From the NCBI GenBank assembly GCA_951828535.1, contig OX639990.1:607300-671299 (forward strand): a stretch of DNA of 64,000 bases, read 5' to 3'. The DNA is from an uncultured Candidatus Entotheonella sp. Lineage in GTDB: Bacteria > Tectomicrobia > Entotheonellia > Entotheonellales > Entotheonellaceae. Positions within the stretch are counted from its first letter, which is position 1, and every line of letters begins with the position of its first letter. The position numbers and the translations under genes are program-made. Positions 1-64,000 of the stretch are shown here, in pieces. The notes beneath the pieces are model-generated. The model was not told the origin of the DNA and made no database searches. It saw only the letters and a list, made by a program, of their open reading frames with translations.

Positions 1-224
1 CGCCAAGAGCATTGACGCACTCATCCCGCGGCGCCCACGACTTGCACGTCCACCTGCTGGCCGCCATTCCCAACGCCAACCACCTCGAAATCCACGGCTT
101 CGGCGTTGAGCCTTACGTGGAGGTGCCTCTGCCCATCGTCAACGGCATGGCCCGCGCCCCGGAACGCCCAGCCCACAGCGTCGATTTCATCTGGGAAAAA
201 CTGGAGCCGCATCGGCTCGGTTGA
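1..224 (+). CDS. Mandelate racemase/muconate-lactonizing-type enzyme, C-terminal fragment (cut by window edge)
   Basis: The frame is open to the first base of the window, so only about the last 73 residues are visible. They read like the end of the capping/barrel region of enolase-superfamily acid-sugar dehydratases or racemases: a GAHDLHVHLLAAIPNANHLE stretch followed by HGFG and a closing GHGV-like segment with a final W-E-x-L-E. The Mg-binding and catalytic Lys/His residues lie outside the window, so substrate cannot be inferred. The next 500 bases hold no clear partner gene. Confidence 0.7.
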   Translation, partial: PRALTHSSRGAHDLHVHLLAAIPNANHLEIHGFGVEPYVEVPLPIVNGMARAPERPAHSVDFIWEKLEPHRLG

Positions 225-751
225 GTTAACGGCTGTGAACAGAGTCCTGCTAAGGGGAGGGCGTCGCACCGACAATACCTCCTTCCCCGAGCAACTTTGT
301 GAAAAGGGGCCTCTCGCTCACCATATTCTGTTGCCGTGTCGTCTTTCCAGTTTTTGGCGCCCACCTCGTCTCGCCTGCAATACGCTGTCACCGCGGCGGA
401 CCTGGAAGCCATCGACACCCGCCTGCGCATGCCCAAGGCGCACGAAGGGCCTCCTTTCTCGGTTGCGTTGGGCAACACTATTCTGTAACACGAGGTGGAA
501 CCAGCCTTGGCTTTCGCATCTGTTGACGCTTGCCAGATCGCTTGCCGGCAACCGCTGATAACAGTCTCCACAGAGCTGCCTACCTGGCATGAACCCCAGT
601 TCGGGATGTTCGATCCACTCCACCATGTAGAGCGTGCGCTGGCCCCTGCTCGGTGCTGTTTCCGGCCTGCTGCTCGTGGTGGGACGTTTTTGTGGTGCCG
701 GGTGAAAAGGAGTGCCCTGGCGAGTTCGTGTTCTTGCCAGGGCATTCGTGC
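225..751. other. Intergenic stretch with possible gene debris
   Basis: No confident gene. A 50-codon frame with a GTG start at 336 and a stop at 486-488 has plausible protein character (it contains VTAADLEAID and a GNTIL end). The same frame continues as readable sequence past the TAA to about 590, which may be a stop-interrupted remnant. I do not recognise it. No tRNA or attachment site was seen, although a recombinase follows. Confidence 0.3.
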
Positions 752-1399
752 ATGGAGAAGCGGTCTTGCGGGCCTCGGCCATGGCGGAAGCCGCTCGTGC
801 CCAGAAGACAAAATGTAAAAAGTGAGGATGTCTGGCTGACGGACAGGCATGACCGCGCCCGCAACTTCCTAAGCGATGCCGAAATGGATGCCCTCCTTGA
901 AGCGGCCAGGAAAGACCGTCATGGAGTCCGGGATTTTCTGCTGTTGCTCATGATGTGTCGCCACGGCTTGCGCCTCAGCGAAGCCGTCCGCATGCGACGC
1001 CAGGACCTGAACCTCAAACGCGCCTGGGTGTGGATTCGGCTCCTCAAAAGTGGCCTGTCTGTGGAACATCCGATTGCCTGCGATGAACTGCGGGCGATCA
1101 AGCGCTACCTGCACACGCGCCACGACGCGTTGCCGTGGCTGTTTCTGTCTGAGCACGGGCAGCCGATGACCCGACAATTGGTCAACTACCTCATTGGCGC
1201 GCTGCCCGGCGTGCCGGACTCGGTGCGCCTATCCCCACATGCTGCGGCATTCCTGTGGGTTTTGTCTGCCAATCAAGGCAATGACCTGAGGCTGATCCAG
1301 GACCATTTTGGGCATCGAGACCCCAGACACACGGTTCACTATACGCGTGTCACTGGCGTTCGATTCGAGGGACTGTGGGAGACACCAATCAAAGGGTGA
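752..1399 (+). pseudogene. Tyrosine recombinase/integrase (FimB-like), active-site block out of frame
   Basis: A 215-residue catalytic-domain-only tyrosine recombinase. Visible are the first arginine block CRHGLRLSEA (Arg about 74), a K-containing beta strand (RLLKSG), LIQDHFGHRDPRHTVHY with the GH motif, and a nucleophile Tyr near residue 197 followed by RFEGLW, as in compact FimB/IntI-type enzymes. The expected HxLRH box is absent from the open frame, but bases 1236-1262 encode HMLRHSCGF in the +1 frame. A single-base gain upstream and a single-base loss near 1268 restore the frame. It is therefore either inactivated by paired indels or carries sequencing errors. The ATG at 752 is a guess; an upstream in-frame start exists at 653. 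Confidence 0.75.
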
Positions 1400-1488
1400 G
1401 TCAGAGTGCTCGGCGGCGGCGAGCACCGTCAATTTGGCACTCTATGACAGCTATGTTGTTACTGCGCCAGATTCAATGTCAAACGTTC

Positions 1489-1899
1489 TCATTCAATACG
1501 CGGTTTGTAGTCCTTGAGCACATTCTCGTAACCCGGGGCCTCGACCGTCGCGGTCTTCCGATCACCGGTTTCGACCCCCACGCCGCGGTCGTACTCATTC
1601 GGGTCCTCAATTCCTTTCGACCTCAGGAACCAGAATTTCAAGACCATGAGCATCACCAGCGAAAAAAGGCTCCAGACCGCAGCAACGACCAGAACCATTC
1701 TTCCTGCCGCATCCATAGAACCGCCCTCGAGAGCTGGCACAAACCAGGTCATGACAACGCCCACAACGATTCCAGCAAGGCCAATGGCCAAGCTGAAGCC
1801 GCTTATGACGAAAAGCTCAAGCGTCAAGACCACGACCGCCACCGCCACCCATAAAAGCGGGTTCAGCAGCCAGTCCTGAACCAATTCCTGGCTCATCAC
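1489..1899 (-). CDS. nfeD: NfeD-like membrane protein, partner of the band-7 protein
   Basis: 136 residues. The N-terminal part has about three hydrophobic segments (roughly residues 12-32, 36-56 and 66-90, including LTLELFVISGFSLAIGLAGI). A short soluble C-terminal tail with a GDRKTATVEAPG segment resembles the start of the NfeD OB-fold but is shorter than in full-length family members. The start ATG overlaps the stop of the upstream SPFH gene by four bases (ATGA), the usual coupling of nfeD/ybbJ with qmcA/ybbK. The family is thought to act with SPFH proteins in membrane microdomain organisation. Confidence 0.85.
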   Translation of the reverse strand: MMSQELVQDWLLNPLLWVAVAVVVLTLELFVISGFSLAIGLAGIVVGVVMTWFVPALEGGSMDAAGRMVLVVAAVWSLFSLVMLMVLKFWFLRSKGIEDPNEYDRGVGVETGDRKTATVEAPGYENVLKDYKPRIE

Positions 1900-2939
1900 G
1901 CTCCTCCTTCCTTACCTTCTGTCTCCGAAACCTCAGCAACGTCTCCTTCCGCTATCAGCGCTCCCTGAGCACCGGCAAAAGCGCCAAAGCCTAAGCCCTC
2001 AACCACCGCAGTCAGGCTTCCCAGCATCTTGGTCACGTCAGTCGGCAACACCAAGACCTTGGCACCACGGCTCGCTGCCAACTGCTCCATCGCACTTACC
2101 TGACGCTTGCCCAGTTCGAAAAGCGCGGCCACCTCGCCATAGTTTCGTATCGCCGAACCAACGAGCTCAAACTCTTTCGCCTGCGCCGCGGCTACAACCT
2201 CGATTTCCTTTGCCCGCGCCTCAGAAACCAGACCGATTTCCTTGGCCCGCGCTTGTGCGGCCACGACCGTCGCCTCGGATTCCTGGTTCGACTGGTAAAG
2301 GACCGAGTCAGCCTGCAATTTTACGGCGGCAGCACTCCCTTCAGCGCCGGTCACCTGAGCACGCCTCGCACGCTCGGCTTCCACCTGCTGGCGCTGAGCT
2401 TGCTTGGTTTTCTCGTCTAGAACAATGTCTACAATCTCCGTCCGCGTGATCGAAATACCCCACGCTTCCGCTGTTTCGCCTAACGACGCGAGAATTTTGG
2501 AATTGATTTCTTCCCGACTGCCTTGCAGATTGTCGAGCTCCAATCCTGCGCCGATGTTGCGAACGATCGACCCGGTAGCAACCATGATCGCCGCATTGAT
2601 GTCCTCGATACGATAAACCGACAGTTCCGGATCGATTACCCGCCAGTATACGACCGTGACAATATCAACCTCCACATTATCGCTCGAAAACACACTGACG
2701 CTCGACGGGTCCGTCTGGCGCTCGAGCACCGAAATACGGTACGCCACGCGGTCAACAAACGGCACAATGACGTTCAACCCGGGCTTGAGTACCTGTTGAA
2801 ATCGGCCGAAACGCTCAATAACATAGTTCTTCGATTGCGGAACGATGTACACCACCCGCTTGAGCGTCATGAGTCCAATGATGATGACAACAAAAAGCGC
2901 CACGTTCCCGGCATTCAACAACGACTCCGGAAAACCCAT
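1896..2939 (-). CDS. qmcA: SPFH/band 7 (stomatin-like) membrane protein
   Basis: 347 residues. One N-terminal membrane segment (about 10-28) is followed by the SPFH core, including VPQSKNYVIERFGRF and the LERQTDPSSVSVFSSDNV region. An alanine/glutamate-rich helical stretch (about 180-265, with QRQQVEAERARRAQVTGAEG) is typical of stomatin/QmcA oligomers, and a short tail follows. AAAGGAG six bases before the ATG supports the start. It is the first gene of a two-gene operon with nfeD. Family members scaffold membrane domains and protease complexes. Confidence 0.9.
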   Translation of the reverse strand: MGFPESLLNAGNVALFVVIIIGLMTLKRVVYIVPQSKNYVIERFGRFQQVLKPGLNVIVPFVDRVAYRISVLERQTDPSSVSVFSSDNVEVDIVTVVYWRVIDPELSVYRIEDINAAIMVATGSIVRNIGAGLELDNLQGSREEINSKILASLGETAEAWGISITRTEIVDIVLDEKTKQAQRQQVEAERARRAQVTGAEGSAAAVKLQADSVLYQSNQESEATVVAAQARAKEIGLVSEARAKEIEVVAAAQAKEFELVGSAIRNYGEVAALFELGKRQVSAMEQLAASRGAKVLVLPTDVTKMLGSLTAVVEGLGFGAFAGAQGALIAEGDVAEVSETEGKEGGA

Positions 2940-3161
2940 GAGATCTCCTTTACAGATAAATTCCCGATATCTCGGCCGTCGTCCAGACTGTAACCGCTTT
3001 TGCCAATGTCTTCATATCACACCCGATCTTTGTTCTTCTACAAGACTCCAAGTCTTCGGTGTCCGCTTCCTGGTCGTATTCCACTTCCCGAACAACTCAT
3101 GGACGTAGTAACCAGCCACTGGCTAAGTGGCGTCATCGCAAGGTTTGTACCCAGAATGACG
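2940..3161. other. Promoter-side gap of the qmcA-nfeD operon
   Basis: Holds the qmcA ribosome binding site (AAAGGAG, next to the ATG) and AT-richer sequence that presumably carries its promoter. No gene seen. Confidence 0.4.
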
Positions 3162-3418
3162 CTAAGGATTCTGATCTATGTTAACTTGCCAGGGTTCCGA
3201 TTCCGAAGTTTTATTGATTATGCTCTGACGGTCAGCGGTTTCTAAGGTTTGCAGGCAGAAACGCTTGATCGTAGCGAGAATGTCGTTAGCCGATTTGGTT
3301 CAGCGAAACGGCCTGGGTTCCGCATTGACGCTAGCGATGTAGTGCTCCATAGCCGCTTCGAGTTCCTCGGTGCTGCGATGCACGCCACGCCGAAGTTGTT
3401 TGACCGGCCCCCAGGGAG
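3162..3418 (-). pseudogene. IS630-family transposase, C-terminal remnant
   Basis: Read on the minus strand, this gives QLRRGVHRSTEELEAAMEHY, then an IASVNAEPRPF segment, a stop, and TKSANDILATIKRF. This is the hallmark end of IS630/Tc1-mariner-like transposases (RRG-x-F/H-x-S ... NxxPxPFxWTKSAxDIL). The expected WTK tryptophan is a TGA, and the N-terminal two thirds including most of the DDE core are missing. It abuts the IS3 remnant at its right side, so IS3 insertion may have truncated it. Confidence 0.75.
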
Positions 3419-3477
3419 TGGTCCAGCCCGAATGTTAGTTCGTCGTCAGTGTCGGCTCCAATGAATACCTGACAGGG

Positions 3478-4366
3478 CTTGATCGAACACCCCGGATTGG
3501 CCACAAACCACCAAGCTGCCCAAGTGGCCGGCCAGCCATCGCCGGCACCACGACCTTCGGCGCCGGTGCCCGGTAGCCAGGCGAGGTATGCGGTCTTACC
3601 CTGTTGTAGTGCCGCCGCCAGCTCTCAATCACAACCTGTGCCTGCCGCAGCGTATAGAACGTCTCGCCATTGAGCAGTTCGTCACGCAACCGCGCATTGA
3701 AACTCTCGACATAGCCGTTCTCCCACGGACTGCCGGGCGCGATGCAGGTTGTCCTGGCGCCGAGCGCAGCGATCCATTCTTGCACAGCCTCGGCGATGAA
3801 TTCCCGGCCAGTGTCGGAGCGGATGTACCTTGGCACACCGTGCAGGAATGAACAACTCCGCCGGCATCTTGGGTGACATCGACGGACTTGAGGCGGCGCG
3901 CCACCCGGATGGCGAGGCATTCGCGCGTGAACTCATCGACCGTGTTAAGCATCCGGTACTTACGCCCGTCATGGGTGCGGTCCCGGGCGAAATCATAGTT
4001 CCAGACGTGGTTTGCATGCTCGGCCCGTAAGCGCGCAGGAGCCGTCGGCGAGCCACAGGCGCCGACGTTTCGGTTGTTTGACAGGCACCTTGAGTCCCGC
4101 ACGCCGCCAGATGCGCTCGACCCGCTTGTCGTTGACCACCCAGCCGGCCTCAACACGTAGCGACTCAGCAACCTTGCGATAACCGTAGCAACTGTGGTGT
4201 CGAGCCAGCGTGATGATGTTTTCGGTCAGCCGGGCCTCGTCCTCGCGACCCTGCGGCGTCTTGCGCTGCGTCTAACGGTGCTGTCCGAGTGCTCGGCAGG
4301 CACGGCGCTCCGAGACGCCCAGTTTATCTCGGATATGCTCGACGCAAAGACGGCGACGTGCGGGGC
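3478..4366 (-). pseudogene. IS3-type transposase OrfB, interrupted
   Basis: The retroviral-integrase-like DDE transposase is readable in pieces. From 4366 downwards comes GKLLSPARRRLCVEHIRDKL, then an in-frame TAG at 4272-4274 (where Ser is expected after GQHR), then a SCYGYRKVAESLRVEAGW segment. A shifted frame carries WNYDFA (first Asp), and a further shift carries YIRSDTGREF (second Asp) and ENGYVESFNARLRDELLNGE (catalytic Glu), ending in RVRPHTSPGYRAPAP. At least one nonsense codon and two frameshifts make it inactive. Confidence 0.85.
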
Positions 4367-4645
4367 TCAGAAGTTTCCCCATGCGGCCTTCTGCAAGATC
4401 ACCTTGTCCAGCGTCAGGTCGGGTACGGCGCGGCGCAGTGGTGGGTTTTCGGCTTCGAGTTCTTTGAGACGTTTAATCTGACTGATCTTCAGGCCGCCGA
4501 ACTCCTGTCGCCAGCGATAATAGGTGACTTCGCTGACGCCGATCTTTCGGATGGCATCGGCAACGCTGCTGCCCTGCGATAGATGCACATCGACTTGGCG
4601 GAGCTTTGCTACGATCTCTTCGGGCTTGTATCGTTTCTCTGGCAT
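4367..4645 (-). CDS. IS3-type transposase OrfA (helix-turn-helix)
   Basis: 92 residues starting MPEKRYKPEEIVAKLRQVDV, with the HTH_Tnp_1 fold (GVSEVTYYRWRQEFGGLK) and a leucine-zipper-like LKELEAEN...LRRAV tail, typical of IS407-group OrfA. It normally acts with the OrfAB fusion made by frameshifting. Since orfB is broken, it can at most bind ends. ATG at 4643-4645. Confidence 0.9.
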   Translation of the reverse strand: MPEKRYKPEEIVAKLRQVDVHLSQGSSVADAIRKIGVSEVTYYRWRQEFGGLKISQIKRLKELEAENPPLRRAVPDLTLDKVILQKAAWGNF

Positions 4646-4683
4646 GATGGTCCTCCTGTCTGTTCATCAGATAACATCAGGAT

Positions 4684-4710
4684 GGACCACTTCAAGGGGG
4701 GTGGGTCAGA
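4684..4710 (-). repeat. Terminal inverted repeat of the IS3-type element (right end)
   Basis: On the minus strand it begins TCTGACCCACCCCCCTTGAA. Nineteen of twenty bases from CTGACCC onward recur at 29581-29600, so this is a mobile-element end present more than once in the window. Confidence 0.6.
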
Positions 4711-4974
4711 TCGATATAACAATAGTGACCGGATGCCTCGTTTTCGGCATCTTCGCCGCCTGTGCCAGGGAACGAAAGGCCGAAGTCCGCCTCTTCAAGC
4801 TGCGATGCAAAGTCGACACATCCGTTGCCACCGAGAATCCGTGTCAAACTTGTCACGCTTTACCGCCATGTTGGGCTGAGAAGCAAGCTGCGCGGGCACG
4901 GAAAGCGTATCCTTACGCTTAGGGTATTAAATCGCCCTCTCCCGCAAACGACCTCGAAATGGACTCAGGGCAGG
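4711..4974. other. Gap right of the IS3 element
   Basis: No recognisable gene. A short plus-strand frame reads ITIVTGCLVFGIFAACARER, which could be a membrane-anchored fragment, but start and end are unclear. Confidence 0.25.
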
Positions 4975-5145
4975 ATGAGGGGGAACTGGCCGAAACATCG
5001 CCGCCGGCCGATACTATTGCAACGGCAGCGAGGCCGACCACTACGGATAGACGACCTTGAAGGTCATTCGCGGCTCATGCTGGCACGAGAGTTTGGGGAG
5101 ACGGAGATTAAGGTGTGCTGGCTGCCGATTGGTGATGCCGATTGA
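4975..5145 (+). CDS. Small ORF with ParB-like box, possibly degenerate
   Basis: About 56 residues. The readable part is the C-terminal half, DLEGHSRLMLAREFGETEIK followed by VCWLPIGDAD. The pattern (D/E)G-H-x-R-L-x-x-A-x-E-x-G is the box II-type motif of ParB/Srx-fold proteins. The protein at 5311-5724 ends with a similar block (LDGAHRLSTAFEFGE ... VIGDAD), so the two are probably distant duplicates. The N-terminus is arginine-rich and doubtful, and there is no strong ribosome binding site at the chosen ATG. Confidence 0.4.
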   Translation: MRGNWPKHRRRPILLQRQRGRPLRIDDLEGHSRLMLAREFGETEIKVCWLPIGDAD

Positions 5146-5174
5146 GATGCAGGACGCAATGAGAAGGTGAAGCA

Positions 5175-5333
5175 ATGAAGATTCGAGTCGTCAAAATTCG
5201 AGACTTGCCGAGGATGCCACAGTATAGCGGCGCAACATCCTGTGCGGAAGCGATTGCAGCGCCGAGTGCTGACGGCAGGGTGATTGCCGCATCGAGGAGG
5301 GCAACCTGTTATGCGACCATGGGCCGACCTTGA
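5175..5333 (+). CDS. Small hypothetical protein (52 aa)
   Basis: Starts MKIRVVKIRDLPRMPQYSGA behind a good ribosome binding site (GAGAAGGTGA, four bases before the ATG). It ends inside the next gene, overlapping it by 23 bases, so the two are probably translationally coupled. No family recognised. The first fifteen residues have the look of a ParB N-terminal strand (xIxVxxIRDLP), which fits the ParB-like box in its neighbours. Confidence 0.45.
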   Translation: MKIRVVKIRDLPRMPQYSGATSCAEAIAAPSADGRVIAASRRATCYATMGRP

Positions 5334-5724
5334 ACGCACGATCGAGGGGTGGGAAGCTGGTGGCATTCCGACTCCCGACGAACGCCGCCGCGTTCGGAAG
5401 TGTTCCATGAATCAGCACGGCGGGGAATTATTTGCGAGGGGATGGAGGGCAGTTCTTGAACGCTTGCCAGCGCAGCGCGTCCTACTGAGAGACCTGGACG
5501 CCCCGCTTCTCAAATTCTTGCGTTCCCCGAAACTGGCCGTCGTCCGGGCGGACTGGCAAACAAAATACCGTTACCTGCCCATCCTGCTGCTAAAGGTGGG
5601 GTTACACGGATATGAGCGCCTCGACGGTGCGCATAGATTGAGTACCGCCTTTGAATTTGGGGAGCCTTCAATCTTGGCTGTGGTGATTGGTGATGCCGAC
5701 CTGCTGAAAACCCGAACACGATGA
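5311..5724 (+). CDS. Hypothetical protein with ParB/Srx-like C-terminal box
   Basis: 137 residues from the ATG at 5311, with GAGGAGGG about nine bases upstream. The N-terminal half starts MRPWADLERTIEGWEAGGIP and is unrecognised. The C-terminal part has YRYLPILLLK followed by YERLDGAHRLSTAFEFGE and VVIGDAD, matching the ParB-superfamily pattern (I/L)DGxHRLxAxxExG. Family members bind nucleotides (CTP or ATP); whether this short protein does is unknown. Its stop lies 13 bases before the GTG proposed for the desaturase, so co-transcription is possible. Confidence 0.55.
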   Translation: MRPWADLERTIEGWEAGGIPTPDERRRVRKCSMNQHGGELFARGWRAVLERLPAQRVLLRDLDAPLLKFLRSPKLAVVRADWQTKYRYLPILLLKVGLHGYERLDGAHRLSTAFEFGEPSILAVVIGDADLLKTRTR

Positions 5725-5737
5725 CGGAGGTCGTCTT

Positions 5738-6997
5738 GTGGTAACTGGACGCGCTCGCCGAGGTCGGCGATACGCCGAAAATGAGAATACCGGCAGAAAT
5801 CCGGTACATCATCCCCCATGCTCACAAATGGGTCTCTATACCTCCAAACTTTTTTCTCCCACCGGGCGCAAGCCGCCTGAAAAAACGGCCCCTAAACACC
5901 GCCACCATATGACTGCCAAACATCCCCCGGAAAAGGACGTACAACCCGCTGCCAGCCCCGCAAGAATGCCACCAGCGGACAGTTCGATAGGAGGGGCGTT
6001 AGCGCCCTACCAGTGTTCGAGCCGGCGCCACGCAATCTGCCAGATCCTCACCTCGGTACTGCCCTACGCCATGTGCTGGTACCTGATGTTCCATAGCCTG
6101 CAGTACGGCTACTGGCTGACGTGCTTGCTGGCCGTGCCGGCCGCCGGCTTTTACCTGCGGTCGTTCATGATCCTGCACGATTGCGCGCACGGGTCGTTCT
6201 TTTCCTCGCGCAGGGCGAATAACGTGCTGGGGTTCGTGCTCGGCGTGCTGACGCTGGCGCCCTTCGCCCTGTGGCGCAAAACGCACCTAATCCACCATGC
6301 CACCTCCGGCGACCTCAATCGCAGATGGCGCGGCGATGTCAAAACCTTGACCGTCAGGGAGTACGCCGCGCTCCCCAAGACACGCCAGCGTCTGTACCGT
6401 CTTTATCGGCACCCGCTGTTCATGTTTGGCATTGGCGTTTTCCTGCTTTTTCTGGTGTTCCACCGCTTTCCATGGAGGATCCCGCCGGATTGGAAGCGCG
6501 AGTGGCGCAGCACCCATCTGACGAATGCCATGCTGGCGCTGGTCGCCGTTGTGATGGCGTTCACCATCGGTTTCACCTCCTTTCTGATGATCCTGGTCCC
6601 CATCATGCTGATTGCGTCGTGTTGCGGAGGCTTGTTGTTTTACGTGCAGCACCAATTTGAGGACACCTATTGGCGCCCGCACGACGAGTGGAATTTCCAC
6701 CAAGCGGCCCTGCTGGGAAGCAGCTATCTCGAGTTGCCCCGTCTTCTGCAGTGGTTCAGCGCCAATATCGGCTTTCACCACATCCACCATCTGAGCGCGC
6801 GCATTCCCAATTACAACCTCGAGGCCTGCTTTCGAGGCATCCCACAGTTGCAACATCCGCCGCGCATAAAACTCGGGCAATGTTGGCGCCTGGCGTCACT
6901 CAAGTTATGGCATGAGGAGCAACAACGACTGGTGGGCTTCAAAACGGCACGGCAGAACAGGGCAAGACGGCCTGGCAAGCCTCTTCAGCCTGCCTGA
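5738..6997 (+). CDS. Membrane fatty-acid desaturase
   Basis: Acyl-lipid desaturase of the membrane di-iron family. The three His boxes are present: HDCAH (about residue 147), HLIHH (about 184) and HHIHH (about 346). They are separated by hydrophobic hairpins around residues 104-130, 155-180, 224-245 and 264-300. The order and the QHQFEDTYW segment before box 3 resemble delta-12/omega-type enzymes. The start is uncertain: GTG at 5738 has a good GGAGG, but family members usually begin nearer the ATG at 5911 (362 residues). The long basic N-terminus is otherwise unusual. It probably modifies membrane lipids using O2 and an electron donor encoded elsewhere. Confidence 0.85.
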   Translation: MVTGRARRGRRYAENENTGRNPVHHPPCSQMGLYTSKLFSPTGRKPPEKTAPKHRHHMTAKHPPEKDVQPAASPARMPPADSSIGGALAPYQCSSRRHAICQILTSVLPYAMCWYLMFHSLQYGYWLTCLLAVPAAGFYLRSFMILHDCAHGSFFSSRRANNVLGFVLGVLTLAPFALWRKTHLIHHATSGDLNRRWRGDVKTLTVREYAALPKTRQRLYRLYRHPLFMFGIGVFLLFLVFHRFPWRIPPDWKREWRSTHLTNAMLALVAVVMAFTIGFTSFLMILVPIMLIASCCGGLLFYVQHQFEDTYWRPHDEWNFHQAALLGSSYLELPRLLQWFSANIGFHHIHHLSARIPNYNLEACFRGIPQLQHPPRIKLGQCWRLASLKLWHEEQQRLVGFKTARQNRARRPGKPLQPA

Positions 6998-7170
6998 AAT
7001 GTCCGGCAGGCTTATCTGCGCCATGAGCCGTGCTGAGCCATCACTCGCCATGCGAAAACCGCCATGATCAATTGTTCGTATGGCGATTTCCATTCGAAAC
7101 GACAAGCGGCAGGGTGAGTGGACGAAATGGGCGGCTTTGTTGATAGCTGGCCTTGCGGTTGATAGACAGC

Positions 7171-8208
7171 TTAGGTGGTCCTTGCGACTTCTTCCACACC
7201 TATGAGCTGCAACTCGTGGGCGCGGTGACAGCGCGCAAAATGCTGCGGTGCGACCTCTTCCCACGTCGGCGCCTGCGTACGGCAAACCTCAACTGCATGT
7301 GGACAACGGGGGTGAAAGTAACACCCGGAGGGCGGTTCGGCGGGGTTGGCCACCTCGCCTTGCAGGACAATGCGCCGTGTACGCTGGCGCGGATCGGGCT
7401 CAGGCACGGCGGAAAGCAGGGCATCCGTGTAAGGGTGTTTGGGAGCCATGAAAAGCTGCTCAGTGGGTGCTAACTCGACCATCTGCCCAACATACATGAC
7501 GGCCACCCGGTCGCTGATATGCTTCACCACACTCAGGTCATGCGCCACAAAAAGGTAGGTCAGCCGCAGCTCCGTTTGCAGGTCAAGCAACAAGTTGAGA
7601 ATTTGCGCTTGCACAGAGACGTCCAACGCCGATACCGGCTCGTCGGCGATCACCAGGCGCGGATGCAGCGCAAAAGCGCGGGCAATGCCGATGCGTTGGC
7701 GTTCGCCACCACTGAAGGCGTGCGGGAAGCGCCGCATGTATTCCGCCCGCAGCCCGACCAGACGCAGGAGTTCGGCCACCCGCGCTTCGCGTTCACGGCG
7801 GTTCTTCATGCCATGTACCCGTAAAGGCTCGCCCACAATGTCGAGCAGGGTCATGCGCGGGTTGAGAGACGTAAAGGGGTCTTGGAAGACCATCTGCATT
7901 TCTCGTCGGAGGGCCCGCAACTCGGTTTTGTCCAAAGTGGCCACGTCGACGACCGCGCCCGCCTCCGTGCGGAACAAGATTTGTCCCTGGGTTGGCTTCA
8001 GCGCTTGCAAAATACAGCGTGCGGTAGTGGTCTTGCCGCAACCGCTCTCCCCCACGAGCCCGAGCGTTTCCCCTTCATTGAGGGTGAAGCTCACCCCATC
8101 AACGGCCCGAACATGCCCCACGGTCCGCTTCCAAAAACCCTTACGAATCGGGAATAGCTTCTGCAGGCCTCTGACGTCCAACAAGGCCTCGCCGTTCTCC
8201 GCACTCAC
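7171..8208 (-). CDS. oppF: Peptide ABC transporter ATP-binding protein (OppF/DppF type)
   Basis: Walker [10 protein letters not shown], signature [15 protein letters not shown], Walker [14 protein letters not shown] and switch His (VAHDLSVV) are intact. The C-terminal oligopeptide-transporter domain contains [15 protein letters not shown], a Cys set that in OppD/F-type proteins can hold an Fe-S cluster. I chose the GTG at 8208 because GAGGAGGCG lies just before it and it follows the oppD stop by 29 bases. A longer reading to 8268 would overlap oppD. Last gene of the five-gene opp operon. Confidence 0.9.
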
Positions 8209-8237
8209 ATCCGCCTCCTCAACGTTCTGCACACGCA

Positions 8238-9293
8238 CTATGAGCGCTCCTCGTGGTAAAGCGCACAACTCACGTCATGTTGCTCGCCGATTGGCAACAG
8301 GCTTGGCGCCTGCAGGTCACAGACACCTGGTATGAACGACTCGCAGCGTGGGTGAAACGGACACCCGGTCGGACGGTTGTACGGATGCGGCACGGACCCG
8401 GCGACAGATGCCAGGCGCTCTCGCGAGCGGATATGGGGAATCGAGCGTAACAGGGCTTGCGTGTAGGGATGCTTGGGCGCATGGAAGAGTTCGTCAACCG
8501 GTGCGTGCTCGACAACGCGTCCGAGATACATCACGACGACATCATCCGCCATTTCAGCGATGACTCCGAGGTCATGGGTAATGAGCATGATGGCCATACC
8601 GTATTCTTGTTGCAGGTGGCGCAAGAGATCCAGAATCTGCGCCTGGGTTGTGACATCCAGCGCCGTGGTTGGCTCGTCGGCGATAAGCAGGCTGGGGTTA
8701 CACACCAAGGCCATGGCGATCATGGCGCGTTGACGCAAGCCACCGCTCAATTGATACGCGTAGGCGTCGAGACGCTGCTCAGGGAGCGGAATGCCAACGT
8801 GACGGAACACCTCGATGGCGCGTGCCCGTGCCTGCCGTTTGCCTATCTTTTGGTGCAACAGGATGGCTTCGACAATCTGATTGCCTATCGTATGGACCGG
8901 ACTGAACGATGACATCGGTTCTTGGAAGACGAGGGCGATTTCAGCGCCACGGATCGCCCGCATATCATCGCTGTTGGCATCGAGTTGCGTCAGGTCGATC
9001 ATGCTGTCTGGCGACATGGCCGACGCTTTCCGGCGGCGAAACAGGATCTCCCCGGCGACAATACGCCCGGGGCGGTCAACAATTCGCAAGATCGAACGGG
9101 CCGTCACGCTCTTCCCACAGCCGCTTTCCCCCACAATGCCGAGCGTGCGGCCGGGGTGGAGATCGAAGCTGACGCCATCGACGGCCTTGACCGTCCCTTC
9201 TTCCTGAGGGAAGTACGTGTGTAGATTGTGGACGGAAAGAAGGGGAGGGCCAAAGGAACGAAGGGCAAGAGGGGTGTTGGCATCATCCGTCAT
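8238..9293 (-). CDS. oppD: Peptide ABC transporter ATP-binding protein (OppD/DppD type)
   Basis: About 351 residues from the ATG at 9293. Walker [11 protein letters not shown], signature [15 protein letters not shown] and Walker [19 protein letters not shown], then the OppD_C region with [11 protein letters not shown]. It powers uptake with OppF as heterodimer partner. A longer frame to 9347 overlaps oppC and its extra residues are not family-like. Spacing to oppC is 16 bases. Confidence 0.9.
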
Positions 9294-9309
9294 GAAAATA
9301 TCCCATCCT

Positions 9310-10464
9310 TCACTGTCCGTACGGGTCTGCGGCGTCACGTAAGCCATCGCCGAGGAAGTTGAACGCCAGGACCGCGATGATAACCGGAATGGCAGGCAGC
9401 ATCAGCCAGGGGGAGAGCGCCACCGTCTGGACGTTTTGGGCCTGCTGCAACAACACCCCCCAACTCACGGCAGGGGGACGTAAGCCCAATCCGAGAAAGC
9501 TTAAGGAGGTCTCACTGATAATCATGGCCGGTAGGGCGAGCGTGGTGGCGGCAATGATATGGCTCAGGAACGACGGGACCATGTGTACGAAAATAATGCG
9601 CATCTGGCTGCATCCAACCAGGCGGGCAGAAACAATAAAATCCTCCTCGCGCAGCGCCAGAAAACGTCCACGCACGACGCGGGCCAATTCAGTCCAGCCC
9701 ACCAGAGAGATGATGATGGTAATAGCAAAGTAAATCTGCAAGATGGACCAGTCGCGTGGCAACGCCGCAGCCAGACCCATCCACAGCGGTATGGTCGGGA
9801 TGGAGCGCAGGATCTCGATGAAGCGCTGGATGAGACCATCCACAAAGCCCCCGTAATAACCAGAGAGACCGCCAAGCAAGATGCCGAGAAACAGGCTAAG
9901 CGCGACGCCCACGAGGCCAATGGACATGGAAATACGCGTCGCAAACAGGAGGCGTGACCACAGGTCGCGTCCCTGCACATCCGTGCCGAGCATGAACAGT
10001 GTTTGGGCTGCTTCATACCCCTCGCCGACGCCCAGTAAATGACGGTCGGTAGGGAACAGACCGAGGAAGGTGTATGAAAAACCGCGTGCGAAGAACTGCA
10101 CCGGGATCTTTTTGCTCGGATCGGTGGTGTACACACGCTTAAACGTTCGGAGGTCCCGTTTGCCCGTCACCGCGTAGACATGCGGCCTGAAGCGCCATCC
10201 CTCGAACAAGTAGATACGCTGCGGCGGCATGAGCGAGCGTCGGGCATCGGAGAGACTGGGATCCGTTGTGGCCACAAAATCGGCGCCAATGGCGACCAGA
10301 TAGAAAAGTGCGACGACTGCCCCCGCCGCCATGGCCAGGCGGTGTTTGCGAAATCGCCACCACATCAACTGCCATTGCGAGGCCACATACAGTCGTTCAC
10401 CAACGTCTGTCGCGTCTACTGCCCTGGGCTCTTCGACGCCGCGTACGGGCGCGTATTTGGCCAC
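9310..10464 (-). CDS. oppC: Peptide ABC transporter permease (OppC/DppC type)
   Basis: 384 residues with an N-terminal OppC_N segment (about 40-62 hydrophobic) and a long periplasmic insertion (about 63-160). The binding-protein-dependent permease core has GTDVQGRDLWSRLLFATRIS and the EAA-type loop (ARLVGCSQMRIIFVHMVPSF). It ends in GDGLRDAADPYGQ, typical of DppC/OppC. Four bases separate it from oppB, consistent with coupling. The large insertion is common in the peptide-transporter subgroup with long binding proteins. Confidence 0.9.
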   Translation of the reverse strand: MAKYAPVRGVEEPRAVDATDVGERLYVASQWQLMWWRFRKHRLAMAAGAVVALFYLVAIGADFVATTDPSLSDARRSLMPPQRIYLFEGWRFRPHVYAVTGKRDLRTFKRVYTTDPSKKIPVQFFARGFSYTFLGLFPTDRHLLGVGEGYEAAQTLFMLGTDVQGRDLWSRLLFATRISMSIGLVGVALSLFLGILLGGLSGYYGGFVDGLIQRFIEILRSIPTIPLWMGLAAALPRDWSILQIYFAITIIISLVGWTELARVVRGRFLALREEDFIVSARLVGCSQMRIIFVHMVPSFLSHIIAATTLALPAMIISETSLSFLGLGLRPPAVSWGVLLQQAQNVQTVALSPWLMLPAIPVIIAVLAFNFLGDGLRDAADPYGQ

Positions 10465-10467
10465 CGG

Positions 10468-11454
10468 TTACTCCTCCAAACGAATGCGCGGATCGATCCA
10501 GACCAGGAGAATATCGGAGATCAAGGTGCCGATGACGGTCATGAGTCCGAGCAACAGGACGATGGTTCCAGCCAGAAACATATCCTGGGCGATGAGGGCC
10601 TTGAGCAGCAGGGGCCCCACAGTTGGCAGACTCAGCACGATAGAGACGATGATGCTGCCGGAGACCAGAAAGGGCAGGGTATAACCAATCGTGCTGATAA
10701 ACGGATTGAGGGCTACCCGCACCGGGTACTTGAGGATCGTTCTCAGCTCGGAAAGCCCTTTGGCGCGGGCCGTCACGACATAGGGTTTCCGCAACTCGTC
10801 CAGCAGATTGGCACGCAGAATGCGCACCAGTTGGGCCGTACCGGCGGTGCCAAGAATAAGCGCCGGAACCCACAAATGCTTGCAGAGATCCCACACACGG
10901 GCCAGGCTCCATGGGGCATCGAGGTATTCCGTTGAGAACAGGCCACCGATACTGGCACCGAAATAAGCAAACGTCAGGTACATCACCACCAGGGCCAGCA
11001 GGAAGCTCGGCACCGCAAGGCCAATGAAGCCAATGAACGTAAAAATGTAATCCCCGATGGAGTATTGCCGCACCGCCGAGTAGATGCCGATGGGGATGGC
11101 CAGAATCCAGGTAAAAATGACCGCCGCAAAGGCCAGTAAAGCGGTCAGCAGGAGGCGATCGCCGATCACCTCCAGCACCGGCCGTTGCCATTCCATTGAG
11201 ACGCCAAAATTTCCCTGCATCATGAGCCATACCCACCTGGCGTATTGGGCGTACAGGGGTTGGTGAAGACCATATTGAATGCGCAGATTCTCAGCTTCCT
11301 CTTGGGTCACCAACGTCCCGGTCGCCATCAATTGGGCAATATAGGACGTGACGTAATCCCCTGGAGGTAACTGAATAATCGCGAAGGCGATCATGGAGAT
11401 CATCCATACCGTGCCCATCGCAATCAACAAACGGCGGAGGATATAGCCAAACAT
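10468..11454 (-). CDS. oppB: Peptide ABC transporter permease (OppB/DppB type)
   Basis: About 328 residues, beginning MFGYILRRLLIAMGTVWMIS, the classical OppB start. Six membrane segments; the EAA loop is VVTARAKGLSELRTILKYPV, followed by NPFISTIG and a closing VWIDPRIRLEE. A longer upstream frame (to 11640) overlaps oppA and has no membrane-protein character, so it was trimmed. Forms the membrane pore with OppC. Confidence 0.92.
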   Translation of the reverse strand: MFGYILRRLLIAMGTVWMISMIAFAIIQLPPGDYVTSYIAQLMATGTLVTQEEAENLRIQYGLHQPLYAQYARWVWLMMQGNFGVSMEWQRPVLEVIGDRLLLTALLAFAAVIFTWILAIPIGIYSAVRQYSIGDYIFTFIGFIGLAVPSFLLALVVMYLTFAYFGASIGGLFSTEYLDAPWSLARVWDLCKHLWVPALILGTAGTAQLVRILRANLLDELRKPYVVTARAKGLSELRTILKYPVRVALNPFISTIGYTLPFLVSGSIIVSIVLSLPTVGPLLLKALIAQDMFLAGTIVLLLGLMTVIGTLISDILLVWIDPRIRLEE

Positions 11455-11465
11455 CGATAGGGCCT

Positions 11466-13517
11466 CTACTTGAAGAAAAAGGTTTCGGGGCGCGACGGCG
11501 CTGGCGTCATACCATCCGGGCTGTTGTATTGCCGACCCGGAGAATTGCCCAGGCGATTGCTGACGATTCGCACCCCCATGCCCGCCGGGGAGAGGCCGAC
11601 CGTGCCGAGGGCCCATTGCTGCTCGACAGCCACGCGCCAAATTTCTTTGCCAATCTCGATACGCTGCGCATCAGGGACTGTAAATCCCTGTTTCCAAAGC
11701 GCCATCAGTTTTTTCATGGGGGCAGTAGGCTCTCGGCCCTGCACCCCGTTGGTGCGGAACCAGCGACTCCATAGGGGCCCGATGTTGGAACCGCCGAGGC
11801 CGCTGGGGCTGAATGGAAAGAGATGCGCCGGGAAGGTAAAGGGGTGTTCGGTGCCGTCGTTCTGCCACAGGTGGATCTGAAGCTCATTGGCACCCACGCG
11901 TGTAATCGCCAGACTCCGTTCGATTTCATTGACGTCTGCCTGAATGCCGATTTTGCCCCATTGCTCCCGGATCATTTCCGCAATCTGCGTGAACTGCAGG
12001 AACTGGCCCCCGACCGTGGTCATTTCGAGGCGCAAGCGACCCTTGCCATCCGTCCGCAGGCGGTAGCCCTGGCTGTCCTTGCGAGTCAGTCCCAAGGCAT
12101 CCAGCATCTGATTGGCCCGCTGCGGATCGTACGTCGAGTGCATCGTACGGTACTCCGGCCCTGGATTATACGGCGACGATTCGGCCAGCACTTGTGACCC
12201 GGAGGTGCCGAGGCCCAGCCAGAAGGCCTCGTTCAACTGCTCGCGGTCCATCCCATGAGACAAGGCAATACGAAAGTCACGGTTTTGTAGCCAGGTGGCG
12301 ATTTCCGGGTCTGCATCATAGGTCTGGTTGAAGAAAAGACAGGCGTCGCAGCCACTGTCTGCCGGATCGAGGGAGACGGTATAATTGCCGCGCCGCTGGT
12401 TTTCCAGAAAGACCGGCAGCTTACTGATATCGATATGCCGGGACTGGTAATGATACTCGCCGGCAATGGCGCGCAGGTTGAGGACTTCGAGATTCTCTGC
12501 CAGCGTCAGGACCACCTTGTCGATATAGGGAAGCTGGTTACCGGCGCTGTCCACCATGTAGAAATAGGGATTGCGTTCGAGCACCCAAATAGGGGTGTTG
12601 ATCGGACTGGTGGTCTGCCAGGCGGTTACGGTAGGCAAGTCTGGATTGAGGGACCAATCGTTGATGTATCTCATGAAACTGGCCCAGTTATCGTACCCGG
12701 CGGCTTTGACCAATTGGTCAACCGCTTCCTGCCCGACGTACCTGGGGTGAAACTGCTGCAGATAATGTCTGGGAGCAAAGCCGCCCATGAGACTGCGTCC
12801 CTGATAACTGTGGCCACCAACCGCCGTCGCACCTGCCAGCATATCGAGGAAGACGTAGTAGGGCTGGGAGAAGACAAATCGGATGGTACTATCGTCTACC
12901 TTCTCCATCCTGCCCGGTTTGTCATCAATGGCCAGAATGGGCGCTTTCGTCGGAACCAGCTCGTCGTGTTGGTAGATATCTTCGTACCAGAACATGAAGT
13001 CGTCCGCTGTAAAAGGATGCCCGTCAGACCACTTCATGCCACGGCGCAGAAAGATGGTGAAGACACGTCCGCCCTCCGAGATCTCCCACCCTTTGGCGAC
13101 ATTCGGCACGACGATATTCCCCGTGTAGTCCCAAAATAGGATCCTGTCGTGCCCACAACAACGGTAACCGTTCCAGAAGTCGGCGGGTCCGCTGAAACCG
13201 CGCCGCCAGATACCGCCGTAGTTGCCGATCTCCCGCACCGGTTCGATCACCAGGGGATCGGAGCCGATGCGCTCCTGTACCGGCGGCAGCTTGCCCTGCT
13301 GCACCAGATCGGCCAGAGCAGGCGCCTCCTGATATTGGCTGGGAAACCGCTCGCGGTCCGAGATCACCCGCGGTCCTTCCAGCCGGCCCATCAGCGTACC
13401 CCCGCCCTGTGCTGACGCCTGTCGCGTTACCCCACCACCTAGTGCCAGTGCAACGAGTGTTATGGTGAGGCAAACCAGGACGCCGTACTGCTTCCGCGGG
13501 AGCCATACCTTGCACAT
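11466..13517 (-). CDS. oppA: Extracellular solute-binding protein, family 5 (OppA-like)
   Basis: About 683 residues, longer than E. coli OppA. The signal peptide runs to about residue 37 (hydrophobic LTITLVALALGGGV, cleavage after ASA). The SBP_bac_5 core shows GWEISEGGRVFTIFLRRGMKWSDG and ends with a conserved C-terminal region. The start was set at the second ATG because AAAGGAG lies eight bases before it. First gene of the minus-strand oppABCDF operon. Long members of this subgroup occur beside OppC with a large insertion, as here. The transported peptide or glycoside is not evident. Confidence 0.92.
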   Translation of the reverse strand: MCKVWLPRKQYGVLVCLTITLVALALGGGVTRQASAQGGGTLMGRLEGPRVISDRERFPSQYQEAPALADLVQQGKLPPVQERIGSDPLVIEPVREIGNYGGIWRRGFSGPADFWNGYRCCGHDRILFWDYTGNIVVPNVAKGWEISEGGRVFTIFLRRGMKWSDGHPFTADDFMFWYEDIYQHDELVPTKAPILAIDDKPGRMEKVDDSTIRFVFSQPYYVFLDMLAGATAVGGHSYQGRSLMGGFAPRHYLQQFHPRYVGQEAVDQLVKAAGYDNWASFMRYINDWSLNPDLPTVTAWQTTSPINTPIWVLERNPYFYMVDSAGNQLPYIDKVVLTLAENLEVLNLRAIAGEYHYQSRHIDISKLPVFLENQRRGNYTVSLDPADSGCDACLFFNQTYDADPEIATWLQNRDFRIALSHGMDREQLNEAFWLGLGTSGSQVLAESSPYNPGPEYRTMHSTYDPQRANQMLDALGLTRKDSQGYRLRTDGKGRLRLEMTTVGGQFLQFTQIAEMIREQWGKIGIQADVNEIERSLAITRVGANELQIHLWQNDGTEHPFTFPAHLFPFSPSGLGGSNIGPLWSRWFRTNGVQGREPTAPMKKLMALWKQGFTVPDAQRIEIGKEIWRVAVEQQWALGTVGLSPAGMGVRIVSNRLGNSPGRQYNSPDGMTPAPSRPETFFFK

Positions 13518-13668
13518 GACGTGGACTCCTTTCTGCAAACGAGGGCGTGATCAAATCCACGCAAGGAACAGTTGGAATTGGAAGTGTCTTGTCGTACAGA
13601 TAACCAGCATCATACAGTTCTGTGAGTTAGATTCCTCCTCAAAAGATATCTCCAGAGAGGAGAAACCG

Positions 13669-13838
13669 ATGCGAACGGGACGCCCGTTGGCTCCTTCAGA
13701 ATTGCATAAGCAGACTCGAAAGCAATTGCAATCTATCGTCAACTCACGCAGCTTGCCCCACGCCTAGGTCCGTCGGGTTAAGGTGATTCTGCTACCGGCC
13801 GATGGATGGCCCAACCACACTATAGCCCGCTCCTTGCC
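13669..13838 (+). pseudogene. IS630-family transposase, N-terminal remnant
   Basis: Starts MRTGRPLAPSELHKQTRKQL behind a strong AGAGGAG site, then a TAG at 13765-13767. The same frame continues RRVKVILLPADGWPNHTIA, matching the N-terminal HTH region of IS630 transposases (RAxxILLAADGxSNxxIA). The rest of the gene is absent. It lies in the promoter-side region of oppA, and the upstream bases may be the element's left end. Confidence 0.7.
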
Positions 13839-13864
13839 GGCGACTTCCGGTGCGGCCGGGCAGC

Positions 13865-14845
13865 CTATTCGCCCCAGACCCGGGCGAGCAGTGCCAGCCA
13901 GTTTTGGCCGATAATTTTCCGGATTCGCTCCTCCGGCCAACCCTTCCGAACCATCGCGGCGGTCAGGTTCGGGAGCTCGCCGATAGTCCGGATGCCTTCC
14001 GGGTTGACGATCTCGCCGAACGCCGTGAGTCGCCGGGCGTAGCCCTTGTCGTGGGTGATCCAGTGAAAGAATTCCCGCCCGTGGCCCTGGGTGAAATCGG
14101 TGCCGATGCCGACGCTGTCCTCGCCCGCGACGTTGACCACGTATTCGATGGCCTCCACGTAGTCGTCGACCGTGGACTCGATGCCGCGGCTCAGGAACGG
14201 AGGGAACATCGTGACGCCGATGAAGCCACCTTGATCGGCGATGAACCGGAGGTCCTCGTCCGACTTGTTGCGCGGGTGCTCCTTGAGCCCCGACGGCAGG
14301 CAATGGGTGTAGGCGACGGGTTTGTCCGACGCGAGGATCGTGTCTCTGGATGATTTCGAGCCGACGTGGCTCAGGTCGCACAGCATGCCCGCGCGATTCA
14401 TCTCCGCGACGACTTCGCGCCCGAAATCGCTCAGCCCCCGGTCCTCTGATTCATAGCACCCGGTGGCGACGAGGTTCTGCGTGTTGTAGGCCATCTGGGC
14501 GACGCCAACGCCGACGTCCTTGAAATGCTGGATGTAGCCGAGCTGGTCCTCAAAGGCAGAGACGTTCTGGAATCCGAGGACGATTCCGGTCCTTCCCTCG
14601 GCCTTCGCCCGACCAATGTCGGCAAGGGTGCGAACCTTGAGGATGACGTCGTCGTGGTCCCGGAACCAAGCGTTCCAGCGGGCGATGTTCTTCATCGTGT
14701 CGGTGAAGCCTTCCCATATACAGCACGTGCAGTTCGCCGCCGTCAACCCGCCGCGGCGCATGTCTTCGAACACCTCACGGCTCCAGTTAGCGACGATCAG
14801 CCCGTCGAAAACGATCGCGTCTCGGTGTAGTGCCGCCGGATCCAT
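13865..14845 (-). CDS. Membrane dipeptidase-like metallopeptidase (M19)
   Basis: 326 residues, a TIM-barrel M19 peptidase. Visible are FDGLIVANW (position of the usual DGHxD metal pair, here altered), GIVLGFQNVSAFED (metal Glu region), LCDLSHVGSKSSRDTI (His), PVAYTHCLPSGLKEHPRNKS (second His) and GIGTDFTQGHG (Asp). The classic first HxD is replaced by N-W, so catalysis may differ from renal dipeptidase. AAGGGGG upstream of the ATG supports the start. Family members hydrolyse dipeptides, including those with a C-terminal D-residue. Confidence 0.85.
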   Translation of the reverse strand: MDPAALHRDAIVFDGLIVANWSREVFEDMRRGGLTAANCTCCIWEGFTDTMKNIARWNAWFRDHDDVILKVRTLADIGRAKAEGRTGIVLGFQNVSAFEDQLGYIQHFKDVGVGVAQMAYNTQNLVATGCYESEDRGLSDFGREVVAEMNRAGMLCDLSHVGSKSSRDTILASDKPVAYTHCLPSGLKEHPRNKSDEDLRFIADQGGFIGVTMFPPFLSRGIESTVDDYVEAIEYVVNVAGEDSVGIGTDFTQGHGREFFHWITHDKGYARRLTAFGEIVNPEGIRTIGELPNLTAAMVRKGWPEERIRKIIGQNWLALLARVWGE

Positions 14846-15444
14846 AGCGTGTTTCCCCCTTTCGTTGCTTCGCCGACGTCGACTTCAGCCTGAATCTTCC
14901 GCAGATTGAATAATCCGTCTCACCTCTCTTATCTCGCCAGACAGTTTGTCCCCCGTACAACTCAAGGTTCATGTCGCCGAGACCCCCATGCGGCGCAAGG
15001 AGCGCCGTCTTCGGCCGCAACAAATGGCTCACGTGGATCAGGCACCGCCGCCCGTTAGAATATGCAGGTATTCGTTGTAAACGAACGCGTAAACCTCCTC
15101 TCCGAGGAAGCTTGTGATGCGGTATTGACCGGTGCGGTGAGTCATGGCTGACAAACGCCCCTTTCCTGAATTCGATGGTTACGAATCAGTCGTTTCTTTG
15201 TCAAGGTCTTAATGCCTCGCTAGCTTCTTGATGCGGTGTCGACGCCTCCGAAAATTCCGGCTCGTTGCCACCTCGTCAACCGTGTGAACGCGCGGCTGAA
15301 GATCTTTGAAAGAACGTAACGAAGTGGGGATGAGGGCTCCTTGCACAAATGGTCCTGTTCTTTGGCGGCATTTTGTGCAAAATGAGCTTCTGGGCGAAAG
15401 CCCCGGGTATCAAAACCCTCCAAATCCCCATTTCCGGAGGACCC
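14846..15444. other. Intergenic, no confident gene
   Basis: About 600 bases with no convincing coding sequence. It must contain the promoters of the minus-strand dipeptidase and the plus-strand coiled-coil gene, but no clear -10/-35 pair was picked out. Confidence 0.4.
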
Positions 15445-15858
15445 GTGCAAACAACATGGAATCGAATCAAAGACAACGCAGGAGCCATTGCTGCAACCTG
15501 CATGGTCGTGGGCTTGCTGGCCGGATTCTTCCAGTACAGCATCAACTCCATCCATCGACGCATCGACGATCTGAGAACCGACATCAACCAACGCCTGAAC
15601 GATCAAAACGCACATATAAGCCAACGTTTCAACGACCAAGACCGATTGATCAACCAGCGTTTCAACGATCAGGAACGATTGATCAACCAGCGTTTCGACG
15701 CCGTAAACCAGCGTTTCGACACCATCGACCAGCGCCTCGAACACCTCGAAACTGACGTCTCGGAACTCCACAGGCTCAACGAACGGGTCTCTCGAACCGA
15801 AGGGCAAATCGACAGCATCCTCCAACAACTGCAAACCGCTGACGTGCCCTCACCCTGA
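15445..15858 (+). CDS. Membrane-anchored coiled-coil protein with 11-residue repeats
   Basis: 137 residues from a GTG at 15445, preceded by GGAGGACCC; an upstream in-frame ATG has no ribosome binding site. A single membrane segment (about residues 12-34, AIAATCMVVGLLAGFFQ) is followed by a rod made of tandem 11-residue units of the type INQRFNDQERL, INQRFDAVNQRF and so on (about residues 45-100), then a charged helix. The repeats are also visible as 33-base near-copies in the DNA. Function unknown; the architecture is that of a membrane-tethered trimeric or tetrameric hendecad coiled coil. A hairpin 47 bases after the stop may end the transcript. Confidence 0.7.
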   Translation: MQTTWNRIKDNAGAIAATCMVVGLLAGFFQYSINSIHRRIDDLRTDINQRLNDQNAHISQRFNDQDRLINQRFNDQERLINQRFDAVNQRFDTIDQRLEHLETDVSELHRLNERVSRTEGQIDSILQQLQTADVPSP

Positions 15859-15904
15859 ACTCACCACAAGACCACCCACACTATTGAGTTGCTGTGAAGA
15901 AATT

Positions 15905-15942
15905 CGGCTTTATGTGCAAGATCGCCTTTTTGCGCAAAGCCG
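15905..15942 (+). terminator. Hairpin, possible terminator
   Basis: CGGCTT-TA-TGTGCA pairs with TGCGCA-AAGCCG around a 12-base loop that contains TTTT: twelve base pairs with one two-base bulge. There is no clear U-tract after the stem, so it could also be a processing hairpin. Confidence 0.4.
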
Positions 15943-16093
15943 GATGAGGGGAGATTCTTGGCATGAAACGACACAGGCTGTGATTTAACCCCTATCGCCA
16001 ACAAGTGATTTTGGGAGATTCAAGGGATTACAGCTACAGAGTTGAATTTGAGTCGAGTCGTAAATCTGTGACTCCAGCTACAGGAGATGCGAT

Positions 16094-16858
16094 ATGGCAG
16101 AAACAGCAGCTTTCGAGCCCGGCGGGTATCGCTACGTGCGGGGGCGGTTCCAGTACTCGGGGGGCGTCTCGGCGGAGCGCGGATATGTCATCGAACGTGC
16201 CCGGTTCGTACGACCCGTGCCGCTTGACGAAGGGTTCCGTCGCATCGAGGCGCACCTCGATGCTCTCGGACGACCACTCACCGCGTTCTGCGCGTGCGAA
16301 CTGCGCTCGCCCGGCCAGTTTACGGACGAAGGCTTCACGGCTTTCAACCGGGTCTACGTGGGCACGCTCGAACGCTGGGGCATCTTCAAGGACGAGGAGA
16401 ATCCCGTTGCGCGTTCAAACGTATGTCCCGAGGTGGATCCTCCAACCACCCCCTGCTTCCATGCGTTCTCGTACACCATGCCGGCAAGGGCGAGCGACGC
16501 GGCAGAGGTGAAGAGCTTCGTCATTTCGGGCTCCGGCGAAGCGCCCGAAGGACCCGGAGGATATGCGGACCGGATCATCCGTCTCGGGGACACCGCGCCC
16601 GACGCCATGCGAGAAAAGGCGCAATACGTCCTCGGCGCGATGGAGCTTCGCATGGCGGCGCTCGGCTTGACGTGGGCGGACGCCACCACGAGCCAGATTT
16701 ACACGGTCCACGATATCCATGGTTTTCTTGCCGACGAGGTTGTCCGCCGCGGTGCGGCTCCGGACGGTGTCACATGGACTTACGCCCGCCCGCCGGTGGA
16801 AGGATTGGCTTTTGAAATGGACGTCCGGGGTGTGCCGGTGGAACGGGTAATCGGCTGA
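16094..16858 (+). CDS. RidA/YjgF-superfamily protein (two-module length)
   Basis: 254 residues, about twice a normal RidA monomer. The first half (FTDEGFTAFNRVYVGTLERW and VCPEVDPPTTPCFHAFSY) and the second half (REKAQYVLGAMELRMAALG, DATTSQIYTVHDIHG) both show the chorismate-mutase-like topology of the RidA family. RidA enzymes hydrolyse reactive enamine/imine intermediates. AGGAGATGCGAT before the ATG supports the start. It follows the coiled-coil gene on the same strand by 235 bases. Function by analogy only; the catalytic Arg of RidA is not confidently placed. Confidence 0.65.
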   Translation: MAETAAFEPGGYRYVRGRFQYSGGVSAERGYVIERARFVRPVPLDEGFRRIEAHLDALGRPLTAFCACELRSPGQFTDEGFTAFNRVYVGTLERWGIFKDEENPVARSNVCPEVDPPTTPCFHAFSYTMPARASDAAEVKSFVISGSGEAPEGPGGYADRIIRLGDTAPDAMREKAQYVLGAMELRMAALGLTWADATTSQIYTVHDIHGFLADEVVRRGAAPDGVTWTYARPPVEGLAFEMDVRGVPVERVIG

Positions 16859-17146
16859 ATCCGAGGCCCACACGCCCCGATTTCGCGTCACATCGCGGCC
16901 GGGGAGGGTAAGAAACGGTGTCGGGGAACGCGTAACAAACAGGCACTCTGCCCAGTGCTAGACGGGCCGCCGCCCTCGATCGGGAGGCCGGGCTTTCGGG
17001 TTCAGCGCTATCGCATGCTCCAGTGGGGGATCTGTTTACGACGCTGCAGAAGGCGGTAAAGATAGAACTGCAGGGCTACCTCACTCCGATGCCACTCGCA
17101 GCGCGGAGGGTTGCGCTGCTCGCGCCGACCCTTACAGGGGGAACGA
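16859..17146. other. Intergenic, nothing recognised
   Basis: GC-rich stretch between the RidA-like gene and the repeat element; no gene, RNA or clear terminator seen. Confidence 0.4.
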
Positions 17147-17634
17147 CTAGAGCACTTGTGGATCATAATGGCCTGACGTTAACTCCATGCCATGCCGGCG
17201 AAAGCCGGAGTTGCATGGGCTTAGAGCGGTTTGCGCTCGTATGTCCGTCCTATCTACACGCCACGTTGTCATGCGCCGCATCGAGATCGTTCGTGACCGC
17301 GGCGTTTGTTTTGCATGACCTCGATGCAGCACATGGGTTCTGCGGGGGGTTGGGTTTTTGCGGTTCTGACGCGCCTTTTCGGCCAGGGATTTGTTGTCGG
17401 GGATCGAACCCCCCTTGCCCCCCTTATCAGGGGGGAATTTGTGAAGCCCGCAGGGGATAAAGGACAACACCTCCAAGGCCCCCCTGACAAGGGGGTTGGG
17501 GGGTTACGCCAAGGCAGACGCAGGGCCGCTCGGGTGCATGTCTTTGTCCGACGCCTTACACTGCTGTGGATATCCTATATCGGCAGGCGAAAGCCGCTCT
17601 AACGTCAAGCCATTATGATCCAGAAATGCTCTAG
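17147..17634. repeat. Outer inverted-repeat pair flanking MITE copy 1
   Basis: Bases 17147-17181 (starting CTAGAGCACTTGTGGATCAT) and 17600-17634 are inverted copies with three mismatches over 35 bases. They enclose the 376-bp MITE plus a small hairpin (GCCGGCGAAAGCCGG at 17192-17206). The second MITE copy in the window lacks these arms, so the arms belong to a separate, older repeat. Confidence 0.65.
17224..17599. mobile_element. MITE-like element, copy 1 (TA-flanked, GAGCGGTTTGCG ends)
   Basis: 376 bp with terminal inverted repeats GAGCGGTTTGCG / CGAAAGCCGCTC, bounded by TA on both sides (17222-17223 and 17600-17601). A near-identical 375-bp copy is at 25108-25482 in the same orientation. 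Internally there is a long imperfect palindrome of C-runs and G-runs (about 17410-17507). No transposase is encoded. TA targeting is characteristic of IS630/Tc1-mariner transposases. Confidence 0.75.
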
Positions 17635-17650
17635 CCGTTGCCTTGGGGCG

Positions 17651-18955
17651 TTAAGCCTGAACACTCACCGTCTGGATGAGCTCAATGCCAAATTGCTGGG
17701 CGGCATTCCTTCCCATCATACGGGCAATCAGGGAGTCGGGCACATGGGCTTGGCCAAGCTTGACCATGGCATCCCAGGCACTGGTGGTGTCGTGGTGGGG
17801 ATAATGCGAGCCCCAGACGACCTTTGCCGCAAAGTCCTTGGGCAGTTCTTGAATCAGCCGCTCCTCGGCATCAAACCCCAACATGACCCGACCCTCTGCC
17901 CATAACTCCTCTGGCTCCGTGTGTACCGGATAGGTGTGTAACAGGGGAATGACCTTTGTCGAAGCCTCCATTTTCTCCAGCACTTCCTCCATCCAGGACG
18001 CTTTGCCGTGCGCCACCACAAATCGCAGTTCGGGATAGCGCTGCATCACGGTAAATCCAATCAGCACCGAGGCAACGAATAGATGGTTGTCCAACCAGCC
18101 GGAGAGAATCGGCGCCACCGGATGGCCGAGGGGTGTCGCGGCCGAAAAAAAACTGGTCCCGTGTATCCCGTTGCCGCCGCCCGAATACGGTCCGCCGCCC
18201 CCGGGGAGGCGCGAGGGCTGATGCAGTCGGTCACGTATTTTTTCAAAAAACGGGCCATGGGACGTCCACTCCGGATTCCACAACCCCGGCGTCGGGTGCA
18301 CGGCAGCCGTCAGTCCCAGGCGCTCCAGTTCCGCCCACAGCGGGTCGTAGTAGGGATGGGTGAAGTAGTGACCCTCGATAAACATCGGCCGGATAAACGC
18401 GGCGCGGAAACAGGGTATGTCAGCGACCCGCTGAAGTTCCTCAACGGCGAAATCCATGTTCTGCAGCGGCACCATGGCTACGGCAAAAAGACGCTCTGGG
18501 GCCGCCTGGCAGAAATCGGCAATCCAATGGTTGTAGGCCCGGGCCAGCGCATAAGCAACGTCGGGGTCATGCACCAGGTGGAACCCTTCGGCAAACCACG
18601 TGGGGTAGAGCAGGGTCTGGTCCACGCCCATGGCATCCATGTCTCGCAGCCGAGCCTGAGGCTCCCAGGCGCCCTCGTTCATGGCGTGGCGGACTTCGGG
18701 GTCCAGCTCGCCAACCGATTCCCAGGTCATGCCGGGCCGCCAGAGCGCGTGCCGAGGCAGGTTGATGTTTGTCGTATCCCGATGGATCTCGCCGTTGATT
18801 CTGAGGTAGGCATTGATCTTGCCATCCTCCCGCCATAAGGCGTGTTTGCCCAACGTCCGGTACTCGGGATCGAGATACTGCTCCCACACCGTGCGCGGCT
18901 CCACCACGTGGGCATCGCCGTCGAAGACCGCAAAGTTTTTTTGTCGGGTCATCAT
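17651..18955 (-). CDS. Amidohydrolase family 2 (ACMSD-like metal-dependent hydrolase)
   Basis: 434 residues. The N-terminal FDGDAHVVEP carries the DxH metal pair. A barrel core has EPQARLRDMDAMGVDQTLLY, then GLTAAVHPTPG (metal His), FVVAHGKASWMEEVLEKME (second His) and KVVWGSHYPHHD (catalytic Asp). Family members include decarboxylases and hydrolases of aromatic acids; the substrate is not clear. The start ATG at 18955 follows the stop of the upstream paralogue by 11 bases, so the two are co-transcribed. The metal ligands seem intact. Confidence 0.85.
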   Translation of the reverse strand: MMTRQKNFAVFDGDAHVVEPRTVWEQYLDPEYRTLGKHALWREDGKINAYLRINGEIHRDTTNINLPRHALWRPGMTWESVGELDPEVRHAMNEGAWEPQARLRDMDAMGVDQTLLYPTWFAEGFHLVHDPDVAYALARAYNHWIADFCQAAPERLFAVAMVPLQNMDFAVEELQRVADIPCFRAAFIRPMFIEGHYFTHPYYDPLWAELERLGLTAAVHPTPGLWNPEWTSHGPFFEKIRDRLHQPSRLPGGGGPYSGGGNGIHGTSFFSAATPLGHPVAPILSGWLDNHLFVASVLIGFTVMQRYPELRFVVAHGKASWMEEVLEKMEASTKVIPLLHTYPVHTEPEELWAEGRVMLGFDAEERLIQELPKDFAAKVVWGSHYPHHDTTSAWDAMVKLGQAHVPDSLIARMMGRNAAQQFGIELIQTVSVQA

Positions 18956-18966
18956 GTCTCTCCGAT

Positions 18967-20355
18967 CTAACGGTGGGTCACGGAGGCTTCCGGTGCAAGG
19001 GAGGCTTCGATCTCCGCCTCAGTCGGCCACCAATCGGGCCGCTGAATTTCGCAGACCCGCTCGCGGATGATGGTCTTGGGCGGCTCAATCCTGTACAGGC
19101 GGCGAGCGTTTGCCCCCAGGAACCGAGCCTGGTCATCGACCGACAACTTGCACTGCTGCATCATTTCAATGGCTCGCCAGGCGTCATCGCCGTCGTGGTG
19201 GTAGACATCTGAGGACCAGGCCAGGATATCCCGATAAAATTCGGGAAAGCGTGACGGGGGCGCTTCATCGCCCTCAAAGCCGGTGATGCAGTGCTGAAAA
19301 AAGGTCTCGCTGGGCAATTGCTTGAGGGGCGGCAGTTGGCGCTCGTTGCGATAGAGCTTATAGGCCTTGTCACACTCGTCGAGCAGGAAGCTCAGCCACG
19401 TGGAGGAGGCTTCAAACACCGCGGCTTTAATGGTGGGATAGCGCTCGAAAAAACCCGACATCAGCACCAGGGTTACCCACAGAGAAGCCTCGGCCTGAAA
19501 ATTCTGCACGTTGGACAGCAGCGAGTGCGGCAGACCTGACGTCGATACGGTTCTCCGAATCAATTCGGCGCTGGAATACTGTTCGGCATAGCCCGACGGC
19601 TTGAGGATGCCACTGGCCGGGAAGGGGTGCATACCGTAAACCACGCCCGTGTCGGCCATCGCCTGCCAGACAGGCTCGTATTTGGGCTGCAAGGGATAAT
19701 TTCCCATGGCGTCCATGGGGCGCACCAGGGCCACGCGGCATCCTTTGTCAGCTACGCGGTAAACTTCATCTGCCGCATATTTGGGATTCTGCATGGGCAG
19801 CATGGCGGCAAAGAAGAGCCGCTCCGGATCGGCCAGGGTGTATTCGTAGGCCCACTCGTTGTAGGCCTTACAAAACGCCTTGGCACCCACGGCGTTTTGC
19901 AACCACGGATAGGTATCGATATCGGTGGGAATGATCATTACCTGGTCAATGCCCTGGACGTCCATATCGAGCAGACGCGGCTCGGGCTCGTAAGAGCCAG
20001 GATGATCCAGGTACGCAACCTGCTCCTGGGTGAGCGCCGTCTCGGGGTTGAGATTACGCACATTGAGAGCGCGCTGAATGTCGTGTTTAACCCCGGGTCC
20101 GGCGTTCGTAATCACCCGCATGGTGCCGGGAATGCCGCCGCGACTTTGGGAACCAATGCCCGCGCCCGCTCTTCCATTGACGATGAGTTGCTGCGTCTCT
20201 GCATCCCACCAAATCGTCGCTTTGAGGGCCTCCAGCTCGTCCCGAGTCAAATGTTCAGGTGCCCGTTCCCAAATGCGGGCGGGTTCCGTCACATGGGCAT
20301 CGCAGTCAAATGTCGCAAAATCCTTGGTCATCGGTTCAAACGTCTGGACTGGCAT
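18967..20355 (-). CDS. Amidohydrolase family 2, tandem paralogue
   Basis: About 462 residues from the ATG at 20355, preceded by GGAGGAATC. Same order of motifs as its neighbour: FDCDAHVTEPARIWE (DxH), YEPEPRLLDMDVQGIDQVMI, VYGMHPFPASG (His), AVFEASSTWLSFLLDECDKAY and WSSDVYHHDGDD. In the third block the usual HG is FEAS, so one metal ligand present in the neighbour may be missing. It may act on a related substrate or form a hetero-oligomer with the downstream protein. Sequence divergence shows an old duplication. A longer frame to 20463 lacks a ribosome binding site. Confidence 0.85.
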   Translation of the reverse strand: MPVQTFEPMTKDFATFDCDAHVTEPARIWERAPEHLTRDELEALKATIWWDAETQQLIVNGRAGAGIGSQSRGGIPGTMRVITNAGPGVKHDIQRALNVRNLNPETALTQEQVAYLDHPGSYEPEPRLLDMDVQGIDQVMIIPTDIDTYPWLQNAVGAKAFCKAYNEWAYEYTLADPERLFFAAMLPMQNPKYAADEVYRVADKGCRVALVRPMDAMGNYPLQPKYEPVWQAMADTGVVYGMHPFPASGILKPSGYAEQYSSAELIRRTVSTSGLPHSLLSNVQNFQAEASLWVTLVLMSGFFERYPTIKAAVFEASSTWLSFLLDECDKAYKLYRNERQLPPLKQLPSETFFQHCITGFEGDEAPPSRFPEFYRDILAWSSDVYHHDGDDAWRAIEMMQQCKLSVDDQARFLGANARRLYRIEPPKTIIRERVCEIQRPDWWPTEAEIEASLAPEASVTHR

Positions 20356-20993
20356 CTGATGATTCCTCCATACAGGGGCCATGCGGCACCCGCGTGCGAC
20401 ATGACCGTAATTCGAGTTCCAGCTCGCCCCTTCGATTCCCATCCTGGATAGCATTGTACACATCGGGGTATTGATTACATACCAGAAGGAAGCCAGATAG
20501 CAAGCCGAGTTGCAAAACTGCTTCTCGATGAGCCAGACCCGGATGCCGGATTGGTTTTGCTACCCTTCAATGAACGACTGACACCTCGTAAGATATGGGT
20601 CGCCTTTCGTTGTGAGAAAAACATAACGTATATTCTGGCGGACGGCAGGGCGACCTATGACAAGACAGGCGGTGCCTGCATCGTTTCTTCAAGGCCCGAT
20701 GGATTGCTAAAACTTCCTCTCCATGCAGTCTAAGTTCCCATCTTGATGGTACATTGCGCGGTCGGCGCCAACGTTATGCCACCAACCGATCAGTTAACTT
20801 CAATAAGGACTCACAACCGCGTCGCCATTTCGGTCTGGCCGGGTGCAGGATAGGGGGAACTGATCGAGTACTCGAGTTTTTGGAAACACATGTCAGTGGC
20901 GGTCCATCCAAGGCGGGTGAGGAGTTCACCTTCGAACGGGGCATGATCGGCCCTTCAACGTTTCGGTCCGTGACAATCATTTGGAACGAAAAG
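20356..20993. other. Intergenic, weak ORFs only
   Basis: About 640 bases, AT-richer than the flanks. Short plus-strand frames (20551-20733, 20754-21002) lack ribosome binding sites and recognisable motifs, so no gene is called. The promoter for the two amidohydrolases should lie here. Confidence 0.4.
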
Positions 20994-22412
20994 TTATGCT
21001 AAGGCGCTTGCATCGGATCTTGCCCGGCCACATCGGGCATAACCAGATAACGATACAACCTCGGCCGCAGGATGCCCAGCGTTCCGTCGAGGACTCGTGC
21101 CCAGGTGTTTAGCACGAGCTGGGCACCGGGTTTTCGCGATCGAATCTGCCGACGCTTGCAGACCGCTTGTCGACAGCCGTGTCGATAATCCTCTCCGCGG
21201 CCCCAGTGGAGACGCCCGTTCGCCATAGCGGTGTCGGTTGGCGGTCTGTGGATCATGGCGCCGTACATCCGCGCGGATCCGGTATGCCTCACAGCTTTCG
21301 GCACTCCTCTGGCTGTTCCAGACTCCCCCAGCCAGTTCAACAATCATTCCCAATTTTTGCCACTGCTGGTCTTCGGTCAGGATGTTGCCTTCCTCGGTGG
21401 AAGCAAAACCGCACTGCGGGCTGAGACACAATTGGTCCACATCGGCAAACCGGGCCGCTTCGTCAATACGTCGCCTGATGGCGTCCTTGGCTTCCAGCTC
21501 GCCGAACTTGGACGTCACCAGTCCTAAAACAACCCGTTTATCGCCCTTGGGCAGGAAGCGCAGGGGTTCAAATCCGCCGGCGCGCTCGGTATCGTATTCC
21601 AGGAAATAGCCGTCGTACGCGGTCTCTCCCAGGAGTATCTCCGCAACCGGTTCATAGCCGCCTTCCGCTATCCAGCTTGAACGGAAATTCCCGCGGCAGA
21701 CATGGGTGGTCACAACCATGTCCTCCGGCTTGTGTTTCAGGGCATGATTGATCATGTCGGCATAAATGCGCGGCATTGGAGCCGGGTCGTCGCCGCGGTC
21801 GCGCGCAGCCTGCCGTTCCTTTGCAGAACAAAGATAAGCCCACACGGTGTCGTCGAACTGCAAATGACGGCATCCCGCAGCATAAAACGCCTGCACGGCC
21901 TGATGATAAGCCTCCGCCGTATCCGCAGAGAACGTGTCCAGGCTGGGATAAACGTCCTTGCTGATGGAGGCCCTGCCGCCCCGAAAGTGCAGGACCGAGG
22001 GCGAGGGAATCGTCATCTTTGCCGTCACGCCGGCAACCCCATGGAGAAAACGAAAGTGCTCCAGCATGACGTGCTGGTCGAAGCCCACCTGACCGGTAAC
22101 GACAATCCTTTCCGATTTTGTCTGCACGCCGTGAAACTGAATGCCTTGCGCACTCTCGGCCAGTTCAACGCCAGCCAGCCCGGCCAGATAATCAAAGTGC
22201 CACCAGGAGCGCCTGAATTCACCGTCCGTCACGGCTTGCAGGCCGATGGCTTCCTGCTTGGCAACCACCTCTCGAATACATTGATCTTCAATCCGGCTCA
22301 ACACCTCCGAATCGATTCTGCCATGTTCAAAGTCGGCGCCAGCCGATTTCAACCGTGATGGCCGCAATAAACTGCCCACGTGGTCAGCCCGGCAAGGAAG
22401 TGTCGATGTCAT
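20994..22412 (-). CDS. MetE-like (cobalamin-independent methionine synthase C-terminal fold) protein with aberrant tail
   Basis: Residues 1 to about 373 are a complete MetE C-domain/UROD-like barrel: ADHVGSLLRP, GLQAVTDGEFRRSWWHFDY, LQFDDTVWAYLC, VVTTHVCRGNFRSSW (His and Cys zinc ligands) and DQLCLSPQCGFAS (Cys ligand). Such stand-alone proteins (YxjG/YxjH type) use methyl donors other than methyl-folate. After VELAGGVWN, where homologues end, the frame runs on for about 98 basic, low-complexity residues, suggesting a frameshift or lost stop near 21290. No amidohydrolase-like motif occurs in the tail. Confidence 0.8.
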   Translation of the reverse strand: MTSTLPCRADHVGSLLRPSRLKSAGADFEHGRIDSEVLSRIEDQCIREVVAKQEAIGLQAVTDGEFRRSWWHFDYLAGLAGVELAESAQGIQFHGVQTKSERIVVTGQVGFDQHVMLEHFRFLHGVAGVTAKMTIPSPSVLHFRGGRASISKDVYPSLDTFSADTAEAYHQAVQAFYAAGCRHLQFDDTVWAYLCSAKERQAARDRGDDPAPMPRIYADMINHALKHKPEDMVVTTHVCRGNFRSSWIAEGGYEPVAEILLGETAYDGYFLEYDTERAGGFEPLRFLPKGDKRVVLGLVTSKFGELEAKDAIRRRIDEAARFADVDQLCLSPQCGFASTEEGNILTEDQQWQKLGMIVELAGGVWNSQRSAESCEAYRIRADVRRHDPQTANRHRYGERASPLGPRRGLSTRLSTSGLQASADSIAKTRCPARAKHLGTSPRRNAGHPAAEVVSLSGYARCGRARSDASALA

Positions 22413-22744
22413 CGGTCCTATTCCCCCGTTTGTTTATGTGAACGTCCGGTTGACTTCATCCTCTGCTGCCATCAGCACAGGAATTCTGGCGCATTTCCAG
22501 TATTCTTGTATTGTCATGCACCCCGCGGAACGCTGTCCTGAATGCATGAAGTCGATGTAGGGAGAATCCACCAATTTACGTATCGAGGCTCCCCGCCATT
22601 CGGGGCCTGTTATAGGTCTTGACCAACCCGACCATTGGAATGGGCCAGGATGTGGAACAGAATGACGAATGGGTGATCCAGAAAGCCCGCTGCATGACAC
22701 TGTAATCCATGAGCAATGATGACCTCATCAAAAGGGAGAAGAGA
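22413..22744. other. Divergent promoter region with a possible dioxygenase tail remnant
   Basis: Lies between the minus-strand MetE-like gene and the plus-strand amidohydrolase. A plus-strand segment just before 22699 reads NPTIGMGQDVEQNDEWVIQK and looks like the end of a degraded gene, possibly oxygenase-type, which I could not identify. Confidence 0.3.
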
Positions 22745-24256
22745 ATGTGCCAACTGTGTGATGCCGGATACCCGCAGTTCCACCGCCCGTCACGGCGTAA
22801 CTTCCTCATGACCGCCGCGGCGACCGGAGCCGTCGCCATTGGCGCGGTGCTTCTGGGGCCGCGGCCAGCCCGGGCGCAGGGCGTGACCTTGCCGCCGGAC
22901 ACCGGGGCTGCCGGCCGGCGTTACGTCATCCGCGGCGGCGCGGTGCTGTCCATGGATTCCAGTGTCGGCGATTTCGCCACCGCCGACGTGCTGGTCGATG
23001 GGAGAAAGATTGCTGCGGTGGGGCCCAACCTCGACACCGGCGGCGCCGATGTGATCGAAGCCGACGGCATGATCGTGATGCCGGGCTTCATCGATACCCA
23101 CCACCACCAATTCGAGACCGCGTTGCGTGGCTTCCTTGCGGACGGTCTGTTGTTCAATGACGGCCTACCGCACGGCAAGGTGAACTATTTCGATTTCATT
23201 TTGGGCAAGTTTGCCGGCGCCTATCGGCCGGAGGACGTGTACATCTCCGAGCTGTTCGGCTCCCTGAGCCAACTCGACGCCGGCGTGACAACGGTGCTCG
23301 ATATCTCCCAGATCCACCACTCGCCGGCGCACACGGATGCGGCGGTCGGTGGGCTCAGGGATTCCGGCCGGCGCGCCGTACTGGGCTATTTCGAGGGGCA
23401 TGGGGACCGGACCCGATACCCGCAGGACGCCAAACGCATCCGGCCGCAATATTTCGCCTCGGCGGACCAACTCTTGACCATGGTGATGGGCGGCGAGATC
23501 TATTTGCCCGGTTACGACGCGGCATGGCAGATTGGCCGCGAACTGGATCTGCCGATCGCCGCGCACGTACTCGGGAATTTCGGCATTCCCGAGCAATTCG
23601 CCCGCCTGATCGAGCAGGACATGATCGGTCCGCGCAACATCTTCATCCACATGACCGGGATGTCCGACAGCGCCTGGCGGGCGGTCGCCGACAAGGGTGC
23701 ACAGGTATCGATCGCCGTGCCCATCGAGATGACCATGCGCCACGGCATGCCGCCGATCCTGAAAGCCATGGAGCTGGGCATCGAACCTTCGCTCAGCAGC
23801 GATGTCGAATGCACCATGACGGCCGATTTCTTCACCCAGATGCGCGGCATGATGACCTTGCAACGGATGCTGGTAAACGAGCGGGCGCTTGCCGGCGAAA
23901 CGGATTTGCCCGTACTTCTGACGTCGCGCGACGTCATTGGCCACGCGACTGTGAACGGGGCGAAGGCGCTGGGCCTGGAGGGCAAGGTGGGCTCGCTGAC
24001 GCCGGACAAGGAGGCCGACATCGTCCTTCTGGATGCGAACGCCATCAACGTCGCGCCGCTCAACCATGTGCCTGGCGCGGTCGTCACGCTGATGGAGCGC
24101 AGCAACGTCGACACCGTCATCGTAGGGGGCAAGATCAGGAAGTGGCGTGGCGCGCTTCTCGGCGCCGACCTTCCCAGGCTACGGGGCGAACTGGAGGCAT
24201 CGCGCGATTACCTGTTCGAGACCGCGGGCGTGGCGCGCGACCTGTTCCGCATGTAG
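22745..24256 (+). CDS. Tat-exported TRZ/ATZ-type amidohydrolase
   Basis: 503 residues from the ATG at 22745 (GGGAGAAGAGA just before it); an in-frame ATG at 22709 is less well placed. Twin-arginine signal SRRNFLMTAAATGAVAIGA, cleaved near ARAQG. The amidohydrolase barrel shows GFIDTHHHQFETALRGFL (metal HxH), PIAAHVLGNFG (His), IFIHMTGMSD (His) and SLSSDVECTM (Asp). It ends with the small beta-sandwich (KVGSLTPDKEADIVLLD). Resembles cytosine/guanine deaminase and chlorohydrolase relatives but is exported. Substrate unknown. Confidence 0.88.
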   Translation: MCQLCDAGYPQFHRPSRRNFLMTAAATGAVAIGAVLLGPRPARAQGVTLPPDTGAAGRRYVIRGGAVLSMDSSVGDFATADVLVDGRKIAAVGPNLDTGGADVIEADGMIVMPGFIDTHHHQFETALRGFLADGLLFNDGLPHGKVNYFDFILGKFAGAYRPEDVYISELFGSLSQLDAGVTTVLDISQIHHSPAHTDAAVGGLRDSGRRAVLGYFEGHGDRTRYPQDAKRIRPQYFASADQLLTMVMGGEIYLPGYDAAWQIGRELDLPIAAHVLGNFGIPEQFARLIEQDMIGPRNIFIHMTGMSDSAWRAVADKGAQVSIAVPIEMTMRHGMPPILKAMELGIEPSLSSDVECTMTADFFTQMRGMMTLQRMLVNERALAGETDLPVLLTSRDVIGHATVNGAKALGLEGKVGSLTPDKEADIVLLDANAINVAPLNHVPGAVVTLMERSNVDTVIVGGKIRKWRGALLGADLPRLRGELEASRDYLFETAGVARDLFRM

Positions 24257-24944
24257 TTGGCAAGCCGGATCGCGCGGACGTATCATGGCGCCAGCGCCGG
24301 TTCGAGCAGCCACACCGGGCGATGCGCTGCTTCCTGATCTCCGGGGCAAACGGCAGGGCGGCACAAGTTCCCCAAGAAGCACATCGTCTCCGGAGAGATG
24401 CGACGCCCACCGAGATGGTCGTAGCAATCAGTCCAGAGGCTGTTGCATAACTTCCCCGCCGGTCGGCGAAGCCGCCGGAGAACCAACGATCACAGGTGAC
24501 AATTAGCACCGAAATAATCGCGCCATTTAGCGTTGAAAGTCACATTCGGAGGGTTGGCGCGGGTGGCGGCGGCTGTAGGATCAAGCGCCGGTGTGATGAG
24601 AGGACGCCGCCGTGGTGGGCGAACGTGACTTTCGGGCCTTTGGAAAGCCTGTAAAGGTCGAAAGGCAAAGACGCGGGCAGTGGAGATCCTGACAAGGCGA
24701 GGACGGCCAAGAACCGGATGTCAGATCAGCACCCGTAGAGCGGTATCAGGCGCCTGATACCGCACGCCGCGTCCGAATTAACAAAATCGCCGCCGCTGCC
24801 GGCACCAAAACGTGGCCAACACGGCTACGAGTGTTCCCGCAGCTTCGCCCTCGAGCCAGGCCTGAAGCCCTGCCGCGGTCCAGAAATTTTCACCCGGCGA
24901 ACCGCCGAACTGGTTGAAAAGGCGCCGCCTCAAGCAGGGCGTCG
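24257..24944. other. Intergenic with a perfect palindrome
   Basis: No recognisable gene in about 690 bases. It contains the 24-base palindrome listed separately. The last 200 bases resemble decayed coding sequence leading into the thermonuclease remnant. Confidence 0.35.
24740..24763. repeat. 24-base perfect palindrome
   Basis: The half-site GCGGTATCAGGC is followed immediately by its exact reverse complement GCCTGATACCGC. With no spacer it is more like a protein-binding site or a cruciform/resolution site than a transcription terminator. The flanking TAGAG resembles the TA-GAG edge of the MITE family, so a miniature derivative of that repeat is also possible. Confidence 0.55.
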
Positions 24945-25833
24945 TTGGGGAGGCCGGGGGGGAACCGCTTGGCCCGGCGCCGCTGCAGCGTAATCGGCGT
25001 GCTGCTGGGACGCATCGGCGACAGCAGCGTGACGTGCGCCATTGATTGGCAACGTGTCCGGTACGGACGGGCCCTGCGGATGCGCTCTGTGCACGGCAAC
25101 TCTCTTGGAGCGGTTTGCGTCGGTATGGCTGGCCTATCTTCCCGCCATGTTGTGATGCGCGCCTTCGAGATCGTTCGTGACCGCGGCGTTGATTTTGCAG
25201 GACCTCGATTAAGCACACGGGTTCTGCGGGGGTTGGGTTTTTGCGGTTCTGACGCGCCTTTTCGGCCAGGGATTTGTTGTCGGGGATCGAACCCCCGCTT
25301 GCCCCCCTTATCAGGGGAATTTGTGAAGACCGCAGGGGATAAAGGACAACACCTCCAAGACCCCCCTGACAATGGAGGTTGGGGGGTTACGCCAAGGCAG
25401 ACGTAGGGCCGCTCGGGTGCACGTGTTTGTCCGACGCCTTACACTGCTGCGGATATCCCATATAGGCATGCGAAAACCGCTCTAATGCCTGTCTGGTTTC
25501 TCAGGGGCATGCCCTGGCGTATCGGTGCTACAGTGCGGGGTACGTCGAGCAGGAGACGGCAGCCCATGCAGCCCGAAGGGGCGGCCGGGCGGGTGAATTT
25601 GTAGCGCCATGGGACTGGCGGGCTGGCGAGCGGCTGCACGCTAGGCCATCGGCTGCGGATTCGCCCAAGCCAACGGGCGAGCTCGATGCCCTGGCCTTGT
25701 ACGACGACAGCGGCAACGGGCGGATCACCTGCAAGGAGGCACGGCGGCATGGCCATTGCCCCGGCGCGGCGCGGGCACCCAACGTACCGGTACATGCGGG
25801 ATAGCGACGGAGATGGGGTGGCGTGCGAGTAAA
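24945..25833 (+). pseudogene. Thermonuclease (SNase)-excalibur gene, split by the MITE and frameshifted
   Basis: Upstream of the MITE the frame reads LLGRIGDSSVTCAIDWQRVR then YGRALRMRSVHGNSL. Directly after the MITE it resumes NACLVSQGHALAYRCYSAGY, ETAAHAARRG and FVAPWDWRAGERLHA. Together these are the C-terminal half of a staphylococcal-nuclease-fold enzyme. An excalibur Ca-binding motif follows (LYDDSGNGRITCKEARRHG); a one-base frameshift then precedes IAPARRGHPTYRYMRDSDGD-GVACE, ending at TAA 25831-25833. Removing 25106-25482 (element plus one TA) rejoins the codons for G-N-S-L-N-A-C-L exactly. The signal peptide and first nuclease strands are not readable. A secreted nuclease gene, now dead. 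Confidence 0.8.
25108..25482. mobile_element. MITE-like element, copy 2 (inserted in thermonuclease gene)
   Basis: 375 bp, near-identical to 17224-17599. Ends are GAGCGGTTTGCG and CGAAAACCGCTC. The right flank TA is intact (25483-25484) and the left is TG, one change from TA (25106-25107). It interrupts a reading frame that is restored exactly by its removal, so the borders and the TA duplication are defined by the host gene. Confidence 0.85.
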
Positions 25834-25935
25834 GCTTGGATGGAAAAGCGTCGTGGTGTGAGCCTGCGGGATTGCCCGGGTGATGCGACGCCCATCGGAC
25901 TTGCCGGTTGTGGTTCTGGAGAAAACGGACAGCCC

Positions 25936-26370
25936 ATGAATCAAGACAGACATAAATTTCGGTTGATATGCATCGCCGCAGCGGCCGTTGCCAGTTGCGT
26001 CCTTGCGGTGAATTTGTCCATGGCCTCCGATCGGGACCCTTCCACGATGGTCGCACAAGACATGGAGCGACGCGCCTGCCTTGACGCCATCGCCGATCCG
26101 AAAGGGCATGGTGCGCCAATCGAGGTGACGAGTGATGAGCGAAGCCTGATCATCGCCCGCTGTCTATCACAGACGGGGGAATTTGGCAGCGCCATGGCGA
26201 GGGTATGTGTGCAACAGGATCTGGCGTCGTATGAGGCGTTGCTGGCATACCCTGAGGCGTGCGGGTCAGTTGTTGTACGCTGCGCCAAGCAGCTGGGGCA
26301 GCATGGATGGGGCATGGTCAAAATCTGCGTCGACAAGGATATTGAGGCGGAGCGGATCTCGGCAGATTGA
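25936..26370 (+). CDS. Small secreted cysteine-containing protein
   Basis: 144 residues starting MNQDRHKFRLICIAAAAVAS, a Sec signal peptide probably cut after NLSMAS. The mature part has paired Cys: ERRACLDAI, IIARCLSQ, MARVCVQQ, YPEACGSVVVRC and GMVKICVDKDIEAE, suggesting disulfides in the periplasm. I do not recognise a named domain. It sits 100 bases after the thermonuclease remnant on the same strand, so it may once have been its operon partner. The start has only a distant GGAG. Confidence 0.6.
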   Translation: MNQDRHKFRLICIAAAAVASCVLAVNLSMASDRDPSTMVAQDMERRACLDAIADPKGHGAPIEVTSDERSLIIARCLSQTGEFGSAMARVCVQQDLASYEALLAYPEACGSVVVRCAKQLGQHGWGMVKICVDKDIEAERISAD

Positions 26371-27174
26371 CCAAGGCTCTGGCACCCCATGTTGCACACC
26401 CCAGCCTGTCCAGGTACTCCGGCTGCGACACAGCCGTCTAGGGGCGAGGACGGCATAATCCCCGGCGCCCAAGCAGCACATAACGGCAGGCGCCTCAAAT
26501 GGCCTCGCCAATCGCCCAATTTGCGTTCGTGCGCAGTTGAAGATTGCCAGTGCCCGGACGGCGTGACGCATGCAACCAATAGCCGGGGGACGGGGACAAT
26601 GCAACGGCACACCCCATGGTGGGGAACGTAGCGCACCACGTATCCGAAATCTCCTTCCTCATTTGCTCCTCCCCTCGTCGCTGGCGTTTCGCATTATTTT
26701 GGTATTGGGGTCGCACCGGCAGGGGCAAGGCGACTTAGACCTGTCATCACCCCGCGACTGAATTGTGATGGACGAAAACTTCGATTGAGGGCTTTTTCGG
26801 CATGCGTCCACGGGTCTGTTGTCTACGATCCCTCAAAGGTCGTCTTTGTCCCCGCAATGCCGAACTGGAACGCGGCGCGAGATGACCCCTTGCCACTTTT
26901 AACTTCGCATAAGCGGCATACCATATACTTCCGGAACCGTTCCGCCGGCCCTGATCCCTATCGGGCACCGGCTCATCCAGGAGCACCCGAAGCGGTCTGG
27001 TCGCAAGCCGATCAGCGCGGGCGACCCCCAGGTCGTGACGGCCAATGCCTCTACAAGGACCGCGGCCTGAGCATCGACTTGACAGCGCAGGAGAAAACAC
27101 ACTATTAGACCGCTCACCGATGCCAATGGGCAGACACGATAGTCAGGCGCGAGAACGCCTTATGGAGGCAAGTC
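26371..27174. other. Intergenic, no confident gene
   Basis: About 800 bases with no frame combining a ribosome binding site and recognisable motifs. A plus-strand stretch near 26940-27050 has codon-like character (PIGHRLIQEHPKRSG) but no start. It ends with the binding-protein ribosome site (TGGAGGCAAGTC) before 27175. Confidence 0.35.
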
Positions 27175-28518
27175 ATGACACACAAAGCAGGGCGGCAACG
27201 GGGTGAGGCAGCCCCCGGTCGGATGCGGCGGCGGGATTTTCTGACCTATACGGGCAAGGCCGGGGCCCTCTTGGCGACCGTCGCCGGCACGAACTGGCTG
27301 GCGGGCCGGGCACCGGCTTTTGCGCAGCAGCGAACGCTGCACGTCCTGGAGTGGAGCAGCTTCGTGGCGCCGGCCGACGTCGAGCGCGACCGCCAGGCCG
27401 AGGAATTCGGCAAGCAAGCGGGCGTGAAGGTGACCGTCGAGCACATCAACGCCAACGACCTGCCGGCGCGGGCGACCGCAGCCATCGAGGGCCGCACGGG
27501 CGCGGATATCATCCAGTTGTTCGGCAACTACCCGCTGCTCTACTCACAGGGGCTCGATGACCACGACGACCTCATCGCAGAGCTTGGCGGCGACGAGATT
27601 TACCCGTTCATCCGCGAGGCTGTGCGCGACGAGAGAGGCGTGCACCGCGGCGTGCCCAACTTCTTCGGTGGCGGCGCCAACGTTTACCGCAAGGACATCT
27701 TCGAGGAAGTCGGCATCGCCCGGCCGCCTGATACCTGGGACGAATACCTGGAAGCCGGCAAGAAGCTGAAACGCATCGACATGCCGGTCGGGCAAAGCCT
27801 CGCCCACACCTTTGGAGACGCCCCCGGTTTCGCCTACACCCTGCTGTGGTGCTTCGGCGGCAAGGAAGTGGACGAAGACGGGCGGGTGGCCCTGAACAGC
27901 AAGGAGACGGCCAACGCGGTGGATTTCCTCAAAGAGTTCTGGTTCGCCGCCTGCGACGAAGGCGGCCTGGCGTGGGACGGCACCAGCAACAACCGCGCCT
28001 TCTTGGCGGAAACCATTGCCGTCACGCTAAACGGCGCCAGCATTTATTTCGTCGCCCGCAACGATCCCCGCAAAGTCGCCCCCGGTTTCGCCGACCGGCT
28101 GGGCCACTTCCTGATTCCCGAAGGCCCGGGTGGGCGCTATCACGACGTCGGACCGGCCTCCAATTGCATCGCGCGCTACTCGCCCAACAAGGAGGCGGCG
28201 CGCGACTACATCCGCTTCGTCCACCAGGACGACAACTTCGAGAAGTTCCTGGTCATCAACAAGGGTTACGTCAACGGTCCACTGCCCAAGTGGCAGGAAC
28301 ACCCGATGTGGGAGGAGGACCCGGCCGTCACCATCTACCGCGAGTTGCCGCAGTACGGGCGCAACCATGGGTACGCCGGGCCGTACAACCGCCAGTCTTC
28401 CGAGGCAGCCGCCAAGTACATCATCGTCGACCTGTTCGCCAAGGCGGTGCGGGGCGATTCGACCCAGAGCGTCATCGCCTCGGCGGAAAGGGAACTGAAG
28501 GCCATCTACGAGGCGTAA
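27175..28518 (+). CDS. Tat-exported ABC solute-binding protein, family 1 (sugar/polyol type)
   Basis: 447 residues. Twin-arginine signal RMRRRDFLTYTGKAGALLAT, mature from about AFAQQR. The SBP_bac_1 fold is shown by LHVLEWSSFVAPADVERDRQ, GADIIQLFGNYPLLYSQGLD (ligand-site region), VPNFFGGGANVYRKDIFEEV and VGPASNCIARYSPNKEAARD. GGAG seven bases before the ATG supports the start. No permease or ATPase gene adjoins it, so it is an orphan receptor here. Ligand unknown (sugar, polyol or amino-sugar range). Confidence 0.88.
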   Translation: MTHKAGRQRGEAAPGRMRRRDFLTYTGKAGALLATVAGTNWLAGRAPAFAQQRTLHVLEWSSFVAPADVERDRQAEEFGKQAGVKVTVEHINANDLPARATAAIEGRTGADIIQLFGNYPLLYSQGLDDHDDLIAELGGDEIYPFIREAVRDERGVHRGVPNFFGGGANVYRKDIFEEVGIARPPDTWDEYLEAGKKLKRIDMPVGQSLAHTFGDAPGFAYTLLWCFGGKEVDEDGRVALNSKETANAVDFLKEFWFAACDEGGLAWDGTSNNRAFLAETIAVTLNGASIYFVARNDPRKVAPGFADRLGHFLIPEGPGGRYHDVGPASNCIARYSPNKEAARDYIRFVHQDDNFEKFLVINKGYVNGPLPKWQEHPMWEEDPAVTIYRELPQYGRNHGYAGPYNRQSSEAAAKYIIVDLFAKAVRGDSTQSVIASAERELKAIYEA

Positions 28519-28525
28519 GCCCCCG

Positions 28526-28559
28526 ATGCGCCTGTCGGGCTCGGGCCCGGCGGGCGCAT
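28526..28559. terminator. GC-rich hairpin between converging genes
   Basis: ATGCGCC pairs with GGCGCAT across a loop that itself contains a GC-rich inner stem. It lies eight bases after the binding-protein stop and faces the converging peroxiredoxin gene. No T-tract, so a weak terminator call. Confidence 0.35.
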
Positions 28560-28677
28560 GCCATGCGGTAAAACTCGGCAATGCGCTGACGCCACTTCAG
28601 GGGCTTCTGGCGCATCCCGTCGCCATGCAGGACCGGAGGGGCGGGGCCGGCAGGAGGGATAGGTGACATTCATGGGG

Positions 28678-29367
28678 CTATGATGAAGCTCTCTTAATCA
28701 GCCCTTGCAGACTCTCAAGAATATCGCCTGGCTCAAGCCGGGTGGTATAGTTGGCATCCACATAGGCCAGCATAATGGTGCCGTCCTGGCTAAGGACATA
28801 GGTGCCGGGTATCGGCAGCTCCCAGGCGTCATCGCCATTGTATTTGGGGAGCTGAATTCCCATTTTTTCAAATACCGCTTGCAACTCATCAACGAATCGG
28901 AAGACCAGTCCGAATTGTCGGGCCACGGTGTTGCCCGCGTCACTGAGAACCTCAAATTGCAGGTCATGCTTTTCGGCAACCGTCAGAGATTTATCCGGGG
29001 TTTGGGGAGAGATGGCGATCAAGGATGCGCCGTGCGCCTGCATCTCAGCGAGGTGTCTTTGATAGGCCTGCAACTGCAGGTTGCAGTAGGGTCACCACGC
29101 GCCTCGATAAAAGGCAATGACGGCCGGTCCTTTGGCCAGGAGATTTGAAAGCGTCACCGTCTCCCCGCGGACGTTGGGCAGGGTGAAGTCAGGTGTCTTG
29201 TCGCCGACTTTCAGGGCCTTGGCCGCTATGCCGGATTTCACTTGATCCTCTGTGGTGCGGATCAGCACCTCAACAACCTCCGGCGGCATCTTGGGCAGCA
29301 TTTCCTTTTGGAAATCTGCGATTTGTTGCTTGAGCTCGTTGTTGAACCCTGCTTCTTGATCACTCAT
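28678..29367 (-). CDS. Peroxiredoxin-like thiol oxidoreductase, candidate selenoprotein (in-frame UGA at the CxxC position)
   Basis: Reading through the UGA at 29092-29094 gives a 229-residue AhpC/TSA-type protein: 91 residues, the UGA, then 137 residues with no other stop. The helical N-terminus includes QQIADFQKEMLPKMPPEVVE. The thioredoxin fold begins GDKTPDFTLPN, and the active site reads FYRGAW-UGA-PYCNLQLQAYQ. Family members have FYRGxWCPYCN, so the UGA replaces the catalytic Cys of CxxC. AAAGGAG seven bases before the ATG at 29367 sets the start. The downstream half keeps coherent family sequence (VLSDAGNTVARQFGLVFRFV, IPGTYVLSQDGTI). Selenocysteine is favoured; a recent nonsense mutation is the alternative. 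Confidence 0.75.
29067..29086 (-). promoter_or_regulatory. Possible bacterial SECIS hairpin after the UGA
   Basis: In the mRNA, CCUGC-AGUU-GCAGG starts 11 bases after the UGA, placing a G in the second loop position about 17 bases downstream, within the usual bSECIS spacing. An alternative fold of the same bases pairs CUGCAAC with GUUGCAG (seven pairs, five-base loop). Both are short and only suggestive. Confidence 0.4.
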
Positions 29368-29580
29368 ACACATACTCCTTTGAGAAAAAATGACCGTAGA
29401 CGATTCGATCCATCCATATGGGTTGTCTAGGGGTGCGTCAACGGGAGGAACTCGGGAAGACGCGCAGATAACGTTCTGAAGTGTGCAGCCCGCCTGTTCA
29501 CACAGGGTACGATACGACGTGACAGTTTGGGCTGCATGGTCTTCTAACGCAACCGAGCCCCATGCCATCCAGGCGTGGTA
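29368..29580. other. Gap upstream of the peroxiredoxin gene
   Basis: Contains the peroxiredoxin promoter side. No coding sequence recognised. Confidence 0.3.
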
Positions 29581-29605
29581 CTGACCCACCCCTCTTGAAG
29601 GTGTC
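29581..29605 (+). repeat. Solo IS3-type terminal repeat
   Basis: CTGACCCACCCCTCTTGAAG matches 19 of 20 bases of the right terminal repeat of the IS3 element at 4684-4710. No transposase sequence adjoins it, so it is a relic end of a lost element or a recombination scar next to the partition cassette. Confidence 0.55.
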
Positions 29606-29828
29606 TACCCCCATACGGAACCAAGACCCCGGCGAATAGGATTCCGTGCGTCCTCCCAAGCCACACGCCATGCACCACCGCCCACAGCCCGATGAGGAAA
29701 ACCACCAGGGCCTCCGATTCTTCTTGACCGTCCTGGTTCCCTGCTGATACATTTCTGGTACTAATTCCGCATTGGATTCATACAGAATCCATATAAGACC
29801 CATACTTAATTCAGATATAAACGGTACC
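29606..29828. other. AT-rich leader of the partition cassette
   Basis: The last 80 bases are AT-rich and include TGGTACTAATTCC (29756-29768), whose core TGGTACTAATT recurs inverted just after the cassette. This is a candidate centromere/operator region; no gene. Confidence 0.35.
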
Positions 29829-30461
29829 ATGATTGTACTCGTCGGGAATCAGAAGGGCGGCTGCGGCAAATCCACCATCGCCGTCAACCTCTGCGCCGAG
29901 CTTGCCAAACGCGGCAGCGACGTCATTCTCGTCGACGCCGACCGCCAGGGTACCGCCGCCACCTGGGCCATGGACCGCGCCGAGCACCCCGGCCTGCCGG
30001 TGGTCCACTGTGTCCAGAAGTACGACAACATCCGCAACACCCTGATCGACCTCGACCGCCGCTACGACCACGTCGTCGTCGACGCCGCCGGGCACGACAG
30101 CCGCGAGTTGCGCACCGGCATGACCGCCACCCACGTTTTGCTCGTGCCCATGCGCCCCTCACAGCCTGATCTCGACACCCTGCCGACCCTACAGGCCATC
30201 ATTACTCAGGCCAGGGACCTCAATCCCGGCCTCACGGCCTACGGCGTCCTCACGATGGCCCCCACCAACCCGTTGGTGCGCGAAGTCAAGGAGGCGCGTG
30301 CCTACCTGCAGGACTATCCCGACATCCGGCTTCTGACTACCATCGTCCGCGACCGCAAGGTCTACCGCGACGCCATCAGTGACGGTCGGGGCGTTGTTGA
30401 TACGGACAGCCGCAAGGCTGTCGCCGAGGTGCGGTCGCTTTCCAAGGAGGTGTTCATATGA
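29829..30461 (+). CDS. parA: ParA-family partition ATPase
   Basis: 210 residues from the ATG at 29829. Deviant Walker A GNQKGGCGKSTIAVNL (residues about 6-21, with the signature first Lys), Walker A' VVVDAAGHDSRELRTG and Walker B-like VLLVPMRPSQPDLDTL, with no N-terminal HTH. It is therefore the small ParF/type Ib class that works with a ribbon-helix-helix partner. The stop overlaps the partner's ATG (ATGA). Sequence upstream of 29829 in frame lacks family character. Such cassettes normally stabilise plasmids or integrative elements; here no other plasmid gene is seen. Confidence 0.88.
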   Translation: MIVLVGNQKGGCGKSTIAVNLCAELAKRGSDVILVDADRQGTAATWAMDRAEHPGLPVVHCVQKYDNIRNTLIDLDRRYDHVVVDAAGHDSRELRTGMTATHVLLVPMRPSQPDLDTLPTLQAIITQARDLNPGLTAYGVLTMAPTNPLVREVKEARAYLQDYPDIRLLTTIVRDRKVYRDAISDGRGVVDTDSRKAVAEVRSLSKEVFI

Positions 30462-30736
30462 TCAGACGCCGCCCCCCTGCCGGCCACCGGCCCACTGTGG
30501 AGGAGGTAGAAGTCTTTGCCGCCGGCGCCGACAACGGCCGCGCGCATGCTGTGGCCGCCGACACCCCCGCCGCCGATCCCCACGCCGCCCGCAACTACAA
30601 GGCCATTCGGGTGCCCTTCAACGCCTACGAATACGGTCGCCTGGAAGCCCTTGCCCGCAGCACCGGGCGCACCAAGCTCAACGCCATCCGCTGGGCCATC
30701 CTCAAACTGGCCGAAGCAGAAGAGGTTCCTAATTAG
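30458..30736 (+). CDS. Ribbon-helix-helix partition partner (ParG/ParB-like)
   Basis: 92 residues. The flexible, charged N-terminal half (to about 45) resembles ParG tails that stimulate the ATPase. The C-terminal half, KAIRVPFNAYEYGRLEALAR then TKLNAIRWAILKLAEAEE, is a CopG/Arc-type ribbon-helix-helix. It overlaps the parA stop by four bases, so the two are translated together. It would bind a centromere, possibly the TGGTACTAATT repeats flanking the cassette. Confidence 0.75.
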   Translation: MIRRRPPAGHRPTVEEVEVFAAGADNGRAHAVAADTPAADPHAARNYKAIRVPFNAYEYGRLEALARSTGRTKLNAIRWAILKLAEAEEVPN

Positions 30737-31823
30737 TACCACTTCGGAGCGTATTCCACTCCGAATCAGTCCCTACAAGGCACCACTTTTCCCCACCAAC
30801 TGTGGAAAAGCCCCCGCTAGTTGTGTCTAACTGTCGACATCAGAACGACCTGGGCAGATTGCCTAATCAAGCATCATTTTGCGGCAAATGGCCGCCTCGA
30901 CACCCCCTCGGAATCACCTCGACTGTGAACACCAGGACAACCGCGCCGGAGGCACCGTCAAGGGGTGGCAGAGGAGTTAGGCGTGCGTCTGGAAAGAAGC
31001 CTTGCCGGACAGAGGGTCAGCGGTCAGAGGGAGGTTATCCATCCAGGCGTGTCCGGCGCGTCGTTTCGACCTCCAGCTAGGGAAACGCCACGACAGAGCG
31101 CGGCATCAAATCTTCCATCCGTACCCTACTCAGGACCGAACGACAGCCCTTTCAGGACAAATTCGCCACACCGTTTCGAGGCGGAGTCTACGTCGTTATT
31201 GGGGGCGGAAAATTTCGGCGGGGCGCCTGCCGTTTCGGCCAGCAACAGCGTCAATTCAGAATTTACATATTGGAGACTTATACGAAGCTGGTGTTAACAT
31301 CCACAAAATTAGAGGAGGCGGGATTGTCGGAAGTCCCAAGGAAAACACGGGATGGCACATGACAGCAAAGCGGACTGGTCAGCACGGAGGTACGTGGTCA
31401 CCCTTCTAGTGACCAGGTCAGTTCTCGCACAGCTTGCATTGGCAATACTTCCGACAATTTTCCGGCGGTTGTCTCGTTAATGGTGGAGAGTGCCAAAACA
31501 GGCAGGGGAGGGTTCAGCGCTGAGTTCCAGCATTCGGCCCTTCGGTTGAACAATACTTGTGGATACTTACAGACCCGACCCTCCTCAACTTATGTCATCA
31601 CCCGCGCAAATCTGCAATCGCCCCCGCTTTCTGGCACTCTCCAAAGTAGGTCCAGTAACAACATAGCGGTCACAGAGTGCCAGATTCGGTACGGCATCTC
31701 TGAGTTGGACATGCGTGAGCGCTTGCCCATTGAATGGCAACTGGCCGACTCCTTACCCCCGATGCTCTCTACCTAATACGCCTTTTGTGGCCCTGCCCTT
31801 CATGATGGATTCCGTCCGGGGCC
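30737..31823. other. Inverted-repeat-rich region without recognisable genes
   Basis: Over 1 kb, AT-richer than the flanks, with several inverted pairs: ATTGTCGGAAGT (31323-31334) with its complement at 31447-31458; GGAGAGTGCCA (31485-31495) with 31632-31642; and a hairpin TGGTCAC...GTGACCA (31395-31415). Open frames such as 31480-31776 lack a ribosome binding site and any motif I know. It could be the non-coding end of an integrated element or a structured RNA locus. Confidence 0.4.
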
Positions 31824-31851
31824 TTAACATGCGTCGGCATTGTCCTATAAT
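31824..31851 (+). promoter_or_regulatory. Predicted sigma70-type promoter for the PLP enzyme gene
   Basis: TTAACA (31824-31829), a 16-base spacer and TATAAT (31846-31851), 58 bases before the ATG. The -10 box sits in the loop of a small inverted pair TGTCC/GGACA, which could also be an operator. Confidence 0.5.
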
Positions 31852-31909
31852 CGGACATCCGGCCTTGTACCGGGTCTGGCACACACCGACACGCAAAGGA
31901 GAAGCAACG

Positions 31910-33034
31910 ATGACGACTCGTCCACCAGCGGACATCGGGATGGCCCTCGAGGAGGTCGACACCCCGGCCTTGCTGATCGATCTGGATGCCTTCGAGCGGA
32001 ATCTGCAGCACTTGGCGGCGGCGGTGGCGGGTTCTTCGGTGCGATTGCGGCCGCATGCCAAAACCCACAAGTGCGCCGTCATCGCCCGGCGCCAGATGGC
32101 ACTTGGGGCCGTCGGGGCGTGCTGCCAGAAGGTCGGTGAGGCGGAGGCGATGGTTTACGGCGGCGTGTCGAACGTTCTGGTGAGCAATCAGGTCGTCGGC
32201 GCTGCCAAGCTGAAGCGGTTGGCAGCGTTGGCCCAACAGGCGCAGATTTACGTGTGTGCCGACGATGCGGGGAATGTCGGGGACCTCAACGAGGTGGCAG
32301 CGGCCTACAAGATTGAGCTGCCGGTGTTGGTCGAGATCGACGTGGGCGCCAACCGCTGCGGTGTGCAACCCGGCGAGTCGGCGCTGAGCCTGGCGCAGCA
32401 TATCGATCAGGCGCCGTGTCTGCGCTTTGCCGGACTGCAGGCCTATCAGGGACGGGCGCAGCACCTGCGGTCGTTCGAGGAACGTCGGCAGGCCATTGGC
32501 CAGGCGGTCGAACAGGTGCAACACACCACAAACCTGATGTCGCAGCACGGACTGGAATGCGAGCTCGTTACCGGCGCCGGCAGCGGCACCTATTCGTTCG
32601 AGGCCGCCAGTCACGTCTACAACGAACTGCAAGCCGGTTCGTATATCTTCATGGATGTGGATTACGGCAAGAATCTCGCTGCTGACGGCACGCCGTGGCG
32701 AGAGTTTGAGCACAGCCTGTTCGTGTACGCCACGGTGATGAGCAGACCGAATAACGAATGGGCAGTGGTCGACGCCGGGTTGAAGGCGTTGAGCGTGGAC
32801 TCCGGCTTGCCGCAGGTGGCTGACGTGCCGCAGGCCGAGTACGCCAGCGCTTCCGACGAGCACGGCAAGGTGCTGCTGCACGACCCCGACACCCCGGTGC
32901 GCATCGGCGACAAGCTGCGACTCATCCCGGGTCATTGCGACCCGACGGTCAACCTCTACGACTGGTACGTTGGCCTGCGCAACAACCGCGTGGAAGCCCT
33001 GTGGCCCATTGTGGCTCGGGGGGCAGGGCACTAA
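31910..33034 (+). CDS. D-threonine aldolase/D-serine dehydratase-like PLP enzyme (DSD1 family)
   Basis: 374 residues. The alanine-racemase-type N-terminal barrel has EVDTPALLIDLDAFERNL, then SSVRLRPHAKTHKCAVIARR with the PLP-binding Lys in PHAKTHK, and GAVGACCQKVGEAEAMVYGG. The C-terminal beta domain carries LRLIPGHCDPTVNLYDWYVG with the metal-binding H and C, typical of D-threonine aldolase/D-serine dehydratases that use PLP plus a divalent metal. AAAGGAG eight bases before the ATG. It cleaves or dehydrates D-3-hydroxyamino acids. Monocistronic: the next gene is about 200 bases away. Confidence 0.9.
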   Translation: MTTRPPADIGMALEEVDTPALLIDLDAFERNLQHLAAAVAGSSVRLRPHAKTHKCAVIARRQMALGAVGACCQKVGEAEAMVYGGVSNVLVSNQVVGAAKLKRLAALAQQAQIYVCADDAGNVGDLNEVAAAYKIELPVLVEIDVGANRCGVQPGESALSLAQHIDQAPCLRFAGLQAYQGRAQHLRSFEERRQAIGQAVEQVQHTTNLMSQHGLECELVTGAGSGTYSFEAASHVYNELQAGSYIFMDVDYGKNLAADGTPWREFEHSLFVYATVMSRPNNEWAVVDAGLKALSVDSGLPQVADVPQAEYASASDEHGKVLLHDPDTPVRIGDKLRLIPGHCDPTVNLYDWYVGLRNNRVEALWPIVARGAGH

Positions 33035-33231
33035 CCCCACATCGGCGAGTTGGAAGACGGCGCACAACCCTCGATTCGGCTATCGGTGAATGACCGGGAG
33101 ACGTGATTGCCATGGCAAGGCGAGCCAGCCGGAGAAATCGCTTCCGCTGAGGAATCCGGCTTGACGCTCCATGAACCCATCCTTCCCGCAAATTCCTGCC
33201 ATTCGGAGCGCAGACACCCTACGGAGAAGAC
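33035..33231. other. Gap before tamA
   Basis: No gene. Contains the tamA leader; ACGGAGAAGAC precedes its ATG. Confidence 0.4.
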
Positions 33232-35139
33232 ATGAAAGCCGCACGGTACACCCTGGTGCTCGTGTTGCACGTGGTCATGCTCAGTGCCTGCGCCTCGCCA
33301 AAGGCGCCGTTTCCGGAAACCGAACCGCCGAGCGCCTTTCCGGAGGTCCGCAAAATCGTCTTTCTCGACAACAAGAAGTTCGGTAGCGCCAGGCTGCGTA
33401 ACGCGATGGCCATCCAACAACGCCCGCTTCTTTCCCCGTGGAAACGCGGCAGTGACTACAATCCTGCGACGGTTGAAGACGATCTATTGCGGCTGCAGAA
33501 ATACTATTTCGACCGTGGTTACCTCGACGTTCGCGCCACGCTGGTCAAGGTGGAACAGAACGAAGCCAACAACACCGTCCAGCTTCATATTCGAATCGAG
33601 GAAGGCGAGGCCACAGTCGTTCGGGAGGTAGAGGTAAAGGTGCAGGATCCGGCACCGCCGGAATTGCCGCCGGTCGAGACGCTGAAAGATGACCTGCCGC
33701 TGCGCGTGGGTAAGCCGATTACGAAGGCGGCGTTTGATACCAGCAGAGCCGGGTTGCTGCTTGCCCTGCAGGGCGCCGGGTACGGACGCGCCAGAGTTCA
33801 TCCACGCACGGAGGTCGACCGCGAGACGCATGAGGCGTTCCTTACCTACACGCTCGAAGCGGGCGGGCGCACGCTCTTTGGCCAAGTGAGCATCCAAGGC
33901 GCCGAGAACGTCACCGTGAAAGCCATTCGACGGCGCCTGACGTTCCAGCCCGGCCAGATCTACAGCCCGACCGAATTGACAGACAGTCAAGCCGCGATAT
34001 ACGACCTCGGGATGTTTCGCACCGTGACGCACCGAAGCCTCAACTTCGAAGCGACGGACGCGCCTTTGGACATCGAATTCGAGGTCAGCGAGCGCATGCC
34101 GCGCAGCTTTGAAATCGGGCTGGGATTGAGCACCGTCGAACAATTTCGCCTGCAGGCCAAGTGGACGTTTCGCAATGTCTTCGGCGGCGCCGAGCACTTG
34201 TCGCTGGCCGGCAAGATCTCGTCCCCCGGCCTCGCTTTCGAAACGCGCTTTCACCTGCCACACTTATTCAACAGGCGCACCCGGTTCACCCAGACCGTCT
34301 TCGTCGACAGCCAGAAAGAGATCAACACGGACCCCCTCGGCTTGACGGATCGGATACTCGAGATCGACGATGCCCAGCCGGCCTTCGACGTGTTGCGCTA
34401 TGGGGGAGAATCGCGCGTGGATCATCAATTCACCAAAACATTTACCGGCTCGGCCGGTATCGAGCTCAGCGCCAATGCCTTCAGCAACGTCGATCCAGAT
34501 GCCATTCGCGGGCTCGACCCTGAGGTCGCAATAGACCATGTTTTGTTCACGCAGTTCGCCGAGCTGACGTGGAACACGAGCGACAGCGCGATCAAGGCCA
34601 CACAGGGCTTTATAGCCCTGCTTCGTACGGAGCATTCGACGACCGGGCTGCTATCGGAATTCGACTTCGTCAAGGCTTCAATCGAAGGGCGCCACTACCT
34701 CCCTCTGTGGCGCCGAGTGACATTTGCCACACGCCTCAAGTTCGGTTTCTTGCAGCTCTACGGAGACAGCGAGGCAGCGCCGTTCAACGTCCGCTTTTTT
34801 GCCGGCGGCCCGGGCAGTATCCGGGGTTTCGCCGTTAACCGGGTGGGACCGCTCACTGACGGCAATGCCCCCCTTGGCGGTCGTAGCTTGATCGAAGGGA
34901 GCACGGAGCTTCGCTTTCCATTCATCGGCGATCTGGGCGGGGTTCTTTTTGTGGATTTCGGCCAGGTGTTTGAACCGTCACTCGTCTATCATCTCGATCA
35001 GTTGCGTTATGCCGTCGGTCCGGGCATTCGCTACGATACCCCGATTGGCCCGCTCCGCTTCGACGTGGGCTTCATCACGGACCGCCGCACCGATGAACCG
35101 TTTGGCCGCGTTGAGCTCAGTATCATCCAGGCCTTTTGA
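33232..35139 (+). CDS. tamA: Outer-membrane translocation/assembly protein TamA (Omp85 family), lipoprotein form
   Basis: 635 residues. The N-terminus has a lipobox (LSAC, Cys20), unusual because TamA normally has a plain Sec signal. POTRA-like repeats follow (about 38-270: QKYYFDRGYLDVRATLVKVE, GKPITKAAFDTSRAGLLLAL, QVSIQGAENVTVKAIRRRLT). The Omp85 beta-barrel (about 290-635) has GGPGSIRGFAVNRVG, the conserved RGF of loop 6. It ends in the Phe typical of outer-membrane barrels. It inserts outer-membrane proteins with TamB, the next gene, 65 bases downstream. Confidence 0.88.
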   Translation: MKAARYTLVLVLHVVMLSACASPKAPFPETEPPSAFPEVRKIVFLDNKKFGSARLRNAMAIQQRPLLSPWKRGSDYNPATVEDDLLRLQKYYFDRGYLDVRATLVKVEQNEANNTVQLHIRIEEGEATVVREVEVKVQDPAPPELPPVETLKDDLPLRVGKPITKAAFDTSRAGLLLALQGAGYGRARVHPRTEVDRETHEAFLTYTLEAGGRTLFGQVSIQGAENVTVKAIRRRLTFQPGQIYSPTELTDSQAAIYDLGMFRTVTHRSLNFEATDAPLDIEFEVSERMPRSFEIGLGLSTVEQFRLQAKWTFRNVFGGAEHLSLAGKISSPGLAFETRFHLPHLFNRRTRFTQTVFVDSQKEINTDPLGLTDRILEIDDAQPAFDVLRYGGESRVDHQFTKTFTGSAGIELSANAFSNVDPDAIRGLDPEVAIDHVLFTQFAELTWNTSDSAIKATQGFIALLRTEHSTTGLLSEFDFVKASIEGRHYLPLWRRVTFATRLKFGFLQLYGDSEAAPFNVRFFAGGPGSIRGFAVNRVGPLTDGNAPLGGRSLIEGSTELRFPFIGDLGGVLFVDFGQVFEPSLVYHLDQLRYAVGPGIRYDTPIGPLRFDVGFITDRRTDEPFGRVELSIIQAF

Positions 35140-35204
35140 GGCGATAGGCGTCACGATGCCTATTGCCCTGGTCTGCCGCCTGACTGAAAGAAGGAACGCT
35201 AAGC

Positions 35205-38200
35205 ATGTGGCGCAGGATATCCATTGCGGCAGGTGTGGGTCTCGGGCTGCTTGTTCTCTTTCTCACCCTTCTGGTCACGGCGCCGACGCCTGCTCGACCC
35301 ATCGTTGCGCCCGTCCGTGCATGGCTTGTTCAAACGGCCGCTCAGCGCATATCCCACCGACTCAATGGCACCCTGGAAATCGGCGCCTTGGAGGGTTCCC
35401 TGCTCAGCGCGCCCAGCCTCGCCAATGTCGTCGTGCGCGACCATACGGACGCCGTTGTCGCCCGCATCGATGCCGTCCACCTGCACTATCAGCCAGCGAG
35501 CTTACTGCGTGGAAAGCTGGTCATTCACGATATCGAATTTATCCGCCCCGACCTTACCCTGAGTCAGGCCCCCGACGGCACGGTCAATCTGGGCAGTCTG
35601 GTCCCAGCAACCTCGCAGCCTGCCGACTCCACCGCGAGTCAAGGCGGTTCCTTAGCGCCGCCGATTGCCATGCAAATCAGGCGTCTTCGCGTACAAGACG
35701 GCCGCAGCCGGCTTGCCTTGGGCTTCCTCAATGGCGTCACCGCAATTTCAGGCTTGCAGATCACGCTCGAAGGACACGCCGATGACACGGGCGTTCACTT
35801 GACGGTTCATGAAATCGCCGCGCAGACCCACCCGGCGCGGGTGAATCTCACCGGGTTGCGCGGCACGCTTCACATGACAGGAAAACAACTCCGAATCGAG
35901 CAGCTGCAACTCCGAACGGAAAACACGCAGGCCGACTTCAACCTCATACTGCCCGCCAGCCCTCAACCGGTACAGTTCAACGCCAAGCTGCACCCAGTCG
36001 ATGGGGCTGAAATCGGCCGCTTGCTGGCCGATGACACCCTGCGAGGGAAATTTCGCCTGGATTTGCAAGCCCAAGGCCCTCTCGCCGATCTCCGCCTCGA
36101 AGCGGATTTGCGCGCCGAAGCCGGCCAAGTCACCTTTCAAGGTCACGTCAACGCAGCGGACAGCCCTCGACGATATCGCGGCACGCTCAAGGTGCAGAGT
36201 CTCGATATGGCTGGGTTAACCACCCGGGAAACTCTGAAGAGCGATCTCAACATGGTGTTGGACGTCGATGCCAGAGGGCTGTCGCCTCAAACGCTTGGGG
36301 GGCAATTGAACGTCTCCATCCAAGCCTCCCATCTGGGCGACGTCACCCTGAGCCCTTCACAAATTCGCATCGTGGCGCGATCCCAGCGGGTTCACGTTGA
36401 AGCCTTTGAGCTTATCTCATCGTTGGCCACAGTCACTGCAGCCGGCTCCCTCGATTTCCAGGGTACGTCTGACCTCACCTACGAGGCGAGAGCTCAGCTC
36501 TCTCAACTCAGGCCGCTGTTCGGCGTTAACGCACTCACCGGCGGGCTGCGCCTGCAAGGCAGCGCCAAAGGCACCTGGCCGGACCTCCATGCGGTGGGCA
36601 AGCTGACCGCCACAGAGGTGCAACTCGATGCCCATCGCCTGCAACGTCTCGAACTCGATTACCAGGCGAGCCAGCTCGGGACGGCCCCGCGTGCCTCGGC
36701 CCAGCTGCAGTCACGCGGCCTGTCGATTGGCAAATTCCCTGCCACTGACGCGCATCTTCAAGCCGCCTATGATAGCGTCCAACGGAAGGTGACCTTCGCC
36801 ACCCAAGTCAACCAGTCAACCCGGATGGAAGGTTACCTGGCCGGTCATCTCACCCTGGACGACAAGGCGCAAAACGTAGTCCTTGACACTGTTCAGCTTC
36901 GTTTTGAAGACCGAACCTGGCATGCCCCCGAGCCATGGGATGTAACGGTGAAATCCGGTGCCTTCAACATCAAGTCTTTTCGACTGGCACACGGTGAGGA
37001 ATCGGTCTCACTAAGCGGCGGGATTGAACACGAGTTCATTCGCAATGTGCGTCTTGAAGCGTCGTCTGTTGACCTGACGTATTTACAAGACAAATTGGCG
37101 TTATCGAATCTCATAGCAGGCCGTGCCTCACTCGTCGTGCACGCCAGCGGCACATTCATTGAGCCTCAAATCCAAGCCAGTCTCCGCCTGATCCCACCCG
37201 CAGAGCAAGCGTCGCTGTTCGACCGTCTCCAGGCGCACGTGCGATATCAGCGGAAAAAAGTGACCGGACAGATGTCAGCGCGCCACGACGACCGGGACGT
37301 GATGCGGGTGGATGTCGAGGCGCCGCTGGACTTGGCGCTGGCCGACGTCCCTCTCTCAGAGCGCCTGCTCGACGCACCGGTAAACCTGTCCGTTCAAATC
37401 CTGCAGCCCTCGCTCGCGTCTTTGCAAACCATCATGCCCACCCCGGCCCTGTCTGGTACCCTGCAAGGCAACGCCACGCTTCGCGGCACCTTTGCACAAT
37501 TGCAGTTGGCGTCCGATATCGATCTGCAAAACCTCGGCGTACAGAACGCCATTGAGGGGCTCGACGCGCCGATTCGCGTGACTGCCGAACTCGAAACCGC
37601 CGGCTCGGTCCCCGAATTGGCGCAGGCGTTGAAGGCCGGCATGGTGCAGCCGCGCGTGTCTCGTCTCGACCTCCGCATTGCCTCGGCCAGCGGACAGTTC
37701 CCCGCATCTGATGCGGGCCAACCCGCGCAACCCATCACGGTCAAAGATGTGCGCCTGCAAGCGAATACGGCTTGGGGTCCCGACGGCTTCGAGGCAACCA
37801 TTGACCGTTTTCAGGCTACGACCGACGCCCTTGATCTACCCTCGACGACGCTCTCAGCAACCGCTCACATAAGCCCCTCGCAATTCGACCTGCGGCAGAT
37901 GCGGATCATCACCCCGAAGAGTCGTATTGAAGGTCACGGGCAGATGACGTTGGCTGATGGGAGGTTCAACCTGCGGCTTCAAGTGCCGCGCCTGAATCTC
38001 ACTGAATTCGCCTTCTCTTGGCCGCCCTCGATTTCTCGTGAAGTAACGGGTGCCCTGCAGCTTGGCGGCTCTACCTCCGAGCCAACGCTCATGGCCCAAC
38101 TGCGTTATGGGGACACCGACGTACAGCTGAAAGGGGATGCCAACCTGCAACGTCCGGCATACTCGGCCGCGATCACGCTCAAGGACCTGGACATCGCCAC

Positions 38201-40640
38201 GTTTCTGCCCGCTGCCGACGGCACGTTCGATGCGCAGATGTCTCTGAAGGGGAGCGGATTTTCCCAGTCCGAGCGCCGGGCCGACTTGCACCTGGCCGTC
38301 AACTCTCGTGACTTCAATCTGGCGCCAGCGTTGTCGGGCGTCATGCGGGCCTCGCTGGTCGGCTCAGCCGTGACACTCGATGAATTCCACTTCGATAGCA
38401 TTCCCGCGCAGCTCACGGCGGCAGGCGCCTTATCGCAGACGCGGCAACTTCATGCTGACTACCAGGTGTTATTCAAAGACCTCACCCCGCTCGGGCCGCA
38501 ACTTGGCACATCCATCTGGGCCAACGGCGGCCTTACGGGCTCGATCAGCGGGGCTCTCGGCGCCCTCCAGGCTCAGAGCCAGTTGCAACTCAACGACTGG
38601 CGCTATGGCGACTTCCAAGGTGAGCGCGTTCGGGTAACGTTCCAGGGAGAGGACTTGACGACAAATCCGCGGGCGACCTTGAGGGCCTCCCTCGATGGCA
38701 TTCAAGGCAGCGCTCTGCCGGCCAGCTCGGTGACGTTCGACGGGCGCTACCGTGGCCGGCAAGCTCAGGTGGAATTCTCCGTTACCGATGGCCCTTACTG
38801 GCAGACGCGCATTGCCGGCCACGTCGCCCTGCAGGAGGATCAGGACGTCAGACTTGACACCTTGCGGCTGCAGTATCGCCACTGGCGCTGGACGAACCCC
38901 AGCCCGATCCGGATGGTTCGCCAAGCCAACGGGACGATTCTATTGAGGGACTTCCATCTCCGACACGGTGAGCAGGCGATTCGCGCGAGCGGTTCCTTGC
39001 AACCCTCCGGCCCCCTGGTCGCCTCGTTTTCCCTGAATCAGGTAGAAATCGAACCGTGGCTGCAGACCTTCGTGCCGGGCGTGCCTGCGGCTGGGCGGCT
39101 GAACCTCCGCCTAACCGCAAAGGGTCGTGTGGAACATCCCGAAGCCGCTGCGGTTGTGCAACTGAGCGACCTGACTTTGAACGGCCAACCCCTCGGTGAA
39201 ATCCGCCTCGATTTGGGGCTGGCAGATGGCACGGTCAACAACCATTTGCAGTGGCACGACGGCAGCACGGCGCTTCTCGACGTGAAAGGCGGGGTGGGGC
39301 TGCAGCACAATTACCCGCTGGACTTGAAGGTGACGTCGTCGTCCTTCGATCTCGCAAGGCTGGCTCCCTTCGTCGACGCAATCCGGGAAAGCAGCGGTCG
39401 GCTGGATGTTAAATTGCGAGTGGGCGGTATGGCCAAGGCTCCGAACCTACACGGCAACGTCTCTCTGCGTGACGGCGCCTTGCTGCTGGCTGTAACCGGC
39501 GAACCGTACCGCGACATCCAAGCCCGGCTCACCTTGGCGAACAATCGTCTGGATATCGACGAATTGCGTCTGGCATCGACGACCGGAACCGTCGATGCGG
39601 ACGGCTGGCTGGAGGCCGCCGGACGTGACCTGAAACACCTGCAACTCTCATTGCAGGCTCACGACTTTACCGCAATGAATACGCCTTCCATCCAAGCCCG
39701 GGTAACCGGCGCCGTCGAAGCCCGGGGATCCCTGGATGCGCTCACGGTCAAGGGCGACTTGACCATTCCGCGGGCGCGAATTCGCATCGATGACTTTGGA
39801 GCCGGTCCGGTCTCCGTGTCACCCTCCGATCTGACCGTGCCAGGCGTCTACGGCGGTGACCCTGAAGGTGAGACCGAATCCGCACAAGCCGACAAGGCGG
39901 CGCCGGAATCGTCCATCAGGCGGAATTTACAAACGGAACTCAGCGTCAAAATGCCCAAGAACGTCTGGTTGGTCGGCCCTGAAACCGCCCTTGAGCTTCG
40001 GGGTTCGTTTCTCGTCGACAAGACCTTCGACGAGCCCTTCGTTATCGGAGGCAGCGCCGAAACCGTGCGTGGGTTTATCGGCTTCATGGGTAAAAAATTC
40101 GACATCGAACGCGGTAAAATGACGTTTACGGGAGCCAACGAGCTCAACCCGTTTCTCGATGTCGTCGCCCGCCACGAAGTCTCTGGCCACAGCATCGCCC
40201 TGCACCTCGAGGGTGAAAGCAAGCGTCCTCAATTCAATTTCAGCAGCGCCCCGGACCTTGCGGAAGAGGATATCTTGTCGCTGCTTGTCTTCGGCAAAAC
40301 CCGGGACCGCCTGACCGGTTCGGAGAAAACCGCTCTTTCCAGCCACGCGGCAGAAGTCGCGGGCAATGTCATCTCGAAATTTCTGGAAAAAAGGGTGGGC
40401 AGCACCCTCGGGCTCGACACCCTGGAAGTCGACGTGGAGGATGAGTTTGGTAACGGTAGCGTGAGGGGCGGCCGCTACGTCACACAAGATTTGTTTATCT
40501 CCTACGAGCATCAACTCAGCGAGCAAGGCCGCAACACCGTGGAAGTGGAGTACAGCCTGAGCCCCCACGTGAAGCTCAAGGGCACCAGCAATGACGAAGG
40601 GCAAACCTCGCTCGATCTGTTATGGCGTATCGATTATTAA
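35205..40640 (+). CDS. tamB: TamB-type AsmA-like inter-membrane protein
   Basis: 1811 residues, somewhat longer than typical TamB. One N-terminal membrane anchor (about 7-28), then a long beta-rich rod of repeated lipid-groove units, e.g. LRVQDGRSRLALGFLNGVTA. The C-terminal TamB/DUF490 domain (about 1400-1811) contains LRGSFLVDKTFDEPFVIGGS, ERGKMTFTGANELNPFLDVV, DLAEEDILSLLVFGKTRDRL and a final barrel-like YVTQDLFISYEHQLSEQG. Spans the periplasm and partners TamA or moves phospholipids. Operon with tamA. One unbroken frame. Confidence 0.9.
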   Translation: MWRRISIAAGVGLGLLVLFLTLLVTAPTPARPIVAPVRAWLVQTAAQRISHRLNGTLEIGALEGSLLSAPSLANVVVRDHTDAVVARIDAVHLHYQPASLLRGKLVIHDIEFIRPDLTLSQAPDGTVNLGSLVPATSQPADSTASQGGSLAPPIAMQIRRLRVQDGRSRLALGFLNGVTAISGLQITLEGHADDTGVHLTVHEIAAQTHPARVNLTGLRGTLHMTGKQLRIEQLQLRTENTQADFNLILPASPQPVQFNAKLHPVDGAEIGRLLADDTLRGKFRLDLQAQGPLADLRLEADLRAEAGQVTFQGHVNAADSPRRYRGTLKVQSLDMAGLTTRETLKSDLNMVLDVDARGLSPQTLGGQLNVSIQASHLGDVTLSPSQIRIVARSQRVHVEAFELISSLATVTAAGSLDFQGTSDLTYEARAQLSQLRPLFGVNALTGGLRLQGSAKGTWPDLHAVGKLTATEVQLDAHRLQRLELDYQASQLGTAPRASAQLQSRGLSIGKFPATDAHLQAAYDSVQRKVTFATQVNQSTRMEGYLAGHLTLDDKAQNVVLDTVQLRFEDRTWHAPEPWDVTVKSGAFNIKSFRLAHGEESVSLSGGIEHEFIRNVRLEASSVDLTYLQDKLALSNLIAGRASLVVHASGTFIEPQIQASLRLIPPAEQASLFDRLQAHVRYQRKKVTGQMSARHDDRDVMRVDVEAPLDLALADVPLSERLLDAPVNLSVQILQPSLASLQTIMPTPALSGTLQGNATLRGTFAQLQLASDIDLQNLGVQNAIEGLDAPIRVTAELETAGSVPELAQALKAGMVQPRVSRLDLRIASASGQFPASDAGQPAQPITVKDVRLQANTAWGPDGFEATIDRFQATTDALDLPSTTLSATAHISPSQFDLRQMRIITPKSRIEGHGQMTLADGRFNLRLQVPRLNLTEFAFSWPPSISREVTGALQLGGSTSEPTLMAQLRYGDTDVQLKGDANLQRPAYSAAITLKDLDIATFLPAADGTFDAQMSLKGSGFSQSERRADLHLAVNSRDFNLAPALSGVMRASLVGSAVTLDEFHFDSIPAQLTAAGALSQTRQLHADYQVLFKDLTPLGPQLGTSIWANGGLTGSISGALGALQAQSQLQLNDWRYGDFQGERVRVTFQGEDLTTNPRATLRASLDGIQGSALPASSVTFDGRYRGRQAQVEFSVTDGPYWQTRIAGHVALQEDQDVRLDTLRLQYRHWRWTNPSPIRMVRQANGTILLRDFHLRHGEQAIRASGSLQPSGPLVASFSLNQVEIEPWLQTFVPGVPAAGRLNLRLTAKGRVEHPEAAAVVQLSDLTLNGQPLGEIRLDLGLADGTVNNHLQWHDGSTALLDVKGGVGLQHNYPLDLKVTSSSFDLARLAPFVDAIRESSGRLDVKLRVGGMAKAPNLHGNVSLRDGALLLAVTGEPYRDIQARLTLANNRLDIDELRLASTTGTVDADGWLEAAGRDLKHLQLSLQAHDFTAMNTPSIQARVTGAVEARGSLDALTVKGDLTIPRARIRIDDFGAGPVSVSPSDLTVPGVYGGDPEGETESAQADKAAPESSIRRNLQTELSVKMPKNVWLVGPETALELRGSFLVDKTFDEPFVIGGSAETVRGFIGFMGKKFDIERGKMTFTGANELNPFLDVVARHEVSGHSIALHLEGESKRPQFNFSSAPDLAEEDILSLLVFGKTRDRLTGSEKTALSSHAAEVAGNVISKFLEKRVGSTLGLDTLEVDVEDEFGNGSVRGGRYVTQDLFISYEHQLSEQGRNTVEVEYSLSPHVKLKGTSNDEGQTSLDLLWRIDY

Positions 40641-40795
40641 GCTGACGACTCATGGCGAGGACCTTGCTGGTCAGTCGAAGCCGCGGAATTTCTTGATGAG
40701 AGGTGAAGTAGCAGGATAAGAGTTGACACGCTCTCATGGCGATACTGGGAACAGTGTGTCATCCAGACAACCATGCCAACCGGAAAGATTTCCAG
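40641..40795. other. Gap between tamB and the nitric-oxide reductase
   Basis: No gene or clear terminator. An in-frame ATG at 40736 could extend the reductase by 20 residues. Confidence 0.4.
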
Positions 40796-43099
40796 ATGCA
40801 CACAGCCACCCCACGCCTTGAAACACTCTCGCCTTGGTGGAAACACACTGTCATTTTGATCCTGATCGGCGGCCTGGCCGTCCTCATCTGGATGACGGTG
40901 CAGTCTTATTCCCACGCGCCGCCCATCCCGGAGACGGTCCGAGGGCCGGCCGGGGAGCAGATCTTCAACCGAGACGACATTGTTGCCGGCCAACAGGTCT
41001 TTCTCAGGTACGGCCTCATGGATAACGGCTCGATATGGGGGCATGGCGGCTATCTTGGACCCGATTTCTCGGCCGCTTACCTACACTACCTGGTCGAGGA
41101 CACGCGAGACTTTCTGGCCCAGTTCACGCCCGCTGGTGTGCCGTCAGATTCGACCGGCTCCCGAACCGTTAGCGAGGGAACTGCCCAACTTTTAAAACAG
41201 AATCGATACGACGCAGCCACGGAAACCCTGTTATTCACCCTACCGGAAGTGAATTCCTTCGAGCGGCAGATCGGCATTTGGCGAGATTATTTTGCCCACC
41301 CCGCCCGCAGTCGGGGTTTGCCAACCGGATACATTACTGACGCTTCAGAGCTAAGGCAGCTCACGGCCTTTTTTGCCTGGACGGCCTGGGCGTCCGTGGC
41401 GACGCGCCCGGGGACTTCAGCTTCCTACACCAACAACTTTCCTTACGAACCCGAGGCGGGGAATACACCCACCGGTGAGGCCCTCCTTTGGAGCGCTCTC
41501 AGTTTGATCGCACTACTCGGCGGCATCGCCGGGGTTTTGTTCGTGTTTGGCAAATTCGACTACCTGGGATGGAAAAGCGCCGCCGACCACGCCCATCCTC
41601 AGATGCTGCCAGGCGAGTTCACCCCGAGCCAATTGGCAACCCTCAAATTCTTTGCTCTGGTAACGGTCCTGTTTCTGGCGCAGGTCCTGTTAGGCGGGGC
41701 CACCGCTCACTATCGGGCGGATCCGGGAAGTTTTTACGGGCTTGATATCTCTTCGCTGTTGCCCAGTCACCTGGCCCGCACTTGGCATCTACAACTTGCC
41801 GTGTTCTGGGTGGCGACAGCCTATGTGGCCGGTGGGCTCCTGCTTGCTCATGCCATGGGCGAACACGAACCCCGCGGCCAGGTTGCGGGTATCAACCTCC
41901 TCTTTGGCGCCTTGGTTGTTGTCGTCGGTGGCAGCATGCTGGGCGAGCTTCTCGGGCTCCATCAACTCCTTGGCAACGTGTGGTATTGGCTGGGTCATCA
42001 AGGGTGGGAGTATCTCGAGCTGGGCCGCCTGTGGCAGATTCTTCTCGCGGCCGCCCTGATCTTCTGGATCATCCTGCTGTTCCGCGCCGTGGCGCCGGCC
42101 CGAAAGCGGGCGGACGGTGGAGAAATCGCCTCCCTGTTCCTGTATACGGCGGCGGCCATCCCCGTTTTTTACCTGCCGGCCATGTTCTTTGACGGCTCCA
42201 GTCACTTCACGGTCGTTGATACTTGGCGATTCTGGATCATCCATTTGTGGGTCGAGGGCTTTTTTGAATTGTTTGCTACCGTTATGGTCGCAATCATATT
42301 CCACAAATTGGGCCTCATTACACCCCTGACGGCAACCCGCGTGGTTTACCTCGACGCCATCCTTTATCTGGGCGGTGGGCTTATCGGCACCGGACATCAC
42401 TGGTACTGGACCGGACAATCGACCGTCACGATGGCATTGGGTGCCGTGTTTTCGGCACTGGAAATCGTGCCCCTCACCCTCCTGACCCTGGATGCCTGGG
42501 ATTTCATCAAGCTCACACGGTCCGAATGCGACATCTGCGGCAAATCGGTTGCCATTCCCCACAAATGGACCTTTTACTTTCTCATCTCGGTTGGGTTCTG
42601 GAACTTTGTCGGGGCGGGCATTTTCGGCTTCCTGATCAATTTGCCGATCGTCAGTTACTTCGAAGCGGGCACGCTGCTCACGCCCAACCACGGCCACACT
42701 GCCATGATGGGCGTGTTTGGCATGCTGGCGATGGCCCTGACCGTGTTTGCGCTGCGTCAAGCCGCGCCGGCAGATCTATGGGGCCGCCTAGAGCGCTATG
42801 TCCGGGTGAGCTTTTGGGGTTTGAATATCGGCTTGGCGCTCATGTCACTGAGCAACCTCTTTCCTGCGGGGGTGCTTCAGCTCGTGGACGTGCTCAAGAA
42901 CGGATATTGGCATGCTCGGAGTGAGGCATTTCTGAATCAGCATCTGGTAGTAACGCTGGAGTGGCTGCGGCTTCCCGGGGATATCGTCTTCATCGTCTTG
43001 GGCGTGGTGCCAATGACGATAGCCGCGGTGGGATGCTATCTCGCAAGACGCCCCGAAGACGGGCTTGCCTCGATGCCGGAACCCGCTCACCGAATTTAA
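40796..43099 (+). CDS. norZ: Quinol-dependent nitric-oxide reductase (single-chain NorB/NorZ)
   Basis: About 767 residues from the ATG at 40796, with GGAAAG before it; the ATG 60 bases upstream is the alternative. The N-terminal fused NorC-like extension has one membrane helix and the periplasmic GPAGEQIFNRDDIVAGQQVF and GSIWGHGGYLGPDFSAAYLH segments, and no heme c motif (no CxxCH), as in qNOR. The heme-copper-oxidase-like core has HLWVEGFFELFATV (FeB His/Glu, about 482), GTGHHWYWTG (about 533) and NHGHTAMMGVFG (heme ligands, about 633). Reduces NO to N2O using membrane quinol, matching the menaquinone genes here. Stand-alone; probably for NO detoxification. Confidence 0.92.
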   Translation: MHTATPRLETLSPWWKHTVILILIGGLAVLIWMTVQSYSHAPPIPETVRGPAGEQIFNRDDIVAGQQVFLRYGLMDNGSIWGHGGYLGPDFSAAYLHYLVEDTRDFLAQFTPAGVPSDSTGSRTVSEGTAQLLKQNRYDAATETLLFTLPEVNSFERQIGIWRDYFAHPARSRGLPTGYITDASELRQLTAFFAWTAWASVATRPGTSASYTNNFPYEPEAGNTPTGEALLWSALSLIALLGGIAGVLFVFGKFDYLGWKSAADHAHPQMLPGEFTPSQLATLKFFALVTVLFLAQVLLGGATAHYRADPGSFYGLDISSLLPSHLARTWHLQLAVFWVATAYVAGGLLLAHAMGEHEPRGQVAGINLLFGALVVVVGGSMLGELLGLHQLLGNVWYWLGHQGWEYLELGRLWQILLAAALIFWIILLFRAVAPARKRADGGEIASLFLYTAAAIPVFYLPAMFFDGSSHFTVVDTWRFWIIHLWVEGFFELFATVMVAIIFHKLGLITPLTATRVVYLDAILYLGGGLIGTGHHWYWTGQSTVTMALGAVFSALEIVPLTLLTLDAWDFIKLTRSECDICGKSVAIPHKWTFYFLISVGFWNFVGAGIFGFLINLPIVSYFEAGTLLTPNHGHTAMMGVFGMLAMALTVFALRQAAPADLWGRLERYVRVSFWGLNIGLALMSLSNLFPAGVLQLVDVLKNGYWHARSEAFLNQHLVVTLEWLRLPGDIVFIVLGVVPMTIAAVGCYLARRPEDGLASMPEPAHRI

Positions 43100-43124
43100 G
43101 ATGGTGGCACGGAATCCCGCTCAG

Positions 43125-43904
43125 TTATGGCGACACCGGCTTGTCGCCGGGATCCAGTGCGGCCCGCGCCTGCTGCGTCATCTCCGTCAAGACCTTGCGG
43201 ATTCCGTTGGCGTTGGTCGCCGGCCGGATGAACGTTACCCGCAAGCCCTGCTCGCCATCTTTCAACACCGCCTGCAGGTCACACCCCAAGCGGTCGAGGC
43301 GGGTCATGGTGACCAACTCGGCGGCACAATCCGCGAAATGCCGCGCCATCAACACCAGCGCGTCGGCATGGTGATTATTCATGTGCTCAATGACGCTCGG
43401 CGCGAGGTCCGCCAGCGGATCGGGCGCGGCGGTACGGTAATCATCGGCCGTCACCCATCCCATCACGCCAAAGCCGCCCACGTAGTACGGCTCCGTAATG
43501 TCCATCCGGTAGAAAGCGAAATCACCGAAATCCACCCACATCTCCGACTGCGGATGGCGCTTCAGGTAACCTCTGCGCACCGCTGCCATATCAGGGTCGG
43601 GCACCTCGGCGACGGAACCCAGGAGGGTGAGGCGCGCGCTGCCGAGGGGGTCCTCGTGCGCGCTTTCTTCGGCTACCAGCAGGCTGGCCCGCGGGTCGCG
43701 TTGCAGGTTGCGGGTGTGCATCGCCAGCGCGCTGATCAGAAACGTCGGACGGCCCTCGTCGTCCAGGCCGTAGGGCATCACCGAGCCGAACGGCCAGTCG
43801 GGGTGCCGCTCCGACAGCGTCGACAGCATGCCGACGCGCCCAACGTGCATCAACGTGCGCGCCTGCTCAGCCAGCGACGATCTAGGGCTTTCTTCTTGTG
43901 CCAT
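43125..43904 (-). CDS. HugZ-like heme/FMN split-barrel protein with DUF2470 tail
   Basis: 259 residues. The pyridoxamine-phosphate-oxidase-like split barrel has GRVGMLSTLSERHPDWPFGS, FLISALAMHTRNLQRDPRAS and ARLTLLGSVAEVPDPD. The C-terminal DUF2470 has PSVIEHMNNHHADALVLMAR and the MTRLDRLGCDLQAV strand. HugZ/HutZ proteins bind and degrade heme to release iron. It ends the yejBEF-yejA transcript, 27 bases after yejA, which is an unusual pairing. Start ATG at 43904, with GGAGG upstream. Confidence 0.82.
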   Translation of the reverse strand: MAQEESPRSSLAEQARTLMHVGRVGMLSTLSERHPDWPFGSVMPYGLDDEGRPTFLISALAMHTRNLQRDPRASLLVAEESAHEDPLGSARLTLLGSVAEVPDPDMAAVRRGYLKRHPQSEMWVDFGDFAFYRMDITEPYYVGGFGVMGWVTADDYRTAAPDPLADLAPSVIEHMNNHHADALVLMARHFADCAAELVTMTRLDRLGCDLQAVLKDGEQGLRVTFIRPATNANGIRKVLTEMTQQARAALDPGDKPVSP

Positions 43905-43931
43905 TCGGCGGGCCTCCTCTACCCATGTCTC

Positions 43932-45770
43932 TTATTGCACGGCGTCCCGGCGCTCGGCCAGGCTGGCGTCGAGGTCGGGGGCGACCCACCAGTACTGCAC
44001 GCCGAGGTCGTATTTCGGCATGATCTCCGGGGTGCCGAACTTGTCCCAGTAGAGCACGCGGTAGGCGGCCAGGTGCCAGTGCGGGATGACGTAGTGGTTC
44101 CACAGCAGCACGCGGTCCAGCGCTCGCGTGCGGGCAATCAGGCCGTCGCGGTCCGGCGCCGAGATCACCAATTCGATCAGCTCATCCACAACCGGGTCCT
44201 GGATGCCGGCGGTGTTGCGGCTGCCCGGGATGTCCGCCGCCTGCGAATGCCAATAGTTACGCTGCTCGTTTCCCGGCGACAGCGACTGGCCCCAGCCGCC
44301 GACCACCACGTCGAAGTCGAAGCTGTCCATACGTTGCTGATACTGCGCCGTGTCCACCGTTCGCACGTCCGCCGCAATGCCCAGACGTTCAAGGTTCTTC
44401 GTAAACGGCAGCACCACGCGCTCGAAGTCAGGCGACACCAGCATGACTTCAAACTGCATCACGAGGCCGCTGTCGCCATGCGTCAGCGCGCCGTCCTGAA
44501 TATCCCACCCGGCGCCTTTGAGGAGCCGCAGTGCGGTGCGCAGATTACCGCGCAGGTTGCCGCTGCCGTCGGTCATGGGCGGCTCGTACGCCTCGGTAAA
44601 CACCTCGGGCGGCAATTGATCCCGGTATGGCTCCAGGACGGCCAGCTCGCCCTCGCCCGGCAGATCGCTGGAGGCCAACTCCGAGTTGGAAAAGTAGCTC
44701 TTGGTACGCTTGTAGGCGCCGTAAAACAGGTTCTGATTGGTCCACTCGAAATCGAAGGCATAGGCCAGCGCGGCCCGGACCTGGCGATCTTTGAACATCT
44801 TGCGCCGGGTGTTGAAGACGAACGCCTGCATGCCCTGCGGGTTTTCGTGCGGGATCAGGCGCTTGTTGACCACGCCGTTGCGGACCGTCGACAAGTCGTA
44901 CGCCGTGGCCCACTCCTTGGCAACGTTTTCGGAGAAGAAGTCGATCTTGCCGGCCTTGAAAGCTTCCCGCTGCACGCCGCGGTCCCGGTAGTACTCATAG
45001 TGCATGACGCCATAGTTGTTCTTGCCGCGGTTCACCGGCAAGTCCTTACCCCAATAATTCGGGTCGAGCTCGTAGGTGATCGAACGCCCCGGGTCAACCG
45101 CTTTCACCCGGTAGGGACCACTCCCAAGGGGCGCCTCCAGGGTTGTGGCCTGAAAGTCACGGCCCTGCCAGTAGTGCTTGGGCAGGATGGGCAGCTCACC
45201 GATGATGAGCGGCAACTCGCGATTGGTCGGACCGCTGAAGCTGAAACGCACGGTTCGCGGGCCGGTTCTTTCGGCACCGGTAACGCTGGCGAAATACTGC
45301 CTGAAGCCGGGATGCCCCTGGGATTTCAATGTCTCCAAAGACCATATAACGTCCTCCACGGTCACCGGCTGGCCGTCTTGCCAGCGCGCCTCCGGGCGCA
45401 GGGTGTAGGCCACCCACGAGCGGTCCTCCGGCCACTCGATCGCTTCCGCCAGCAAGCCGTAGCGCGAGAAGGCCTCGTCCGACGAACTCATGGTGAGGGA
45501 CTCGAACAAGTTGCCAACACCGGCCGCCGATTGTCCTTTCAAGATGAACGGATGCAGACTGTCGTAACTCCCAAACGCGCTGAAGACGACCCTGCCGCCC
45601 TTTGGGGCGTCGGGATTGGTGTATTCGAAATGCTCAAAGTCAGCGCCGTACTTCGGCGTCCCGTGCATGGCGATGGCGTGCGCCCGATGCACCTCGCCGC
45701 CGTCCTGCGCCGTGCTGATTCCCGGCAGCACGAACGCCACCATGACAAGACACCATCCAAATCGGTTCAT
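43932..45770 (-). CDS. yejA: YejA-type solute-binding protein (family 5)
   Basis: About 612 residues. Signal peptide MNRFGWCLVMVAFVLPGIST, cleaved near TAQ. The SBP_bac_5 core has the Yej signature AIAMHGTPKYGADFEHFEYT and NPDAPKGGRVVFSAFGSYDS, then SSDEAFSRYGLLAEAIEWPE. The ATG at 45770 has GGAGGA seven bases upstream. In E. coli, YejABEF imports peptides and microcin C. It lies after yejF, not before yejB as in E. coli, with an 83-base gap. Confidence 0.9.
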   Translation of the reverse strand: MNRFGWCLVMVAFVLPGISTAQDGGEVHRAHAIAMHGTPKYGADFEHFEYTNPDAPKGGRVVFSAFGSYDSLHPFILKGQSAAGVGNLFESLTMSSSDEAFSRYGLLAEAIEWPEDRSWVAYTLRPEARWQDGQPVTVEDVIWSLETLKSQGHPGFRQYFASVTGAERTGPRTVRFSFSGPTNRELPLIIGELPILPKHYWQGRDFQATTLEAPLGSGPYRVKAVDPGRSITYELDPNYWGKDLPVNRGKNNYGVMHYEYYRDRGVQREAFKAGKIDFFSENVAKEWATAYDLSTVRNGVVNKRLIPHENPQGMQAFVFNTRRKMFKDRQVRAALAYAFDFEWTNQNLFYGAYKRTKSYFSNSELASSDLPGEGELAVLEPYRDQLPPEVFTEAYEPPMTDGSGNLRGNLRTALRLLKGAGWDIQDGALTHGDSGLVMQFEVMLVSPDFERVVLPFTKNLERLGIAADVRTVDTAQYQQRMDSFDFDVVVGGWGQSLSPGNEQRNYWHSQAADIPGSRNTAGIQDPVVDELIELVISAPDRDGLIARTRALDRVLLWNHYVIPHWHLAAYRVLYWDKFGTPEIMPKYDLGVQYWWVAPDLDASLAERRDAVQ

Positions 45771-45853
45771 GCGCCATTCCTCCATATTGATGTTCGTACG
45801 GACTGATTGGATTCAGCCGGATTCTTCTGAACATAGTTTCTGTTTGGTAACCA

Positions 45854-47482
45854 CTACTGATCACCCTCCAATGTATTGTCCGGAGGGGAATCCAGGTCAA
45901 GCGAGGCGGCCAGCAAGCGCTTGGTATAGGCGTCCCGGGGATGCTCGAAAATCGCCTCGGTCGGGCCTTCTTCAACGACCTTGCCATGGTACATGACCAC
46001 CAGATAGTTGGCCATCGCGCGCACGACCTTCAGGTCGTGGCTGATGAACAGATAGGCGAGGTTATGGTCGCGCTGGAGCTGGCGCAGCAGGACGAGAATC
46101 TGCGCCTGCACGCTGACGTCGAGCGACGACGTCGGCTCGTCCAAAACGATGAAGGCGGGCTTGAGCACGAGGGCGCGGGCAATCGCCACCCGCTGCCGCT
46201 GGCCGCCGGAAAACTCGTGCGGAAAGCGGTGCCGGCTTTCCGGGTCAAGCCCTACTTCTTGCAGCGCGGCGATAATGCGTTCCTCGCGCCCCTCCGCGGT
46301 GCTTACAGTGCCGTGCACCTTAAGACCCTCTTCGATGATCTGGGCAATCGACAAACGCGGGCTCAGGCTTCCGAACGGGTCCTGGAAGATAATCTGCATT
46401 TCCCGCCGCAACGGCCGCAGGGCGCGCGACTTCAATCCCTGGATGAGGGTATCGCGGAAATAAATGGCGCCGCGCGAGGCGATGAGCCGCAGCAGCGCCA
46501 GGCCCAGGGTGGTCTTGCCGGAGCCGGATTCGCCGACAACGCCGACCGTCTGGCCGGCGTGCACGGTGAGCGTCAGGCCGTCCACCGCCTTGACATGATC
46601 GACCGTGCGGCGCAACAGGCCGGCGCGGATGGGGTACCAGACCCGAAGGTCTTCGGTCCGTATCAGAGGCGCCGCCGCGGCAGCGAACGGTGCCGTGCCG
46701 CTCGGCTGCGCTTGGATTAGCCGCTGGGTATAGGGGTGGGCGGGGGTCTCGAAAATGCGGGCGGTGGCGCCGGTCTCGACGATCGCCCCGTGCTGCATGA
46801 CGCAGACGCGGTCGGCCACCTTGCGCACGATGGTCAGATCGTGGGTGATGAACAGCATTGCCATGTTGAACCGGCGCTGCAGGCTCTTGAGCAGTTGCAG
46901 AATCTGCGCCTGAATGGTGACGTCGAGCGCGGTAGTGGGTTCGTCGGCGATCAGCAGGGCTGGCTCGTTGGCCAGGGCCATGGCGATCATGACGCGCTGG
47001 CGCTGGCCGCCTGAAAGTTCGTGCGGGAAGGCAGTCAGGCGTTTCTCGGCCTCGGCCAGACCGACCAGGTGCAGCAATTCGAGGGTTCGCTGTCGCGCAC
47101 CCGTCTTTCCCATGCCCTTGTGCAGCCGCAGCGTTTCACCGAGCTGCTTGTCGATGGAATGCAGCGGGTTGAGCGACGTCATGGGCTCCTGGAAGACCAT
47201 GGCGACGCGGTTGCCTCGCACCGTGCGCATCGTTGAAGCGGGGGCGCCAAGCAGCTCCTGGCCGTCCAGCTGGATGCTGCCGCCGGGGTGCGAGGCGGTG
47301 GGGTAGGGCAGCAGTTGCAAAACACTTAGTGCCGTGACCGATTTGCCGGAGCCGGATTCGCCGACCAGGGCGACGGTTTCGCCGCGCTCAATCGACATGG
47401 ACAGCCCCTTAACGGCATGCACGGCGCCGCCCTCGGTGCGGAAATCGACCGCCAGGTCCTGTATGTCCAACAACGCCGCCAT
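45854..47482 (-). CDS. yejF: YejF-type duplicated ATP-binding protein
   Basis: 542 residues, two ATPase halves in one chain. First Walker A GESGSGKSVT, signature LSGGQRQRVMIAMAL. Second Walker A GESGSGKTT, signature FSGGQRQRVAIARAL, both with intact DEPT-type Walker B. Each half carries the short oligopeptide extension (HPYTQRLIQAQPSG and DAYTKRLLAASLDL). The ATG at 47482 has GGAGGTGGC directly before it. Powers the YejBE permease. Confidence 0.92.
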   Translation of the reverse strand: MAALLDIQDLAVDFRTEGGAVHAVKGLSMSIERGETVALVGESGSGKSVTALSVLQLLPYPTASHPGGSIQLDGQELLGAPASTMRTVRGNRVAMVFQEPMTSLNPLHSIDKQLGETLRLHKGMGKTGARQRTLELLHLVGLAEAEKRLTAFPHELSGGQRQRVMIAMALANEPALLIADEPTTALDVTIQAQILQLLKSLQRRFNMAMLFITHDLTIVRKVADRVCVMQHGAIVETGATARIFETPAHPYTQRLIQAQPSGTAPFAAAAAPLIRTEDLRVWYPIRAGLLRRTVDHVKAVDGLTLTVHAGQTVGVVGESGSGKTTLGLALLRLIASRGAIYFRDTLIQGLKSRALRPLRREMQIIFQDPFGSLSPRLSIAQIIEEGLKVHGTVSTAEGREERIIAALQEVGLDPESRHRFPHEFSGGQRQRVAIARALVLKPAFIVLDEPTSSLDVSVQAQILVLLRQLQRDHNLAYLFISHDLKVVRAMANYLVVMYHGKVVEEGPTEAIFEHPRDAYTKRLLAASLDLDSPPDNTLEGDQ

Positions 47483-47504
47483 GCCACCTCCGAGGGCGGT
47501 TAAA

Positions 47505-48530
47505 TTACTCCGGCCGGGCCGCAAAGGTCTTGCGGGGATCAAAGGCGTCGCGCACCGCTTCGCCCGTAAAAATCAGTAAGATCAGCATGATTCCCAGCGT
47601 GAAGAAACTCGTCAGACCCAGCCACGGGGCGTGCAGATTGTTGCGCCCTTGGGTCACCATTTCGCCCAGCGAGGCCGAGCCGGGCGGCAGGCCAAAGCCC
47701 AAAAAGTCCAGTGCCGTGAGGGCCGTGACGGCGCCGCTGAGGCTGAACGGCAAGAAGGTGATGGTAGCCACCATGGCATTGGGCAGAACGTGACGGAACA
47801 TGATCACCCGATTCGACACGCCGAGCGCTCGCGCCGCCCGCACGAAGTCGAAATTCCTCGCCCGCAGAAACTCGGCGCGCACCACCCCGACGTAGCCCAT
47901 CCAGCTGAACAGCAGCAGAATGCCCAGCAGCCACCAGAAATTCGGCTGCACGACGCTCGACAGGATGATCAGCAGATAGAGCGTGGGCATAGACGACCAC
48001 ACCTCCATCAGCCGCTGCAGGGTGAGATCGAGCCAGCCGCCGAAATAGCCCTGCACGGCGCCCGCCGAGACGCCGATGATCATGGAAAACACCGTCAGCA
48101 CGAGACCGAACAGCACCGAAATGCGGAAGCCGTAAATGAGCCGCGCCAGCACGTCGCGGCTATGGTCGTCGGTACCCAGCCAGTTCACCGCGGCCGGCGG
48201 CGCCGGCGCCCGCCGGCCGCGCACGATAGTGTCGTAGGCGAACGGGATGGGCGGCCACACCATCCAGCCCTTAGCCTCGATCAGTTCGACGACGTACTCG
48301 TCCCGGTAGTCGGCCTCAGTCGGAAATTCGCCCCCGAAGCGGGTCTCGGGAAATTGAGCCACCACCGGCACCAACAGGTCGCCGTCGAAGTAGACGAGCA
48401 GCGGCTTGTCGTTGGCCAGAAATTCGGCGAACAGGGTGACCACGAACAGCAGGGTGAATATCCACAGGGAGTAGTAGCCGCGCCGGTTGGCTCGGAAATT
48501 AGCCCAGCGTCGCTGATTCAAGGGCGTCAC
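47505..48530 (-). CDS. yejE: YejE-type permease
   Basis: 341 residues. Begins MTPLNQRRWANFRANRRGYY, with the YejE-typical VTLFAEFLANDKPLLVYFDG and the DYRDEYVVELIEAKGWMVWP periplasmic segment. Then WLGTDDHSRDVLARLIYGFR and the EAA loop (VRAARALGVSNRVIMFRHVL), ending in AVRDAFDPRKTF. Three bases after yejB. Confidence 0.92.
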   Translation of the reverse strand: MTPLNQRRWANFRANRRGYYSLWIFTLLFVVTLFAEFLANDKPLLVYFDGDLLVPVVAQFPETRFGGEFPTEADYRDEYVVELIEAKGWMVWPPIPFAYDTIVRGRRAPAPPAAVNWLGTDDHSRDVLARLIYGFRISVLFGLVLTVFSMIIGVSAGAVQGYFGGWLDLTLQRLMEVWSSMPTLYLLIILSSVVQPNFWWLLGILLLFSWMGYVGVVRAEFLRARNFDFVRAARALGVSNRVIMFRHVLPNAMVATITFLPFSLSGAVTALTALDFLGFGLPPGSASLGEMVTQGRNNLHAPWLGLTSFFTLGIMLILLIFTGEAVRDAFDPRKTFAARPE

Positions 48531-48533
48531 GGC

Positions 48534-49655
48534 TCACACCTCCCGGGAGGCGAAGTCGATACGCGGATCAATGAAGGCGTACATCAGGTCGCTGACGATG
48601 CCCATCACCAAGCCCAACAGGGAGAAGAAATAGAGGGAGGCGAACATGATGGGGTAGTCGCGTTTGATGGCCGCCTCGTACCCCAGCAGGCCGAGGCCGT
48701 CGAGCGAGAAGATCACCTCGATGAGCAGCGAGCCCGAGAAGAAAATGCTGATGAAGGCGCCCGGAAACCCGGCAATGACGATCAGCATGGCGTTGCGAAA
48801 CACGTGGCCATACAGCACCCGGCGCTCACTCAGCCCCTTGGCGCGGGCGGTCATGACGTATTGCATGCCGATCTGCTCCAGGAAGGAGTTTTTGGTCAGC
48901 AGGGTGAGGGTGGCGAAACCGCCGATCACCATGGCGATGATGGGCAGCACCAAGTGCCACAGGTAATCGACCACCTTGCTCATGGCGCTCAGGTCGGCCC
49001 AGTTTTCCGACGTCAAGCCGCGCAGCGGAAACCACGACACGTAACGCCCACCGGCGAAAAGGATGATGAGAATGAGAGCGAACAGAAAGCTGGGGATGGC
49101 ATAGCCGACAGTGATGACGCTGCTGGTGGTCACATCGAACCGAGTGCCGTCGCGCACCGCCTTGCTGATACCGAGCGGGATGGAGATGAGATAAACGAGA
49201 AAGGTGGTCCACAGGCCGAGGGAGATGGACACGGGCATTTTGTCCAGGACGAGATCCACCACGGGCCGGTCCTGGAAGAAACTGTCGCCGAAGTCGAAGG
49301 TGAGATACGACCGAATCATGTCCACAAAGCGCACGTGCAGCGGCTTGTCCAGTCCGTACATGGCCTCAATCTCGCGCACCAGATCCGGATCGAGCCCGCG
49401 GGCGCCGCGGTATTTGCTGGTGACGCTGGTCGAGGCGCCGCCCGTCGCCTGCTCCTGGGTCTGGCGTCCCATGGGGTCGTCCGACGCCGCACCGCCGAAG
49501 CGAGCGGTCGCCTCGATAGCCTCGCCCGAGAGCTCTGCCAGCAACTGCTCCACCGGTCCGCCCGGTACGATCTGAATGACGAAAAAATTGATCAGCATGA
49601 TGCCGAACAGGGTGGGCACGATCAGAATCAGGCGGCGAATGATATAGGCAAGCAT
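48534..49655 (-). CDS. yejB: YejB-type permease
   Basis: 373 residues. First membrane helix in MLAYIIRRLILIVPTLFGIM, the long YejB insertion (about 35-100, rich in Gly/Thr), DFGDSFFQDRPVVDLVLDKM, the EAA loop (VMTARAKGLSERRVLYGHVF) and DLMYAFIDPRIDF. First gene of the yejBEF-yejA-hugZ-like transcript. Confidence 0.92.
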   Translation of the reverse strand: MLAYIIRRLILIVPTLFGIMLINFFVIQIVPGGPVEQLLAELSGEAIEATARFGGAASDDPMGRQTQEQATGGASTSVTSKYRGARGLDPDLVREIEAMYGLDKPLHVRFVDMIRSYLTFDFGDSFFQDRPVVDLVLDKMPVSISLGLWTTFLVYLISIPLGISKAVRDGTRFDVTTSSVITVGYAIPSFLFALILIILFAGGRYVSWFPLRGLTSENWADLSAMSKVVDYLWHLVLPIIAMVIGGFATLTLLTKNSFLEQIGMQYVMTARAKGLSERRVLYGHVFRNAMLIVIAGFPGAFISIFFSGSLLIEVIFSLDGLGLLGYEAAIKRDYPIMFASLYFFSLLGLVMGIVSDLMYAFIDPRIDFASREV

Positions 49656-49933
49656 CAGAGCGGGGATTCACCTTATTAGGCGGGTTAACTGGCTGCCCGA
49701 AAAGACAGGGCAGTATAAGGTGAGTGGCCAGAAATTGCACCTGCATCTGGGAGCGGTGCGTTGTTGCGGACCGCACCTCGCAGGATGATTCAGGGAGTGG
49801 CAGGGGCCTCCGCCGGCCCCTGCCGGGCGCGCCTGCACGTAGGGAGGAAGGACGTGTCAGGCACTTTGTTCTATGAGCGCGAAGCGGAGCGCTCAACGCC
49901 GGACAGTGTACGGCCTGCGTAAATTGGGCAGCC
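49656..49933. other. Gap upstream of yejB, downstream of the xre gene
   Basis: Contains the hairpin at 49799-49824 and presumably the yej promoter. No gene recognised. Confidence 0.4.
49799..49824. terminator. Perfect GC-rich hairpin
   Basis: GGCAGGGGCC pairs fully with GGCCCCTGCC around TCCGCC. Lies about 110 bases beyond the xre stop. No T-tract, but the stability suggests an end point for the xre/fbp-side transcript or an insulator before yejB. Confidence 0.45.
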
Positions 49934-50182
49934 TCATGCTTCCGTCGTCACTTCCGGGCCGAAGAAATCATACACTGACACATTGAACGCCGATGCCAGC
50001 CGATGCATGGTGATCAAGGTGGGGTTCACCTGGCCCGACTCGATCCGCTGGTAGTATTTGTAACTCAACCCGAACGAGGCCATGTCCATTTGCCGCAGCC
50101 GCCGCATCTTGCGCATTTGCCGCAGCCGGCTGCCGAAGTCCTGGAGCAGGCTCTCCTGTATGTCTGCAACAACCGAATCCAT
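49934..50182 (-). CDS. XRE-family helix-turn-helix regulator
   Basis: 82 residues, essentially a single HTH_3 domain: FGSRLRQMRKMRRLRQMDMA, SFGLSYKYYQRIESGQVNPT and LITMHRLASAFNVSVYDFF. It probably dimerises and represses. A Fur-like operator lies 49 bases upstream of its start. It lies downstream on the same strand as fbpABC and may respond to the same signal. Confidence 0.85.
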   Translation of the reverse strand: MDSVVADIQESLLQDFGSRLRQMRKMRRLRQMDMASFGLSYKYYQRIESGQVNPTLITMHRLASAFNVSVYDFFGPEVTTEA

Positions 50183-50230
50183 AAGGGGTCCCTCTGGCGC
50201 CGGCGGAGTTAATCGCCGGAAATATAATAA

Positions 50231-50245
50231 TGAAAACCGTTATCA
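50231..50245. promoter_or_regulatory. Fur-like operator upstream of the xre gene
   Basis: TGAAAACCGTTATCA, part of a wider imperfect palindrome (AATGAAAACCGTTATCATT). The same TGA-x-AACCGTT-x-TCA pattern is found at 54455-54469 between fbpA and the Fur-fusion gene. AT-rich flanks (AATATAATA) suggest it overlaps the xre promoter. Confidence 0.6.
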
Positions 50246-50248
50246 TTT

Positions 50249-50614
50249 TCATTTATACAACCACAGGCACCTGCTGGCAACCTCTTTATGAGTGGGTATT
50301 TTGACGTTATTTGCGCTGCACGCTGCTCTGGTGGGGGAGGGGTTCATATGTTCGCGCAAGAAAAGATATGTCACCACTGTGCCCAAAATGGCCGGGGCAA
50401 CAGGGATGTAAAGCATCAGCATCGTATTCCTAAAGTCGTCGAAGCGTTGTTCATGTCGTCCAGGCGGGGGTTGATATGAACAATATCCCTGTTCCCGCGC
50501 CTTTTCGGAATGCGCAAATCCCTGCTCCATGCGCTTCTCGATACTGAGAAAACGTTCGTCCAGGTGTTCCGCCGTGCCGGCATCTCCCGTCTGCATTTCG
50601 ATAGCCGGTTGCAT
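50249..50614 (-). pseudogene. Membrane-anchored short coiled-coil protein, frameshifted
   Basis: The minus-strand frame starts MQTGDAGTAEHLDERFLSIE, with a helix (KRMEQGFAHSEKAREQG). A badly matching stretch follows, then RFDDFRNTMLMLYIPVAPAI and a membrane helix ending YLFLREHM. Bases near 50460-50485 read I-N-P-R-L-D-D-M-N in another frame, which would join the helix to RFDDF, so one indel probably splits the gene. Its layout (heptad helix plus a membrane helix) recalls, in reverse order, the protein at 15445. It lies between fbpC and xre. Confidence 0.45.
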
Positions 50615-50638
50615 TAAACCAAGTCAGCAACAAGTCAA

Positions 50639-51697
50639 TCAAGGCTCACTGGGGAAGGTAATCAGAACCGTAGGTTCATAGCGCACGTTGATTTGCGCGC
50701 CGGTTTGCAGGGGGGCATCGTGGGCGCAGAGGCCTTGCAAGTGGGCCCCGGAGGGAAGGCGGACAGTGTAGAGTTTGCGCGTGCCCTGAAAGGTAACCTG
50801 CGTTACCCGGGCGCGGGTGCCGTGACCGTTGTCGCACAGCGTGAGGCATTCGGGCGGAATCAGGAGTTCGATTTCGCGGCAGCCGTCCGGGACAGTGGGC
50901 ATGTCGGGGTTGAGGCGGACGGGACCCATTTCGGTCACGATGCAGTGGTCGCGGATTTCGCCGGGTAGGAAGTGCCCCAGGGCGAGGAACTCGGCGACGA
51001 AACGGGTGCAGGGGCGCTGCACGATGGCCTCCGGGGTGTCGTACTGCACGACGCGGCCCTGATCGAGAATAGCGAGCGTGTCGGCAAGGCTAAGGGCTTC
51101 TTCCTGATCGTGGGTAACGAGAATGGTGGTCATGTCCGTACGCCGCAAAACGTCCTGCATTTCCTGCCTAAGCTGGCGACGCAGGTTGACGTCCAGATTG
51201 CTGAACGGTTCATCGAGCAGCAGGAGTTGCGGACCGGGAGCCAGAGCGCGAGCCAGAGCGACGCGTTGCTGCTGGCCGCCGGAGAGCTCGTGCGGATAAC
51301 GTTCGGCCATGTCCTGCAGACCCACCAGTTGCAGCAGGTCGGCAAGGCGGCGGTCGCGGTGGGTAGCCGGGCGGCGAAACAGGCCAAACACAATGTTTTG
51401 GGCCACCGTCATATGCGGGAAGAGGGCGTAGTCTTGAAACACCATGCCAATGTGGCGTTTTTCCGGCGCCACCACGTGGCCGGGACGACTGACCAGTTGG
51501 CCGCCCAAGTGAATCGCACCGGCGTCGGGCTCCTCGAATCCCGCGATCAGGCGCAACAGCGTGGTCTTGCCGCAGCCGCTGGGGCCAAGCAGGCAGACCA
51601 TGGCGCCGGGTTCGATGCGCAGCGAGACGTCCTGCAGCACCGGCACGCCGGGCTCGAACGCCTTGCCGATTGCCTGCAGCGATAATACCGGGGTCAT
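50639..51697 (-). CDS. fbpC: Ferric-iron ABC transporter ATPase
   Basis: 352 residues. Walker A GPSGCGKTT, signature LSGGQQQRVALARAL, Walker B LLLLDEPFSNLD, followed by a TOBE-like regulatory domain (about 245-350, with ECLTLCDNGHGTRARVTQVT). The ATG overlaps the permease stop by four bases. The FbpC/AfuC subgroup drives uptake of Fe3+ delivered by FbpA. Confidence 0.9.
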   Translation of the reverse strand: MTPVLSLQAIGKAFEPGVPVLQDVSLRIEPGAMVCLLGPSGCGKTTLLRLIAGFEEPDAGAIHLGGQLVSRPGHVVAPEKRHIGMVFQDYALFPHMTVAQNIVFGLFRRPATHRDRRLADLLQLVGLQDMAERYPHELSGGQQQRVALARALAPGPQLLLLDEPFSNLDVNLRRQLRQEMQDVLRRTDMTTILVTHDQEEALSLADTLAILDQGRVVQYDTPEAIVQRPCTRFVAEFLALGHFLPGEIRDHCIVTEMGPVRLNPDMPTVPDGCREIELLIPPECLTLCDNGHGTRARVTQVTFQGTRKLYTVRLPSGAHLQGLCAHDAPLQTGAQINVRYEPTVLITFPSEP

Positions 51698-53322
51698 GCC
51701 GTGTTCCTTTCCACACTGCCGTATGACAGCGCGAAAGCCAAGAGGGGAAGCGTTACCAGAATCAGCAGCAACGCCGCCGGCGCCGCCTGGGCGTAAAATT
51801 CCTCGCTCGTTTCGATCCAGATACGCACCGCCAGGGTGTCAAAACCGACAGGACGAAGCAACAGCGTGGCAGGAAGTTCCTTCATCGCGTTGACGAAGAC
51901 CAGAACCCAGCCGGTGATCAATCCCGGGCGCATGAGCGGCAGCGTGACCCGCCACAACACCCGCCAGAGGGGAACTCCCGCGCAGCGCCCGGCTTCCTCA
52001 AGCGCGGGGGTGATCTGGTGCAGCGCCGCCTCCCCGGCCTGTAAACACTGCGGGAAGAAACGCACCATGTAGGCCAGCACGACGACCGCCACGGTCCCAT
52101 AGACCGGAGACATCAGGTGCGCTGTGCAGAAGATCAGACCCAAGGCGACGATCGGTCCCGGCAACACGTAGCCGGCGTAGGCGGCATGCAGTAACAGGCT
52201 GTGGCCGCGACTCGGACGCCGCAGGGCGACGTAGGCCATCGGCACGGCGCAGGCGACGGCAACCGTAGCGGCCGCGGCAGCGCCCAGGAAGCTGTTGCGC
52301 GCGTAGCCCCAGAAGGCGCCGTCCAGAGCGCCCTCGCTGATGTGGGTCGCGGCCTGCACGCCCAGGTATGCCACCGGGACGCCAAAGGCCAGCCCGAACA
52401 GAGCCATACAGGCGCAGCATGCCAAGGCGGCATGCCAGCGCGTCAGCGCCGCGCGGCTGCCGGGACGATATCCCGCGGTAGTCTGAAAGAACCGGCTACG
52501 GCGGCGAAAATGGCGCTCAGCCGCAAAGAAGGCGAGGCTTAGCACCACCAGCATCAGACTCAGGGCGGCGGCGCCCATCAGGTCGTAGCGCCCGGTCATC
52601 TGCACGTACACCGCCCGCGTGAATGTCGAGTAGCGCAGAATCGACACGGCGCCGAAGTCGGCCATGACATACAGGCAGACGAGAAATAATCCCGCCGCAA
52701 CCGCTGGCCGCTGCATCGGCAGCACCACACGCAGCCAAGCGCGCCAGCGCCCCGCACCGGACAGCCGCGCGGCCTCCTCGTAGGCCACGTTGGTCCGCAG
52801 GAAGGCGGCGCGACTCAACAAATAAACGTACGGATAGGTGGCGAGGCTGAGGATCAGCACAGCGCCGGGAAATGAATCGTACAAAGCCGGCAACTGAGCG
52901 TCGGCTCCCAGGACCCGCTGCACAAGGGGCCGCAAGGGACCCCAATAGGCGAACATCTCCGTATACACATAGGCCATGATGTAGGGCGGGATGCCGAGCG
53001 GCGCCGCCAGCAGCCAGGTCCACACCCCGCGTCCGGGAAAGTCGTAGCGCACCACCAACCACGCCAGACCGACCCCCCATACCAGAGTCACCGCGGCCAC
53101 CCCCGCCGCCAAACGCAGCGTGTTGAACAACAGTTCCGGCACCCGACCCTGCCATAACTGCACCCACACGTCGCCCGACACCAGCACGGCATTGCCCACC
53201 ACGTAGGCCAGCGGCATAACGATGAGCAGTGCCACGACCAACGCGATCAGGCTCAGCGGCTTGGGATGCCATAGGCCGGCATGGCGCGGCCATGAAGCCT
53301 GGTCAGTAGCAAGCCCGTGCAC
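51694..53322 (-). CDS. fbpB: Ferric-iron ABC transporter permease (fused, about 12 helices)
   Basis: 542 residues with two permease modules in one chain. EAA loops are VAYEEAARLSGAGRWRAWLR (first half) and PALEEAGRCAGVPLWRVLWR (second half), and KELPATLLLRPVGFDTLAVR near the end is the FbpB/AfuB signature. Three bases follow fbpA, and it overlaps fbpC. Confidence 0.92.
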   Translation of the reverse strand: MHGLATDQASWPRHAGLWHPKPLSLIALVVALLIVMPLAYVVGNAVLVSGDVWVQLWQGRVPELLFNTLRLAAGVAAVTLVWGVGLAWLVVRYDFPGRGVWTWLLAAPLGIPPYIMAYVYTEMFAYWGPLRPLVQRVLGADAQLPALYDSFPGAVLILSLATYPYVYLLSRAAFLRTNVAYEEAARLSGAGRWRAWLRVVLPMQRPAVAAGLFLVCLYVMADFGAVSILRYSTFTRAVYVQMTGRYDLMGAAALSLMLVVLSLAFFAAERHFRRRSRFFQTTAGYRPGSRAALTRWHAALACCACMALFGLAFGVPVAYLGVQAATHISEGALDGAFWGYARNSFLGAAAAATVAVACAVPMAYVALRRPSRGHSLLLHAAYAGYVLPGPIVALGLIFCTAHLMSPVYGTVAVVVLAYMVRFFPQCLQAGEAALHQITPALEEAGRCAGVPLWRVLWRVTLPLMRPGLITGWVLVFVNAMKELPATLLLRPVGFDTLAVRIWIETSEEFYAQAAPAALLLILVTLPLLAFALSYGSVERNTA

Positions 53323-53325
53323 GGT

Positions 53326-54387
53326 CTAGTCCAATCCAACCTTGTCGATCAACCCAATCGCCTTGTCGCGGCTGGCGTGCGCCATCGACAGATTGACCGG
53401 CGCGATCTTGATGCGGTCGCGCGGAACGACGGCCTCATGGGCAGGAACGCGCGAGTTGACGGGATACTCGTAGTTGACCGCCGCAAATATCTGTTGGCCG
53501 GCGGGAGAAATCAGGAAAGCCATGAATTCCTGAGCCGCCGCCGGGTTCTTGGCTGCCTTAAGAACGGCGGCGCCGGCAACCGTGACCACGGCGCCCATTT
53601 GGCCGTCCTGCTGGTCCGGTATCAGGATGTTCAGCGGCGCCTCCGGTTCCTTGGCTTTATGACGGTAGTAGTAATAATGATTCACGTAGCCCAGGGGAAA
53701 CTGCCCAGCCGCCACGGCCGAAACCACCGGCGTGTGCTTCGGCAGCACCCGGCCCTCCGAGTTGGCCTTGAGGCCGCGCAGGAACGCCTCGGTGGCCGCC
53801 TCGCCCTGCAGCGCATAGATGGCGCTGAGGCCGCCGATAAACGACTGGTTGCCGCTCGTCACCGTGCCCACCTGATCCTGCCATTTCGGATCGGCAAGCT
53901 CCAGCAGCGAGGTGATGGCACCGGGCTGGATCATGCCGGTGTTGTACACGATGACCCGCAGGCGCGCCGAGAATGCCAGCCAGGTATCATCCACAGCGCG
54001 AAACTCGGGGGCGATCTGTATCAGCGTCGGTGCAGTCACCGGCGCCAGCAAACCGTGGCGCCGCGCCTCCTGCAGCACACCAACGTAATTGGTAATGAAG
54101 ACATCCGCCGGGCTACGCTCACCTTCCACCCGCAGCTTGGCCAGCAACGCACCAGAGGCACCCGTCTGCACCTGCACCGCGATACCTGTCTGCTTCGTAA
54201 AAGCCTCCAACACGGGCTTGGTGAATCTCTCTCCCCGACCGGAATAGACGGTCAGCGTTTGCGACAGGGCGATCACCGGCCAGCCGATGAGCGCCAGCAG
54301 GGTCAGAGCGATCAGGCCCCGCAGCAGAGCGCCCCGCCGCGCCGCTGCAGTTTCACGAGCAAAATGGGCCGCTCTTCTATCAGGCAT
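53326..54387 (-). CDS. fbpA: Ferric-iron-binding periplasmic protein
   Basis: 353 residues. A long N-terminal region (about 1-42) has a membrane/signal segment (LIALTLLALIGWPVIALSQ). The mature part starts LTVYSGRGERFTKPVLEAFT, the FbpA opening. The iron-binding Tyr pair lies in LGYVNHYYYYRHKA (about 233-246), and PVNSRVPAHEAV is near the end. GGAGGGAG precedes the ATG. First gene of fbpABC, 67 bases downstream of the Fur-like operator at 54455-54469. Confidence 0.92.
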   Translation of the reverse strand: MPDRRAAHFARETAAARRGALLRGLIALTLLALIGWPVIALSQTLTVYSGRGERFTKPVLEAFTKQTGIAVQVQTGASGALLAKLRVEGERSPADVFITNYVGVLQEARRHGLLAPVTAPTLIQIAPEFRAVDDTWLAFSARLRVIVYNTGMIQPGAITSLLELADPKWQDQVGTVTSGNQSFIGGLSAIYALQGEAATEAFLRGLKANSEGRVLPKHTPVVSAVAAGQFPLGYVNHYYYYRHKAKEPEAPLNILIPDQQDGQMGAVVTVAGAAVLKAAKNPAAAQEFMAFLISPAGQQIFAAVNYEYPVNSRVPAHEAVVPRDRIKIAPVNLSMAHASRDKAIGLIDKVGLD

Positions 54388-54454
54388 GGGTTTCGACTCC
54401 CTCCACAGAGTGGGATAAGCGGGTGGGTGGGCATTACGGGTATTATTATGATGT

Positions 54455-54469
54455 TGAGAACCGTTTTCA
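54455..54469. promoter_or_regulatory. Fur-like operator between fbpA and the Fur-fusion gene
   Basis: TGAGAACCGTTTTCA, inside the 17-base near-palindrome TTGAGAACCGTTTTCAA. It differs from the site at 50231-50245 at two positions. It sits in the divergent intergenic region, so one protein could control both directions. Confidence 0.65.
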
Positions 54470-54631
54470 AGAACAAAACACGGAGTGTCCTGCGCCAGGC
54501 AACTGAACGGGCTGAGCCGTCCGGGCCCCTCGCTTGACCCGTTTCAACCGCCTTAAGTACAATAGCGCCTTCCGCGTCGCGTGTTGGGAACGGTCAAACA
54601 ACGACGTCTACCCCGCCAAAAAGGTATCCTC

Positions 54632-55582
54632 ATGCCTGATGAATTCGAGATTTTCGAAGACTATCTCCGCAGCCAGAACCTCAAACATTCCAAACCCCGC
54701 AGCGACATTCTGGAGGTGTTTCTCGTCTCCAAGGGGCACTTCTCCGCCCAGGAACTGCACGAGCAGGTTCGCCAGAAGAGCCCGCGCGTTGGCTTCGCCA
54801 CCGTCTACCGCACCTTGCGGCTTCTTGAGGGCTGCGGCCTGGCGCGTTCCATGGACTACGGCGACGGCACCCAACGCTACGAGCCCAACCGCTTCGAGCA
54901 TCACCACATCATCTGCTCCTCCTGCAACCGCACCGTCGAGTTTCTCAGCCCGGAGTTGGAATCCCTGCTCCGTCAGGCGCAACAACAGCACGATTTCACG
55001 CCGCAATCCCACGCGGTGCGCATCCTCAGCGTGTGCACGGACTGCAAGAAGGTGGCGCCGCCGTCCAGCCGCCACGGCACAGGCAGGGAACTGGAAGTCA
55101 TCCTCGCCCGTGACGCTCTGGAAATGGCTATTACCAATGAGCAGCAGGGCTTGCATTTTTACAACCATGCCCTGGAGGCCACGGGTGACGCCATGACGCG
55201 GGAGGTTTTTTCACGCCTGGCGCTTGAGGAGAAGGAGCACCTGGAAGTATTGCAGGCAGAGTTTGACACCCTGCGGCAGAGCCACGCCTGGCTGGACGAC
55301 GAACCGGCGTTGTTGCAGTTCGATTACGAACGTCTTGAAAGCATTTTCCCGAAAGGCCGTGAGCACATCCGGCAAATGGTGCTCTCGGCCAGTCCCACCG
55401 AAGCCCTGCAGGCGGCCATGGACGCTGAGCGCCGCTCGTACGAATTTTTCCGCCACTACGCCAACCAGGTCGACAAGCCGCAAGGCCGGGCCATCTTCGA
55501 GCAGTTCGCCAAAGAGGAAGAGCGGCATCTGACGGTGATTCGTGAGGCGTATGACGAATTACAGGCGCAAGCCCGACAGTAA
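54632..55582 (+). CDS. Fur-family regulator fused to a rubrerythrin-like di-iron domain
   Basis: 316 residues in one unbroken frame. Residues 1-140 are a complete Fur repressor: winged helix with recognition helix GFATVYRTL (54-62), metal cluster HHH (90-92), and structural-zinc cysteines CSSC (95-98) and CTDC (135-138). After a short linker, residues 155-312 form four helices with the rubrerythrin/ferritin pattern. E164/E170, E200-x-x-H203, E266/E271 and E296-x-x-H299 supply the expected E...ExxH...E...ExxH ligands. No rubredoxin Cys4 is present in that half. Start at the ATG 54632; AAAAAGGT precedes it. It is divergent from fbpABC with a Fur-like operator between them, so it probably controls iron uptake. 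The di-iron half could sense or consume O2/peroxide or buffer iron (inference). Confidence 0.88.
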   Translation: MPDEFEIFEDYLRSQNLKHSKPRSDILEVFLVSKGHFSAQELHEQVRQKSPRVGFATVYRTLRLLEGCGLARSMDYGDGTQRYEPNRFEHHHIICSSCNRTVEFLSPELESLLRQAQQQHDFTPQSHAVRILSVCTDCKKVAPPSSRHGTGRELEVILARDALEMAITNEQQGLHFYNHALEATGDAMTREVFSRLALEEKEHLEVLQAEFDTLRQSHAWLDDEPALLQFDYERLESIFPKGREHIRQMVLSASPTEALQAAMDAERRSYEFFRHYANQVDKPQGRAIFEQFAKEEERHLTVIREAYDELQAQARQ

Positions 55583-55657
55583 ATCCCTCAGGCGATGCAC
55601 ACGTTTGCCCACCTGTCGGTCCCTAGTGCTCAATCCACCCCGGTAAAGGAGACAGAA

Positions 55658-56857
55658 ATGAACAACGCACACGTGCGACGACCCATCACCCGCCGCAGTT
55701 TGCTGACGGGCCTGACGGCGCTTGGCGCTGCAGCATCGCTGGGACAGGGCGTTTCGGTCCTGGCGCAGACCGATGAGGCGGTGCGCATCGGCGTCCTGCT
55801 GCCGCTTACCGGCGACGTCGACAGTTATGCCCGCCAGATGCGCATGGGCATTGAAACCGCAGTGGCAGAAATCAACGACGCCGGCGGCGTGCTTGGCCGC
55901 CGGCTCGAAACGGCGTACCGCGATTCGGAAACCACCCCCAGCGTTCTGCCCGGCCATTGCCGGGAACTCGTGACGGATTGGGGCGCCGCCGCCATTATCG
56001 GCCCGTGGGCGGCGGCCGGGCGCCGCTACGCCGCCCGCGCGCTGGCAAAATTCAATGTGCCGCTCCTGAACGCCACCAATCACGAAGGCGGGTTTTGCAA
56101 TCCGGCGTTGTTCTCCCTGGGGCCGACCATGGCCCACGACAGCCAGCCGCTGGTGCGTTACCTGGATGCGTCCGGGGCCGGCAAGAAGTATTTCCTCCTG
56201 GGCTCGTATCCAAGCTGGCAAAACAGCATGTTCCGGCGCCTGCGCTTCACCATCGGGCCGCTCGGTGGTCACGTCCAAGGACAGGCGCTGACCGATTACG
56301 GCGAGCGCAACTTCCGACCCGTCATTCGCTGGATTCAGGAGAGCGGCGCGGAGGTGGTGATGTTCTGCGTGACCCGCCACCATGGCCGCGAGTTCATCCA
56401 TCAAGCGCGTGAGATGGGCTTGCTGGAGCAAGTGACGATCGGCTGGATCGGCTTTAACGAGACCCTGACCGACGGCCTGGGAGCCGACGAGTTGGCGCGT
56501 ATTGTGACCACCACGCCGTTTGTTGCCAGTGACACCGAGGGTGGCGTGCCGGCCTTTGTGGCAGGCGTCCGGCGGCTGCACGGTTCTGAGGTACCGGTCG
56601 GTTACATGGCGCTCACGCACTACAACGCCGTGAAGGCCCTGCAGGCGGCCTGGAATCAGGCCGGCGACCTCGGCGCGGCGGCGGCCATGAACAATTTGCG
56701 CGGACTGGGCTTTGTGTCGCCAACCGGTCCGGTCACCATCGACGCCGGCACGCAGCACGCTGCCATGCAGGTGATGGTCGCGCGGGGTGTGAACGGCGGC
56801 CTGGCCGTGGTGGAACGCCTCGGCAACGTCGCCGCCACGCCCGGTTGCGGGGTCTGA
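55658..56857 (+). CDS. Tat-exported ABC solute-binding protein (Peripla_BP_6, amide/branched-chain amino-acid type)
   Basis: 399 residues. Twin-arginine signal HVRRPITRRSLLTGLTALGA, mature near LAQTD. The Leu/Ile/Val-BP fold has VRIGVLLPLTGDVDSYARQM, GRRLETAYRDSETTPSVLP, then GPWAAAGRRYAARALAKFNV and TNHEGGFCNPALFSLGPTMA. Nearest in style to urea/short-chain-amide receptors (FmdD/AmiC). AAAGGAGACAG before the ATG. No permease genes near; the next two genes on the strand follow by 23 and 46 bases, suggesting a three-gene operon. Confidence 0.85.
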   Translation: MNNAHVRRPITRRSLLTGLTALGAAASLGQGVSVLAQTDEAVRIGVLLPLTGDVDSYARQMRMGIETAVAEINDAGGVLGRRLETAYRDSETTPSVLPGHCRELVTDWGAAAIIGPWAAAGRRYAARALAKFNVPLLNATNHEGGFCNPALFSLGPTMAHDSQPLVRYLDASGAGKKYFLLGSYPSWQNSMFRRLRFTIGPLGGHVQGQALTDYGERNFRPVIRWIQESGAEVVMFCVTRHHGREFIHQAREMGLLEQVTIGWIGFNETLTDGLGADELARIVTTTPFVASDTEGGVPAFVAGVRRLHGSEVPVGYMALTHYNAVKALQAAWNQAGDLGAAAAMNNLRGLGFVSPTGPVTIDAGTQHAAMQVMVARGVNGGLAVVERLGNVAATPGCGV

Positions 56858-56880
56858 ACGGTTGAACAAGGAGAACATCC

Positions 56881-57411
56881 ATGAGTCGTCTATTTGGCAG
56901 CATTCTGCAGAACGGTTTTGTGGTGCGCGACATCGAAGCCGCCATGCGTCATTGGATAGAGGTGCTTGAGGTCGGGCCGTGGTTCTACTTCAAGCGCATC
57001 CCGTTCATCGACTTTCGTTACAAGGGCGAGCCGTCGCCGGTGGACGTGTCGCTCGCCCTTGCCAATTCGGGCAATTTCCAGGTGGAGCTGATCCAGCAGC
57101 GCAACGACGCCCCGTCGTTGTACCGCGACTTCATCGCCGCCGGGCATGAGGGCTTGCAGCACGTCGGCTACGGCACGCATCAGTTCGACGCCGACGTGGC
57201 ACGCTATGTGGAGGCCGGGTACGAAATCGGCCATTCCGGCAGCGTGGGCGGACGCGGAGCGTTCGTGTATCTCCTCACCGAGAGCCATCCCGGGACGCTG
57301 GTGGAGCTGTTTGACATGAGCAGTGGGCGCGAGGAAGTGTTCGCAAGCATCGCCGAAGCGGCACGTACCTGGGACGGCAGCGATCCGATTCGTACCAGCC
57401 TGCCGACCTAG
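56881..57411 (+). CDS. VOC-superfamily (glyoxalase-like) protein
   Basis: 176 residues. Opens with GSILQNGFVVRDIEAAMRHW, the first beta-alpha-beta-beta-beta module, and closes with the second (EGLQHVGYGTHQFDADVARY and GTLVELFDMSSG). Possible metal ligands are the H of LQHVGYG and the E of LVELFD. The Glyoxalase_4 group includes epimerases and lyases of small acids. AAGGAG before the ATG. Middle gene of the cassette; it may process the product of the aminotransferase. Confidence 0.8.
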   Translation: MSRLFGSILQNGFVVRDIEAAMRHWIEVLEVGPWFYFKRIPFIDFRYKGEPSPVDVSLALANSGNFQVELIQQRNDAPSLYRDFIAAGHEGLQHVGYGTHQFDADVARYVEAGYEIGHSGSVGGRGAFVYLLTESHPGTLVELFDMSSGREEVFASIAEAARTWDGSDPIRTSLPT

Positions 57412-57457
57412 CTGAGTGGATCACTCCAACTCTTACACGGACAGAAGGAGAGCAGGC

Positions 57458-58756
57458 ATGGCATTGGCTCGGTCAGCGGATCATGAGGACCTGATGGCGC
57501 GGGCGCAGCAGTATTTTCCCGGCGCTTCCAACGGTAACGCGGCATTGTCGGGAGAGCACAGCTTTGTGATTGCCGGCGGCCAGGGGGCGCACGTTTATGA
57601 CCCGGATGGCCGCCGCTGGATCGATTACCTGTTGGGCTCCGGCCCGATGATCGTCGGCCATGCGCACCCTGAGGTGAATGCCGCGGTGCGGGAGCAACTC
57701 GACAGCGGCTCGACGTTTTTCAACCTGAACGACAAGGCGATCGAACTGGCCGGCGAGATCATCGAGGCGGTGGCTTGCGCCGATCAGATTCGGTTCACCT
57801 CCACCGGTTCTGAGGCCACCTTCTTCGCGCTGCGGGTGGCGCGCGCCTTCCGGGGGCGCGACAAAATTCTCAAGTTCGAGGGCGGCTACCACGGCAACCA
57901 CGACTATGCCGTCATGAGCACCGAGGGGCAGGCCGCATCGGATGGTCCGTACGGCGTGCGCGGCTCGTCGGGCATTCCCGAATGCCTGGAGCAGGAAGTA
58001 TTGATTGCACCGTTCAACGACCTCGAACGCACCACGGCGATCATCGAAGTCCATCACGACGACTTGGGCGCAGTGATTATCGAGCCGTTTCAGCGCGCCT
58101 TGTCGCCGCTGCCCGGATTCCTCCAAGGGCTACGTGAGGTAACAGCGCAGTACGGCATTCCGCTGATTTTCGACGAGGTGGTGACGGGATTCCGTTTCGC
58201 CTACGGCGGGGCGCAGGAATACTACGGCGTGGTGCCGGATCTGGCCGCTATGGGCAAGATCATCGGCGGCGGCTATCCATTGGCTGCGGTGATGGGTAAA
58301 ACGAAATTGATGTCGTATTTTTCGCAGCCCGACGCGCGTGGCGTGCCGGTCGCCCAGGTCGGCACGTTGAACGGCAACCCGATCGCCGCGGCTGCCGGCC
58401 TGGCGACGCTGAAAATCCTGCGGCGCCCCGGCTCGTATGAACGCCTGCACGAGGTGGGCCAGCGCCTGCGGGATCAACTTCAGGCCACGCTGCGGGAGCA
58501 CGACGTGCCGGGGCAGGTGCTGGGCGAGGGGCCCGTCTTTCATTTGATGTTTACGGACCAACCCGTGCGAACCTACCAAGACTCCCTGACGAGCGACGCC
58601 AACAAGAATCGGGTTTTTCACGATGCGTTGATGGCCACCGGCGTACTGAAGCCGTCGGCAAAGGGCTACGCATCGCTAGTGCACAGCGATGCGGATCTGG
58701 CCGAAACGGAAAAGGTGTTCGACGCCGCCATGGCGCAGGTGGCCCAGTTGTCATAA
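57458..58756 (+). CDS. Class III aminotransferase/aminomutase (HemL-like)
   Basis: 432 residues from the ATG at 57458 (AAGGAG upstream). PLP motifs: HVYDPDGRRWIDYLLGSGPM, RFTSTGSEATFFALRVARAF, KFEGGYHGNHDY, IPLIFDEVVTGFRFAYGG and AAMGKIIGGGYPLAAVMGK with the Schiff-base Lys in GKIIGGG. Close in style to glutamate-1-semialdehyde 2,1-aminomutase, but the setting suggests a catabolic amino-donor enzyme rather than heme synthesis. Third gene of the cassette; its stop overlaps the end of menC on the other strand by six bases. Confidence 0.87.
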   Translation: MALARSADHEDLMARAQQYFPGASNGNAALSGEHSFVIAGGQGAHVYDPDGRRWIDYLLGSGPMIVGHAHPEVNAAVREQLDSGSTFFNLNDKAIELAGEIIEAVACADQIRFTSTGSEATFFALRVARAFRGRDKILKFEGGYHGNHDYAVMSTEGQAASDGPYGVRGSSGIPECLEQEVLIAPFNDLERTTAIIEVHHDDLGAVIIEPFQRALSPLPGFLQGLREVTAQYGIPLIFDEVVTGFRFAYGGAQEYYGVVPDLAAMGKIIGGGYPLAAVMGKTKLMSYFSQPDARGVPVAQVGTLNGNPIAAAAGLATLKILRRPGSYERLHEVGQRLRDQLQATLREHDVPGQVLGEGPVFHLMFTDQPVRTYQDSLTSDANKNRVFHDALMATGVLKPSAKGYASLVHSDADLAETEKVFDAAMAQVAQLS

Positions 58757-59860
58757 CGGTTGTCGGTGGCGTTTAACGGCTTCCTCGTCGAGCCGCACCC
58801 CGAGCCCGGCGGCGTTGGGCCGTTGCATGCGGCCCTCACAAACGGTCAGGGGCGTCGTTAGCAGGTCGGTCGTCAGAAGCGCTCCGGTCGCCAGGCCGCA
58901 GGCCAGGTCGGGGGAGGGCCGGGTAGCCGCGAGGTGCAGCGCCGCGGCGATACCGATGCCGGCATCCAGAGTCGTCGTCACGATGCACGAGACCCCTTGG
59001 GCCTGAGCGTGCTCGATGATCTGGCGGGCCGGCCGCAGCCCGCCAACCACCATCGGCTTGATCACCAGGACCTGAGCCGCACCGGCTTCCAGCACACGCT
59101 CTGCCGCCGCAACACTATCGACGTCCTCATCGGCGGCAATGGGTGTGCGCACGGCCGCGAGCACCTGCCGCAGCGCCTGAACATCCCCGCAGGCCACCGG
59201 CTGCTCAACGAGTTCGATGTCATACGGTTCCAGGGCCTGAATCGTACAAATGGCCTGTTCCACACCCCACGCACCATTGGCGTCGAGGCGCAATTTCAAC
59301 CGATTCCCGATAGCATTCCTGACTGCCGCGACGCGTTGACGTTCCGCCTCCACACCCGCCGCCATACCGACCTTCAACTTGACGCAGGGGAAGCCCGACG
59401 CCCGTGCCTTTGCCGCGGCATCGGCCGCTGACGCCGCGCTGGGAAGCGCGATGGTGGCGTTCACCGGCACCCTCTCGGAGGATTCCCTCTGCAGCCACAA
59501 CGCCACCGGCGTGTCCGCCGCCTGTGCCAGCACGTCGCACGCTGCCGTGTCGAGACCACAACGCACGGCAGCGACGGCGGCGGGGTGCAGATGGCCCACC
59601 GGCCTCATAACGTCCATCATTTCTTCCAACCGTTTGCCGGGCGACGATACCTGCACAGCCGCAAGAAGCGTTGCCACATCGGACCACGCCCGAGAAGCGC
59701 TGCCCGGTATCGGCGCCGCTTCGCCTAGGCCAACCAGGCCATTATCCGTATGCAGTTGGAGCAGGACGCCGCGACGCTCGGTCTGGATGCCGTGCGCGGT
59801 GGCAAACGGCCGGCGAAACGGTATGCAATACGGCGTGCAAGCGAGTCTGGCCACTCTCAT
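58751..59860 (-). CDS. menC: o-Succinylbenzoate synthase
   Basis: 369 residues, enolase superfamily. N-terminal capping domain (PFRRPFATAHGIQTERRGVL), catalytic KLKVG (Lys of KxK), metal ligands in RLRLDANGAWG-type KLRLDANGAWG, DIELVEQP and PIAADEDVDS, and second Lys in VLVIKPMVVGG. Dehydrates SHCHC to o-succinylbenzoate. The ATG overlaps the menH stop by four bases. It is the last gene of the men operon; menB, menE and menA are not in the window. Confidence 0.88.
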   Translation of the reverse strand: MRVARLACTPYCIPFRRPFATAHGIQTERRGVLLQLHTDNGLVGLGEAAPIPGSASRAWSDVATLLAAVQVSSPGKRLEEMMDVMRPVGHLHPAAVAAVRCGLDTAACDVLAQAADTPVALWLQRESSERVPVNATIALPSAASAADAAAKARASGFPCVKLKVGMAAGVEAERQRVAAVRNAIGNRLKLRLDANGAWGVEQAICTIQALEPYDIELVEQPVACGDVQALRQVLAAVRTPIAADEDVDSVAAAERVLEAGAAQVLVIKPMVVGGLRPARQIIEHAQAQGVSCIVTTTLDAGIGIAAALHLAATRPSPDLACGLATGALLTTDLLTTPLTVCEGRMQRPNAAGLGVRLDEEAVKRHRQPL

Positions 59861-60690
59861 GGCAAGGGCTCGGATGGGATTGGGGCGTGCGCCTGCAGAA
59901 AGTCTCGCAGCGCGGCATCGAATACCACGGGGCGCTCCAGATGGATGGCGTGGCCGGCGTCCGCCACGATGCGTACGCGGCTACACGGCAACCTGTTCGC
60001 CATCTCATTGGCCAGTTCGCAGTATTTGGCATCCAGCGCCCCCGCCAACAACAGGACGGGCAGACGCAGGCCCCGCAGACGTTGCAGAACCGGCTTCTGC
60101 ATACCAGCGCCGAGACCCTCCAGGCTATTGGCAAGGCCCTCAGCGGTGTGTTGCAGGCGTTGGTCCCGCAATACCTGCTGGGCCGTCTCCGGCAGACGCG
60201 ACTGGCTGGCGAAAAGTGGCAGCCCCTGCCAGTAATCCGCGAAGGCCGCCACGCCTTCCTTTCTGATTCGTTCCGCCAGCCTCACGTCCTGCATCACACG
60301 ATCCTTCCTGTCGGTCGGATTCGCAATGCCGGGGGACGCGCTTTCCAGCACCAACGCCCACAGGCGTTCAGGTGCCTGCAAGGCGACTCGCATGGCGACC
60401 CGGCCGCCCATCGAATAGCCCACAATAGCGCAGCCCTGTACGCCCAAGTGATCCTGGATCGCCAGGACATCATCAACGCAAGCTTCCATGCCATAGCGAT
60501 GCATGGCGGCCGGTGCGTCGGAGCGGCCATGGCCCAAGAAGTCGACGCGAACAGTCGTAAACGCCCTCAGGGCCGCCAGATGTGGCGTCCAGGTCTCGCT
60601 ACTACCGGTAAAGCCGTGCAGGAAGAACACCGCAGGGCCGCTTCCTTGCATCTCGGCGTGATAGGTCACGCCATTCACGGTGAGGCGCAT
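59857..60690 (-). CDS. menH: SHCHC synthase (alpha/beta hydrolase)
   Basis: 277 residues. Oxyanion region FFLHGFTGSSETWTPHLAAL, nucleophile elbow GYSMGGR (Ser about 93), Asp in ALDAKYCELA and His in AGHAIHLERP. Removes pyruvate from SEPHCHC in menaquinone synthesis. It overlaps the menD end by 16 bases, so the coupling is tight. Confidence 0.88.
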   Translation of the reverse strand: MRLTVNGVTYHAEMQGSGPAVFFLHGFTGSSETWTPHLAALRAFTTVRVDFLGHGRSDAPAAMHRYGMEACVDDVLAIQDHLGVQGCAIVGYSMGGRVAMRVALQAPERLWALVLESASPGIANPTDRKDRVMQDVRLAERIRKEGVAAFADYWQGLPLFASQSRLPETAQQVLRDQRLQHTAEGLANSLEGLGAGMQKPVLQRLRGLRLPVLLLAGALDAKYCELANEMANRLPCSRVRIVADAGHAIHLERPVVFDAALRDFLQAHAPIPSEPLP

Positions 60691-62459
60691 GACGCTGGCT
60701 CTGGTGGAGTGGTCGAGTGTAACCGTTGCGACACGATCTGCCAGATGTTTCGATGCAGGCGGGCGTTGGCGGTGCGGTTGGTATGGACGGCGATCATCGT
60801 GGCGCCCGAGGTGTGGAAGGATTTTTCGAGCGCCGTGCGAAACGCCCGGCTATCCCCGGGTTCGCAATAGTCCAGATCGTAGAGTTGTGCCGCGTGGCGA
60901 AAATCCAGCCCGTGCGGGGTTCCAAACAGATATTCGAAGGACTCCACGGCCTCGGCCTGCGGCAGAAACGAGAAAATGCCGCCGCCATCATTGTGAAGCA
61001 GCACGATGGTCGCCTGAACACCGTGTTGTTTGGCGGCCAGCAGGCCGTTCATGTCATGGTAGAGGGAGAGATCGCCGATGACCAGCACGCAGGGGCCTGG
61101 ACTCACGGAGCTGACGCCCAGGGCGGTTGATACCACACCGTCGATACCGCTGGCGCCTCGGTTGGCCAGGAAGCGGGCCGGTCGGCCAGCCGCGGCAAGA
61201 AAGGAATCGAGGTCACGCACCGGCATGCTATTACCGGCGAAAAGCGTAGCGCCAGGCGGCAGCACCGCGTCCAGATCGGCGAAGACCTTCGGTTCGCTCA
61301 AGGCGGGGCTCTCGCTCAGGCATTCTTTCAGGGCGGCGCGTGTTTGAGCGTTCAGCCGCTCCCACTCGCGGCGCCAAGCGCTGGCGGTGATGCCTTGACG
61401 AGGTGTTTTTTCCAAGATCGTCAACAATGCCTCGCAGAGAGCATGGGGAGCAACTTGCAACCTGTCGGTTGCGACCAGTGCCGGGTCATGCCAATCATCT
61501 GCCGGCGCAATCAGCATTTGGCGGCTGGCCGTCAAGCGTTGCAGATACAACTGTAGAGGCTTGGAAACCGGCGTGGCGCCAAATCGCAGTATGAGATCCG
61601 GGACCAGATCGCGCACGGTTTGCGAGTCCCGCAAAAAGGCGTCGTAACTGTCGATAACATAAGACGTGTCGTACGTGCCGCGACGCACCTGGGACAACAC
61701 GTCTGCCAGCAGGGGAAACTGTAGCTCCTTCGACAACTGCACAACCGCTCCGGGAAAGTCGGGGTCGTCTTGCGGACCGCAAACAATCAGGCCGCGTTGC
61801 ACCCCACGCAGTTGGGCGGCCAGCATCGTGACGTCGGGCGGGCGGAGTGCCTGCAGCCCCTGAGTGACAGTCACATAAGGCGCCGTGCCGCGTTGGGTCG
61901 CCGCATCCTCTTGCCCGATGGGGATCAATGGCTCGCGAAACGGGAAATTGACGTGCACAGGTCCGGCAGGTTCGGCGCGACAGGCCGCCATCGCCCGGCT
62001 GGCGGTGGTGCGGACGTAGCCCACCGCAACCGGACCGCCTTCCGGCAGCGGCATCTCGACGCACCTTTTCACATGGCGTCCATAAAGCCGTGATTGGTCA
62101 ATGGTTTGCGGGGCGCCGACTTCTTGCAATTCCGGCGGACGATCAGCGGTGAGAATTAGCAGCGGCACGTGGGCGTAGAACGCCTCCGCAACCGCCGGCG
62201 CAAAGTTGAGCGTGGCAGTGCCCGACGTGCCCAGTACTGCCACGGGTTGCCGAGAAGCCTTCGCCTGGCCCAGAGCAAAATATGCCGCCGCACGCTCGTC
62301 GAGATGCATCCAGACTTTGATGGCGGGATGATGGTGCAGCAGGACCGCCAGTGGGGTGGAGCGGGAGCCGGGGCAGATACAGGCGTGTTGCAGACCGCAG
62401 CGGGCCAATTCATCGACAAAGGCATCAACAAATGTGCGCAGGACACTGGCCTGGGTCAT
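60675..62459 (-). CDS. menD: SEPHCHC synthase (thiamine-diphosphate enzyme)
   Basis: 594 residues from the ATG at 62459, which overlaps the menF stop (ATGA); a longer frame to 62570 is not family-like. The MenD start region has ACICPGSRSTPLAVLLHHHP, then the PYR domain (LGTSGTATLNFAPAVAEAFY, LILTADRPPELQEVGAPQTI). The PP domain has FLANRGASGIDGVVSTALGV and the ThDP-Mg motif VIGDLSLYHDMNGLL...VLLHNDGGGIF. Joins 2-oxoglutarate to isochorismate. Confidence 0.92.
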   Translation of the reverse strand: MTQASVLRTFVDAFVDELARCGLQHACICPGSRSTPLAVLLHHHPAIKVWMHLDERAAAYFALGQAKASRQPVAVLGTSGTATLNFAPAVAEAFYAHVPLLILTADRPPELQEVGAPQTIDQSRLYGRHVKRCVEMPLPEGGPVAVGYVRTTASRAMAACRAEPAGPVHVNFPFREPLIPIGQEDAATQRGTAPYVTVTQGLQALRPPDVTMLAAQLRGVQRGLIVCGPQDDPDFPGAVVQLSKELQFPLLADVLSQVRRGTYDTSYVIDSYDAFLRDSQTVRDLVPDLILRFGATPVSKPLQLYLQRLTASRQMLIAPADDWHDPALVATDRLQVAPHALCEALLTILEKTPRQGITASAWRREWERLNAQTRAALKECLSESPALSEPKVFADLDAVLPPGATLFAGNSMPVRDLDSFLAAAGRPARFLANRGASGIDGVVSTALGVSSVSPGPCVLVIGDLSLYHDMNGLLAAKQHGVQATIVLLHNDGGGIFSFLPQAEAVESFEYLFGTPHGLDFRHAAQLYDLDYCEPGDSRAFRTALEKSFHTSGATMIAVHTNRTANARLHRNIWQIVSQRLHSTTPPEPASCASP

Positions 62460-63883
62460 GATGCCGTCTCGCTGAGCGCGGCCAGCATGGGGCGCAGTTT
62501 CAGACAGGATTCCTCGTATTCGCTGCGGGGATCCGAACCCTTCACAATACCGCAGCCGGCGTACAGCCAAGCCTCGCTGCCGCGGACCAAAGCCGACCGG
62601 ATGCCAACCACGAACTCGCCGCCGTGCGCGTCGATCCAGCCGATCGGCCCTGCATACCAGCCCCGGCTCAAGCGCTCCTGCTCCCGGATCAGGTCGAGCG
62701 CCTCAGGGCGGGGCACACCGCCAACGCCAGGCGTGGGATGCAGTTGCGCCACCATATCCAGAATACTGAAACCAGCGGGTAGGGTACCTTGCAACGGCGT
62801 GTGCAGGTGCTGAACCTCGGATAGTCGGAGTAGCCGAGGCGCATCGGGAACTTGCAGGGACAGGCAGTTGGACGACAGGGCCTCGCGAAGTGTGCGCACG
62901 ACCAAGCCATGTTCGCGGCGATCCTTGTCACTATGAAGCAAGGCTTCCCCAAGTCGGCGGTCCGCGTGCTCGGTGTCACCCCGCGCCGTGGAGCCCGCCA
63001 GGCAATCCACCTGCACGGTCCGGCCTTGCAGGCGGACCAGGCGTTCCGGGGTTGCGCCTATCATGCAGCCGGAACCGGTGTCCAGGGCAAAGAGGGTGCA
63101 ATGCCTATCCGCCGCTGCCAATCGTCGCAACGCTATGTCTACGTCAAAATCGGCTTGCGCCCGAAGGTGCAACTCCCGCGCCAGCACGACTTTCTGTACG
63201 GCGCCCCGCTGAATAGCCTGCACGATGTCTTGCACCTGCTGCTCCCAGGCGCCGAACGGGTCATTCATCGGCACCCACATCGCGGGCTGCCGATCGGCGA
63301 CAGGATCGGCATGGACCGGCATCAATGCCGCCAACTCGCATACGATATCGTCCGTCACAGCATCGGAATCGCAGCCCGCCGAAACCTGCAGATTGATCGT
63401 ACACCAGGCGGCATGTTCAGCAGACATGAAAAAGAACCGCGGGACGATCAGAAGGGCGTCCGGGTACGCTTCCCAGACGGGGTTGGCTGGCGTCGAGGGA
63501 TCGAACGCGAAACCGCCGAGGGCCACGGGGGCCGACAACGGATAGGATGGACAGGTATCGATCTGTGCTTCCGAAACCAGTCGGCGGTAAGCCGCCCTTA
63601 CTTGCGTGAATCGACCCTCGCCGGACCCCATGAGCGAAACGGCAAACCCAACCCCCGCCATGGCCATACCCTCACCGGGTTGGTGCCAAAGGAGGCGTGG
63701 CGGTTGCGCCTGACGAAAAATGGATAGCGGCATAACCGGGGGGCATTCGAAGGTCATACTGACCAGAAGCGAACACCGGTGGCGGGTGGCTTCGATACGG
63801 CCCGCTTCCACAAGAGCGTGAAGTCGAGGCGCCAGCGCATCGGCTTCGAACCGGTTCGGGACAAACGTGTTGGATGGTTTCAT
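62456..63883 (-). CDS. menF: Isochorismate synthase
   Basis: 475 residues, chorismate-binding domain at the C-terminus: KVVLARELHLRAQADFD, IGATPERLVRLQGRTVQVDC, AGSTARGDTEHADRRLGEAL, LHPTPGVGGVPRPEALDLIR, YAGPIGWIDAHGGEFVVGIR and YAGCGIVKGSDPRSEYEES. The catalytic Lys and Glu positions of MenF/EntC are kept. Converts chorismate to isochorismate, the first step of menaquinone synthesis. First gene of the visible men operon (menF-menD-menH-menC). Confidence 0.92.
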   Translation of the reverse strand: MKPSNTFVPNRFEADALAPRLHALVEAGRIEATRHRCSLLVSMTFECPPVMPLSIFRQAQPPRLLWHQPGEGMAMAGVGFAVSLMGSGEGRFTQVRAAYRRLVSEAQIDTCPSYPLSAPVALGGFAFDPSTPANPVWEAYPDALLIVPRFFFMSAEHAAWCTINLQVSAGCDSDAVTDDIVCELAALMPVHADPVADRQPAMWVPMNDPFGAWEQQVQDIVQAIQRGAVQKVVLARELHLRAQADFDVDIALRRLAAADRHCTLFALDTGSGCMIGATPERLVRLQGRTVQVDCLAGSTARGDTEHADRRLGEALLHSDKDRREHGLVVRTLREALSSNCLSLQVPDAPRLLRLSEVQHLHTPLQGTLPAGFSILDMVAQLHPTPGVGGVPRPEALDLIREQERLSRGWYAGPIGWIDAHGGEFVVGIRSALVRGSEAWLYAGCGIVKGSDPRSEYEESCLKLRPMLAALSETAS

Positions 63884-64000
63884 CGCGGTAAATGGGTAAG
63901 AATTTGCGGGCTGGCAATAGCAAGTGTGCAGAGGAAAAACGCCGGGGAATATCGGATTGGCTTGCGATTCATTGACGTGCTGAAGGAAGTCAAACCGAAA
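63884..64000. other. Upstream region of menF, cut by the window edge
   Basis: No coding sequence recognised in the last 117 bases. A promoter or the end of a preceding men gene could lie beyond the edge. Confidence 0.4.

Follow-up and report, generated by a model that had tools for sequence, protein, structure and literature searches.

A Fur-type repressor joined to a ferritin-like di-iron domain in Entotheonella-like bacteria

Results

In this study, we analyzed a stretch of DNA of 64,000 nucleotides (the window) from the genome of an uncultured Candidatus Entotheonella sp., which is a single contig of 3.6 Mb. On the plus strand of the window, a single open frame runs from an ATG at 54632 to a stop codon ending at 55582 and encodes a Fur–ferritin-like fusion protein of 316 aa. 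The protein comprises a Fur domain (residues 1-140, 54632..55051), a variable linker (residues 141-155, 55052..55096) and a ferritin-like four-helix domain (residues 156-312, 55097..55567). A Pfam scan of the whole protein detected FUR at residues 15-131 (E 1.1e-31, 110 bits, cut-off 23.1) and Rubrerythrin (PF02915), with the best stretch at 257-312 (43.7 bits, cut-off 22.8); the first helix pair of the C-terminal half gave weaker ferritin-family matches. Both halves also matched Pfam when they were scanned separately (FUR, E 1.5e-31). A previous sequence-only reading had claimed a complete Fur domain and an E...ExxH...E...ExxH unit in one frame. The residues it named, namely GFATVYRTL, Cys 95/98/135/138, E200xxH203 and E296xxH299, were all found at their positions, and to these we add E170 of helix A and E266 of helix C.

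The minus strand carries genes for an FbpA-like Fe(III)-binding ABC protein (53326..54387), an FbpB-like permease with two BPD_transp_1 repeats (51694..53322) and an FbpC-like ATPase with a TOBE domain (50639..51697), the latter two assigned by family match. The FbpA-like protein matched PDB entry 7li0, an Fe(3+) ABC substrate-binding protein, at E 2.9e-48 and Haemophilus FbpA (1d9v) at E 2.4e-47, and every top hit among solved structures was an Fe(III)-binding protein (E 1e-48 to 1e-40). NCBIfam models point instead towards phosphonate or thiamine transport for this system, though with scores that stay under their cut-offs. The proposal of a divergent fbpABC-type transporter was borne out, since the closest solved relatives of the substrate-binding protein bind Fe(III) (E 3e-48). 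Synteny with the fusion gene held in part: the genes are adjacent in the window's genome (G000) and in G001 and about 3.5 kb apart in G002, but the linkage does not extend to G003. In G002 the fusion gene lies downstream of ApbE and porin genes, which diverge from fbpAB across the same palindrome (described below). What seems to be a separate metabolic unit lies downstream of the fusion gene at 55634-58756; it encodes a Tat-type amide/urea-like ABC binding protein, a 176-aa protein that matches no family and a HemL-like class-III aminotransferase. On the minus strand, 58751-60690 holds genes for MenC-like (o-succinylbenzoate synthase) and MenH proteins, the MenC match being near its cut-off.

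The fusion was present at full length in all four genomes of the family that were examined, which represent three genera, with identities of 96% (G001, on the uncultured Candidatus Entotheonella chromosome OY282375.1, here L003), 65% (G002) and 64% (G003). Against L003, dN/dS was 0.076 for the Fur half and 0.067 for the ferritin-like half; against G002 the values were 0.14 and 0.13. The linker showed a dN/dS of 0.3-0.8 and a deletion of two residues in G002 and G003. By these ratios both halves are under purifying selection, and the 15-residue linker is the sole loose part. An alternative is that two genes were joined by an annotation or assembly artefact, with a frameshift or join at residues 140-155. 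For this explanation we found no supporting point and consider it vanishingly improbable. It is excluded because the same in-frame fusion occurs at full length in four genomes and three genera at 64-96% identity (G001/L003, G002 and G003 besides the window's genome), because Ka/Ks is well below 1 (about 0.07 for both halves against L003) and because the loose part is confined to 15 residues. None of the di-iron ligands was lost in a homologue; all are invariant in the four sequences. At the sequence level, the frame and its homologues together show that a Fur repressor and a ferritin-like di-iron domain, each of them complete, share a single chain and are conserved as a unit.

To determine the distribution of the fusion, a profile of the four proteins was searched against 386 genomes (about 260 families) and against three further phyla (77, 45 and 195 genomes). 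Both domains were matched only in the four family members, and all other matches ended near residue 145, thus covering Fur only. Two of the wider searches gave zero matches at the thresholds used, and the same query had a separate positive control. Outside the family, none of the roughly 690 further genomes covered by these searches had a FUR and ferritin-like fusion. G004, the only additional member of the class among the genomes examined, had FUR-family proteins in unfused form only. Among the plasmid matches listed, all covered Fur only and none reached 80% of the query, and IMG/VR gave no match to the fusion. The fusion looks like an invention of the Entotheonella-like family, with the 690 genomes taken as a sample. 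Among the papers searched, none describes a fusion of Fur to a rubrerythrin or ferritin-like domain. Unfused pairs, in which Fur/PerR-family frames are directly followed by rubrerythrin-like frames with stops between them, were seen at G038:C148:6680-7267, G034:C11:105-671 and G005:C27:32395-33272.

The Fur half is a winged helix with the recognition-helix motif GFATVYRTL and aligned with the Fur proteins of Campylobacter jejuni (6d57/4ets, E about 4e-23) and M. gryphiswaldense. H36, E84, H90, H92 and E103 as well as C95, C98, C135 and C138 are invariant across the four family sequences. We take the former to be candidate ligands of the regulatory site and the four cysteines to form the structural Zn site. 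The HHDH motif reads E/Q-H-H-H, with E/Q89 and H91 in place of the H and D of C. jejuni Fur, so that the fusion probably differs from classical Fur at the third metal site. Fur and PerR are distinguished by two residues, one in the recognition helix and one at the peroxide-sensitivity position, and PerR-type proteins have Asn61 and Asp104 in B. subtilis numbering (PMC8638851). With the positions mapped via the Fur alignments and the VYRTL motif, four of four fusions have Arg and Glu, not Asn and Asp: R60 of the recognition helix and E103 are invariant, and E103 aligns with the Glu of the C. jejuni and M. gryphiswaldense proteins. Judged by these residues, the repressor half is Fur-type and not PerR-type.

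A profile search detected two FUR-family proteins in the window's genome, the fusion and one divergent second protein. The second FUR-family proteins of G002 and G003 carry the PerR-type Asp, and that of G002 had its top scores against PerR models, though below their cut-offs. Because the only other FUR protein of the window's genome is divergent and those of G002 and G003 are PerR-type, the iron repressor (Fur) of each of the four genomes is best sought in the fusion. The peroxide biology of rubrerythrins, and the PerR/Fur genes that adjoin rubrerythrin-like genes in other genomes, would also fit a PerR-type peroxide regulator joined to a rubrerythrin peroxidase. This is very unlikely in view of the Fur-type E103 and R60, the palindromes at iron-uptake genes, the lack of a rubredoxin domain and the fact that G002 and G003 each encode another, PerR-like protein that has Asp where the fusion has E103. 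PerR identity was rejected on the residues and the target genes.

For the C-terminal half alone, AlphaFold with a four-row input predicted four long helices with a crossover (pLDDT 87.6, pTM 0.81). Structure matches at Z 16-18 included the Dps-like PA4880, thioferritin, mini-bacterioferritin, rubrerythrin, P. furiosus 2FZF, the COG1633 protein 2OH3 and bacterioferritins; this range exceeds the level at which the structure-comparison tool warns for helical bundles. A plain Foldseek search with the same model gave E-values no better than 0.002. The full-length model (pLDDT 65.8, below 50 in the Fur dimerisation region) was too poor to place the two domains relative to each other. Three of the four ferritin-like domains contain no Cys and the fourth contains one, so a rubredoxin-like Cys4 site is absent. 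In classical (D. vulgaris) rubrerythrin the helix-C Glu is followed three residues later by an extra Glu, and at this position all four fusions have Ser269. The designation as rubrerythrin-like, made in the sequence-only reading, thus stands at the superfamily level (four helices, E/ExxH/E/ExxH) but goes no further; rubrerythrin proper was rejected on the absence of the rubredoxin centre and the extra Glu. The C-terminal half resembles the COG1633/archaeoferritin-like branch more closely than rubrerythrin.

The six di-iron ligands, encoded on the plus strand, are E170 on helix A (codon at 55139), E200 and H203 on helix B (55229 and 55238), E266 on helix C (55427) and E296 and H299 on helix D (55517 and 55526), all of them invariant in the four sequences. 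By its residues this is a six-ligand site of the bacterioferritin/archaeoferritin type. The archaeoferritin motif is E-x6-Y/ExxH/E-x6-Y/ExxH (PMC3401498). The fusion has E170-x6-Y177 and both ExxH elements, and its helix C reads E266-x6-F273, with Phe for Tyr.

A Fur-box-like palindrome of 17 bp, TTGAGAACCGTTTTCAA, lies at 54454..54470 and has counterparts at fbpA in G001, G002 and G003. The sigma-70-like fbpA promoter TTGAAA-17-AATAAT (54442..54470, minus strand) has its -35 within the palindrome, and the same layout was found in L003 and G002. The fusion gene has a sigma-70-like promoter of its own, TTGACC-18-TACAAT (54534..54563, plus strand), with the same hexamers in L003, G002 and G003. 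An operator between the two genes, as assumed in the sequence-only reading, is plausible, but the palindrome belongs to the fbpA promoter. Since a separate TTGACC-N17/18-TACAAT promoter-like pair precedes the fusion gene in all four genomes, this gene is probably expressed independently of the palindrome. Autoregulation via the palindrome is not favoured: about 65 bp separate the site from the fusion promoter beyond it, and the region upstream of the fusion gene in G002 and G003 yielded no palindrome.

With one mismatch allowed, the palindrome pattern occurred 2, 6, 2 and 2 times in the four genomes, and the reversed-pattern control 0, 0, 0 and 1 times. Palindromes overlap or directly precede fbpA in G000, G001, G002 and G003, i.e. 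in three genera. Further palindromes of G001 lie between a TonB receptor gene and an hmuT-like gene (haem uptake) and before an ApbE gene that is followed by a porin-like gene (identified as porin by eye). The remaining ones are at a DUF2325 gene (G000 and G001), a pentapeptide-repeat gene (G003) and a gene without family match (G001), and two more, inside long frames, look like chance occurrences. The layout at iron genes is as expected for a Fur regulon, and these palindromes are predicted operators. At the start of the DUF2325 coiled-coil gene, the Fur-box-like sequence is TTGATAATGATTTTCAT in both genomes of the genus (L062 8261, L060 4332); we know of no iron-controlled DUF2325 protein. 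In G003 the perfect palindrome TTGAAAATGATTTTCAA (L064 9808) precedes the gene of a 745-aa pentapeptide-repeat protein. The haem-uptake cluster of G001 also contains a ferritin-domain gene (PF00210, L060 12278-12736), about 0.6 kb from the palindrome at 11645.

Discussion

Coupling of iron and oxidant responses in Fur-controlled bacteria is usually attributed to separate proteins, i.e. Fur, PerR or OxyR, Dps and ferritins. The protein described here suggests that the switching of iron import and the reading or managing of the cell's iron and oxidant state are combined in a single one. Once Fe(II) occupies the regulatory site of its Fur half, the dimeric fusion would very probably bind the TTGA-N-AA-Y-N-R-TT-N-TCAA palindromes and repress fbpA and other iron-uptake promoters, where it would block RNA polymerase; at fbpA the -35 is overlapped by the palindrome. 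It is likely, then, that fbpABC is repressed in an Fe(II)-dependent manner. The C-terminal domain may well bind two irons, and its iron or redox state may change the repressor. It would then work like a tethered ferroxidase of the archaeoferritin type or like an iron sensor. Plentiful Fe(II) would fill the di-iron site, and O2 or H2O2 would oxidise the filled site to a stable di-ferric form. This state would change the DNA binding of the repressor or its share of Fe(II), and iron uptake would thereby answer to iron and oxidant status together.

We give about an even chance to an Fe-dependent iron-uptake repressor whose output or metal loading is tuned by the tethered di-iron/ferroxidase domain, the tuning being the step that we infer. 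In its favour we count the fusion in four of four family genomes, the invariant Fur and di-iron ligands, the purifying selection on both domains, the Fur-type R60 and E103, the predicted ferritin-like fold, the near-archaeoferritin motif, the unfused pair of P. furiosus (see below) and the palindromes at iron genes. Against it we count the variable linker, which argues against a rigid interface, the altered residues of Fur site 3 and the helix-C Phe in place of the archaeoferritin Tyr. More specifically, occupancy and redox state of the di-iron site (diferrous, diferric or peroxide-reacted) might set DNA affinity as an allosteric input, a tentative prediction that we place somewhat short of an even chance. 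The Fur half itself is Glu-type and hence peroxide-insensitive, so that a second, redox-active site would give the protein a response which this half does not have. If the allosteric reading is true, two separate iron sites, one a fast Fe(II) site and the other di-iron and redox-sensitive, would be integrated within a single chain by a bacterial Fur. There is precedent in the plant BRUTUS domains: in the reduced state their iron binding is reversible, and O2 and H2O2 oxidise them (PMC12022348); by analogy, di-iron domains can report iron and react with these oxidants.

The main rival is that the ferritin-like domain provides no signal input and serves as a local ferroxidase, iron buffer or peroxide sink, which shields Fur and nearby DNA from Fenton chemistry, or loads and unloads the iron of Fur. 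The complete Bfr/archaeoferritin-type ligand set and the Dps and Bfr relatives that head the fold list point in this direction, as does archaeoferritin itself, which oxidises and stores Fe(II) (PMC3401498). A repressor present in few copies would be a weak sink, however, and the chain lacks a rubredoxin electron donor, so that we regard this role as doubtful. Next comes a mainly structural role, in which the C-terminal domain, with metals of structural function, holds the protein together by adding a dimer or higher-order contact. Both Fur and the structural match 2FZF are dimers, and archaeoferritin oligomerises when iron is added (PMC3401498). Nevertheless, a purely structural role would not need all six di-iron ligands to be invariant at 60% domain identity, which makes it distinctly unlikely.

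In the fusion, a repressor and a di-iron domain were brought together by evolution, and neither has decayed over at least three genera; the question of iron/oxidant coupling thereby becomes testable on one purified protein. The fusion is a new domain architecture in the Fur family, apparently restricted to Entotheonella-like bacteria. With C. jejuni Fur (4ETS/6D57) it shares the whole N-terminal domain, the Cys4 zinc site, the regulatory-site residues, the VYRTL helix and the operator at fbpA; it differs in the extra ferritin-like domain of 157 residues and in E/Q-H-H-H for HHDH. With rubrerythrin it has in common the ferritin-like di-iron fold (1RYT, Z 16.6) and the PF02915 match, whereas the C-terminal rubredoxin FeS4 domain is missing and Ser269 replaces the extra helix-C Glu. 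The archaeoferritin/COG1633 proteins (PF1196, PF1190 = 2FZF, TM1526 = 1VJX, 2OH3) are alike in the four-helix fold, the two ExxH elements, the helix-A E-x6-Y and the lack of rubredoxin, but they stand alone, whereas here the domain is joined to a repressor and helix C has E-x6-F. In Pyrococcus furiosus the archaeoferritin gene is clustered with a fur gene, the two being the neighbours PF1195/PF1196 (PMC3401498), which by analogy are the same two functions in unfused form. This suggests that Fur and ferritin-like gene neighbours elsewhere may cooperate.

In genome G047, a Fur domain is joined in frame to a FeoA domain (L014 1252-1953, minus strand; Pfam FUR 7e-35, FeoA 2e-22). This protein is likewise a Fur with an additional iron-related C-terminal domain, but here the additional domain is the SH3-like one of FeoA and not a di-iron bundle. 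In Staphylococcus aureus, the output of Fur is likewise changed by a second iron-binding protein, its Fe(II)-binding partner Fpa (YlaN), but this is a separate protein and not di-iron ferritin-like (PMC11559061). Finally, plant BRUTUS/BTSL and mammalian FBXL5 follow the same idea, with a four-helix di-iron domain on a protein that regulates iron uptake. These are eukaryotic E3 ubiquitin ligases, and their domain has the unrelated hemerythrin fold. For FBXL5 and BRUTUS, the di-iron iron sensors of eukaryotes, the fusion would be a counterpart in bacteria.
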